This document shows positions 1-34,647 of a stretch of 34,647 bases of DNA, one piece after another; position 1 is the stretch's first letter, and every line of letters starts with the position of its first letter. The position numbers and the translations under genes were made by a program. The notes beneath the pieces were generated by a model. That model worked only from the letters and a program-made list of their open reading frames with translations. It was not told the origin of the DNA and did no database searches. Origin of the DNA: Myxococcota bacterium (GTDB lineage: Bacteria; Myxococcota_A; UBA9160; SZUA-336); the NCBI GenBank assembly GCA_035498015.1, contig DATKAO010000176.1, forward strand, positions 1-34,647. The letters run 5' to 3'.

Positions 1-705
1 CCGAACCCCGTGCAGCACCACATGATCGGCACCTGCACCGAGGGCTACGGCGGCGACTACTTCGCGATCGCGCCGCACGGGTTCGCCACGAGTCACATCG
101 ACGCGCTCTGCCACATCTTCCACGACGGCAAGCTCTACAACGGCTACCCGATCGAGAAGGTCACGGCGCACGGCGCGCTCGAGCTGGGCATCCACGAGCT
201 GAAGGACGGCGTGGTCTCGCGCGGCGTGCTGATCGACGTGCCTGCCGTCCACGGGGTCGAGTATCTCGAGCCGGGCACGCCGATCTTTCCCGACGAGCTC
301 GAGAACGCCGAGAAGCGCCAGGGCCTGCGCGTCGAGCCGGGCGACGTGCTGCTCGTGCGCACCGGCCGCTGGGCGCTGCGCAAGGAACGCGGCCCGTGGG
401 ACCCGCGCCAGCAGTGTGCGGGCCTCGACGCGTCGTGTCTGCCGTGGCTGCACGAGCGCGGCGTCGCGACGCTCGGCTGCGACGGCGTGTCGGACGTGGT
501 GCCCTCGCGCATCGAGGGCGTGAACCTGCCCATCCACTCGGTCGCGATCGCCGCCATGGGGCTCCACCTGCTCGACAACCTGGAGCTCGAGCCCCTGGCG
601 AAGGCCTGCGCCGAGGAGAAGCGCTGGGAGTTCCTGCTGACCGTGGCGCCGCTGATCCTGTTCCGCGGCACGGCCTCGCCGGTGAACCCGATCGCGATGT
701 TCTGA
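1..705 (+). CDS. cyclase family protein (kynurenine formamidase-like metal hydrolase), 5' truncated
   Basis: The reading frame is open from base 1, so the gene begins outside the window; the last 234 codons are present and end in TGA at 703-705. The segment HGFATSHIDALCH matches the HxGTHxDxxxH metal-binding signature of the cyclase/kynurenine formamidase-like family, here with Ala-Thr-Ser in place of Gly-Thr. A GVSDVVPS stretch and a C-terminal LPIHSVAIAAMGLHLLDN segment fit the same fold. Family members hydrolyse amide or lactone bonds with a divalent metal; the substrate cannot be read from sequence. No obvious operon partner: the next gene starts 71 bp downstream behind its own promoter. 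Family assignment is firm, substrate unknown. Confidence 0.85.
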   Translation, partial: PNPVQHHMIGTCTEGYGGDYFAIAPHGFATSHIDALCHIFHDGKLYNGYPIEKVTAHGALELGIHELKDGVVSRGVLIDVPAVHGVEYLEPGTPIFPDELENAEKRQGLRVEPGDVLLVRTGRWALRKERGPWDPRQQCAGLDASCLPWLHERGVATLGCDGVSDVVPSRIEGVNLPIHSVAIAAMGLHLLDNLELEPLAKACAEEKRWEFLLTVAPLILFRGTASPVNPIAMF

Positions 706-706
706 C

Positions 707-737
707 CGTCGTCCTCGATTCACTTCGCGCGTCGTAC
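707..737 (+). promoter_or_regulatory. candidate ECF42-type promoter of the sigma factor gene
   Basis: CGTCGT at 707-712 and CGTCGTAC at 730-737 are separated by 17 bp. The same two elements with the same spacing occur at 3877-3907 before the DGPF genes, and the 13-mer TCGCGCGTCGTAC (725-737 and 3895-3907) is identical. ECF42 promoters are reported with a TGTCGA-like -35 and CG(A/T)C -10; CGTC fits the -10 and GTCG the core of the -35. This suggests autoregulation. A GGAGG lies just downstream at 742-746. Confidence 0.6.
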
Positions 738-763
738 ACGTGGAGGTGTCGGCCGTGAGGGCA

Positions 764-769
764 TAAGCT
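764..769 (+). promoter_or_regulatory. TAAGCT -10 box, leaderless-type, before the sigma factor
   Basis: TAAGCT ends 7 nt before the GTG at 777, which would put the transcription start at or next to the start codon. No ribosome binding site lies in the 7-nt spacer. Probably a second, housekeeping promoter for the sigma gene. Confidence 0.5.
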
Positions 770-776
770 CGCGCGC

Positions 777-2018
777 GTGGACGAGAGCCGGGCGGTCCTC
801 GAGCGAGTGTTTCGCGCGGAGTCGGGCGTGGTGCTCGGCGCGCTGCTCGCGGAGCTTCGCGACCTGGATCTCGCCGAGGACGCGTTCGCCGACGCGGTCG
901 CGACCGCGCTCGAGCGCTGGCCCGCCGACGGCGTGCCACGCCGGCCGGGCGCGTGGCTCTTGACCGCGGCCCGGCGCAAGGCGCTCGACCGCCTGCGCCG
1001 GCGCGCGACGCGCCTGGACAAGCAGCATGCGCTCGAGCTCGAGGCGGAGCTCACGGCCCACGAGCAGGAGCCCGTGGAGCCCGAGGACATTCCCGACGAG
1101 CGCTTGCGCCTGATCTTCACCTGCTGCCACCCCGCGCTGGCGCAGCCGGCGCAGGTCGCACTCACTCTGCGCACGCTCGGGGGTCTGTCGACCGCGGAGA
1201 TCGCGCGCGCGTTCCTGGTCGACGAGAGCGCGATGGCGCGGCGGCTGGTGCGCGCGAAAGCCAAGCTGCGCGAGGCCGGCGTGGCCTACCGCGTGCCCGA
1301 GCTCGAGTCACTGCCCGAGCGGCGGGAGGCCGTGCTGGCCGTGCTGTATCTGATCTTCAACGAGGGCTACGCGGCGAGCGCCGGTGACGCGTTGGTGCGG
1401 CGCGAGCTGGCCGCCGAGGCGATCCGCCTGGGCCGCGTGCTGGCCGAGCTCATGCCGGGCGATGCGGAGGTGCGCGGGCTGCTCGCGCTCATGCTGCTGC
1501 ACGACGCGCGCCGCGATGCGCGCGTCGACGCCTCGGGCGCAGGCGTGCCGCTCGAGGAGCAGGACCGCACGCGCTGGGACCACGCGCAGATCGCGGAAGG
1601 GAGGTCGCTGGCGGCCGCACTCGGCCCGCCCGAGGCGTCAGGGCCCTACGCGCTTCAGGCGGGCATCGCCGCGCACCACGTCGCGGCCGCGAGCTTCGCC
1701 GCGATCGACTGGCGCGCGATCGCGGCGCTCTACGGTCACTTGCTCCGGCTGCAGCCCTCGCCGGTGATCGAGCTGAACCGAGCCGTGGCGATCGCGCTCG
1801 CCGACGGCCCCGAATCGGGGCTCGCGCTGCTCGACGCGCCGGAGCTGGCCGAGTCACTCGTGAGCTACCCGCCGTATCTCATGGCCCGCGCCGATCTGCT
1901 GCGCCGCGCGGGCCGGGGCCGTGAAGCGGTCGAGGCGTTCCGCGCCGCGCTGGCGAGCGCGGCGACAGCGCCCGAACGAGCCTATCTCGAGCGGAGGCTG
2001 CGCGAGCTGGCGCGATGA
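777..2018 (+). CDS. ECF42-type RNA polymerase sigma factor with C-terminal TPR-like extension
   Basis: This 413-residue protein has sigma region 2 at about residues 8-80, sigma region 4 at about 115-165 (LSTAEIARAFLVDESAMARRL helix-turn-helix), and a long C-terminal domain. The DERLRLIFTCCHPAL motif between the sigma domains, YLIFNEGY (about 190-197) and LQPSPVIELNRAVA (about 325) are hallmarks of the COG4941/ECF42 group. These sigma factors lack a membrane anti-sigma partner and are typically linked to DGPF (YCII) genes; two such genes lie 1.9 kb downstream under a matching promoter. GTG at 777 is the first usable start, because an in-frame TGA sits at 756-758. The C-terminal domain probably controls activity; the stimulus is unknown. 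Confidence 0.93.
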   Translation: MDESRAVLERVFRAESGVVLGALLAELRDLDLAEDAFADAVATALERWPADGVPRRPGAWLLTAARRKALDRLRRRATRLDKQHALELEAELTAHEQEPVEPEDIPDERLRLIFTCCHPALAQPAQVALTLRTLGGLSTAEIARAFLVDESAMARRLVRAKAKLREAGVAYRVPELESLPERREAVLAVLYLIFNEGYAASAGDALVRRELAAEAIRLGRVLAELMPGDAEVRGLLALMLLHDARRDARVDASGAGVPLEEQDRTRWDHAQIAEGRSLAAALGPPEASGPYALQAGIAAHHVAAASFAAIDWRAIAALYGHLLRLQPSPVIELNRAVAIALADGPESGLALLDAPELAESLVSYPPYLMARADLLRRAGRGREAVEAFRAALASAATAPERAYLERRLRELAR

Positions 2019-2023
2019 CTACA

Positions 2024-2089
2024 ATGGACCTCACACGCCCGATCGAGAACCCCGCCTCGATCCAAGCCGGCCGAGATAGTCTTACGTGA
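2024..2089 (+). other. possible 21-codon ORF overlapping the cupin start by GTGA
   Basis: ATG at 2024 opens a 21-codon frame (starting MDLTRPIENP) whose TGA (2087-2089) overlaps the GTG (2086-2088) of the following DUF1971 gene. The overlap would allow translational coupling. There is no good ribosome binding site before the ATG, so this may be chance. Confidence 0.25.
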
Positions 2090-2403
2090 AGAGCCTGCCA
2101 CCGGACGTCGTTCCCTATCAGCGAACCCGAGAGTTCTCCGAAGCGACGCTCCCTGACGGCCTGCGCCACCGGCACACCACGAAAGCCGGCGTGTGGGGAC
2201 GTATCTGCGTCCTCGAAGGCTCTCTCCGCTACCGGATTCTCGAACCGCCCGAAGAGCACACGCTCTCGCCTTTGTTACCCGGCATCGTGGAGCCCGAGAT
2301 CCCGCACGAGGTCCAGCCCCTGGGCAAGGTGCGGTTCTACGTCGAGTTCCTGCGCCACCCCGGTTGGCGCTTGACGGCTGGGCGCTCGGGGCGGTCGGGC
2401 TGA
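2086..2403 (+). CDS. DUF1971 family cupin-like protein (TehB N-terminal domain type)
   Basis: This 105-residue protein begins MKSLPPDVVPYQRTREFSEATLP and carries the core pattern GLRHRHTTKAGVWGRICVLEGSL followed by PGIVEPEIPHEVQPLG and VRFYVEFLR. These are the conserved blocks of the small DUF1971 beta-barrel family, found alone or fused to the tellurite resistance methyltransferase TehB. The His residues of HRHTTK and IPHEV could bind a metal as in cupins. GTG at 2086 is chosen because it includes the conserved N-terminus; it has only a weak GAGA upstream. It follows the sigma gene by 67 bp, so co-transcription is possible. Function is not known in detail; a role in oxyanion or stress tolerance is only suggested by the TehB link. 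Confidence 0.8.
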   Translation: MKSLPPDVVPYQRTREFSEATLPDGLRHRHTTKAGVWGRICVLEGSLRYRILEPPEEHTLSPLLPGIVEPEIPHEVQPLGKVRFYVEFLRHPGWRLTAGRSGRSG

Positions 2404-2432
2404 TCCGCCCCTGGCCGGCCCCGGCCTGACGA

Positions 2433-3824
2433 CTACGACGCGCGGCGCGCTTTGATCGCGTGCGCGGCGAGTGTCTTGCCCAGATCCCAGATCGAGCCCG
2501 GCACTTTGTGCGTGTCGGCGATGACCTCGTCGCACGAGGCGCGGATCCAGCGCCGGTCGTCTTCGCCGATCACGAGCGGCGGCAGGAACTTCACCACGTT
2601 GCAGCCGTGACCCGCGACCTGCGACAGGATGCGGTGCTTCTTGAACAGCGGGATCGTGATCATCTGGCTGAACAGGCCGGGCTGGGCGGCTTCGAGCAGC
2701 TTCCAGGCGGCACGCAGCGAGAGGCTCTTCGGCTCGCCGAACTCGAGCGCGATCATCATGCCCTTGCCGCGCACGTGGTGCAGGAACTCGTGCTTGTCGA
2801 CCAGCTGGCGCAGGTCGGCGATGAGTGACTCGCCGAGCTTCGCGGCGTGCTCGACCAGGTTCTCCTCCTTCAGCACGCGCAGGGTCGCGATGCCCGCAGC
2901 CATGGCCAGATTGTTCTTCGAGAAGGTCGAGCCGTGCACGGGTGCGCGCACCATGGAGCTGAACAGCGCGTCGAACACGTCGCGCCGCATGCCCACCGCG
3001 CCCACGGGCACGAAGCCGCCGGACAGCGCCTTCGCCATCAGCAGCATGTCGGGCTCCGCGCCCCAGTGCTCCACCGCCCACATGCGGCCGGTGCGGCCGA
3101 GGCCCGTCTGCACCTCGTCGGCCACGAACAGCGTGCCGTGCTGGCGGCACAGGCGGCCGGCTTCGCGCAGATACTCGGGGTGCGCCACGTGCACGCCGTG
3201 ACCCTGGATCGGCTCGACGATGAACGCCGCGACGTCGCGCTTGGCGAGCGCATGCTCCAGCGCCTGCAGGTCGTTGAACGGGATCCGGTGGCAGCCGGGC
3301 AGCATGGGCCCGAAGCCTTCCTGGAAGATGTCGTCGCCGTTCAGTGACACCGCGCCCATGGTGAGTCCGTGGAAGGCGTGGTCGCAGTACACGATGCCTT
3401 CGCGGCGCGTGGCGTAGCGGGCGAACTTGATCGCGGCTTCGACCGCCTCGGCGCCCGAGTTGCAGAAGAACACCTTGTCCAGCCCGCCGGGGAAGGTCGG
3501 CACGAGTCTCTCGGCCAGGATGCCCGCGAGCAGGGACACGTCCATCTGCACCAGGCTCGGCAGCTCGCCCTCCAGCACCTCGCGCAGCGCGCCGACGATC
3601 GCCGGGTGGTTGCGGCCCACCGCGAACACGCCGTAGCCCGACAACAGGTCGAGATAGCGGTTGCCCTCGTCGTCCCACAGGTACGGACCCTGGGCGCGCA
3701 CGTAGCGGCGGTCGAAGCCGATGGTGCGCAGCACGCGCGCGTGCTGCGTGTTCAGGTAGCGCTCGTGCAGGGCGAAGCTTTCGCCACGGCGCTGGGCCAG
3801 GAGCTCGAGCAGGCTTTCCGACAT
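2433..3824 (-). CDS. class III PLP-dependent aminotransferase, HpnO-like
   Basis: At 463 residues this matches class III (ornithine/acetylornithine/putrescine type) aminotransferases. Visible are the phosphate-binding SGAEA (123-127), the ADEVQTG motif with PLP-contacting Asp236 and Gln239, the Schiff-base Lys265 in MAKALSGGF, and VHGSTFSKNNLAMAAG. The N-terminus (LNTQHARVLRTIGFDRRYV) and the C-terminal WDLGKTLAAHAIKARR resemble from memory the hopanoid-associated HpnO group, which forms aminobacteriohopanetriol; a polyamine or acetylornithine aminotransferase remains possible. No hopanoid genes are in the window. GGAGGGG lies 8-9 nt before the ATG, with a TATTCT box at 3859-3854. The gene faces away from the DGPF operon. 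Confidence 0.85.
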   Translation of the reverse strand: MSESLLELLAQRRGESFALHERYLNTQHARVLRTIGFDRRYVRAQGPYLWDDEGNRYLDLLSGYGVFAVGRNHPAIVGALREVLEGELPSLVQMDVSLLAGILAERLVPTFPGGLDKVFFCNSGAEAVEAAIKFARYATRREGIVYCDHAFHGLTMGAVSLNGDDIFQEGFGPMLPGCHRIPFNDLQALEHALAKRDVAAFIVEPIQGHGVHVAHPEYLREAGRLCRQHGTLFVADEVQTGLGRTGRMWAVEHWGAEPDMLLMAKALSGGFVPVGAVGMRRDVFDALFSSMVRAPVHGSTFSKNNLAMAAGIATLRVLKEENLVEHAAKLGESLIADLRQLVDKHEFLHHVRGKGMMIALEFGEPKSLSLRAAWKLLEAAQPGLFSQMITIPLFKKHRILSQVAGHGCNVVKFLPPLVIGEDDRRWIRASCDEVIADTHKVPGSIWDLGKTLAAHAIKARRAS

Positions 3825-3876
3825 CGCGCACCCCTCCGGCGAATTCGGGGCGCAGAATACATTTCTTCGGGCGCGG

Positions 3877-3907
3877 CGTCGTTTTCCCGGACCCTCGCGC
3901 GTCGTAC
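3877..3907 (+). promoter_or_regulatory. candidate ECF42-type promoter of the DGPF operon
   Basis: CGTCGT (3877-3882), 17 bp, then CGTCGTAC (3900-3907), matching the element before the sigma gene at 707-737 in both boxes and spacing. The strong ribosome binding site AGGAGG follows at 3912-3917, 8 nt before the GTG start. Confidence 0.6.
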
Positions 3908-3925
3908 GGGCAGGAGGAAGCCGAA

Positions 3926-4624
3926 GTGGAGTTCTTGCTCTTGGTCGAGGACCGCCGAGACGAGGGCCAGCGTTCGCCGGTAGCCGTGGACGAGATGCTG
4001 CGCTTCGCGCGCGAGCTCGAGGCGGAGGGCGTGCTGGTCACGGCAGCGGGACCTTTCGCCTCGGAGGCCGAAGGGGCGCGCTTGCGCGTGCGCCGCGGAG
4101 CCACGCTGGTCACGAGCGGCCCGTTCGAGGAGCCGCGCGAGGTCGTCGGCGGCTGCTACCTGATCGACGTGGCCGACCGCGCCGCTGCGATCGAGATCGC
4201 CAAGCGCTGCCCCTGGGCGCGCGCGGGCGTGATCGAAGTGCGCGCCCTGGCGCGCGACCCGTGGCTCCAGCGCGAAGGGCAGGGCGAGCTCTACGCCTTT
4301 CTCTACCGCAGCGATCCCAGTGACGCCGGACCGGTCGCCCCTCGCATCGCGGAGATGCGCGCCTTCACGCTCGACCGCAAACGCGAGGGGGTGCACGTGG
4401 CCGGCGGGCGCCTGCCGCGCGAGACACCCCCCGCGTTCGTCGAGCAGCGCGAGGCACAGACACTCGTCGTCGACGGGCCGTTCGCCGAGACCAAGGAGGT
4501 CGTGGCCGGCTTCGCGCTCATGCGGGTGGCCTCGCGGGCGGCTGCGCTGGAGCTCGCCGGGCGCGTGCCGCACGCGCGCTGGGGCAGCGTCGAGGTGCGC
4601 CAGGTGCGCACCCCACACGAGTGA
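3926..4624 (+). CDS. tandem two-domain YCII/DGPF protein, first copy
   Basis: This 232-residue protein contains two YCII-related domains (about 1-112 and 120-230). The second carries the intact signature VDGPFAETKEVVAGF; in the first the signature is degenerate (TSGPFEEPREVVGG), so the Asp is lost. YCII domains have a dimeric ferredoxin-like fold with a presumed His/Asp active site; DGPF proteins are linked to ECF42 sigma factors, but their reaction is unknown. GTG at 3926 is supported by AGGAGG 8 nt upstream and by the conserved MEFLLLVE start. The next gene, a homologue of the same length, follows after 17 bp, so the two form an operon, probably driven by the upstream sigma factor. Confidence 0.88.
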   Translation: MEFLLLVEDRRDEGQRSPVAVDEMLRFARELEAEGVLVTAAGPFASEAEGARLRVRRGATLVTSGPFEEPREVVGGCYLIDVADRAAAIEIAKRCPWARAGVIEVRALARDPWLQREGQGELYAFLYRSDPSDAGPVAPRIAEMRAFTLDRKREGVHVAGGRLPRETPPAFVEQREAQTLVVDGPFAETKEVVAGFALMRVASRAAALELAGRVPHARWGSVEVRQVRTPHE

Positions 4625-4641
4625 TTCGAGAGGAGAAAGCC

Positions 4642-5340
4642 ATGGAATACATGCTCCTGATCCTGCATCCGCGCGGCCAGGCCGCACGCGAGAACGTGAC
4701 CATGCCCGAGATGGGCAAGTACGCCGGCGAGCTGACTGCGGCCGGCAAGATGCGCGGCGGCGCGCCGCTCATGCCCGAGGCGCAAGGCGCGCGCCTGCGC
4801 CTCTCCGGCGCGCGCCGCGAAGTCACCGATGGCCCGTTCGCCGAGAGCAAGGAGGTGATCGGCGGCTATTTCTTGGTCGACGCCAAGGACGCCGCCGAGG
4901 CGCTCGAGCTGGCGAAGCGTTGTCCGCACGCGCGCGCCGGCACGGTCGGGCTGCACCAGGCCATGCGCGAGGTCGGCGACCCGCCGCCGGCGCCGGGCAC
5001 GCGCTTCCTGCTCGTGTTTCTCGAGGACGGGAAGCTCACCGACCCCGACGGCTCGAAATACGACCAGATGATGAAGTGGACCGAGTCACTGAAGCGCGAC
5101 AAGGTCTACGTGGAGTGCGCGGGTCTGGCGAAAGACCCGCCGGGCCGCCGGGTCGAGATCCACGCCGGGAAGGCCGTCGTGACCGACGGTCCGTTCGCCG
5201 AGACCAAGGAGATCGTGGGCGGCTACGCGCTGGTCGCCGTGCCCGATCGCAGGGCCGCGCTCGAGCTGGCCGCGCGCTGCCCGCACGCCGCCTGGGGCGC
5301 GATCGAGGTGCGCGAAGTCATGAACGTGCCCGCGATCTGA
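4642..5340 (+). CDS. tandem two-domain YCII/DGPF protein, second copy
   Basis: This 232-residue protein has the same length and two-domain layout as its upstream neighbour. Both domains carry the intact signature: VTDGPFAESKEVIGGYF (about 68-84) and VTDGPFAETKEIVGGYA in the second half. The start MEYMLLILHP is typical for DGPF proteins. ATG at 4642 is preferred over the in-frame GTG at 4621 because AGGAGA (4631-4636) sits 5 nt upstream and homologues begin here. The gene lies 17 bp after the first copy, consistent with local duplication and one transcript. It has no assigned reaction; the ECF42 association suggests a stress or small-molecule response. Confidence 0.9.
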   Translation: MEYMLLILHPRGQAARENVTMPEMGKYAGELTAAGKMRGGAPLMPEAQGARLRLSGARREVTDGPFAESKEVIGGYFLVDAKDAAEALELAKRCPHARAGTVGLHQAMREVGDPPPAPGTRFLLVFLEDGKLTDPDGSKYDQMMKWTESLKRDKVYVECAGLAKDPPGRRVEIHAGKAVVTDGPFAETKEIVGGYALVAVPDRRAALELAARCPHAAWGAIEVREVMNVPAI

Positions 5341-5345
5341 GAAGA

Positions 5346-5419
5346 GAGCCGAGCGCCCGGAGCCGATGCAGGCGGCCGATGCTCGCCGCCAGATCGAGGA
5401 GCTGCGGTGCGCTCGGCTC
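5346..5419. terminator. nested inverted repeats between convergent genes, possible bidirectional terminator
   Basis: GAGCCGAGCGC (5346-5356) pairs perfectly with GCGCTCGGCTC (5409-5419). Inside it GGCGGC (5371-5376) pairs with GCCGCC (5385-5390) around an 8-nt loop. The structure lies in the 107-bp gap between the ends of the DGPF operon and the opposing secreted-protein gene. There is no T tract, so a factor-independent terminator is not proven. Confidence 0.45.
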
Positions 5420-5447
5420 GGGTCCCTTCCCTCGGACCAGAGGCGAG

Positions 5448-5999
5448 TCAGTCGTCGCTGCCTTCCGTCTCGAAGCCGGTCATCGCGAACCACTTCTCCT
5501 CGGAGCCCGCGAGGATCATCACGATCGGCTCGACGCACGGATTGGGCAGGGTGAGCCGGGCGTTGATGTTCGCGTTGCCCTGCGGGCCGGTCTTGAAGCC
5601 CGTGAGCGTCTCGACGTTCTGGGTGGGCGTGTCGGTCGTGCCCTCGGTCACGCAGCTCACGAGCGCACGGAACTCGGTCTCGTCGTTCTTGCCGCGCAGC
5701 TCGGGCGGAACCGACGGGTCGTCCTTGAACACGAGCCCGCGCACCTGGACCACGAGATGGCCCGAAGCGGTGAGCGAGCCATGGACCGACTTCACCACCC
5801 ACGGCGCCTCGTCGCCCGGGATGCCCCGTACCGGGTTCGTATCGCCAACGAAAGGCCCGTCGACGCCGTACATCGCGTGGAAGGCCAGGACCAGCCGGTT
5901 GTCGTCCTTCTGCTTGTGCACGCCCATGCCGGCCTGGGCGGGTGCCGCGATCAGTCCGAGGGCGGCAAGAGACACGGTCGTGAATGCAAGACTACGCAT
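5448..5999 (-). CDS. secreted hypothetical protein
   Basis: The 183-residue product has a clear Sec signal peptide (MRSLAFTTVSLAALGLIAAPAQA, about 23 residues, AQA-G cleavage). The mature part is acidic and soluble, with two cysteines (in LVSCVTEG and NPCVEP) that could form a disulphide, and no recognised domain. The start is supported by AAGGAG about 5-6 nt before the ATG. It is transcribed towards the DGPF operon. A periplasmic or extracellular location is inferred from the signal; the function is unknown. Confidence 0.75.
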   Translation of the reverse strand: MRSLAFTTVSLAALGLIAAPAQAGMGVHKQKDDNRLVLAFHAMYGVDGPFVGDTNPVRGIPGDEAPWVVKSVHGSLTASGHLVVQVRGLVFKDDPSVPPELRGKNDETEFRALVSCVTEGTTDTPTQNVETLTGFKTGPQGNANINARLTLPNPCVEPIVMILAGSEEKWFAMTGFETEGSDD

Positions 6000-6179
6000 G
6001 GTTCTCCTTGGCGCAAATGTGCCGACCTGTCAGATACGACTCGGCGGCGCCGGCGGATTTGTCCGCGGCGGTCGGTGAATGCCGTCTCATCGTGGGGGAA
6101 GTGACTCCCGCTGGCGTAAAGCCGGCTTGCGGCCCTGCCGATCCCGACGGGACCGATTGACCCGAGCGGAGTGACTCCA

Positions 6180-6602
6180 GTGCCAGAGCGCAACCTGTTC
6201 ACCATGGAAGGCACCATCAGCGTCGACCACCACCCGGGCGAGCGTGCGCTGGTCGGCGGCTGGCATTCGCTGTGCACGCCGCACTTCCGCGAGGCACTGG
6301 AAAAGGCCATGGCCGAGGCAGGACGCCTCGGCGTCTTGACCTGGATCGTGGATCTGACCCGCAACCCCGGCGTGCCTTCGCAGGCCGACCTGGCGTGGAT
6401 CAACGACCGCGGCGTGTTTCTCGCCAAGCGCGCGGGCGTGCGCGCGATCGTGAACGCGCACGGCTCGAGCACGGTGGCCAAGATGGGCGCGAAGCGCTGG
6501 TCGAAGAGCGCCAGCGACGGCGGCCTGTCGACCTACGACTGCGGGAGCCTGGAAGACGCACTCAAGCTGGCCGCGGACATCGCGGCCGGCAAGGCGGCCT
6601 GA
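6180..6602 (+). CDS. hypothetical protein, possibly SpoIIAA/STAS-like fold
   Basis: A soluble protein of about 140 residues. Its pattern of alternating strands and helices, with WIVDLTRNPGVPSQADLAWIND in the middle and GVRAIVNAHGSSTVAKMGAKRW after it, resembles SpoIIAA/STAS-like proteins, but no signature residue settles this. GTG at 6180 is preferred because GGAG (6168-6171) lies 8 nt upstream; an in-frame GTG at 6171 and an ATG at 6204 are alternatives. The 180-bp region before it (6000-6179) holds no other gene. The following MFS gene is in the same frame after 42 bp but has its own -10 box. Confidence 0.65.
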   Translation: MPERNLFTMEGTISVDHHPGERALVGGWHSLCTPHFREALEKAMAEAGRLGVLTWIVDLTRNPGVPSQADLAWINDRGVFLAKRAGVRAIVNAHGSSTVAKMGAKRWSKSASDGGLSTYDCGSLEDALKLAADIAAGKAA

Positions 6603-6631
6603 GGCGCCAGCAGGCCCGCGACGCGGCGCGC

Positions 6632-6637
6632 TAGACT
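6632..6637 (+). promoter_or_regulatory. TAGACT -10 box, leaderless-type, before the MFS transporter
   Basis: TAGACT ends 7 nt before CTG at 6645, placing the transcription start at the proposed CTG start codon. There is no Shine-Dalgarno sequence in between. Confidence 0.5.
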
Positions 6638-6644
6638 CGCGCCC

Positions 6645-7847
6645 CTGAAACCGCTGCGGCTCTATCTCCTCGGCACGAGCTCGTGGTTCCTCGCGTTCGG
6701 GATCCATTCCGTGCTGTTCGCGTGGCTCGTGACCATGGTGCTGCACGAAGAGCCGCGCATGGTCGGTCTGGCGCAGATGGCTCTGCTCGTGCCGGCGTCG
6801 CTCTTGATGCTGGTGGGCGGCAGCTTCGCCGATCACTTCGGCGGCCGGCGCATCGCCGTGCTCGCGCAGAGTCTCGCGCTCCTGCCACCCCTGTTTCTCG
6901 TGGGGCTGCTCGCGACCGGCACGCTGCGCTTCGGCGCGATGCTCGCGTACGCGGTGGCGATGGGTCTGGCGCAGGCCTTCGTGACTCCCGCGCGCGACTC
7001 ACTCTTGAACGACGTGGCCGAGACCGGCATCCAGCAGACGGTGATCCGCGCGAGCTTCGTGCAGTTCGGCGCGCAGATCGCGGGGTTCCTGCTGGCGTCG
7101 CGCGCGGATGCCGTCGGGGCGTACCCGATCCTGGCCTTGCAGATCGCGGCGCTGGGGCTGGGGGCGCTCGTGCTGGCGCGCGTGCGCGCCGATCATCCGC
7201 CGCGCGCGGAGGACGCGCACTGGCTGCGCGACTTGTTCGCGTCGGTCGCCGAAGGCGCGCGCACCGTGTGGGCCGCGCCCGAGATGCGCATGGTCGTGCT
7301 GCAGAACGTGGCCATGGGCGTGTGCTTCATGGGCTCGTACATCGTGACCGTGCCGCTGCTCGTGCGCGAGCGCTATCACGGCTCCTCGGCGGATCTGGGG
7401 CTCCTGAACGCCGCCAACTCACTCGGGCTGCTCACCACGGTGGTTGCGCTGATGCGCGTGGGCGACGTGAAGCACCGGCGCCGCGCGCTGATCCGCGCCC
7501 AGGCGGTCGGCGCCGCCGTGCTCGCGCTGATCGGCATGGGCTTCGAGTTCCCGCTCACGACCGCGCTGATCTACCTGTGGGGCATGTGCGGCGGGCTCGC
7601 GATGAGCATGGCGCGCACGATCATGCAGGAGGACGCCCCGCCGGGGCAGGCGGGGCGAGTCATGAGCTTCTTCTCGTTCTCGCTCCTGGGCGCGGGGCCG
7701 ATCGGCGCGCTGTTCTGCGGCTATCTCGTGACCTGGTTCGGGCCGGAGCACGCGCTGGTGGCGGCGGCAGCGGTGATGGCATCGGTGGTGACTGCGTTCA
7801 CGGTCTGGTCGCGCGAGCGGCTGACCGCCGCCGCCACGGGGGAGTGA
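6645..7847 (+). CDS. MFS transporter, probable CTG start
   Basis: About 400 residues with twelve hydrophobic segments. The first membrane segment (LYLLGTSSWFLAFGIHSVLFAWLV) lies upstream of the first conventional start (GTG 6711), so translation must begin earlier. The frame back to the preceding TGA at 6600-6602 has no ATG, GTG or TTG; CTG at 6645 lies 7 nt after a TAGACT box and gives LKPLRLYLL as the N-terminus. GGSFADHFGGRR is the family loop 2-3 motif. The protein belongs to the drug/metabolite antiporter type of the major facilitator superfamily (MFS_1, EntS-like); substrate unknown. The end is clear (TGA at 7845-7847). The start codon is inferred. Confidence 0.82.
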   Translation: MKPLRLYLLGTSSWFLAFGIHSVLFAWLVTMVLHEEPRMVGLAQMALLVPASLLMLVGGSFADHFGGRRIAVLAQSLALLPPLFLVGLLATGTLRFGAMLAYAVAMGLAQAFVTPARDSLLNDVAETGIQQTVIRASFVQFGAQIAGFLLASRADAVGAYPILALQIAALGLGALVLARVRADHPPRAEDAHWLRDLFASVAEGARTVWAAPEMRMVVLQNVAMGVCFMGSYIVTVPLLVRERYHGSSADLGLLNAANSLGLLTTVVALMRVGDVKHRRRALIRAQAVGAAVLALIGMGFEFPLTTALIYLWGMCGGLAMSMARTIMQEDAPPGQAGRVMSFFSFSLLGAGPIGALFCGYLVTWFGPEHALVAAAAVMASVVTAFTVWSRERLTAAATGE

Positions 7848-7931
7848 GTGCTGCTCCCGGCCGGTGTGGTCTGGGCTCGCCCTGGCTGCCGGAGTCGGCG
7901 CCGCCGGAGTCCATTTCTCCTGCGCCCGCGA

Positions 7932-7972
7932 TATGCTCGCTCTCACCACCACGATCGCGCCCCTTCGGCGCG
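7932..7972 (+). promoter_or_regulatory. TATGCT -10 box and hairpin touching the ribosome binding site
   Basis: TATGCT (7932-7937) gives a likely transcription start near 7944. The leader then forms CGCGCC (7956-7961) / GGCGCG (7967-7972), a 6-bp stem with a 5-nt loop whose last base is the first base of the GGAGGA ribosome binding site (7972-7977). Structure close to the site could modulate translation. Confidence 0.35.
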
Positions 7973-7985
7973 GAGGAGACTCGTG

Positions 7986-8486
7986 ATGCTCGGTCGGATC
8001 GTGAAAGGCCTCGTGATCCTTCTCGTCGTCCTGGTCGTCGCCATCGGAGCCGTGTTCGTCGGCGCGCGCTTCCACGACGGCCCCCTGGGGCCGATTCCCG
8101 GCGGGTCACTGCAGGCCGGCGAGTGGGTCTCGCAGCCTCCGGCGGACTGGAACTTCGCCAAAGACGTGCAGGAGGTGGAGATGCAGCTCGCCTACGAGAG
8201 CGCCTCGCGCACCACCTGGGTGCTCGTGAACGAGGGTGTGGCGTACATCCCGTGCAGCTTGACCCAGCCGCCGGGCAAGACCTGGTACAAGAAGGCCGAC
8301 CAGAACGGCCAGGCGATCGTGCGCATCTCGGGCAAGCGCTATCCGGTGACACTCGTGCGTGTACAGGACGAGGAGACCCGAACCAAGCTGGGTCAGGTCG
8401 CCGTCGCGAAGTATCCGCAGGCTGCCCGGGTGTCTTCGGGCGGGGCCTGGTTCTTCAAGCTCGAGCCCCGCGCCGGGGCCACATGA
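7986..8486 (+). CDS. membrane-anchored conserved hypothetical protein, possible split beta-barrel
   Basis: A 166-residue protein with one N-terminal membrane anchor (IVKGLVILLVVLVVAIGAVFV) followed by a periplasmic domain. The segments DGPLGPIPGGSLQAGEW and SASRTTWVLVNEGVAYIP recall a family of small membrane-anchored proteins related by fold to split beta-barrel flavin or deazaflavin-binding proteins; this is from pattern memory and uncertain. ATG at 7986 is chosen because GGAGGA (7972-7977) lies 8 nt upstream; GTG at 7983 is the alternative. The 138 bp before it contains only the promoter and leader hairpin. The next gene follows after 26 bp and may be co-transcribed. Confidence 0.7.
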   Translation: MLGRIVKGLVILLVVLVVAIGAVFVGARFHDGPLGPIPGGSLQAGEWVSQPPADWNFAKDVQEVEMQLAYESASRTTWVLVNEGVAYIPCSLTQPPGKTWYKKADQNGQAIVRISGKRYPVTLVRVQDEETRTKLGQVAVAKYPQAARVSSGGAWFFKLEPRAGAT

Positions 8487-8512
8487 GCTGACGGGCTTTG
8501 GGAAGCGCTGGC

Positions 8513-9253
8513 ATGGGGACGCTGAGCGGGAAGGTGGCGCTGGTGACTGGGGCTTCGCGCGGGATCGGCGCGGCGATCGCGACGCGGCTCGCGCGCGAGG
8601 GCGCCGACGTGGCGATCACGTACGCGGCCTCGCCGCAGCGCGCGGAAGAGGTGACGCGCGCGGTGCGCGAAGCGGGGGGCCGCGCGCTCGCGTTGCGCGC
8701 CGACGCGGCGGACCCCGCGGCCGTGCAGGCAGCGGTCGACGAGGTCGCGCGCGCGCTGGGCCGGCTCGACGTGCTGGTGAACAACGCCGGCATCGCCATC
8801 GTCGAGTCACTCGAGAAGTTCACGCTCGCCGACTTCGACCGCATGGTGGCGATCAACGTGCGCTCCGCGTTCGCGGCCGCGCAGGCCGCGGCGCGCCACC
8901 TGCGCGAGGGCGGGCGGATCGTCACGATCGGCAGCGTGAACGCCGAGCGCATGCCGTTTGCGGGCGGTGCCGTGTACGCCATGACCAAGGCCGCGATCGT
9001 CGGCCTCACCAAGGGGTTGGCGCGCGATCTCGGCCCGCGCGGCATCACGGTGAACAACGTGCAGCCCGGCCCGATCGACACCGAGATGAACCCCGCCCAA
9101 GGCGACTTCGCCGAGTCGCTGAAGCGGCTCATGGCGCTGCCGCGCTACGGCCAGCCGGCCGACGTTGCGAGCATGGTCGCCTATCTCGTCGGCCCCGAAG
9201 CGGGCTTCGTGACCGGCGCCAGCTTCACCGTGGACGGCGGATTCCTGTCCTGA
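8513..9253 (+). CDS. short-chain dehydrogenase/reductase (FabG-like SDR)
   Basis: A 246-residue classical SDR. The NAD(P)-binding TGASRGIG is at 12-19, NNAG at 90-93, and the catalytic residues are Ser141, Tyr155 and Lys159 (YAMTK). The C-terminal PADVASMVAYLVGPEAGFVTGASFTVDGGF is the usual SDR ending. FabG-like proteins reduce 3-oxoacyl-ACP or other ketones; the actual substrate is not determined. ATG at 8513 with GGGAAG upstream is preferred over TTG 8498. Its TGA (9251-9253) overlaps the CTG proposed as start of the next gene, implying coupled translation. Confidence 0.9.
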   Translation: MGTLSGKVALVTGASRGIGAAIATRLAREGADVAITYAASPQRAEEVTRAVREAGGRALALRADAADPAAVQAAVDEVARALGRLDVLVNNAGIAIVESLEKFTLADFDRMVAINVRSAFAAAQAAARHLREGGRIVTIGSVNAERMPFAGGAVYAMTKAAIVGLTKGLARDLGPRGITVNNVQPGPIDTEMNPAQGDFAESLKRLMALPRYGQPADVASMVAYLVGPEAGFVTGASFTVDGGFLS

Positions 9254-10047
9254 GCCGCATCCGGCTCGAGAACGCCGCGCTCTCGCTCGAAGTCATGCCC
9301 GAGCTCGGCGGGAAGATCACGAGCCTGCGCGATCGGCTCACGGGCCGGGAGTGGCTGTGGACCAACCCGTTCCTCGAGCGCCGGCCGGCGAGGCCCGGTG
9401 AGTCGTACGTCGCACGGCACGACACGGGCGGGATCGACGAGTGTTTCCCGGCCGTGCACGGCGAGCTCTGGTCGCGGCCGTGGACCGTGGCGCGGGCCAC
9501 GGAGTCCGAGCTCGCCCTCTCCGTGCGCGGCGGCCCGGCCCGCTGCTACGGGCTCGAGCGCCTGCTGCGGCTCGCGCCGCGCGCGCCCCGGGTCGAGCTC
9601 GAGTACACGCTCACGAGCGAGGACGCGCGCGAGCTCCCGTTCGTGTACTGCCTGCACGCGCTGTTCGCGATCGAGCCCGGCATGCGCATCGAGGTGCCGT
9701 TCGCGACACCGATCGGTGTGGTCCCGGACCCGGGCGCGCCGGGCTTCCGGCCGGAGGGCGGCAAGCGCTTCGTCCCGGTGACTCGCGGCGAGGCCGCACT
9801 CCTGGCTGGCGACGGCCGGGAGGCGCTGCGCATGCGCTTCGACCCCGCACAGCTCCCGTTCGTGGGCCTCTGGCAGAACTACGCGCGCTGGTCCGGCGCG
9901 GGCACGGCGCCGTACTTCAACCTGGCGCTCGAGCCCGGGGTCGGCGACGACGACGAGCTGGAGCGCGCGCGAGCGCGCGGCACGCACGGGCTGCTCTCGC
10001 CCGGCGAGACCCGCCGCTGGTGGATCGCGATCGAGCTCGCGTCGTAG
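9250..10047 (+). CDS. aldose-1-epimerase-like (galactose mutarotase fold) protein, probable CTG start
   Basis: About 265 residues. The opening LSRIRLENAALSLEVMPELGGKITSLRDRLTGREWLW is the conserved first strand block of aldose-1-epimerase-like proteins, and DTGGIDECFPAVHGELWSRPW and FVGLWQNYARWSGAGTAPYFNLALEPG also fit. This N-terminal block lies before the first ATG (9295), and no ATG, GTG or TTG is available, so CTG at 9250, overlapping the preceding TGA as CTGA, is the best start. The fold binds sugars or related carbohydrates at a His/Glu site; the substrate is unknown. It shares an operon with the SDR. Start inferred, family reasonably firm. Confidence 0.8.
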   Translation: MSRIRLENAALSLEVMPELGGKITSLRDRLTGREWLWTNPFLERRPARPGESYVARHDTGGIDECFPAVHGELWSRPWTVARATESELALSVRGGPARCYGLERLLRLAPRAPRVELEYTLTSEDARELPFVYCLHALFAIEPGMRIEVPFATPIGVVPDPGAPGFRPEGGKRFVPVTRGEAALLAGDGREALRMRFDPAQLPFVGLWQNYARWSGAGTAPYFNLALEPGVGDDDELERARARGTHGLLSPGETRRWWIAIELAS

Positions 10048-10071
10048 ACTGACGCCCCGGAGGTCCCCGCA

Positions 10072-10938
10072 ATGAAGGTCGGTCTCATTCCCGTGAACAT
10101 CGGCGTGCCGTCGGTCGAGCCCATGCTGGCCATCGCCGAGAAGGCCGAGCAGGTCGGCATCGAGTCGGTCTGGACGTTCGAGCACGTGGTCGTGCCGATC
10201 GACTATCGCTCCAAGTATCCCTACAGCGCCGACGGCAAGATGGGAGTGACTCCCGAGACGAACTTCGTCGACCCGCTGGTCGCGCTGACCGCGATCGCGG
10301 CGCGCACCCAGCGCATCCGCCTGGGCACCGGCGTCAACATCCTGCCGCAGACCAACCCGCTGTATCTCGCCAAGCAGGCCGCGAGCCTGGACTTCGTGTC
10401 GCACGGCCGGCTCATGCTGGGGCTCGGCATCGGCTGGCTGCGCGAGGAGTTCGAGGCGCTCGGCGTGCCGTTCGAGCGCCGCGGAGAGCGCTTCGACGAC
10501 TACGTGGTCGCGCTGCGCAAGGCGTGGTCGGGCAACGTGGTCGAGCACCGGAGCGACTTCATCCGCTGGAGCGGCTTCAAGAGCCATCCCCTGCCCGAGC
10601 AGAAGCCCGGCGTGCCGATCGTGATCGGCGGCTCGAAGGGCAAGGCGTTCGAGCGCGTGGCGAAGCACGGCGACGGCTGGTATGCGCCGACGGCCAGCGT
10701 GGCGCAGCTCGAGCCCATGCTGAAGGAGCTTGCCGCGGCCTGCGCGCGCGCCGGCCGCGATCCGAAGACGGTCGAGGTCTCGTGCATGTGGATCCCCGCC
10801 GCGGAGGGCGTGGACGCCGTGAAGCGCTACCGCGACCTGGGAGTGAGTCGCCTGATCGTGCCGCTCATGGCGCTGGGCGCGCCGCCGCTCGACGCGATCG
10901 AGCGCTTCGCCAACGACTGGCTCTCGCGACTGACTTGA
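10072..10938 (+). CDS. LLM class F420/flavin-dependent oxidoreductase
   Basis: A 288-residue TIM-barrel protein of the luciferase-like monooxygenase superfamily. It begins MKVGLIPVNIGVPSVEPMLAIAEKAEQVGIESVWTFEHVVVP and contains RIRLGTGVNILPQTNPLYLAKQAASLDFVSHGRLMLGLGIGW, which is typical of the TIGR03619-type F420-dependent group. IVIGGSKGKAFERVAKHGDGW is the conserved C-terminal cofactor loop. Such enzymes use reduced F420 or FMN to reduce or oxygenate small organic substrates; the substrate is unknown. GGAGG (10059-10063) is 8 nt before the ATG. It follows the epimerase-like gene by 24 bp. It is convergent with rtcA; 48 bp without a gene separates the two ends. Confidence 0.92.
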   Translation: MKVGLIPVNIGVPSVEPMLAIAEKAEQVGIESVWTFEHVVVPIDYRSKYPYSADGKMGVTPETNFVDPLVALTAIAARTQRIRLGTGVNILPQTNPLYLAKQAASLDFVSHGRLMLGLGIGWLREEFEALGVPFERRGERFDDYVVALRKAWSGNVVEHRSDFIRWSGFKSHPLPEQKPGVPIVIGGSKGKAFERVAKHGDGWYAPTASVAQLEPMLKELAAACARAGRDPKTVEVSCMWIPAAEGVDAVKRYRDLGVSRLIVPLMALGAPPLDAIERFANDWLSRLT

Positions 10939-10986
10939 CGTTCGCTCGCCTGCGGCTCGCGGCGCGCGGCGGACGCCTGGCCTGGA

Positions 10987-12000
10987 CTAGCTGAAGCGCA
11001 GCGCGAAGCCGCCGCCCGTCACCGGACTCACCAGAGCGCGTGCGGGCAGGAAGCGCTGCACCACGTCGAGGTTGGTGTACGCGTGCGGCGTGAGCGGGCC
11101 GGTGCGGAACTCGCCTTCGCCCGCGAGCGCGAGCGGCAGCACGAGCTGGTCGGCGAGCTGCGGGCCCACCGGCACGTCGCGCATGAGATAGTCGCGCACC
11201 TGCTCCACGGCGCGCTCCGCGACCACGTGCGCGCGCAGGCCGCGCTCGCCGAAGCTCGCGAACAGCTCGGTCACGTGCTCGCACTCGAGCTCGACCAGGA
11301 GCGCGTTGCCCGGGCCCGGGCTGTCCACGTGCTCGACCGCGCAGGCGCCTTCGAAGTCGGACAGCTTTCTGCGCAGCGTCTCCAGCTCGCGCTCGCCGAT
11401 CTCGCGCGGCAGATGGGACAGGATCGCGCGCGCGCGGCGAGTCACGAGCGCGCCGCGCTGGGTGAGCTCGAAGCCGCGCAGCTTCGGGACGGGCTCGATC
11501 TCGACGCAAAGCCGGCCGCCGCCCGCGGGATAGAACCCGTGGCGTTCGAGCGAGGTGCGCACGCGCGGCCCCATCCGCTCCAGCAGCGGAAAGAACACGC
11601 GCGCCAGGTAGTCCCAGGGGGGAGCAGCCGGATTGTGAGTCCCGCCTTCGACCACAAGCCGCGAGGGCCCGTCGGCCAGCAGGAGCGGCGGCAGCACGGT
11701 CTGCACCACGAGGCAGGCGCTGCCGGCGGTGGCCACCGCAAAGCGGTACTCCCCCGGCTTCACCCGGCCCGGGCGGAACTCGAGTGACTCGGCGCCGAGC
11801 TGCGGGTCACCCGCCTCGGCCTGGCCGATCTCGACCGCCGCGCGCAGCGCGGCCAGGTGTTGCCGGAGCAAGCCCGGCTTCTTGCGGCCCGCGCGGATCT
11901 TGTCGATGCGGAACGGCGTGCCGGTGATCAGCGCCAGCGCGAGCGCGCTGCGCAGGATCTGGCCGCCGCCCTCGCCCTGGGAGCCGTCGATCGACAGCAT
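10987..12000 (-). CDS. rtcA: RNA 3'-terminal phosphate cyclase RtcA
   Basis: At 337 residues this has the full length of RtcA, which converts RNA 3'-phosphate ends to 2',3'-cyclic phosphates through a covalent His-AMP. MLSIDGSQGEGGGQILRSALALALITGTPF is the conserved N-terminus with EGGGQILR at 10-17. Near the end LADQLVLPLALAGEGEF and TPHAYTNLDVVQRFLP give the adenylated histidine at about His306. The ATG lies 3 nt after the rtcB stop, so rtcB-rtcA are one operon, under the sigma-54 promoter upstream of rtcB. The convergent neighbour ends 48 bp away. Identification is firm. Confidence 0.97.
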   Translation of the reverse strand: MLSIDGSQGEGGGQILRSALALALITGTPFRIDKIRAGRKKPGLLRQHLAALRAAVEIGQAEAGDPQLGAESLEFRPGRVKPGEYRFAVATAGSACLVVQTVLPPLLLADGPSRLVVEGGTHNPAAPPWDYLARVFFPLLERMGPRVRTSLERHGFYPAGGGRLCVEIEPVPKLRGFELTQRGALVTRRARAILSHLPREIGERELETLRRKLSDFEGACAVEHVDSPGPGNALLVELECEHVTELFASFGERGLRAHVVAERAVEQVRDYLMRDVPVGPQLADQLVLPLALAGEGEFRTGPLTPHAYTNLDVVQRFLPARALVSPVTGGGFALRFS

Positions 12001-12003
12001 GAC

Positions 12004-13236
12004 TCAGCCCTTCACGCAAACGACCTGGCGGAGCTCGTACACGACGTCCACGAGGTCCTTCTGCGCCTCCATGACCGCGTCGATCGGCTTGTAGGCGCCC
12101 GGGGTCTCGTCGATCACGCCGGCGTCCTTGCGGCACTCCACGCCCGCCGTGGCCTCCACGTGGTCGGCCAGGCTGAAGCGGCGCTTCGCCTCGCCGCGGC
12201 CCATGGCGCGGCCCGCGCCGTGACTGCAGCTCATGAAGCTCTCCGGGTTGCCCTTGCCGCGCACGATGTACGAGCGCGTGCCCATGCTGCCGGGAATGAT
12301 GCCCAGGTCGCCGCGCTGCGCGCGCACCGCGCCCTTGCGGGTCACGAGCACGTCCTTCCCGTAGTGAGTCTCGCGCGCCACGTAGTTGTGGTGGCAGTTC
12401 ACGGCCACGTCGGTGGCCTGGAACGGGCGGACCCCCGGCGTGCGCCCGAGCGCCTCGAGCACGTGCTTCATCATCAGCCGGCGGTTCGCGAGCGCGAAGT
12501 CCTGCGCCCAGCTCACCGCCTCCACGTAGTCGGCGAAGTGAGTGCTGCCGTCGTCGAACCAGGCCAGGTCCTTGTCCGGCAGCGAGCCCAGGCGCTCGCC
12601 CATGTCGTTCTTGGCCAGCTCGATGAAGTAGCGGCCGATCGCGTTGCCCACGCCGCGCGAGCCGGAGTGCAGCATCACCCACACGCGCTGCTCGCCGTCG
12701 AGACACACCTCGATGAAGTGATTCCCCGTGCCCAGCGTGCCCAGGTGCACGCGGTGATTCGAGTTCTTGATCTTGCCGTGCTTGGCCGTGATCGCGTCGA
12801 AACGCGGCGCGAGCCTTTGCCACTCGGCGTCGGCGTCGGCGGGCGGCGTGCCCCACGAGCCCTTGTCGCGGCGGCCGCGCGCCTTGCTGAGGCCGTGCGG
12901 CACCGCGTGCTCGATCTGGCTGCGCAGCTCGCGCAGGCCGTCCGGCAGGTCACTCGCGCCCAGCGTCGTGCGCACGGCCATCATGCCGCAGCCGATGTCC
13001 ACGCCCACCGCCGCCGGCACCACGGCGCCGTGAGTCGCGATCACGCTGCCCACGGTCGCGCCGATGCCCCAGTGCACGTCGGGCATGGCGGCGACCCAGC
13101 GGTGGATGAACGGCAGGCGCGCGATGTTCTCGAGCTGCTTGCGCGCGGAAGGCTCGAACGGGACGCCGCGTGTCCACGACTTCACGGGCACGCCGCCGTC
13201 CGGCTGGAAGGTCTCGTAGGGGAGGTCGCTAGCCAT
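12004..13236 (-). CDS. rtcB: RNA-splicing/repair ligase RtcB
   Basis: A 410-residue RtcB, which joins 2',3'-cyclic phosphate or 3'-phosphate ends to 5'-OH RNA using GTP and Mn2+. Metal ligands and motifs are intact: DIGCGM (80-85, Cys83), GTLGTGNHFIE, HSGSRGVG, NCHHNYV, and SCSHGAGRAMGR with the guanylylated His at about 339. The C-terminal DETPGAYKPIDAVMEAQKDLVDVV is conserved. Length is like the E. coli enzyme (about 408). The ATG is preceded by GGAGAG (minus strand, 13247-13242). It leads the rtcBA operon and is divergent from rtcR. No archease or tRNA gene is next to it, so a repair role rather than constitutive tRNA splicing is likely. Confidence 0.97.
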   Translation of the reverse strand: MASDLPYETFQPDGGVPVKSWTRGVPFEPSARKQLENIARLPFIHRWVAAMPDVHWGIGATVGSVIATHGAVVPAAVGVDIGCGMMAVRTTLGASDLPDGLRELRSQIEHAVPHGLSKARGRRDKGSWGTPPADADAEWQRLAPRFDAITAKHGKIKNSNHRVHLGTLGTGNHFIEVCLDGEQRVWVMLHSGSRGVGNAIGRYFIELAKNDMGERLGSLPDKDLAWFDDGSTHFADYVEAVSWAQDFALANRRLMMKHVLEALGRTPGVRPFQATDVAVNCHHNYVARETHYGKDVLVTRKGAVRAQRGDLGIIPGSMGTRSYIVRGKGNPESFMSCSHGAGRAMGRGEAKRRFSLADHVEATAGVECRKDAGVIDETPGAYKPIDAVMEAQKDLVDVVYELRQVVCVKG

Positions 13237-13253
13237 TGTCTCTCTCCGGTCTG

Positions 13254-13292
13254 GGCCGGCCGGGGCGGGTGTCGAGATCGCCCCGGCCGGCC
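13254..13292 (-). promoter_or_regulatory. perfect 14-bp stem-loop in the rtcBA leader
   Basis: GGCCGGCCGGGGCG (13254-13267) and CGCCCCGGCCGGCC (13279-13292) are perfect inverted complements around an 11-nt loop. On the minus strand this lies between the predicted sigma-54 start (about 13325) and the rtcB ribosome binding site (13247-13242), ending 17 nt before the ATG. No T tract follows on the minus strand, so it is not a normal terminator; a stability or translational control element is more likely. Confidence 0.6.
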
Positions 13293-13335
13293 GTTCCGCT
13301 CTCTTCTCTTTATCGCGGTTTTGGCGGGGCTCTAG

Positions 13336-13351
13336 AGCACCCCGCGTGCCA
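13336..13351 (-). promoter_or_regulatory. sigma-54 promoter of rtcBA
   Basis: Read on the minus strand the site is TGGCACGCGGGGTGCT: a perfect TGGCACG -24 element, then GTGCT where TTGCW is expected, with GG (13350-13349) and GC (13338-13337) separated by exactly 10 bp. Transcription would start near 13325 and give an rtcB leader of about 90 nt. RtcR, encoded divergently, is a sigma-54 activator, so the assignment agrees with the neighbour. Confidence 0.85.
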
Positions 13352-13361
13352 GGCCCCGGGC

Positions 13362-13378
13362 TAGCAATCCGGGCCCCA
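13362..13378 (-). promoter_or_regulatory. second, weaker sigma-54-like element upstream of rtcBA
   Basis: Minus-strand TGGGGCCCGGATTGCTA has GG-N10-GC spacing and a perfect TTGCT -12 element but a poor -24 (TGGGGC). It lies 27 bp upstream of the better site and only 13 bp from the dyad, which is close for an activator site. It may be a decoy or alternative site. Confidence 0.35.
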
Positions 13379-13390
13379 CACGGTCCTCAG

Positions 13391-13408
13391 TCTAGCTGAT
13401 CCGCTAGA
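13391..13408. promoter_or_regulatory. candidate RtcR operator, TCTAGC-N6-GCTAGA dyad
   Basis: TCTAGC (13391-13396) and GCTAGA (13403-13408) form a perfect inverted repeat with a 6-bp spacer; another CTAG follows at 13412-13415. The centre is about 75 bp upstream of the predicted rtcBA start, a normal distance for a sigma-54 activator site, and it overlaps the -35 region of rtcR, which would allow autorepression. Confidence 0.55.
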
Positions 13409-13416
13409 TGACTAGC

Positions 13417-13422
13417 TATAAT
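13417..13422 (+). promoter_or_regulatory. TATAAT -10 box of rtcR
   Basis: A perfect TATAAT lies 10 nt before the rtcR ATG at 13433. Transcription would start at about 13429, leaving a 5' leader of only a few bases and no room for a ribosome binding site. No good -35 box is visible 16-18 bp upstream, where the CTAG dyad sits. Confidence 0.7.
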
Positions 13423-13432
13423 TATCGCATCC

Positions 13433-15031
13433 ATGGCCCGCACCGTCGCGATCGGGTTCCTGGGAACGCAGCTCGACGCGCCGCGCGGGTCGGCGCGCTG
13501 GGAGCGCTGGCGGCCCAGCGTCGACCTGTGCCGGCACCCGGACCTGGCGATCGCGCGCTTCGAGCTGTTCTCGGAGCGGCGCTTCGCGAGCCTCGCGCGC
13601 CAGGTCACCGCCGACATCGCGACCGCCTCGCCCGAGACCGAGCTGCGCGTGCACGAGCTCGGGCTCCGCGACCCCTGGGACTTCGAGGAGGTGTACGGCG
13701 CGCTGCACGACTTCGCGCGCGCCTACCGCTTCGCGCCCGAGGACGAGGAGTATCTCGTGCACGTGACCACGGGCACGCACGTGGCGCAGATCTGCCTGTT
13801 TCTGCTGACCGAGACACGCCACATCCCGGGGCGCCTGCTGCAGACCGCGCCGCCCGCGCGCGGCGCGCGCCAGGGGCCGGGCTCGTACACGATCATCGAC
13901 CTCGATCTGTCGAAGTACGACCGGCTGGCCTCGCGCTTCTCGCGCGAGCAGGCCGAGAGTCTCTCGTTCCTGAAGTCGGGCATCGCGACGCGCAACGCCG
14001 CCTTCAACGCGCTGGTCGAGCGCATCGAGCGCGTCGCCATCGCCTCCACCGCGCCGATCCTGCTCATGGGGCCGACCGGCGCCGGCAAGTCACAGCTCGC
14101 GCAGCGCATCCACGCGCTGAAGCAGTCGCGGCGCCAGGTGACCGGCCGCTTCGTCGAGGTGAACTGCGCGACCCTGCGCGGCGACGCCGCCACGTCGGCG
14201 CTGTTCGGTCACGTGAAGGGCGCGTTCACCGGCGCCATGCAGGACCGGCCGGGGCTGCTGCGCGCGGCCGACGGGGGCGTGTTGTTTTTGGACGAGATCG
14301 GCGAGCTCGGGCCCGACGAGCAGGCCATGCTCCTGCGCGCGATCGAGGAGAAGCGCTTCCTGCCGCTCGGCAGCGAGAAGGAGGCGAAGAGTGACTTCCA
14401 GCTGATCGCCGGCACGAACCGCGACCTGCGCGAGGCGGTGCGCCAGGGCGGCTTCCGCGAAGACCTGCTGACGCGCATCGACCTGTGGACCTTCACGCTG
14501 CCGCCGCTGCGCGCCCGGCCCGAAGACGTGGAGCCGAATCTCGACTACGAGCTCGAGCAGTGGGCCGCGCGCACGGGCGCGCGAGTCACCTTCAACCGCG
14601 AGGCGCGGCAGAAGTTCCTGGCCTTCGCGACCGACCCGAGCTCGGCCTGGCCCGGCAACTTCCGTGACTTCAACGCCGCGCTCGTGCGCATGGCCACGCT
14701 CGCCCGTGGCGGCCGCATCGACGAGCCCGTGGTCGAGGAGGAGCTCGGCCGGCTGCGCGCCGCCTGGTCCGGCGGCGGCCATGCCGCCGAGGACGAGGTC
14801 GCGCGCGTGCTCGGCCCGCAGCAGCGCGCCGGGCTCGACCTGTTCGACTCGGCGCAGCTCTCCGCGGTCCTGCGCGTCTGCGCCGAGTCACGCACCTTGT
14901 CCGAAGCCGGACGCCGCCTGTTCGCAGTGTCTCGCGCGCAGCGCTCGAAGACCAACGACGCCGACCGCCTGCGCAAGTATCTCGCGCGTTTCGGCCTGTC
15001 GTGGCAGGAGCTCGAAGAGCGGCTGCGCTAG
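13433..15031 (+). CDS. rtcR: RtcR, sigma-54 dependent activator of the RNA repair operon with N-terminal CARF domain
   Basis: A 532-residue enhancer-binding protein. The N-terminal domain (about 1-180) is the RtcR CARF-type ligand domain, with HVTTGTHVAQICLFLLTE (110-127) as its typical nucleotide-binding strand-helix. The AAA+ domain has Walker A GPTGAGKS (213-220), the sigma-54 contacting GAFTGA loop (263-268), and Walker B VLFLDE (283-288). The C-terminus holds a helix-turn-helix region (about 480-532). RtcR is known to sense RNA ends carrying 2',3'-cyclic phosphate, such as tRNA fragments, and to activate rtcBA, which lies divergent here. Its TAG shares CTAG with the stop of the opposing gene. 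Confidence 0.97.
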   Translation: MARTVAIGFLGTQLDAPRGSARWERWRPSVDLCRHPDLAIARFELFSERRFASLARQVTADIATASPETELRVHELGLRDPWDFEEVYGALHDFARAYRFAPEDEEYLVHVTTGTHVAQICLFLLTETRHIPGRLLQTAPPARGARQGPGSYTIIDLDLSKYDRLASRFSREQAESLSFLKSGIATRNAAFNALVERIERVAIASTAPILLMGPTGAGKSQLAQRIHALKQSRRQVTGRFVEVNCATLRGDAATSALFGHVKGAFTGAMQDRPGLLRAADGGVLFLDEIGELGPDEQAMLLRAIEEKRFLPLGSEKEAKSDFQLIAGTNRDLREAVRQGGFREDLLTRIDLWTFTLPPLRARPEDVEPNLDYELEQWAARTGARVTFNREARQKFLAFATDPSSAWPGNFRDFNAALVRMATLARGGRIDEPVVEEELGRLRAAWSGGGHAAEDEVARVLGPQQRAGLDLFDSAQLSAVLRVCAESRTLSEAGRRLFAVSRAQRSKTNDADRLRKYLARFGLSWQELEERLR

Positions 15032-15777
15032 CGCGAGCGGATCCAGGTCTTCGCGCCCGGCGGCGCCTGGATCTCGCGCACCTCGTTCGAGCCGACCATC
15101 CAGCGGTGGCGCCGGGCGATCTCGACGGCCTCGTCGGTCGACTCGGCCTCGACGATCGTGAAGCCCCCGAGCGCCTCCTTCCCGCCGGCGAACCCGCCCG
15201 GCTCGACCGAGAGGCGGTCGTCCGGGTGGAGCCGCACCGTGCGTGCCTGCGCTGCGGGCGCGAAGTAGACCAGCGAAGAGCGCTCCTGCGCGTCGGTCTC
15301 GGCCTGCCACAGCCGGTGGCGCTCCATCAGCCGCGGCACGTCTTCTTTCCTGAGCTTCTGGAGCTCGCCGTCGACGTGCGTGAACAGGATCGCGAAGCGC
15401 CGCTTCGCGGGCTCGGACCCGGCCTCGGGCTGGGCGGGCTCGGCGAAGGTGAGTCGGTTCCCGTCCGCGTCGAGCGCGCTGAACTGACGCATGCCCCAGG
15501 GCTGGGTCTCGAGCGGCTCGGCGGGATGGATCACGCCCTGCTGCTCGAGCTCGGCATACAGCCCGTCGATCCCGCTCACCGCGAAACGAACACGGATCGG
15601 TGACGGCGGCGCGCCGCCGTCGAGATGCACCTCGATCGGCCCGCGCGCGACGCCCGCGTAGGGGCCGTACTCGAAGCGCGGCGCGAAGCCCAGGCGCTCG
15701 CGGTAGAACGCGACGGCGTTGGGCACGTCCTTTACGGGGAGGACCGGGATGGCGGACTCGAGCCTGGCTTCGGACAT
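15028..15777 (-). CDS. VOC (glyoxalase-like) domain fused to a YCII-like domain
   Basis: A 249-residue two-domain protein. Residues about 8-115 form a VOC/glyoxalase-like domain (AIPVLPVKDVPNAVAFYRERLGF start and DADGNRLTF end). Residues about 127-249 look like a YCII/DGPF domain in which the signature has become VEPGGFAGGKEALGGFTIVEA, so the DGPF core is lost. Both families occur with ECF42-type regulation. AGGAGG (minus strand, 15789-15784) precedes the ATG, and upstream TCGCGCGAC resembles the shared DGPF promoter -10 region. It is convergent with rtcR, with overlapping stops. Binding or hydrolysis of a small molecule is plausible, but no substrate can be named. Confidence 0.82.
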   Translation of the reverse strand: MSEARLESAIPVLPVKDVPNAVAFYRERLGFAPRFEYGPYAGVARGPIEVHLDGGAPPSPIRVRFAVSGIDGLYAELEQQGVIHPAEPLETQPWGMRQFSALDADGNRLTFAEPAQPEAGSEPAKRRFAILFTHVDGELQKLRKEDVPRLMERHRLWQAETDAQERSSLVYFAPAAQARTVRLHPDDRLSVEPGGFAGGKEALGGFTIVEAESTDEAVEIARRHRWMVGSNEVREIQAPPGAKTWIRSR

Positions 15778-15826
15778 GGGGGACCTCCTGCCCTGTTGTC
15801 GCGCGAGCCGGCTCCGAGGATACGCC

Positions 15827-16939
15827 TCACTCGCGGTCGCCGTTCCCCAGCCAGCCGGCGCTCCGGAAGTAGGCGAGCAGCCCGATCGCGACCGCGGCCA
15901 TGATGCCCCAGGCCAGCAGGTAGCCGTACTTCCAGTGCAGCTCCGGCATGTATTCGAAGTTCATGCCGTAGATGCCCACGATGAACGTGAGCGGGATGAA
16001 GATGCTGGACAGGATCGTGAGCACCTTGATGATCTCGTTGGTGCGCTGCGAGAGACTCGAGTGGTAGACCTCCATCAGGCCCAGCGAGATCTCGTGGAAC
16101 GAGTCGAGCACGTCGCTGATCTGCAGCGCGTGGTCGAGTGAGTCGCGCAGGTACAGGCTCACGTCGGGGCCGACCAGCGGGTGGTCGGCGCGCATCATCG
16201 CACCCACGGCGTCGCGCTGCTGGTGCACCACGCGCACGAAGTTCAAGAGCTCGTGGCGCACGTGGTGGATCTCGCGCAGGATCGCGCGCGTGGGCCGGGC
16301 CGAGACGCGCTCCTCGAGTGACTCGAGCTTGTCGCCCAGCGCCTCGATCGCCGGGTAGTAGCCGTCGATCAACACGTCGACCAGCGCGTACAGCAGGTAG
16401 TCGGTGCCCAGCGTGCGCACCACGCCGCCGCGGCGGATGCGCTCGCGCACGGGCTCGAACACGTCGCGCTCGCCCTCGTGGAAAGTCACCACCACGTCGC
16501 TCGCGAGCACCAGACTCACCTGCTCCAGGTCGAACTCGAGCGGCGAGCGGGGGCACGGCGCGCGACACACCACGAGCTCGAACTCGGTGTAGGCCTCGGC
16601 CTTGGGCCGTTGGCCCACGTTCACGATGTCGGCCAGCGCGAGCGGGTGGATGCGCACGAGCTCGGCGATGCGCCGCAGCGCGTCCTCGTTGCCCAGGCCC
16701 TCGACCTCGAGCCAGGTCACCTGGCCGGGCGCGATCAGCCCGGGCAGCTCGTCGAGCGGCACGTCTTTGCGTTCGACGAGCTGGGTCTTGTCGTAGCGGA
16801 TCACGTTGAGCCGCGTGCTGCCCGGCGGAAAGACGAGCGCGCCCGGCGCGGCGCCGACGGGCGGGCGACGCCGCTTGAAGCCTCCATGCCGCCGCTCGCC
16901 GCTCTTGCCCGAGACCCGACCCTCCGCGCGGCGTATCAT
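15827..16939 (-). CDS. corA: CorA family divalent cation transporter
   Basis: A 370-residue CorA-type channel. The long soluble N-terminal part (beta and helical funnel) ends in two membrane segments; the conserved GMN pore motif is at 325-327 in IVGIYGMNFEYMPEL, and the second segment is followed by a short charged tail. CorA pentamers carry Mg2+ or Co2+ across the inner membrane. ATG at 16939 lies only 9 bp from the start of the divergent PhyH gene and has no ribosome binding site, so the start is uncertain; homologues often begin with a basic stretch like KRRRPPVGAAPG, which supports a start in this area. The 49 bp to the next gene hold nothing else. Confidence 0.92.
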   Translation of the reverse strand: MIRRAEGRVSGKSGERRHGGFKRRRPPVGAAPGALVFPPGSTRLNVIRYDKTQLVERKDVPLDELPGLIAPGQVTWLEVEGLGNEDALRRIAELVRIHPLALADIVNVGQRPKAEAYTEFELVVCRAPCPRSPLEFDLEQVSLVLASDVVVTFHEGERDVFEPVRERIRRGGVVRTLGTDYLLYALVDVLIDGYYPAIEALGDKLESLEERVSARPTRAILREIHHVRHELLNFVRVVHQQRDAVGAMMRADHPLVGPDVSLYLRDSLDHALQISDVLDSFHEISLGLMEVYHSSLSQRTNEIIKVLTILSSIFIPLTFIVGIYGMNFEYMPELHWKYGYLLAWGIMAAVAIGLLAYFRSAGWLGNGDRE

Positions 16940-16942
16940 ACC
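16934..16942. promoter_or_regulatory. palindromic double -10 element between corA and the PhyH gene
   Basis: GTATCATAC contains TATCAT on the plus strand (16934-16939), which ends 9 nt before the PhyH ATG at 16949, and TATGAT on the minus strand (16940-16935). The plus-strand box fits a near-leaderless PhyH transcript; the minus-strand box overlaps the corA ATG and would start transcription inside that frame. Confidence 0.4.
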
Positions 16943-16948
16943 GCGGCC

Positions 16949-17749
16949 ATGGAATCCGAAGCGCTGGCGACTCACTGGAAGCGGCTCGAGACCGACGGCT
17001 ACACGATCGTGGAGAACGCCTTCTCCACGGCCGAGGCCGACGCGCTGCTCGAAGAGCTGGCGCGGCTCGAGCGCGAGCTCGGCATCGGCTTCGCGGAGAA
17101 CACCTTCGAGGGCCGCCGCACCAAGCGCGTGTACAACCTGCTCGCCCACGGGCCGCGCTTCGAGGCCATCCCCGTACACCCGGCGGTGTTGCCGGTGGTC
17201 GAGGGCGTGCTCGACTCGGGCTGTCTCGTGTCGTCGCTCTCCTCCATCGCCATCCATCCGGGCGAGGTCGCGCAGCCGATCCACGCCGACGACCAGCTCC
17301 TGCCGCTGGCCAAGCCGCACGTGGCCACGGTGTGCAACTCGATGTGGGCGCTCACCGACTTCACCGAGGAGAACGGCGCCACGCGCATCATCCCCGGCTC
17401 GCACCTGCGCGACGCGAGCCCGGTCTACGGCTCGCAGCACGACTCGATCCCCGCCGAGATGCGGCGCGGCAGCGTGCTGGTCTGGCACGGCAGCCTCTGG
17501 CACGGCGGCGGTGCGAACCGCAGCTCCGCCGTGCGCGTGGGCATCGCCATGAATTACTGCGCCGGCTGGATCCGCCAGCAGGAGAACCAGCAGCTGGGCA
17601 TTCCGGTCGAGACCGCGCGCCGCTTCGCGCCGCGCCTGCGCGAGCTGGTCGGCTACGGCGTCTACCGTGGCCTGATCGGCCACATCGACAAACACAGCCC
17701 GGTGGAGCTCCTGGGCGAAGTCAGCGCGACGCGCGCGTTCGAATTCTGA
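16949..17749 (+). CDS. phytanoyl-CoA dioxygenase (PhyH) family protein
   Basis: A 266-residue Fe(II)/2-oxoglutarate dioxygenase of the PhyH family. The iron ligands are visible as HAD (His112, Asp114 in QPIHADDQLLPL) and a distal His185 in WHGSLWHGGGANRS, followed by Arg191 or Arg196 for 2-oxoglutarate. The N-terminal LETDGYTIVENAFSTAEADALLEEL is typical. Such enzymes hydroxylate fatty acyl chains or secondary metabolites; the substrate is unknown. ATG at 16949 lies 9 nt after TATCAT with no ribosome binding site. It ends 4 bp before the convergent TPR gene. Family firm, role open. Confidence 0.9.
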   Translation: MESEALATHWKRLETDGYTIVENAFSTAEADALLEELARLERELGIGFAENTFEGRRTKRVYNLLAHGPRFEAIPVHPAVLPVVEGVLDSGCLVSSLSSIAIHPGEVAQPIHADDQLLPLAKPHVATVCNSMWALTDFTEENGATRIIPGSHLRDASPVYGSQHDSIPAEMRRGSVLVWHGSLWHGGGANRSSAVRVGIAMNYCAGWIRQQENQQLGIPVETARRFAPRLRELVGYGVYRGLIGHIDKHSPVELLGEVSATRAFEF

Positions 17750-17753
17750 GCCG

Positions 17754-19310
17754 CTAGCGGCCGGGCCCCTTCTGCAGGCTTTCGGCCAGTGCCAGGCCTC
17801 TCTGCGCGCCGCGGTGACCGGGCTCGAGCTCGAGCACGCGCCGGTAGCGGCTCACGGCCTCGTCGAGCTGGCCCGCCTGGCCGAGCAGGTTCGCCAGGTT
17901 GAAGTTGGCGGACACGAAGTCGGGGTTGCTGCGCAGCGCCTCGCGGTACTCGGCCATGGCTTCGGCGTCGCGGCCTTCCTCCTCGTACATGACCCCGAGC
18001 GCGTAGTGACCATGGGGGAAATCGGGCCGGATGCGCAGTGACTCGCGGTAGTGCGCGTAGGCCTCGGGGCGCCGGCCCAGGTCGGCCAGCTCGTTGGCGT
18101 AGAACTCGTGGATCACGAAGTTGTCGCGGGTCACCAGAAGCGCGCGCTCGTAGAGCGTCATGCCGTCGCGCCAATACGCGACCTGGCGGTGCGTGGCGAG
18201 GCCGAGCGTGCCGAGCACGAGCGCAGCGGCGGCCGCCCGAAGAGCGGTGGGAGCGCGCAGCCGGTCGGCGGCTTCGCGCGCCGCGAACGCCAGCGCGCTG
18301 CACAGGCCGAGCGACGGGACGTACGAGTAGCGGTCGGCGACGCCCTGGAAGCCCACGTGCACGATGCCGAGCACGGGCAGGAGAGTGACTCCGAACCACG
18401 CCCAGCCGGCCAGGAGCCAGGGCCGGCGCGCGCGTTCGCGCACGGCCAGCGCGGTCACACCGGCGGTCACCGCCAGCGCGAGCACGACCTCGCCCAGCCC
18501 GAGCGCCGTGCCGGGTGCCGGGTAGAGCACGGCCAGCCCCGAGGGCCAGAACGACAGCTCGAGATACTCGAGGTACTCGACCGGCACGAACGCGAGCCGC
18601 GCCCAGAACGGCGGCCGCATCCAGGCCTCGCTCGCACCCATCGTGAGCTGCGCAAAGAGCGTGATGGCACAGGACGCGGCGGCCAGCAGCGCGAACGGCA
18701 GCTTCTCGCGCAGGAGGCGCGCAGCGGGCGCGCGGCGCAGCGGCCAGAAGTCGACCACGAAGAGCGCGAGCGGCAGGGTCACGGCCATCGGCTTGGCCAG
18801 GAGCGCCAGCACGAACGCGCCGAGTGACCAGCCCCGCGCGCCGCGCCCGTACAGAGTCAGCGCGAGCAGATAGAAGAACGTACACAGCACGTCCTTGCGT
18901 TCCGCGATCCACACCACCGACTCGACGCGCAGCGGGTGCAGCGCGAACAGCCCCGCGGCGAGCGCCGCCGTCCAGCGCTCGCCGGTCGCGCGCGCGAGCG
19001 CGACGAAGAACAAGGCCGCGCTCGCCAGGTGAAACGAGAGGCTCGTCGCGTGGTGACCCGCGGCGGTCGTGCCGAAGAGCGACACGTCGAGCATGTGCGA
19101 GAGCCAGGTGAGCGGATGCCAGTTGCTGGCCCAGAAGGTCGTCGCCGCCCAGGCCAGCCCGCGCCAGGACAGCCCGGCCAGCACCATGGGGTTGTGGGTC
19201 ACGTACTGCTCGTCGTCGAAGGCGACGAAGCCGCAACGCGCGACGCCCTCGAACGCGACGGCGGTGAGCGCCGCGAGCCCGAGGGCGATCCACAGGTCCC
19301 GGCGACTCAC
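17754..19310 (-). CDS. polytopic membrane protein with C-terminal TPR repeats (TMTC/O-mannosyl-type)
   Basis: A 518-residue integral membrane protein. The N-terminal 380 residues hold about ten membrane segments and the motifs FDDEQYVTHNPMV, SNWHPLTWLSHMLD and HPLRVESVVWIAERKDVL, the signature of bacterial TMTC-like TPR membrane proteins. Residues about 400-518 form tetratricopeptide repeats (AYAHYRESLRIRPDFPHGHYALGVMYEEEGRDAEAM and following). Relatives may be dolichyl- or polyprenyl-phosphate sugar transferases, but this is not established. GTG at 19310 overlaps the TGA of the LLM gene as GTGA, so translation is coupled and the two form an operon. Confidence 0.88.
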   Translation of the reverse strand: MSRRDLWIALGLAALTAVAFEGVARCGFVAFDDEQYVTHNPMVLAGLSWRGLAWAATTFWASNWHPLTWLSHMLDVSLFGTTAAGHHATSLSFHLASAALFFVALARATGERWTAALAAGLFALHPLRVESVVWIAERKDVLCTFFYLLALTLYGRGARGWSLGAFVLALLAKPMAVTLPLALFVVDFWPLRRAPAARLLREKLPFALLAAASCAITLFAQLTMGASEAWMRPPFWARLAFVPVEYLEYLELSFWPSGLAVLYPAPGTALGLGEVVLALAVTAGVTALAVRERARRPWLLAGWAWFGVTLLPVLGIVHVGFQGVADRYSYVPSLGLCSALAFAAREAADRLRAPTALRAAAAALVLGTLGLATHRQVAYWRDGMTLYERALLVTRDNFVIHEFYANELADLGRRPEAYAHYRESLRIRPDFPHGHYALGVMYEEEGRDAEAMAEYREALRSNPDFVSANFNLANLLGQAGQLDEAVSRYRRVLELEPGHRGAQRGLALAESLQKGPGR

Positions 19311-20665
19311 TCCGACGGCGGCACCTCGCGCGGCGCGAGGCTGCGGAGCGAGTCACCGCCCACGGCCGCCTCCTCCGCGATCTTCTCGAGCAACGCGTCG
19401 CCGCCCGCGGCCTTCACCAGCTCCTTCATCACCGCGGGCACGTTGTAGCCTTCGGGCATGCTCGGCGTCTTGCGTTCCTTGCGCGCGAGCGCGGCGTCGA
19501 CCAAGGGCGCCAGGCGCGAGGCCTTGGCGGCGCGCTGCTTCTCGTCGCGCTCCTTGAACTCCGGGAGTATTTCGCGCCCGAACAGCTCGATCGCCTCCAT
19601 GATGTGCTCGTGGCGGTTCTTGCCCGCCTGCAGCACGAAGATCAGCTGATCCACGCCCGCGGCCTCGAAGCGGCGCAGGTAGCCGCGCAGCTGGTCGGGC
19701 GTGCCGACCGCGCCGCGCAGCGCCGTGGTCTCGCCCTGTGCGACCTTGGCGCCGAGCTCCTGGCGCTCGGTGATCGCGAGCTCGGAGTTGAAGCCGCGCT
19801 CGTGGCGCTTGGCCTGGAAGTCCTGCCACAGGTCGGTCGTGCCCGGCACGTGATTGCCGAACGCAGCGTAGAACGCGAGTGAGTAGCCGAAGAAGTTCCC
19901 GCCCTCGAGGCCGCGGCGAATCGCCTCGCGCTCGTCGCGGTGCACCATCATGGGAGTCACGCACGCGACGTCGGTGTTGACCCGTTCGCCGATCGGCACG
20001 CACTTCGCGAGCCGGCGCTCGTGCGCCTCGGTCCAGCCCCGCGCTTCCTCCGGATCGATGAACGCGAAGGTGAGCGCGCCCAGCCCCAGCTCGGCGGCCA
20101 GCATGATCGTGTCTCGCCGCGAGCACGCCACCCATAGCGGCGGGTGCGGCCGCTGGCGCGGCTTGGGCACCACGTTGCGCGGCGGCATCTTGACCCAGCG
20201 TCCGTCGACGCCGCCGAACGGCGTCTCGGTGAGACAGCGAACCGCGACCTCGAGCCCCTCGCGCCACTGATCGCGCTTCAGGAACGGATCGACGTTGAAG
20301 CCGCCCATCTCGCCGGTGGTCGCCGACTCACCCGAGCCGAACTCTACGCGCCCGCCCGATACCAGGTCGAGCGTGGCCACCCGCTCCGCCGTGCGCGCGG
20401 GGTGATTGTAGAGCGGCGAGGTCTGGATGATGCCGTGGCCCAGCCGGATGTTGCGCGTGCGCTGACTCGCCGCGGCGAGGAACACCTCGGGCGCGCTCGA
20501 GTGCGAGTACTCCTCGAGGAAGTGGTGCTCGACCTCCCACACGTACTCGATGCCCAGCCGGTCGGCCAGCTCGACCTGCTCGAGCGCGTTCTGCAACAGG
20601 TGGTACTCGTCGTCGCGCCCCCACGGGCGCGGGAGCTGGTGCTCGTAGAAGATCCCGAAGCGCAT
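19307..20665 (-). CDS. LLM class flavin-dependent oxidoreductase
   Basis: A 452-residue luciferase-like monooxygenase. The N-terminus MRFGIFYEHQLPRPW, VWEVEHHFLEEYSHSSAPEVFLAAASQRTRNIRLGHGI and HPARTAERVATLDLVSGGRVEFGSGES are the family's conserved barrel strands. A C-terminal extension (about residues 385-452) is lysine- and glutamate-rich. These enzymes use reduced FMN or F420 to oxygenate small molecules; no specific substrate can be given. GGGGAGGA lies 5-6 nt before the ATG and TATGAT at 20697-20692 is a good -10 box. It is the first gene of an operon with the TPR membrane protein. Confidence 0.9.
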   Translation of the reverse strand: MRFGIFYEHQLPRPWGRDDEYHLLQNALEQVELADRLGIEYVWEVEHHFLEEYSHSSAPEVFLAAASQRTRNIRLGHGIIQTSPLYNHPARTAERVATLDLVSGGRVEFGSGESATTGEMGGFNVDPFLKRDQWREGLEVAVRCLTETPFGGVDGRWVKMPPRNVVPKPRQRPHPPLWVACSRRDTIMLAAELGLGALTFAFIDPEEARGWTEAHERRLAKCVPIGERVNTDVACVTPMMVHRDEREAIRRGLEGGNFFGYSLAFYAAFGNHVPGTTDLWQDFQAKRHERGFNSELAITERQELGAKVAQGETTALRGAVGTPDQLRGYLRRFEAAGVDQLIFVLQAGKNRHEHIMEAIELFGREILPEFKERDEKQRAAKASRLAPLVDAALARKERKTPSMPEGYNVPAVMKELVKAAGGDALLEKIAEEAAVGGDSLRSLAPREVPPSE

Positions 20666-20691
20666 CGCGTCCTCCCCAAAGGTGCGCTGCG

Positions 20692-20697
20692 ATCATA
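20692..20697 (-). promoter_or_regulatory. TATGAT -10 box of the LLM/TPR operon
   Basis: Minus-strand TATGAT would start transcription near 20685, leaving a 20-nt leader that contains the GGGGAGGA ribosome binding site. No clear -35 box is visible. Confidence 0.55.
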
Positions 20698-20764
20698 CCT
20701 GGCGCGCATGTCGCTTGCGGCGCAGGGGGTGCAACATTCCCCGGGCCCGGGACGATGGAGGCAC

Positions 20765-21337
20765 ATGGGCAAGGCGCTGCGCGCGATTCTGGCCGTCCTG
20801 GTGGTGACCGCCCTGGCGGCCGGCGCGCTGGCGCTCGTGGTGGCGCTCAACCTGCGCACCTACTCGCGACTCACCTACGAACAGCCGGTGCTCTCGATCG
20901 AGTTCCAGGCGCTCGCGCCCCAGCGCTTCACGGCGGCGGTGATCCGCGCGGATCGGGCCGAGACACAGCGCTTCGAGCTCGCGGGCGACGAGTGGATGGT
21001 CGACGCGCGCGTGCTGAAGTGGCACGGGCTGGCCAACGTGCTCGGCCTGGACGCCTACTACCGCCTGGAGCGCATCAGCGGCCGCTACCGCGAGATCGAG
21101 CAAGAGCGCACGGCGCCGCACAGCGTGTACCCGCTGCATCGCGAGTCGTGGCTCGACTTCTGGTCCTTCGCGCAGACGCACGCCGGTTGGATCCCCTGGG
21201 TCGACGGCTTCTACGGCAGCGCGACCTACCTGCCCATGGCCGACGGCGCGCGCTACCAGGTCAGCCTGAGTCAGACGGGCCTCGTGGCCCGCCCCGACAA
21301 CGATGCCGCGCGCGCAGCCAGCCAGGCCTGGAAGTGA
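20765..21337 (+). CDS. membrane-anchored hypothetical protein
   Basis: A 190-residue protein with one N-terminal membrane helix (AILAVLVVTALAAGALALVVALNL, about residues 7-30) and a mainly beta periplasmic part (IEFQALAPQRFTAAVIRADRAETQRFELAGDEWMVDARVLKW). Similar proteins have been annotated as multidrug or cation efflux pump related, but nothing here shows transport. ATG at 20765 has GGAGG (20757-20761) only 3 nt upstream, a short spacing. It is divergent from the LLM gene across about 100 bp. Function unknown. Confidence 0.7.
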   Translation: MGKALRAILAVLVVTALAAGALALVVALNLRTYSRLTYEQPVLSIEFQALAPQRFTAAVIRADRAETQRFELAGDEWMVDARVLKWHGLANVLGLDAYYRLERISGRYREIEQERTAPHSVYPLHRESWLDFWSFAQTHAGWIPWVDGFYGSATYLPMADGARYQVSLSQTGLVARPDNDAARAASQAWK

Positions 21338-21364
21338 GTAGACTGGGGCGCGGAGGCCTGCCCC

Positions 21365-21853
21365 ATGATCGTGCGACCCGCCGAGCGCATCGACCTGCCC
21401 GGAATCCTCGCGATCCACAACCAGGTGATCGCGAGCTCGACTGCGATCTACAGCGGCGTGCCGGCCAGGCTGGAAGAGCGCAGCGAGTGGTTCGAGTCAC
21501 GGCGCGCCCAGGGCTGACCGGTGCTGGTCGCAGCCGAGGGCGCCGAGGTGTGGGGCTTCGCGTCGTTCGGTGACTGGCGGGCGTGGCCCGGCTACGCCAC
21601 GACCGTGGAGCACTCCGTGCACGTGCGCGCCGACCGCCGGCGCAGCGGGGTCGGGCGCGCGCTGCTCGAGGCGCTCTTGCCGCGCGCCCGCGAGCTGGAC
21701 AAGCACGTGTGTCTGGGTGCGATCGACGCTGCCAACGAGCCGTCGCTGCGCCTGCACGAGAAGCTGGGCTTCGAGCGCGTGGCCCACTTTCGCCAGGTCG
21801 CGCGAAAGTTCGACCGCTGGCTCGATTTGGTGTTCGTACAGCGCTTCGTTTGA
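21365..21853 (+). pseudogene. GNAT acetyltransferase (phosphinothricin acetyltransferase-like) interrupted by in-frame TGA
   Basis: ATG at 21365 (GGAGG at 21352-21356, TAGACT box at 21339-21344) opens MIVRPAERIDLPGILAIHNQVIASSTAIYSGVPARLEERSEWF, a normal PAT/GNAT N-terminus. After RRAQG the frame reads TGA (21515-21517) and continues without a shift into PVLVAAEGAEVWGFASFGDWR, RRSGVGRALLEALL (acetyl-CoA loop) and NEPSLRLHEKLGFERV. The two halves are therefore one gene of about 162 codons with a single nonsense codon, at a position usually occupied by an aromatic residue (for instance TGG). The second half could start at GTG 21521 but would lack the first strands. A recent mutation, a sequencing error or readthrough are possible; downstream codons show no decay. 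Confidence 0.85.
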
Positions 21854-21855
21854 GA

Positions 21856-21861
21856 TAGAAT
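21856..21861 (+). promoter_or_regulatory. TAGAAT -10 box of the PEP-CTERM gene
   Basis: TAGAAT gives a start near 21868. GAGGA (21869-21873) is the ribosome binding site, 9 nt before the ATG at 21883. Confidence 0.5.
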
Positions 21862-21882
21862 GACTCGTGAGGAAGTCACTCC

Positions 21883-22482
21883 ATGCGTTCGCATCCAGCT
21901 CTTGCCGTTGCGCTGCTCGCGGTCCTGCTGCTGCCGAATCGGTCGCCGGCGGCCACCCTACAGATCGCCTACGACTCCCGTTACACGAATAACTCGCAGG
22001 AGGTCGACGCTCCGGCGCCCGGCGCAAGCGAGTTCCACAGCTCGCTCGACGCCTCGGCCGGGAATTTCGCCGGCCAGGACTCCGAGATTTCGCTCGACCA
22101 GATCTCGGGAACCGGCTCGGCACTCGGCTTCGGCGTCTCGACCTTGGACGTGAGCTTCTACGTGCTGGAGCCGTCGCAATTCACGCTCACCGGCTCCATG
22201 AGCGGCAGCGTCGTCCAGGCCGTCCTCACGGATCAGCTCGGGGCGCACATCGACCTGTCCAGCCCGATCTCCGTCACCCAATCGCTCCCAGCGAACGACA
22301 CCTGGCGGCTCATCGTGTCCGTGGGCTACCCGGGAGGACCTACGGGAGTGCCGGTCACCAGCGCCTGGCAGGTCGTGCTGAAGCTGCCCGAGCCCGCGGG
22401 TCTCGCCGCACTCACTCTGCTGGGTGCGGCGTGGTGTCTGCGGCGACGGACTCCGCTGCGACCGCCTCCCGCTTGCCGCTGA
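21883..22482 (+). CDS. PEP-CTERM sorting-signal protein
   Basis: A 199-residue secreted protein with an N-terminal signal (MRSHPALAVALLAVLLLPNRSPAA) and a C-terminal tripartite sorting signal: PEP (about 169-171), a hydrophobic stretch (AGLAALTLLGAAWCL) and an arginine cluster RRR. PEP-CTERM proteins are processed by an exosortase at the inner membrane in Gram-negative bacteria that make extracellular polysaccharide. No exosortase gene lies in the window. The mature part is Ser/Thr-rich and beta-like (SGTGSALGFGVSTLDVSFYVLEP). Its final 71 nt overlap the 3' end of the opposing DHA2 exporter gene. Function beyond surface export is unknown. Confidence 0.82.
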   Translation: MRSHPALAVALLAVLLLPNRSPAATLQIAYDSRYTNNSQEVDAPAPGASEFHSSLDASAGNFAGQDSEISLDQISGTGSALGFGVSTLDVSFYVLEPSQFTLTGSMSGSVVQAVLTDQLGAHIDLSSPISVTQSLPANDTWRLIVSVGYPGGPTGVPVTSAWQVVLKLPEPAGLAALTLLGAAWCLRRRTPLRPPPACR

Positions 22483-23863
22483 TCTCCGCGCCGGCGCCGC
22501 GCGGCAGGCGCGCGAAGTAGAACAGCGACGTCAGACTGATCGCTGCGATCGTCCAGTAGGCCGGCGAAAAGTCAGTCGCTGCGAGCTGTTCGCGGCCGTG
22601 GAATGCGAGCGTGGCGTGCACGAGCAGCGCGCCCAGGCCCACGCCGAACGAGAGCGAGAGCTGCTGGCCCACGCTCGAGAGCGTGGTCGCGCGACTCATG
22701 TGGCGCGGGTCGATGTCGGCGTAGGCCAGCGTGTTCAGGCTGGTGAACTGCAGTGAGCGGAAGAAGCCGCCGATCAGCAGGATCCCGATGATGAGCGCGT
22801 GCGGCGTCGACGGCTGGAAGAAGCCGTAGGTCGAGATGGAGATCGCACAGACCACGGTGTTCACCAGCAGCACCCGCCGGAAGCCGAACGTGCGCAGGAT
22901 CGGCGCGGCGGTGAGCTTCATGGTGATCGCGCCCGCAGCACCCGCGAAGGTGATCAGCCCCGAAGACAACGGCGAGAGGCCGAAACCCAGCTGCAACATG
23001 AGCGGAGTCAGAAACGGCAGCGCGCCGATCGCGATCCGGAACAGGAAGCCGCCCAGCACCGAGGTGCGGAACGTGCGCACGCGCAAGAGCGCGACGTCGA
23101 GGATCGGCTCGATGACTCGCCGGGAGTGCCAGCCGTAGAGCGCCAGGAATGCGATCCCTCCCGTGATCAGCGCGGTCACGGTCGGGGTCGAGAGGATGCC
23201 GCGGCCCACGTTCTCGAAGCCGAACATCGTGCCGGCGAGGCCGAGGCTCGAGATCGCGAAGCCCAGGCCGTCGAGCGGCTCCTCGCGCGGCTCGCGCACG
23301 TCGGGCACGAAGCGCAGCGAGAGCAAGAGCCCGAGCAGGCCGACGGGAATGTTGATCAGGAAGATCCAGCGCCACGAGAAGTAGGTCACGATGAGCCCGC
23401 CGAGGGGCGGTCCGATCACCGGCCCGATCAACGCGGGCACGGTGAGATACGCCATGGCGTCGACGAGCTGGGACTTCGGAATCGTGCGCAGCACCACCAG
23501 CCGGCCGACCGGCACCATCATGGCGCCGCCCATTCCCTGGAGCACGCGCGCCAGCACGAGCTGCGGCAATGACTCGACGAGCGAACACGCGATCGAGCCG
23601 GCCGTGAACACCACGATCGCCGACGAGAACACCGTGCGCGCGCCGAAGTGGTCAGCCAGCCAGCCCGACAGCGGCAGGAAGATGCCGAGCGAAAGCAGAT
23701 AGCAGGTGATCGCCAGATTGAGCGTGAGCGGACTTTCGCCGAAGCCTCTCGCGATCGTGGGCAAGGCGGTGGCGATCACCGTCGCGTCCATGTTCTCCAT
23801 GAACAGCGCACAAGCGACGATCATCGGGACCAGGTAGCGCGGGCGGCGGAACCAGCTGGGCAC
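22412..23863 (-). CDS. DHA2-type MFS drug exporter (EmrB-like)
   Basis: A 483-residue multidrug proton antiporter of the DHA2 type with about 14 membrane segments. Visible signatures: VACALFMENMDATVIATALPTIARGF (segment 1), GWLADHFGARTV (motif A), LARVLQGMGGAMMVPVGRLVVLRT and PALIGPVIGPPLGGLIVTYFSWRWIFLINIPVG (motif C). GTG at 23863 (VPSWFRRPRYL) is preferred over a longer frame reaching 24070, whose extra residues are Arg/Pro-rich shadow. TAGAGT (minus strand 23877-23872) lies 8 nt before the GTG with no ribosome binding site, a leaderless arrangement. Its 3' end overlaps the PEP-CTERM gene by 71 nt. Substrate unknown. Confidence 0.9.
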   Translation of the reverse strand: MPSWFRRPRYLVPMIVACALFMENMDATVIATALPTIARGFGESPLTLNLAITCYLLSLGIFLPLSGWLADHFGARTVFSSAIVVFTAGSIACSLVESLPQLVLARVLQGMGGAMMVPVGRLVVLRTIPKSQLVDAMAYLTVPALIGPVIGPPLGGLIVTYFSWRWIFLINIPVGLLGLLLSLRFVPDVREPREEPLDGLGFAISSLGLAGTMFGFENVGRGILSTPTVTALITGGIAFLALYGWHSRRVIEPILDVALLRVRTFRTSVLGGFLFRIAIGALPFLTPLMLQLGFGLSPLSSGLITFAGAAGAITMKLTAAPILRTFGFRRVLLVNTVVCAISISTYGFFQPSTPHALIIGILLIGGFFRSLQFTSLNTLAYADIDPRHMSRATTLSSVGQQLSLSFGVGLGALLVHATLAFHGREQLAATDFSPAYWTIAAISLTSLFYFARLPRGAGAEISGKREAVAAESVAADTTPHPAE

Positions 23864-23871
23864 GGCGCGCG

Positions 23872-23877
23872 ACTCTA
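23872..23877 (-). promoter_or_regulatory. TAGAGT -10 box, leaderless-type, of the DHA2 exporter
   Basis: Minus-strand TAGAGT ends 8 nt before the GTG start at 23863; the spacer CGCGCGCC has no ribosome binding site. Confidence 0.5.
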
Positions 23878-23934
23878 TCGCAGGTTCGAGCCCTCTTGCT
23901 GGTCCGGCCCCGGCTCCGCTCGACGGCGGCTCGC

Positions 23935-24246
23935 TCAGCCGCGGTGAGTGACTCCGCGCAGCAGGACGCCGACGCCCACGACCGTGGCCGCGATCCCGAG
24001 CAGCGCTCCGAGCGCTCCGCCGAGCGGAAGCAGGGCCCACGAGATGGCGAGCGGCGGGTACTCGTACCACACGAGCGGTCGAGCCACCTGGAGGGTGCGA
24101 TCGCCGATCACCACCCTGGGTATCGGGTCGATCGCCCGGCTCTTCAGGCGGACCTCGACCATGTTCTCCGCGTTGTCGCGCACCGACCCCGGGGGCCGCA
24201 GCCCGAAGCGTCTGCCCGAGAATCTCTCGTCGTCGATCGGATGCAC
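23935..24246 (-). CDS. small membrane protein, hypothetical
   Basis: A protein of about 103 residues from GTG at 24246. The N-terminal half is soluble (RDNAENMVEVRLKSRAIDPIPRVVIGDRTLQVARPLVWYEY) and the C-terminal half holds two hydrophobic segments (PLAISWALLPLGGALGALLGIAATVVGVGVLLRG). Similar short proteins with a Gly-rich GGALGALLG turn occur in many proteobacteria without known function. The start is uncertain: no ribosome binding site is visible and the frame is open further upstream. It lies 67 bp after the lipoprotein gene on the same strand, so it may belong to the same transcript. The 71 bp to the DHA2 start hold only that gene's promoter. Confidence 0.6.
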   Translation of the reverse strand: MHPIDDERFSGRRFGLRPPGSVRDNAENMVEVRLKSRAIDPIPRVVIGDRTLQVARPLVWYEYPPLAISWALLPLGGALGALLGIAATVVGVGVLLRGVTHRG

Positions 24247-24313
24247 GTCGTCGACCGGCCGGTCGATGAGCTCGGCGCGGGGCGGCTCAGCCCTGACTCG
24301 GGGATGCGGCGTC

Positions 24314-24979
24314 TCAGGGCGGACGGGTCATGTGCGGCACGGTGCCGTCGGCCACCTTCACCGACTCGGGCAAGCCGAATCGGCCGTTCACGAGCCACAG
24401 GTCCGCCGCGTAGCGGTCCTGGATCTCGGTCGCGCAGCCCACGTGTCCGATCGACACGAACACGGACGCCCGATCGAGCCGCTCGATCACCTGATCCGCC
24501 TTGGGCTCGCCTCGTCCCGCGTCGTTGGGAACCGCGAAGCAGTGCCCCAGGTCGACCTCGAAGTGACCGAAGTAGCGCACCTCACCGGGCTCGAGGTGGA
24601 TCTCGACGTGCAGCGGGATCGCGAAGACCTGGTTGTTCATGAACGCGACGTGCGTCGCCACGAACTTCTCGATCTCGTAGTCGCCCGGTGGCAGCGCGAA
24701 GCTCACCAGTGAGTCGTTGCGCAAGTTCGTGCTGTCGTACGGTGCCTCGACGCCGAGCGCCTGGATCTTCTTTTCAGAGCCGCGCGTCTCACTGACGTAG
24801 ATCCCCTTCACGATGGGCTGGAAGTCGGGGTCGCGCGTGGCGTCCAGGCCCAACGTGAAGAACCCGACGGATGTGCCGGGCTCCAGTCGCGCGGCCTCGT
24901 GCAGGCGCAGCGGAGGCTCCGGAGACGCGCACGCGCACAGGAGAGACAGCGCTGCAAGCGTGAGGCTTCGCCGGGTCAT
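24314..24979 (-). CDS. hypothetical lipoprotein
   Basis: A 221-residue lipoprotein: MTRRSLTLAALSLLCACASPEPP contains a signal and a lipobox-like LCAC, with lipidation probably at Cys17. The mature part is predicted mostly beta (EPGTSVGFFTLGLD, LPPGDYEIEKFVATHVAFMNNQVFAIPLHVEIHLEPGEVRYFGHFEVD). The latter pattern, with GDYEI and EPGEVRYFG, resembles DUF2846-like carboxypeptidase-fold domains of surface proteins, but this is tentative. ATG at 24979 lies 2 nt after the stop of the preceding SDR gene, so the two are cotranscribed and probably translationally coupled. A longer frame upstream is the antisense of the SDR and APH genes and is rejected. Confidence 0.75.
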   Translation of the reverse strand: MTRRSLTLAALSLLCACASPEPPLRLHEAARLEPGTSVGFFTLGLDATRDPDFQPIVKGIYVSETRGSEKKIQALGVEAPYDSTNLRNDSLVSFALPPGDYEIEKFVATHVAFMNNQVFAIPLHVEIHLEPGEVRYFGHFEVDLGHCFAVPNDAGRGEPKADQVIERLDRASVFVSIGHVGCATEIQDRYAADLWLVNGRFGLPESVKVADGTVPHMTRPP

Positions 24980-24981
24980 GC

Positions 24982-25743
24982 TCAGAAGATCGTGTAGCCC
25001 CCGTCGACCACCAGCTGGTCTCCGGTGTGGAAGGTGAGTGAGGGGTCGCACAGGTAGGCGCCCACCGCCTCGAACTCGCTGGGCTCGGCCCAGCGGCGCA
25101 CCGGCGTGCGGCCGGTGATCACGCTGCGGAACTTCTCGTTCTCGTAGCCGGCCGCGGCCATCTCGGTGATGGTCCAGCCCGGCAGGATCGCGTTCACCCG
25201 GATCTTGTGGCGCGCGAGCTCGACCGCGAGCGCGCGCACCAGGCCCAGCACGCCCGTCTTCGCGCTCGCGTAGGCGTGGTTGCGCTGCGCGCCGTGGATG
25301 GCCGACGTGGACGACACCGCCACCAGCGCCCCGCCGCCGCCGCGCTCGATCATGTGCCGGGTCACTTCGCGAAAGGTGAGGAACAGCCCGTCGAAGCTCA
25401 CGCGCGTGACCCGCCGCCAGTCGTCGAGCGTCGTCTCGACGAGTGTCTTCTGGTAGCCGGGCGCGCCGGCCGAGGCCACGCAGGCGTCGATGCGGCCCAG
25501 CTCGGCGACCGTGGCGCGGGTTGCCGCGGCAATCTGTGCCTCCTCGCCCACGTCGCAGGTGAAGCCGCGCGCGCGCACGCCGTGCTTCATCAGCCGCTCG
25601 CACGCTTCGGCGTTGCGGTCGGCGCGCCGGCTCCACACGGCGACGTCGGCGCCCGCCTTCGCACAGCCCTCGGCCATGCCCAGGCCGATGCCCGAGTTGC
25701 CCCCGGTCACGACCACCACCTTCCCGCTCAGGTCCGTCCCCAT
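24982..25743 (-). CDS. short-chain dehydrogenase/reductase (SDR)
   Basis: A 253-residue classical SDR with TGGNSGIG (13-20), ASAG (90-93) in place of NNAG, and catalytic Ser145, Tyr158, Lys162 (YASAK). The C-terminus is RRWAEPSEFEAVGAYLCDPSLTFHTGDQLVVDGGYTIF. It is probably NAD(P)H-dependent and acts on a ketone or alcohol not identifiable from sequence. The ATG is preceded by TATCGT (minus strand 25755-25750) at 6 nt with no ribosome binding site, fitting a leaderless transcript. The opposing APH-type gene starts 23 bp away. The gene is followed after 2 nt by the lipoprotein gene. Confidence 0.9.
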   Translation of the reverse strand: MGTDLSGKVVVVTGGNSGIGLGMAEGCAKAGADVAVWSRRADRNAEACERLMKHGVRARGFTCDVGEEAQIAAATRATVAELGRIDACVASAGAPGYQKTLVETTLDDWRRVTRVSFDGLFLTFREVTRHMIERGGGGALVAVSSTSAIHGAQRNHAYASAKTGVLGLVRALAVELARHKIRVNAILPGWTITEMAAAGYENEKFRSVITGRTPVRRWAEPSEFEAVGAYLCDPSLTFHTGDQLVVDGGYTIF

Positions 25744-25749
25744 GAGCGC

Positions 25750-25759
25750 ACGATACGCT
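25750..25759. promoter_or_regulatory. overlapping divergent -10 boxes in a 23-bp intergenic region
   Basis: ACGATACGCT holds TATCGT on the minus strand (25755-25750, 6 nt before the SDR ATG) and TACGCT on the plus strand (25754-25759, 7 nt before the APH ATG at 25767). The boxes overlap by two bases, so polymerase could occupy only one at a time. Confidence 0.5.
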
Positions 25760-25766
25760 AGGCCGC

Positions 25767-26624
25767 ATGGATGTTCTGCCCGCGTTGCGCGAGACGTGTG
25801 CCCGGAACGCCGCGGCGAGCGCCTGGCTGGAGGCGCTGCCGCAGGTGGTGTCGGAGCTCACTCGCCGCTGGTCACTCCGCGTCGGCGCGCCTCTCCCGGC
25901 GGCCCACGCGTGGGTCGCGCCCGCCGAGCGCGCCGATGGCTCGCCCGCGGTGCTGAAGCTCGGTCTGCCGCACTTCGAAGCGCAGCACGAGGCCGACGGG
26001 CTGCGCGCCTGGAACGGTGCGGGCATGGTGCGGCTGCTCGAATCTGACCGCGCGCACCAGGCGCTCTTGCTCGAGCGCCTGTCTCCCGGCACGCCGCTCT
26101 CCGAGCGGCCGCCGGTCGAGCAGGACGCCGTGCTCGCGCGCCTCCTTTTGCGATTGTGGCAGGCCCCGGTTCCGGCGCAGCCGTTCCGCCCTCTGGCCGA
26201 GATGGCGGAGCGCTGGTGCAACGAGGCCGTGGCGCGGCGCAGTGGCTGGGCGGACCCGGGACTCACGAACGAGGGACTGCGCCTGTTCGAGGATCTGTCA
26301 CGGAACGCGCCGAGCGCGGTGCTGCTGGCCACCGACCTTCACGCCGGCAACGTGCTCGCGGCCCAGCGCGAGCCGTGGCTCGCCATCGACCCCAAGCCGT
26401 TCGTCGGCGACGCCGCCTACGACGCCACTCAGCACCTCTTGTTCGACGCGCGCGCACGCCTGCTCGCCGACCCCGACCCCGCGCTCCTCGGCTTCGCGGA
26501 CCTGCTCGAGCTGAGTCACGAGCGCGTGCGGCTCTGGACCTTCGCCCGCGCCGCAGTCATGTCGGGCACGGAGCCCGCGCGGCACTGGGCGACCGAGCTC
26601 GCCCGCCGGCTGAGTCGGTCCTAG
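25767..26624 (+). CDS. aminoglycoside/hydroxyurea phosphotransferase family protein (APH(6)-like)
   Basis: A 285-residue kinase-fold protein of the PF04655 type (streptomycin 6-kinase and hydroxyurea phosphotransferase relatives). The conserved catalytic block is LLATDLHAGNVLAAQREPWLAIDPKPFVGDAAYDATQHL, with the Brenner-type Asp in TDLHAGN and the Mg-binding Asp in AIDPKPF; AVLKLGLPH is the ATP-binding lysine strand. Such proteins phosphorylate small hydroxylated molecules; a resistance role is possible but many are housekeeping. ATG at 25767 follows TACGCT by 7 nt with no ribosome binding site. The TAG overlaps the opposing lipoprotein stop in CTAG. Confidence 0.88.
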   Translation: MDVLPALRETCARNAAASAWLEALPQVVSELTRRWSLRVGAPLPAAHAWVAPAERADGSPAVLKLGLPHFEAQHEADGLRAWNGAGMVRLLESDRAHQALLLERLSPGTPLSERPPVEQDAVLARLLLRLWQAPVPAQPFRPLAEMAERWCNEAVARRSGWADPGLTNEGLRLFEDLSRNAPSAVLLATDLHAGNVLAAQREPWLAIDPKPFVGDAAYDATQHLLFDARARLLADPDPALLGFADLLELSHERVRLWTFARAAVMSGTEPARHWATELARRLSRS

Positions 26625-27193
26625 TTCTTGGCGGGCTCGACCGTGATCGCCATCGCCTGAGACAGATAGATCTCGGCCACGTCGCCGACCGAGATCTGGT
26701 CCAGCTTCTCGGGGTGCAGCACCTTCACGGCCAGCACCTGTCCGTCGTCGGTTCGCAGCGTCACCGAAGGCGTGGACTTGTCGATCGACACGATCGTGGC
26801 GGTGACTCGCACGATGTCCGCCGCCACGGCGCCCGGCTTCGAGCCCGGAGGCGCGCTCGCCACGCCCGAGGCCGACTGCGTGCTCATGTCGGTGATCTCG
26901 CCCGGCTTGTGCACTTCGTAGGCGATCGACTCGTAGTAGGTCGCGTTGACCTGATCGCCCACCTTGAGCTGCGGCAGGTTCTTCACCTCGGGGCCGCACT
27001 TCACGGTGACGATCTTGTCGTCGGCGTTGCGCAACGTGACCAGCCGTTTGTCGAGGTCGATCTTGGTCACGGTCGACGTGCGAGTCACCTGGTTCTCGGA
27101 GTAGACGCCCGTCACCGGCTCCTTCGGGCCCATCATCGAGCAGCCCGTGAGTACGAAGACGGCAAGGGCCAGAGTGCGGGCGAAAGAACGCAT
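26621..27193 (-). CDS. hypothetical lipoprotein
   Basis: A 190-residue lipoprotein: MRSFARTLALAVFVLTGCSMMG has a lipobox LTGC with lipidation at Cys18. The mature part has two repeats of a beta-rich unit: VTKIDLDKRLVTLRNADDKIVTVKCGPEVKNLPQLKVGDQV and IVSIDKSTPSVTLRTDDGQVLAVKVLHPEKLDQISVGD, so it is an internally duplicated small barrel. Both units end in KVGDQV/SVGDVAEIYLS, like periplasmic barrel modules. ATG at 27193 is supported by GGAGG at 8 nt; an upstream in-frame extension is shadow. It is divergent from the next gene by 100 bp. Function unknown. Confidence 0.8.
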   Translation of the reverse strand: MRSFARTLALAVFVLTGCSMMGPKEPVTGVYSENQVTRTSTVTKIDLDKRLVTLRNADDKIVTVKCGPEVKNLPQLKVGDQVNATYYESIAYEVHKPGEITDMSTQSASGVASAPPGSKPGAVAADIVRVTATIVSIDKSTPSVTLRTDDGQVLAVKVLHPEKLDQISVGDVAEIYLSQAMAITVEPAKN

Positions 27194-27293
27194 GGCGGGA
27201 CCTCCAAAATTGGGGACGACCGGCCCAGTCTGCCACGAAAGCATCAATTCGGGGGCGAAGCTCGCCGAAGCGTTGTGCACAGGAGGTCGCGCG

Positions 27294-27887
27294 ATGTCGG
27301 CCACGATGTCCGTCCCGTCCATCAAAGGCACGGCGTACAACTCGGTCCACGAGGACCTGCACCGGATGATCGACGAAGGGCGCGTCAGCCGCGACGAGCT
27401 CGAGGCGGCGCTGTCGCGTGCCGAGATCGACGTGTTCGACTCCAAGGTGCTGGCGTCGAAGTGGTACCCGATCACGACCTACCGCAAGCTGCTCGCGCTG
27501 GTGGCGGCGAAGGAAGCCAAGGGCCGCACCGAGCAGTATCTCGCCGACCGCGGCTGGCGCGCGGCCGAGAGACTCAAGGAGGCGGGCATCTACAAGCAGC
27601 TCGGCTCGGACGAGGGCGCGGGCAAGAGCTGGGGCGCGCGCGTGGCGGACCTCGTCGCCAAGGTCTCCGGGCTGCTCTACAACTTCACGCGCTGGAGCGT
27701 CGACGAGCCGCAGAACCCGTCGACCTTCCACGTGATCGTCGACGACGCGAGAGACTTCGACGACGAGTGCCGCTTTACTGCGCAGGGCTTCGTGGCGTTC
27801 GCCGCCAGCATGATCGCGGGCGCGCCCGTGAAGATCTCGAGCACGCGCCCCACGCCCGACCGGATCGTCTACACCGTCAAGCGCTGA
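27294..27887 (+). CDS. hypothetical protein, possibly DUF2378/TIGR02265-like
   Basis: A 197-residue soluble protein from ATG 27294 (AGGAGG at 27281-27286, 7 nt spacing). It contains ASKWYPITTYRKLLALVAAKEAKGRTEQYLADRGWRAAERLKEAG and a C-terminal FTAQGFVAFAASMIAGAPVKISSTRPTPDRIVYTVKR. The WYP block with the helices after it and a terminal strand resemble, from memory, proteins called TIGR02265/DUF2378 in Myxococcales, which are related to heme-NO-binding-like folds; this is tentative. It is transcribed towards a leaderless MDR gene. Function unknown. Confidence 0.65.
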   Translation: MSATMSVPSIKGTAYNSVHEDLHRMIDEGRVSRDELEAALSRAEIDVFDSKVLASKWYPITTYRKLLALVAAKEAKGRTEQYLADRGWRAAERLKEAGIYKQLGSDEGAGKSWGARVADLVAKVSGLLYNFTRWSVDEPQNPSTFHVIVDDARDFDDECRFTAQGFVAFAASMIAGAPVKISSTRPTPDRIVYTVKR

Positions 27888-27957
27888 CTCGCCGCGATCC
27901 GCCCCCGCGCTGCCCGCCGGAGAGTCAGGCCACTTTCACCTGGCCCCCGGGAGCCAG

Positions 27958-27963
27958 TAAGAT
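27958..27963 (+). promoter_or_regulatory. TAAGAT -10 box, leaderless-type, of the MDR gene
   Basis: TAAGAT ends 6 nt before the ATG at 27970. The spacer GGCGCC has no ribosome binding site. Confidence 0.55.
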
Positions 27964-27969
27964 GGCGCC

Positions 27970-28938
27970 ATGAAGGCGGCGGTCTACTACGAGAACGGCG
28001 GTCCCGAGGTCCTGCGCTACGAAGAGGTGCCCGATCCGGTCTGCCCGGCCAACGGCGTCGTGATCGACGTGCGGGCCGTGGGCATCGAGGGCGGCGACAC
28101 CGGCAACCGCGCGCGCGGGCTGCTGGCCGCCCGGCCGCACATCGTGGGCTACAACTGCGCGGGCGTGGTGCGCGAGGTGGGCGCGCAGGTCAGTGACCGG
28201 CGCGTGGGCGATCGAGTCACTGCGCTCATGTTCCACGGCTCGCACGCGGAGCGCGCGGCGGTGCCGGCGGCGCAGACCTGGCTCGTGCCGGACGGGCTGT
28301 CGCTCGAGGACGCGGCTTGCGTGCCGGTCGCGTGGGGCACGGCGCACGACTGTCTGTTCGAGTTCGGGCGGCTCGCGCGCGGCGAGAGCGTGCTGATCCA
28401 GGCCGGCGGCAGCGGCGTGGGCCTCGCGTGCGTGCAGCTCGCCAAGCGCGCCGGGGCCACCGTGTTCGCGACCGCCGGCTCGAAGGACAAGCTCGAGAGA
28501 CTCCGGGAATTCGGCCTCGACCACGGCATCGCCTACCGCGACGTCGACTTCGTCGAGGCCCTGCAGAAGCTCACCGGCAATCGCGGCGTGAACCTGGTGG
28601 TCGACGCGGTCGGCGGCGACACCCTGCAGCGCAGCTTGCTGTGTCTGGGCTACCGCGGGCGCGCGATCACCGTGGGCAACTCGAGCCGGGGCGAGCTCAA
28701 GATCGACCCGTCGCCGCTCGCGCCGGGCAACCGCTCACTCACCGGCGTGTTCTTCGGCGCCGAGGTCGCGCTCGCCACTGCGCGCGTGCGCCTCATGCTG
28801 GACCGGATCCTGGCGGACCTGGCCAAGGGCGAGCTCAGAGTGGTGATCGACCGCCGCTTCCCGTTGGCCGAGGCCGCGGCCGCTCACGCCTACATCGAGA
28901 GCCGCGCCGCGTTCGGGCGCGTGGTGCTGGTCCCCTGA
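27970..28938 (+). CDS. medium-chain dehydrogenase/reductase, quinone oxidoreductase-like
   Basis: A 322-residue MDR protein beginning MKAAVYYENGGPEVLRYEEVPDPVC, the quinone oxidoreductase (QOR) style start. The NAD(P)-binding loop is VLIQAGGSGVGLACVQLAKRAGATVFATAGSKDK (Gly-Gly-x-Gly-x-x-Gly) and the C-terminus has DRRFPLAEAAAAHAYIESRAAFGRVVL. The structural-zinc cysteines of alcohol dehydrogenases are absent, so it is zinc-free. Such enzymes reduce quinones or enones with NADPH. Transcription is probably leaderless from TAAGAT. Its TGA (28936-28938) overlaps the CTG start proposed for the next gene. Confidence 0.9.
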   Translation: MKAAVYYENGGPEVLRYEEVPDPVCPANGVVIDVRAVGIEGGDTGNRARGLLAARPHIVGYNCAGVVREVGAQVSDRRVGDRVTALMFHGSHAERAAVPAAQTWLVPDGLSLEDAACVPVAWGTAHDCLFEFGRLARGESVLIQAGGSGVGLACVQLAKRAGATVFATAGSKDKLERLREFGLDHGIAYRDVDFVEALQKLTGNRGVNLVVDAVGGDTLQRSLLCLGYRGRAITVGNSSRGELKIDPSPLAPGNRSLTGVFFGAEVALATARVRLMLDRILADLAKGELRVVIDRRFPLAEAAAAHAYIESRAAFGRVVLVP

Positions 28939-29282
28939 AGCTTCGGGCGCTCGCGCTCGCGGCGCTGACACCGCTCGCCTGCCGTGACTCGGCAGACGCG
29001 GCGGTCGTGCAGCGAGTCACCTCGCCGCCCGGCTGGGCCGAGGCGCAGGTGGTCGAGCTGGCCCAGGAAAGCACGCAGGTCATGCTGTCCTTCGACGGCG
29101 GCCGCTGCGCAGGCGGCTCGGTCAGCTCGCACGGTACCCGTCTCGGGCTGCGCCTGCGCTGGATCGACGACACCACGCTCGAGGTGAGCTACCCGCCGGG
29201 CGTCATGCTCGATCGCCCGCCGGGCGGCCCGACGGTCCGGTGCCAGGACCGCGAGGTGCGAATCGTGCTCGCGCAGCAGTGA
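28935..29282 (+). CDS. small secreted/lipoprotein-like hypothetical protein, probable CTG start
   Basis: About 115 residues. From CTG 28935 the protein begins LKLRALALAALTPLACRDS, a signal sequence with a weak lipobox PLAC; the next conventional start is far inside the mature domain. CTG overlaps the TGA of the MDR gene as CTGA. The mature part (VVQRVTSPPGWAEAQVVELAQESTQVMLSFDGGRCAGGSV, then LRWIDDTTLEVSYPPGV) is beta-rich. The function is unknown. The frame continues upstream inside the MDR gene, but that part is shadow. Ends 9 bp before the convergent UbiE-like gene. Confidence 0.65.
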   Translation: MKLRALALAALTPLACRDSADAAVVQRVTSPPGWAEAQVVELAQESTQVMLSFDGGRCAGGSVSSHGTRLGLRLRWIDDTTLEVSYPPGVMLDRPPGGPTVRCQDREVRIVLAQQ

Positions 29283-29291
29283 CTGCCGGCG

Positions 29292-30035
29292 TCAGCGGAT
29301 CGCGGTGTACTCGCAGAACGCGCCCGGGACCACGACCTTGAACTCGGGCTTCGGGAAGCCCGCCTCGCGCAGCGCCGCCACGATCGTCTCCGGCGGCACG
29401 CACTTCTCGACCGTGTCCCAGTAGTAGTCCATGAGCAGCTTCGCCTCGCGGCTGCGCGTCGAGATCAGCGTCATGCCGGGAATCACCTGCTTCCACACGA
29501 AGCGAGTCACGCGGTGGCCCAGCGCCGACTTGGGCACGTGCCCCTCGAGCAGCCACAGCTTCCCGCCCGGCTTCAGCATGCGCCGGTACTCGCGGAACGC
29601 CGCCACCAGGTCGGCCACGTGGCGGAGCGCGATGCCCATGGTCACGAAGTCGAAGAGCTCGCTGCGGAACGGGAGCTGTTCGGCGATCCCGCGCGTGAGC
29701 GGCCCCTGAAATACTTTGCGCGCCTCGCGCAGCATGCCGCGGCTCGGGTCGCAGCCGAACACGCGGCCCTGGGGCCCGACGAGCTTTGCGGCGCCGCGCG
29801 CCACCGCGCCCGTGCCGGTGGCCATGTCGAGCACCTTCATGCCCGGCCGCAGGCCCGCGCGCGCCAGCGAGAAGCGCCGGTACCAGAGACCGCCGTTGAG
29901 GAACAGGGCCTCGACGGTGTTGTAGTGCGGCGCGGTCTTGTCGAACAGCTCGCGCACGAACTTCACGCGCGCGGGGTCCTTCGCCTCGTCGTAGTAGTCG
30001 AGGAGCGGCGTGTGCGGTGCGACGGGTTCGTTCAT
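29292..30035 (-). CDS. UbiE/COQ5-like class I SAM-dependent methyltransferase
   Basis: A 247-residue methyltransferase of the UbiE/MenG family. FDKTAPHYN and LFLNGGLWYRRFSL match the family N-terminus, VLDMATGTGAVARGAAKLV is SAM motif I, and FDFVTMGIALRHVADLVAAFREYRRMLKPGGKLWLLEGH is the post-motif region with GIALRHV in place of the GLRNV of true UbiE. The change leaves the substrate uncertain: quinone head group or another lipid. TACGAT (minus strand 30049-30044) ends 8 nt before the ATG with no ribosome binding site, fitting leaderless transcription. The next gene on the same strand ends 22 bp upstream. Confidence 0.87.
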   Translation of the reverse strand: MNEPVAPHTPLLDYYDEAKDPARVKFVRELFDKTAPHYNTVEALFLNGGLWYRRFSLARAGLRPGMKVLDMATGTGAVARGAAKLVGPQGRVFGCDPSRGMLREARKVFQGPLTRGIAEQLPFRSELFDFVTMGIALRHVADLVAAFREYRRMLKPGGKLWLLEGHVPKSALGHRVTRFVWKQVIPGMTLISTRSREAKLLMDYYWDTVEKCVPPETIVAALREAGFPKPEFKVVVPGAFCEYTAIR

Positions 30036-30043
30036 GGGGCCGG

Positions 30044-30049
30044 ATCGTA
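30044..30049 (-). promoter_or_regulatory. TACGAT -10 box, leaderless-type, of the UbiE-like gene
   Basis: Minus-strand TACGAT ends 8 nt before the ATG at 30035; the spacer CCGGCCCC has no ribosome binding site. It sits in the 22-bp gap after the HCCA-isomerase gene. Confidence 0.5.
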
Positions 30050-30057
30050 GCCGGGGG

Positions 30058-30648
30058 CTAGAGCGCGGCCAACGCCTCTTCCACGAACTCCAGCCGATCG
30101 TTGCCGAAGAACATCTCGCTGCCCACGAACAAGGTGGGCGCGCCGAACGCTCCGCGCGCCACGGCCTCGGCGGTGGAGGCCTTCAAGCGCGCCTTCAGCG
30201 ACTCGCTCGCGGCCGCCGCGAGCAGAGGGGCGGGGTCGAGGCCGGCCTCGGCGATGACACTGCGAAGCACCTCGGTGTCGGACAGGTTGCGCGGCTTGGC
30301 CCAGGCCGCGCGGAACAGCGCGGAGTGGTAGGCGGGGAACACGCCCGCGTCCTGGGCCGCGTACGCCGCGCGCAGGGCGGGCAGCGTCTGCAGCGGGAAG
30401 TGGGGGTTGAACGCGAACTCGATGCCGTAGCGGGTCACCCAACGCCCGATGTCGGTCGGCAGGTACCTCGCGCGCGCGGGCAGGGCGGCGGGCGGCTGGT
30501 TCCCGGTCTCGTGCATCACGCCGCCCAGGAACATGGGCCGGTAGGCGATCTCGGCGCCGGTGCGGCGCGCGATCCCCGGCAGCTGCGTGTCCGCGAGATA
30601 CGAGAACGGACTGGTGTAGTCGAAGAAGAACTCGAGCCGCCCCGGCAT
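30058..30648 (-). CDS. 2-hydroxychromene-2-carboxylate isomerase-like DsbA-family protein
   Basis: A 196-residue DsbA-fold protein of the HCCA isomerase/kappa GST type. MPGRLEFFFDYTSPFSYLADTQLP carries the YTSPFSY active-site motif, where Ser replaces the Cys of DsbA, and VARGAFGAPTLFVGSEMFFGNDRLEFVEE has the family cis-proline block GAPT. HCCA isomerases act in naphthalene degradation with glutathione; relatives act on other aromatics. No ring-cleavage genes lie nearby. ATG at 30648 is preferred because AGGAGG (minus strand 30659-30654) is 5 nt upstream; GTG at 30654 is the alternative. Substrate unknown. Confidence 0.87.
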   Translation of the reverse strand: MPGRLEFFFDYTSPFSYLADTQLPGIARRTGAEIAYRPMFLGGVMHETGNQPPAALPARARYLPTDIGRWVTRYGIEFAFNPHFPLQTLPALRAAYAAQDAGVFPAYHSALFRAAWAKPRNLSDTEVLRSVIAEAGLDPAPLLAAAASESLKARLKASTAEAVARGAFGAPTLFVGSEMFFGNDRLEFVEEALAAL

Positions 30649-30734
30649 GGCCACCTCCTCGGCCGGATGTGTAACGTCCGAAGGCCTGCGGAGTCGAATG
30701 GTTTCACAAGCTGGAGCCGCCGACCGTGCGCAGG

Positions 30735-30740
30735 TACCCT
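30735..30740 (+). promoter_or_regulatory. TACCCT -10 box, leaderless-type, of the Msr gene
   Basis: TACCCT ends 6 nt before the ATG at 30747; the spacer CGTTCG has no ribosome binding site. Confidence 0.5.
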
Positions 30741-30746
30741 CGTTCG

Positions 30747-31787
30747 ATGAAGCTCGTCTGGATCGCTGCGCTGGTCCTGCTGGCCGCGGCAGGCGCGCGC
30801 GCCGACGTGAAAGGAGACCCCTACGTGGACTACAAGAAGCCGTCCGACAAGGAGCTGGCGCAGAAGCTGACCCCCGAGCAGTACGACGTGACTCAGCGCG
30901 AGGGCACCGAGGCGCCGTTCCGCAACGAGTACTGGAACAACCACCAGCCCGGGATCTACGTGGACGTGGTGTCGGGCGAGCCGCTGTTCTCGTCGCTCGA
31001 CAAGTTCGACTCGGGCACCGGCTGGCCGAGCTTCACGAGGCCGCTCGAGACCTCGAACGTCACGACCAAGACCGACCGCAAGCTGTTCTCGGTGCGCACC
31101 GAGGTGCGCTCGAAGCACGCCGACTCACACCTGGGCCACGTGTTCGACGACGGCCCGGCGCCGACCGGCAAGCGCTACTGCATGAACTCCGCGTCGCTGC
31201 GCTTCATTCCGGTGGAAAAGCTCCAGGCGGAGGGCTACGGGCAGTATCTCGCCGGCTTCGAGAAGGCGGGGGTCAAGGTGCGGCCCGCGTCCGACCGGCG
31301 CGAGACGGCGGTGCTGGCCGGCGGCTGCTTCTGGGGCGTGGAGGACCTGCTGCGCGAGCTGAACGGCGTGATCTCGGTCGAGGTCGGCTACACCGGCGGC
31401 AGCGTGCCCAACGCGACCTACGAGCACCACGAGGGTCACGCCGAGGCGGTGAAGATCGTGTACGACCCGGCGCGACTCACTTACGACGAGCTCTTGCGCT
31501 TCTTCTTCCGCATCCACGACCCGACCACGAAGAACCGCCAGGGCAACGACGTCGGCACGTCGTACCGCTCCGCGATCTTCTACGAGAACGACGAGCAGAA
31601 GAAGGTCGCCGAAGAGGTGAAGGCCGAGGTCGAGGCCTCGGGCAAGTGGCGCAAGCCGATCGTGACCGAGATCGTGCAGGCCGGGCCGTGGTGGCGCGCC
31701 GAGGAGTACCACCAGGACTATCTGCAGAAGCACCCCGGCGGCTACACCTGTCACTACGTGCGCGATTTCGACTTCGACAAGAAATGA
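30747..31787 (+). CDS. periplasmic MsrB-MsrA fusion, methionine sulfoxide reductase
   Basis: A 346-residue fusion with a Sec signal ([19 protein letters not shown], cleavage after ARA at 19). Residues about 38-160 are MsrB: GWPSFTRP (92-99) and catalytic Cys145 in [11 protein letters not shown]. Residues about 186-346 are MsrA: GCFWG (Cys194), [14 protein letters not shown] and [11 protein letters not shown]; a C-terminal Cys335 (YTCHY) may be the resolving residue. The MsrB half has only Cys145, no zinc-binding CxxC pairs and no second cysteine, so it is probably a one-cysteine enzyme. The pair repairs R and S methionine sulfoxide in exported proteins. Its TGA overlaps the next ATG (ATGA). 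ATG 30747 follows TACCCT by 6 nt. Confidence 0.93.
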
Positions 31788-32443
31788 TCGAGCTCAAGCG
31801 CGAGAACGGTGTCGCCACGCTGGCCATGCGCAGCGGCGAGAACCGTTTCAACCCGCCGTTCATCGGCGAGCTCTCGCGCGCGCTCGACGAGGTCGAGGCC
31901 AGCGAGGAGCCGACCGCGCTGGTGCTCACGGGCGACGGGAAGTTCTTCTCGAACGGCCTCGACCTGGCCTGGATGTCGGGCGAGGGGCGCGACCGCGCGG
32001 GCGAGGTGCTGCGCGGCATGCTCGGCATCTTCGCGCGGCTGCTGTCTTCGCCGATCCCCTCGGTCGCGGCGCTGAACGGCCACGCGTTCGCGGGCGGCGC
32101 CATGCTCGCGCTGGCCTGTGACTTCCGGGTCATGCGCAGCGACCGCGGCTTCTTCTGCATTCCCGAGATCGACCTCGGGCTCCCGCTCCACCCCGCGATG
32201 GCGGCGCTGATCCAGGCGCGCCTGCCCAAGCTCACCGCCCACGAGGCCATCGTCACCGGCAAGCGCTACGGCGGAGCCGAGGCGCAGGCGCGCGGCATCG
32301 TCGACGTCGCCGTGCCGGCGGTCGACCTGATGCCGAAGTCGCTCGCGCTGGCCGCGCCGCTCGCGGGCAAGAACCGCGGAGTCATGCAGGCGCACAAACG
32401 GCTGCTGTACGCGGAAACCCTGCGCCTGCTCACCAGCACCTGA
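31784..32443 (+). CDS. enoyl-CoA hydratase/isomerase family protein
   Basis: A 219-residue crotonase-fold protein. It begins [24 protein letters not shown] and contains [18 protein letters not shown] and [41 protein letters not shown], the oxyanion-hole and CoA-binding blocks; the latter resembles delta3,delta2-enoyl-CoA isomerase (PECI) proteins. It is short compared with 255-residue hydratases, lacking part of the C-terminal helices. The ATG overlaps the Msr stop as ATGA, so it is translated from the same mRNA although its chemistry has no obvious link to methionine sulfoxide. The next gene follows after 3 nt. Confidence 0.87.
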
Positions 32444-32446
32444 CTC

Positions 32447-32872
32447 ATGATCGGCGTCGAGGAGTTCGTCGAGCGGCTGTGCAGGATCTGCGCGGCTTCG
32501 GGACCGCGGCCATTCCCGCGCGCGCGCCGTGACCGGGAGATCCTGGTCGAGAGCATCCTGCTGGGACTGGACAGCGGCCGGACTTACGAGGAGCGCGAGA
32601 TCAACGCGCGTCTGAAGGCCTGGCTGAGAGACGTTGCGCCCTCGCTCGAGACCGACCACGTGACCTTGCGCCGTCTGCTGGTGGACGTGCACCGGCTCGA
32701 GCGCACCGCCAGCGGCAGCTCCTACCGGGTGGCCTTCTCGTCAAAGATGACTGCTTTCGAGCTCGCGGTGTACGACCTCGACCTCACGGCCACGATCGCC
32801 GCGTATCGCGAGTACGACGAGAAGCGGAGGCGCGAGAAGCGCGCCGCGGCCATCACCTCGAGGAGTGACTGA
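32447..32872 (+). CDS. DUF2087 family protein
   Basis: A 141-residue protein. The block YEEREINARLKAWLRDVAPSLETDHVTLRRLLVDVHRLERTASGSSYRV matches DUF2087, a small winged-helix-like domain often found in ArsR/MarR-type regulators (pattern YTEKEVN..L......D..TLRR.LVD...LERT..G..Y). The N-terminus is helical and the last 25 residues are basic (REYDEKRRREKRAAAITSRSD). It may be a DNA- or RNA-binding regulator. It follows the ECH gene by 3 nt and precedes TrmO by 2 nt, so it is inside the operon; no separate promoter is visible. Confidence 0.78.
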   Translation: MIGVEEFVERLCRICAASGPRPFPRARRDREILVESILLGLDSGRTYEEREINARLKAWLRDVAPSLETDHVTLRRLLVDVHRLERTASGSSYRVAFSSKMTAFELAVYDLDLTATIAAYREYDEKRRREKRAAAITSRSD

Positions 32873-32874
32873 TC

Positions 32875-33330
32875 GTGGAGTTCCAGCTGCGCGCGATCGG
32901 CACGGTGCGCTCGTCCGCGAACGAGAAGGTCGACGAGAACTGGGGTGCGGTGGAGTCTCTGATCGAGATCGAGCCGGAGCTCCGCCCCGGCTTGCGCGGA
33001 CTGGAGCAGTTCTCGCACGTGCTGGTGGTGGCGCTGCTGCACGGCGCCCGGTTCGAGCCGGCGCGGCACCTGGTGCGCCGGCCGCGCGGCCAGGCCGACA
33101 TGCCGGAGCTCGGCATCTTCGCGCAGCGCGCCAAGGACCGGCCGAACCCGCTCGGCATCACGGTCGTGCCGCTCGTCGGCGTGACTCCCGAGGGCGTGCG
33201 CGTGCGCGGGCTCGATGCGATCGACGGCACGCCGATCCTCGACCTGAAGCCCTACTTCCCGCAGTTCGACTCGGCCCCCGGTGCGCGCGTCCCGGAGTGG
33301 GTCGAGAGACTCATGCGCGGATACTTCTGA
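32875..33330 (+). CDS. trmO: TrmO-like tRNA (t6A37-N6)-methyltransferase
   Basis: A 151-residue TsaA/TrmO-type SAM-dependent methyltransferase. MEFQLRAIGTVRSSANEK is the beta-barrel start; GLRGLEQFSHVLVVALLHGARF, ELGIFAQRAKDRPNPLGITVVPLVGV and GLDAIDGTPILDLKPYFPQFD are the family's SAM and tRNA-binding blocks. TrmO methylates N6-threonylcarbamoyladenosine at tRNA position 37. At 151 residues it has the short form, without the C-terminal domain of the E. coli protein. GTG 32875 has GAGGAG (32860-32865) 9 nt upstream. The DUF2087 stop is 2 nt before it. Confidence 0.9.
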   Translation: MEFQLRAIGTVRSSANEKVDENWGAVESLIEIEPELRPGLRGLEQFSHVLVVALLHGARFEPARHLVRRPRGQADMPELGIFAQRAKDRPNPLGITVVPLVGVTPEGVRVRGLDAIDGTPILDLKPYFPQFDSAPGARVPEWVERLMRGYF

Positions 33331-33344
33331 CCCGCGGATCGCGA

Positions 33345-33887
33345 GTGGCGAACTTTCGCCGGCTGGCGGATCGTCTCCACGTGCCTGGAGTGATCCGTCA
33401 CGCGCTCGCGATCGCGGTCCTGCCCATGACCGTCACGATCCTGGTGCCGATCTGGCTCACCCGGCGCTGGCCCACGGACGGCGGCGCGTTCCCTGACTCG
33501 TTCCTCGAGTCGCTCTCGGTCGCGGCGGGGCTGGTGTTTCTCGGGCTGGGCGCGGGGCTCTTCGCCGCCTGCCTGCGCCGCTTCGCCGGCGAAGGCGACG
33601 GCACGCTCGCGCCCTGGGACCCGCCCCGGGTGCTGGTGGTGCGCGGCCCCTACAGATACGTGCGCAATCCGATGATCACGGGCGTGATCGCGGTGCTGCT
33701 GGGCGAGGCGCTGGTGCTGCGCTCGCTGCCGCTGTGCGCCTGGGCGCTGGCCTTCACCGCGCTCAACCTGGTGTACATACCGCTGGTCGAAGAGCCCGAC
33801 CTCGAGCGCCGCTTCGGTGACTCGTACCGGCGCTACTGCGAGCACGTGCCGCGCATCGTGCCGCGTTCCACGCCCTGGAGCGGCTAG
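33345..33887 (+). CDS. isoprenylcysteine carboxyl methyltransferase family protein
   Basis: A 180-residue membrane methyltransferase of the ICMT/PEMT type. Four hydrophobic segments are visible; the catalytic core is LVVRGPYRYVRNPMITGVIAVLLGEAL (SAM-binding PYRYVRNPM) and EEPDLERRFGDSYRRYCEHVPRIVPR. Bacterial members methylate lipids or unidentified thiols or carboxyls. GTG at 33345 has no ribosome binding site; GTG at 33381 (VPGVIRHAL) is an alternative start. It lies 14 bp after trmO. The stop is 1 nt before the next ATG. Confidence 0.87.
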   Translation: MANFRRLADRLHVPGVIRHALAIAVLPMTVTILVPIWLTRRWPTDGGAFPDSFLESLSVAAGLVFLGLGAGLFAACLRRFAGEGDGTLAPWDPPRVLVVRGPYRYVRNPMITGVIAVLLGEALVLRSLPLCAWALAFTALNLVYIPLVEEPDLERRFGDSYRRYCEHVPRIVPRSTPWSG

Positions 33888-33888
33888 C

Positions 33889-34647
33889 ATGAAGGACGAG
33901 ATCCTCGCGCGCGTCGAGCGCGAGCTCGGCGTGCCCGGGTTGGCCGAGAAGCTCGCGACCGAAATCCAGCAGGCCGACCTGCACTCACTTCTGCTCGAGG
34001 TGTTCCGGCGCCGCGCCGCCGGGCGCACGCCCGCCGACCTGGTCGCCGACTGGGCCCGGAACCGCTTCGTGCGCCCGTCGTCCGCCGACCCGCAGGCGCT
34101 GGCGCGCTTCGACGTGGCGGCCTTCGCGGCGCTGCCCGGCGGCTTCGAGCCGATCGAGCTCGGGCCGGTGACTCCGCTGGGCACGAGCTCGGTGCTGGCC
34201 ACGGTGCACCAGGACAAGGTGTTGGCCTCGATCCGCTCCGTGGAGGTGCTGTCCGACGCCACCAACGCGCTCGCGCTCGAGTGCGCGGCGCGCCGGCGCA
34301 AGTCGCCTGCGCCCGTGCACCTGGCGGCGAGTCACCGGCACCTGCGCACGTCGCAGCTCTCGGGGCCGCTGTCGCTCGCGCACTTCCGGCTGTTCGCGCT
34401 GTGCAGCGCGGGCCGTGACTCGCGCGGCGCACCCTTCCACGGCACCGCGCTCGCCACACACCTCGACTTCTACGCGCGCGTCGCTCGCGCCGCGCTCGGG
34501 CCCGACGTGCCGCTGCGCTTCGCGCTCACCGACCTCGCGTCGGACCCGCCGCGCGAGGCCTGGCTGAGTCGGCACCCGGGCGTCGAGGTCGTGTTCGACC
34601 AGTCCCGGGCCTCGGGCCGCGGCTACTACACCGACGTGTGTTTCAAG
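33889..34647 (+). CDS. hypothetical protein, class II aminoacyl-tRNA synthetase-like, 3' truncated
   Basis: ATG 33889 (GGAG at 33877-33880, 8 nt spacing) opens a frame that runs to the window end without a stop, at least 253 codons. It begins MKDEILARVERELGVPG and contains GPVTPLGTSSVLATVHQDKVLASIRSVEVLSDATNALALECAARR, ASHRHLRTSQLSGPLSLAHFRLFALCSAGRDSRG and FDQSRASGRGYYTDVCFK. The RLFALCSAGRDS block recalls motif 2-like arginine regions of class II synthetase folds (HisRS/HisZ type). This is pattern memory and not proven. It lies 1 nt after the ICMT gene, in the same operon as trmO, which fits a tRNA-linked role. Confidence 0.6.
   Translation, partial: MKDEILARVERELGVPGLAEKLATEIQQADLHSLLLEVFRRRAAGRTPADLVADWARNRFVRPSSADPQALARFDVAAFAALPGGFEPIELGPVTPLGTSSVLATVHQDKVLASIRSVEVLSDATNALALECAARRRKSPAPVHLAASHRHLRTSQLSGPLSLAHFRLFALCSAGRDSRGAPFHGTALATHLDFYARVARAALGPDVPLRFALTDLASDPPREAWLSRHPGVEVVFDQSRASGRGYYTDVCFK

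Follow-up and report, generated by a model that had tools for sequence, protein, structure and literature searches.

The rtcBA operon in the window (the whole stretch of 34,647 nucleotides analysed here) is preceded by a leader with a perfect, G+C-rich hairpin that is probably genuine as a leader element, although restricted to one lineage. The most likely function is a structural one, in which the hairpin would give shape or protection to the message, as judged from predicted folds and from the comparison with one related locus. Only part of the signals controlling the RtcBA repair operon is known. If the hairpin affects expression, it would represent a second, lineage-specific layer of control on rtcBA; as it stands, the finding is a modest one.

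The rtcBA-rtcR locus and its promoter

Two co-directional genes on the minus strand, 3 nt apart, encode the RNA ligase RtcB (12004-13236; Pfam PF01139, E 5.8e-129) and the RNA 3'-terminal phosphate cyclase RtcA (10987-12000; PF01137, E 5e-76). The divergent rtcR gene on the plus strand (13433-15031; PF06956, E 2.1e-81, and PF00158) encodes a sigma-54 activator with a CARF-type N-terminal domain. Between rtcR and rtcB lies a sigma-54 -24/-12 site, TGGCACGCGGGGTGCT (13336-13351, minus strand), which reaches 0.95 of the consensus score; 60 RtcR-rtcB loci are arranged alike. The locus thus displays all the features that define RtcR-controlled rtcBA operons, namely, a divergent rtcR, a sigma-54 promoter and adjacent rtcB and rtcA. 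Given the usual sigma-54 spacing, RtcR and the sigma-54 polymerase would start the message near position 13325, that is, upstream of the hairpin, and no sigma-70-like promoter was found between the hairpin and rtcB.

The same intergenic region contains further symmetrical sequences. A dyad, GCGGGG-TGCTCTAGAG-CCCCGC (13323-13344), overlaps the -12 element and the start region of the rtcBA promoter. GATA/TATC inverted motifs (e.g., TATCC..GGATA) are located at 13390-13432, upstream of the sigma-54 site and adjoining the start of rtcR; they recur at the corresponding place in many rtcR-rtcB loci and are candidate RtcR enhancer sites.

Anatomy of the leader hairpin and chance expectation

The hairpin, AUCUCGACACC in the transcript (13254-13292, minus strand), is 39 nt long and consists of a perfect 14-bp stem and an 11-nt loop. 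Its 5' arm in the transcript is GGCCGGCCGGGGCG (13279-13292, minus strand) and its 3' arm is CGCCCCGGCCGGCC (13254-13267, minus strand), as defined by complementarity; on the forward strand of the window, the order is GGCCGGCCGGGGCG at 13254-13267, the loop at 13268-13278 and CGCCCCGGCCGGCC at 13279-13292. The first-pass annotation was right in describing the arms of this G+C stem as completely complementary and in placing the hairpin between the sigma-54 start and the ribosome-binding site of rtcBA. Counted from the predicted start, the hairpin corresponds to nt 34-72 of the transcript. It is directly followed by CAGACCGGAG and ends 6 nt before the Shine-Dalgarno sequence of rtcB, GGAGAGAG (13240-13247, minus strand), which is predicted to be unpaired, and 17 nt before the AUG. 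The predicted energy of the hairpin is -35.4 kcal/mol, the predicted mean pairing probability of the stem in the leader context is 0.998, and the z score for folding of the leader is -2.6 with flanks and -5.0 alone.

A structure this strong just before the ribosome-binding site had been called unusual, an assessment that holds for its place but not for its length alone. No other perfect short-loop stem in the window is as long, and the maximum among 30 order-2 Markov copies was 13 bp. A 990-kb portion of the genome contains three perfect stems of at least 14 bp versus two in one Markov sequence; given that, in this 70% G+C genome, equally long perfect stems occur about as chance predicts, the stem alone proves little. 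By contrast, among 225 leaders preceding genes with a Shine-Dalgarno sequence, sampled from these 990 kb, the rtcB leader is the sole one with a stem longer than 9 bp. When the same 225 leaders are ordered by total folding energy, it comes only 28th, a consequence of the high G+C content. Thus, stem length alone is near chance at the genome scale, whereas the placement of the stem in the leader is beyond chance.

A position-conserved hairpin in a related genus

Among 91 genomes in the class, three have RtcR, in one case as a weak match. Full-length matches within the class are limited to the genome of the window and to G004, a member of the same family from another genus, with rtcB divergent from rtcR in both and 73% identity between the two RtcB proteins. 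The G004 leader carries a hairpin, GGCCGCCGGGTGGTGCGTACCCCCGCGGACCCGGCGGCC, which is also 39 nt long, has 11 perfect outer pairs and a predicted energy of -30.5 kcal/mol, versus -35.4 kcal/mol in the window. Its arms, GGCCGCCGGGT...ACCCGGCGGCC, differ in sequence from those of the window, yet pairing is retained, and the hairpin occupies predicted transcript nt 35-73, versus 34-72 in the window. Stems of 11 bp with this length and position were encountered once among 8000 random genome segments and never among 6000 shuffles. The flanking parts of the two leaders are recognizably related, with TGCTCTAG after the promoter and an AAGAGAGAAG-like sequence before the stem; the local alignment score of the two leaders was reached by 5 of 500 shuffles.

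When the two hairpins are aligned from the stem base, a one-base deletion is matched in both arms and, after the shared GGG, a U-A pair in G004 takes the place of a G-C pair. These paired changes come from the only two sequences that carry the hairpin, in an alignment guided by the structure, and automatic alignment with MAFFT places the arms differently. Compensatory changes in relatives, to which the first-pass annotation had looked for confirmation, are mildly favoured by the 39-nt hairpin of G004 with its altered, pairing arms. Between the two genera, the distance of the hairpin to the predicted transcription start is kept (34 nt in the window and 35 nt in G004), but that to the start codon is not (17 nt and 51 nt, respectively), suggesting that the hairpin acts at the level of the RNA or the early transcript. 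Compared with shuffled copies, the G004 leader as a whole shows no gain in stability (z -0.64), and its Shine-Dalgarno sequence, far from the hairpin, is predicted to be partly paired.

As a separate observation, the G004 leader (locus L025) contains an out-of-frame ACAATG like that at the rtcB start of the window; rtcB of G004 begins approximately 27 nt past this motif, with its own Shine-Dalgarno sequence, AGGAG.

Distribution among RtcR-controlled rtcB leaders

The broader survey comprised 60 distinct loci with rtcB divergent from rtcR within 900 bases, gathered within the phylum and by scanning public genomes. The median leader extends about 30-35 nt past the -12 element and has no hairpin. 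A comparable hairpin at this place is absent from 58 of the 60 leaders, which are mostly short and include those of close homologues, indicating that the hairpin is not a general part of the RtcR/RtcBA system. In the sequences compared, it is confined to one small branch. The picture that emerges is one of RtcR-controlled rtcB leaders that are mostly very short and unstructured, with one family in which the leader is longer and has a strong hairpin at a conserved position.

Longer leaders are also found at L034, L077, L082, L056 and L221, some of them with strong stems of different shape and place; for instance, the L082 leader contains a 10-bp stem and exceeds its shuffles in stability (z -3.3). 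The window, G004 and the Planctomycetaceae locus L056 form a supported group in the RtcB tree (0.97), and in the RtcR tree the protein from the window pairs with that of L056 (0.96). Despite this grouping in both trees, a comparable perfect hairpin was not found in the 211-nt leader of L056.

Possible roles of the hairpin

We tentatively favour the interpretation of the hairpin as a lineage-specific, constitutively folded and passive element of the rtcBA 5' UTR, which would serve as a barrier or an insulator. From the predicted start, the message would begin with a purine-rich stretch of approximately 33 nt that is mostly unpaired, followed by the 39-nt hairpin, a free Shine-Dalgarno sequence and rtcB. 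At about -35 kcal/mol, the stem would in effect be permanently folded and, lying between the 5' end and the ribosome-binding segment, might block ribonucleases that come in from the leader. It may also insulate, so that G+C-rich stretches of the leader do not pair with the Shine-Dalgarno sequence: when the hairpin segment is removed in silico, the first two G residues of the latter become largely paired, the probability of being unpaired dropping from 0.71 to 0.23 and from 0.85 to 0.28. An insulating role shared by both genera is excluded by the G004 leader, whose stability does not exceed that of shuffles and whose distant Shine-Dalgarno sequence is predicted to be partly paired. Also weighing against the favoured interpretation, most RtcR-controlled rtcB leaders manage without any hairpin, and the one described here begins some way inside the predicted transcript, away from the extreme 5' end.

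Classical stabilizing stem-loops, of the ompA, papA and aprE type, sit at the very 5' end. Assignment of the hairpin to 5'-terminal stabilizing stem-loops of the ompA type was rejected, its predicted transcription start being 33 nt upstream of the stem. Nevertheless, it resembles the ompA, papA and aprE elements (listed among the references of PMC3997798) in being a strong leader hairpin that leaves the Shine-Dalgarno sequence free, and differs from them by the mostly unpaired segment predicted to precede it.

Alternatively, the hairpin might have no function and have been passed down to two related loci as a G+C inverted repeat that arose by chance or is drifting, which we consider unlikely, if well worth bearing in mind. 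The near-Markov frequency of equally long perfect stems in the genome and the presence of the hairpin in two carriers only, as opposed to the 58 leaders without it, are consistent with such an origin. However, the arms of the two carriers differ in sequence and still pair, with equal length and transcript position.

The first-pass annotation had also linked the hairpin to the action of RtcB and RtcA on RNA ends. RtcB, RtcA or RtcR would then bind, cut or end-modify the hairpin and thereby control the amount of their own message, making it a ligand or substrate in cis for the RNA-repair machinery of the operon, with post-transcriptional feedback atop RtcR control; we regard both the autoregulation and this feedback layer as improbable. 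That the operon encodes RNA-end enzymes and that the conserved distance is to the transcription start rather than the start codon would fit this scheme, as would the finding that RtcA and RtcB, both required for activation, bind to the RtcR CARF domain (PMC9650030). A precedent is offered by RNase E, which binds the stem-loop in the rne 5' UTR and so controls its own message (PMC3997798). The likeness lies in a leader hairpin in an operon for an RNA-acting enzyme, but RNase E binds its own leader, whereas binding by RtcB, RtcA or RtcR here is conjectural. Moreover, the loops of the two carriers have no motif in common, there is no tRNA-like fold, and almost every other rtcB leader under RtcR control, close homologues included, lacks the element although the enzymes are the same, which speaks against a general feedback mechanism and leaves the proposed link unsupported.

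A translational element, either a ribosome-blocking switch, as had been proposed, or a standby site beside the Shine-Dalgarno sequence, appears similarly improbable. The short gaps that separate the hairpin from GGAGAGAG and the AUG would suit such an element. However, the Shine-Dalgarno sequence is predicted to be open rather than sequestered (probability of being unpaired 0.71-0.98), the ensemble contains no alternative fold of comparable energy, and 51 nt separate the G004 hairpin from the start codon there. With a stem predicted to be essentially always folded and to leave the Shine-Dalgarno sequence open, a ribosome-blocking switch is unlikely. Equally doubtful is a DNA-level site, shortly past the transcription start, at which a dimeric regulator would bind, which the perfect inverted repeat with its 11-bp spacer at about +34 to +72 would allow, given that arm sequence changed between the carriers with pairing kept, the opposite of operator behaviour, and that both arms are found together nowhere else in the genome.

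Comparison with known RNA elements

Searches of Rfam with gathering and relaxed thresholds yielded nothing credible for the hairpin. A tRNA-like element was rejected, as ARAGORN was negative on both the window and G004, and so was an intrinsic terminator or attenuator, with no terminator-like site on either strand and CAGACCGGAG, not a U run, after the stem. A dispersed, REP-like repeat was likewise discarded: the 14-mer occurs twice elsewhere in the genome, each time without the partner arm. Those class-wide arm matches that were examined are in G+C-rich, probably coding DNA and look like chance similarity. A T-loop-like UCGA in the loop was dropped because it is absent from G004.

The Salmonella rsr-yrlBA-rtcBA operon includes Y RNAs (PMC7790460) and resembles the locus described here in combining RtcR/sigma-54-controlled rtcBA with a structured RNA in the same transcript. 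The window differs in having a simple 39-nt hairpin, and a Y RNA was rejected, since the genome encodes no Ro/TROVE protein (PF05731) and the Rfam and tRNA-like searches were negative. The papers PMC7790460, PMC9650030 and PMC12606134, which deal with RtcR rather than with the leader, make no mention of a leader or 5' UTR element.

Other structured RNAs at RtcR loci

The long rtcB leaders of L077 (168 nt), L082 (164 nt) and L034 (162 nt) contain several strong stems and are possibly separate non-coding RNAs; none of the three has an Rfam match. In Pseudomonadota RtcR loci, a tRNA-like RNA is located 145-180 nt downstream of the sigma-54 promoter, namely, in L085 (2599-2671), L093 (Pseudomonas aeruginosa PA7; 2614-2687), L113 (2599-2672), L119 (2565-2638), L120 (2575-2648) and L134 (2596-2667). 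CCA is not encoded, the body, GGATAGCTCAGTCGGGTAGAGCAACC...GGTCTGTCGCGGGTTCGAATCCCGCTCCAA, is near-constant and the anticodon varies (GAT, ACG, CAT, TGT). This tRNA-like RNA precedes a gene that, by eye, resembles slipin/SPFH.
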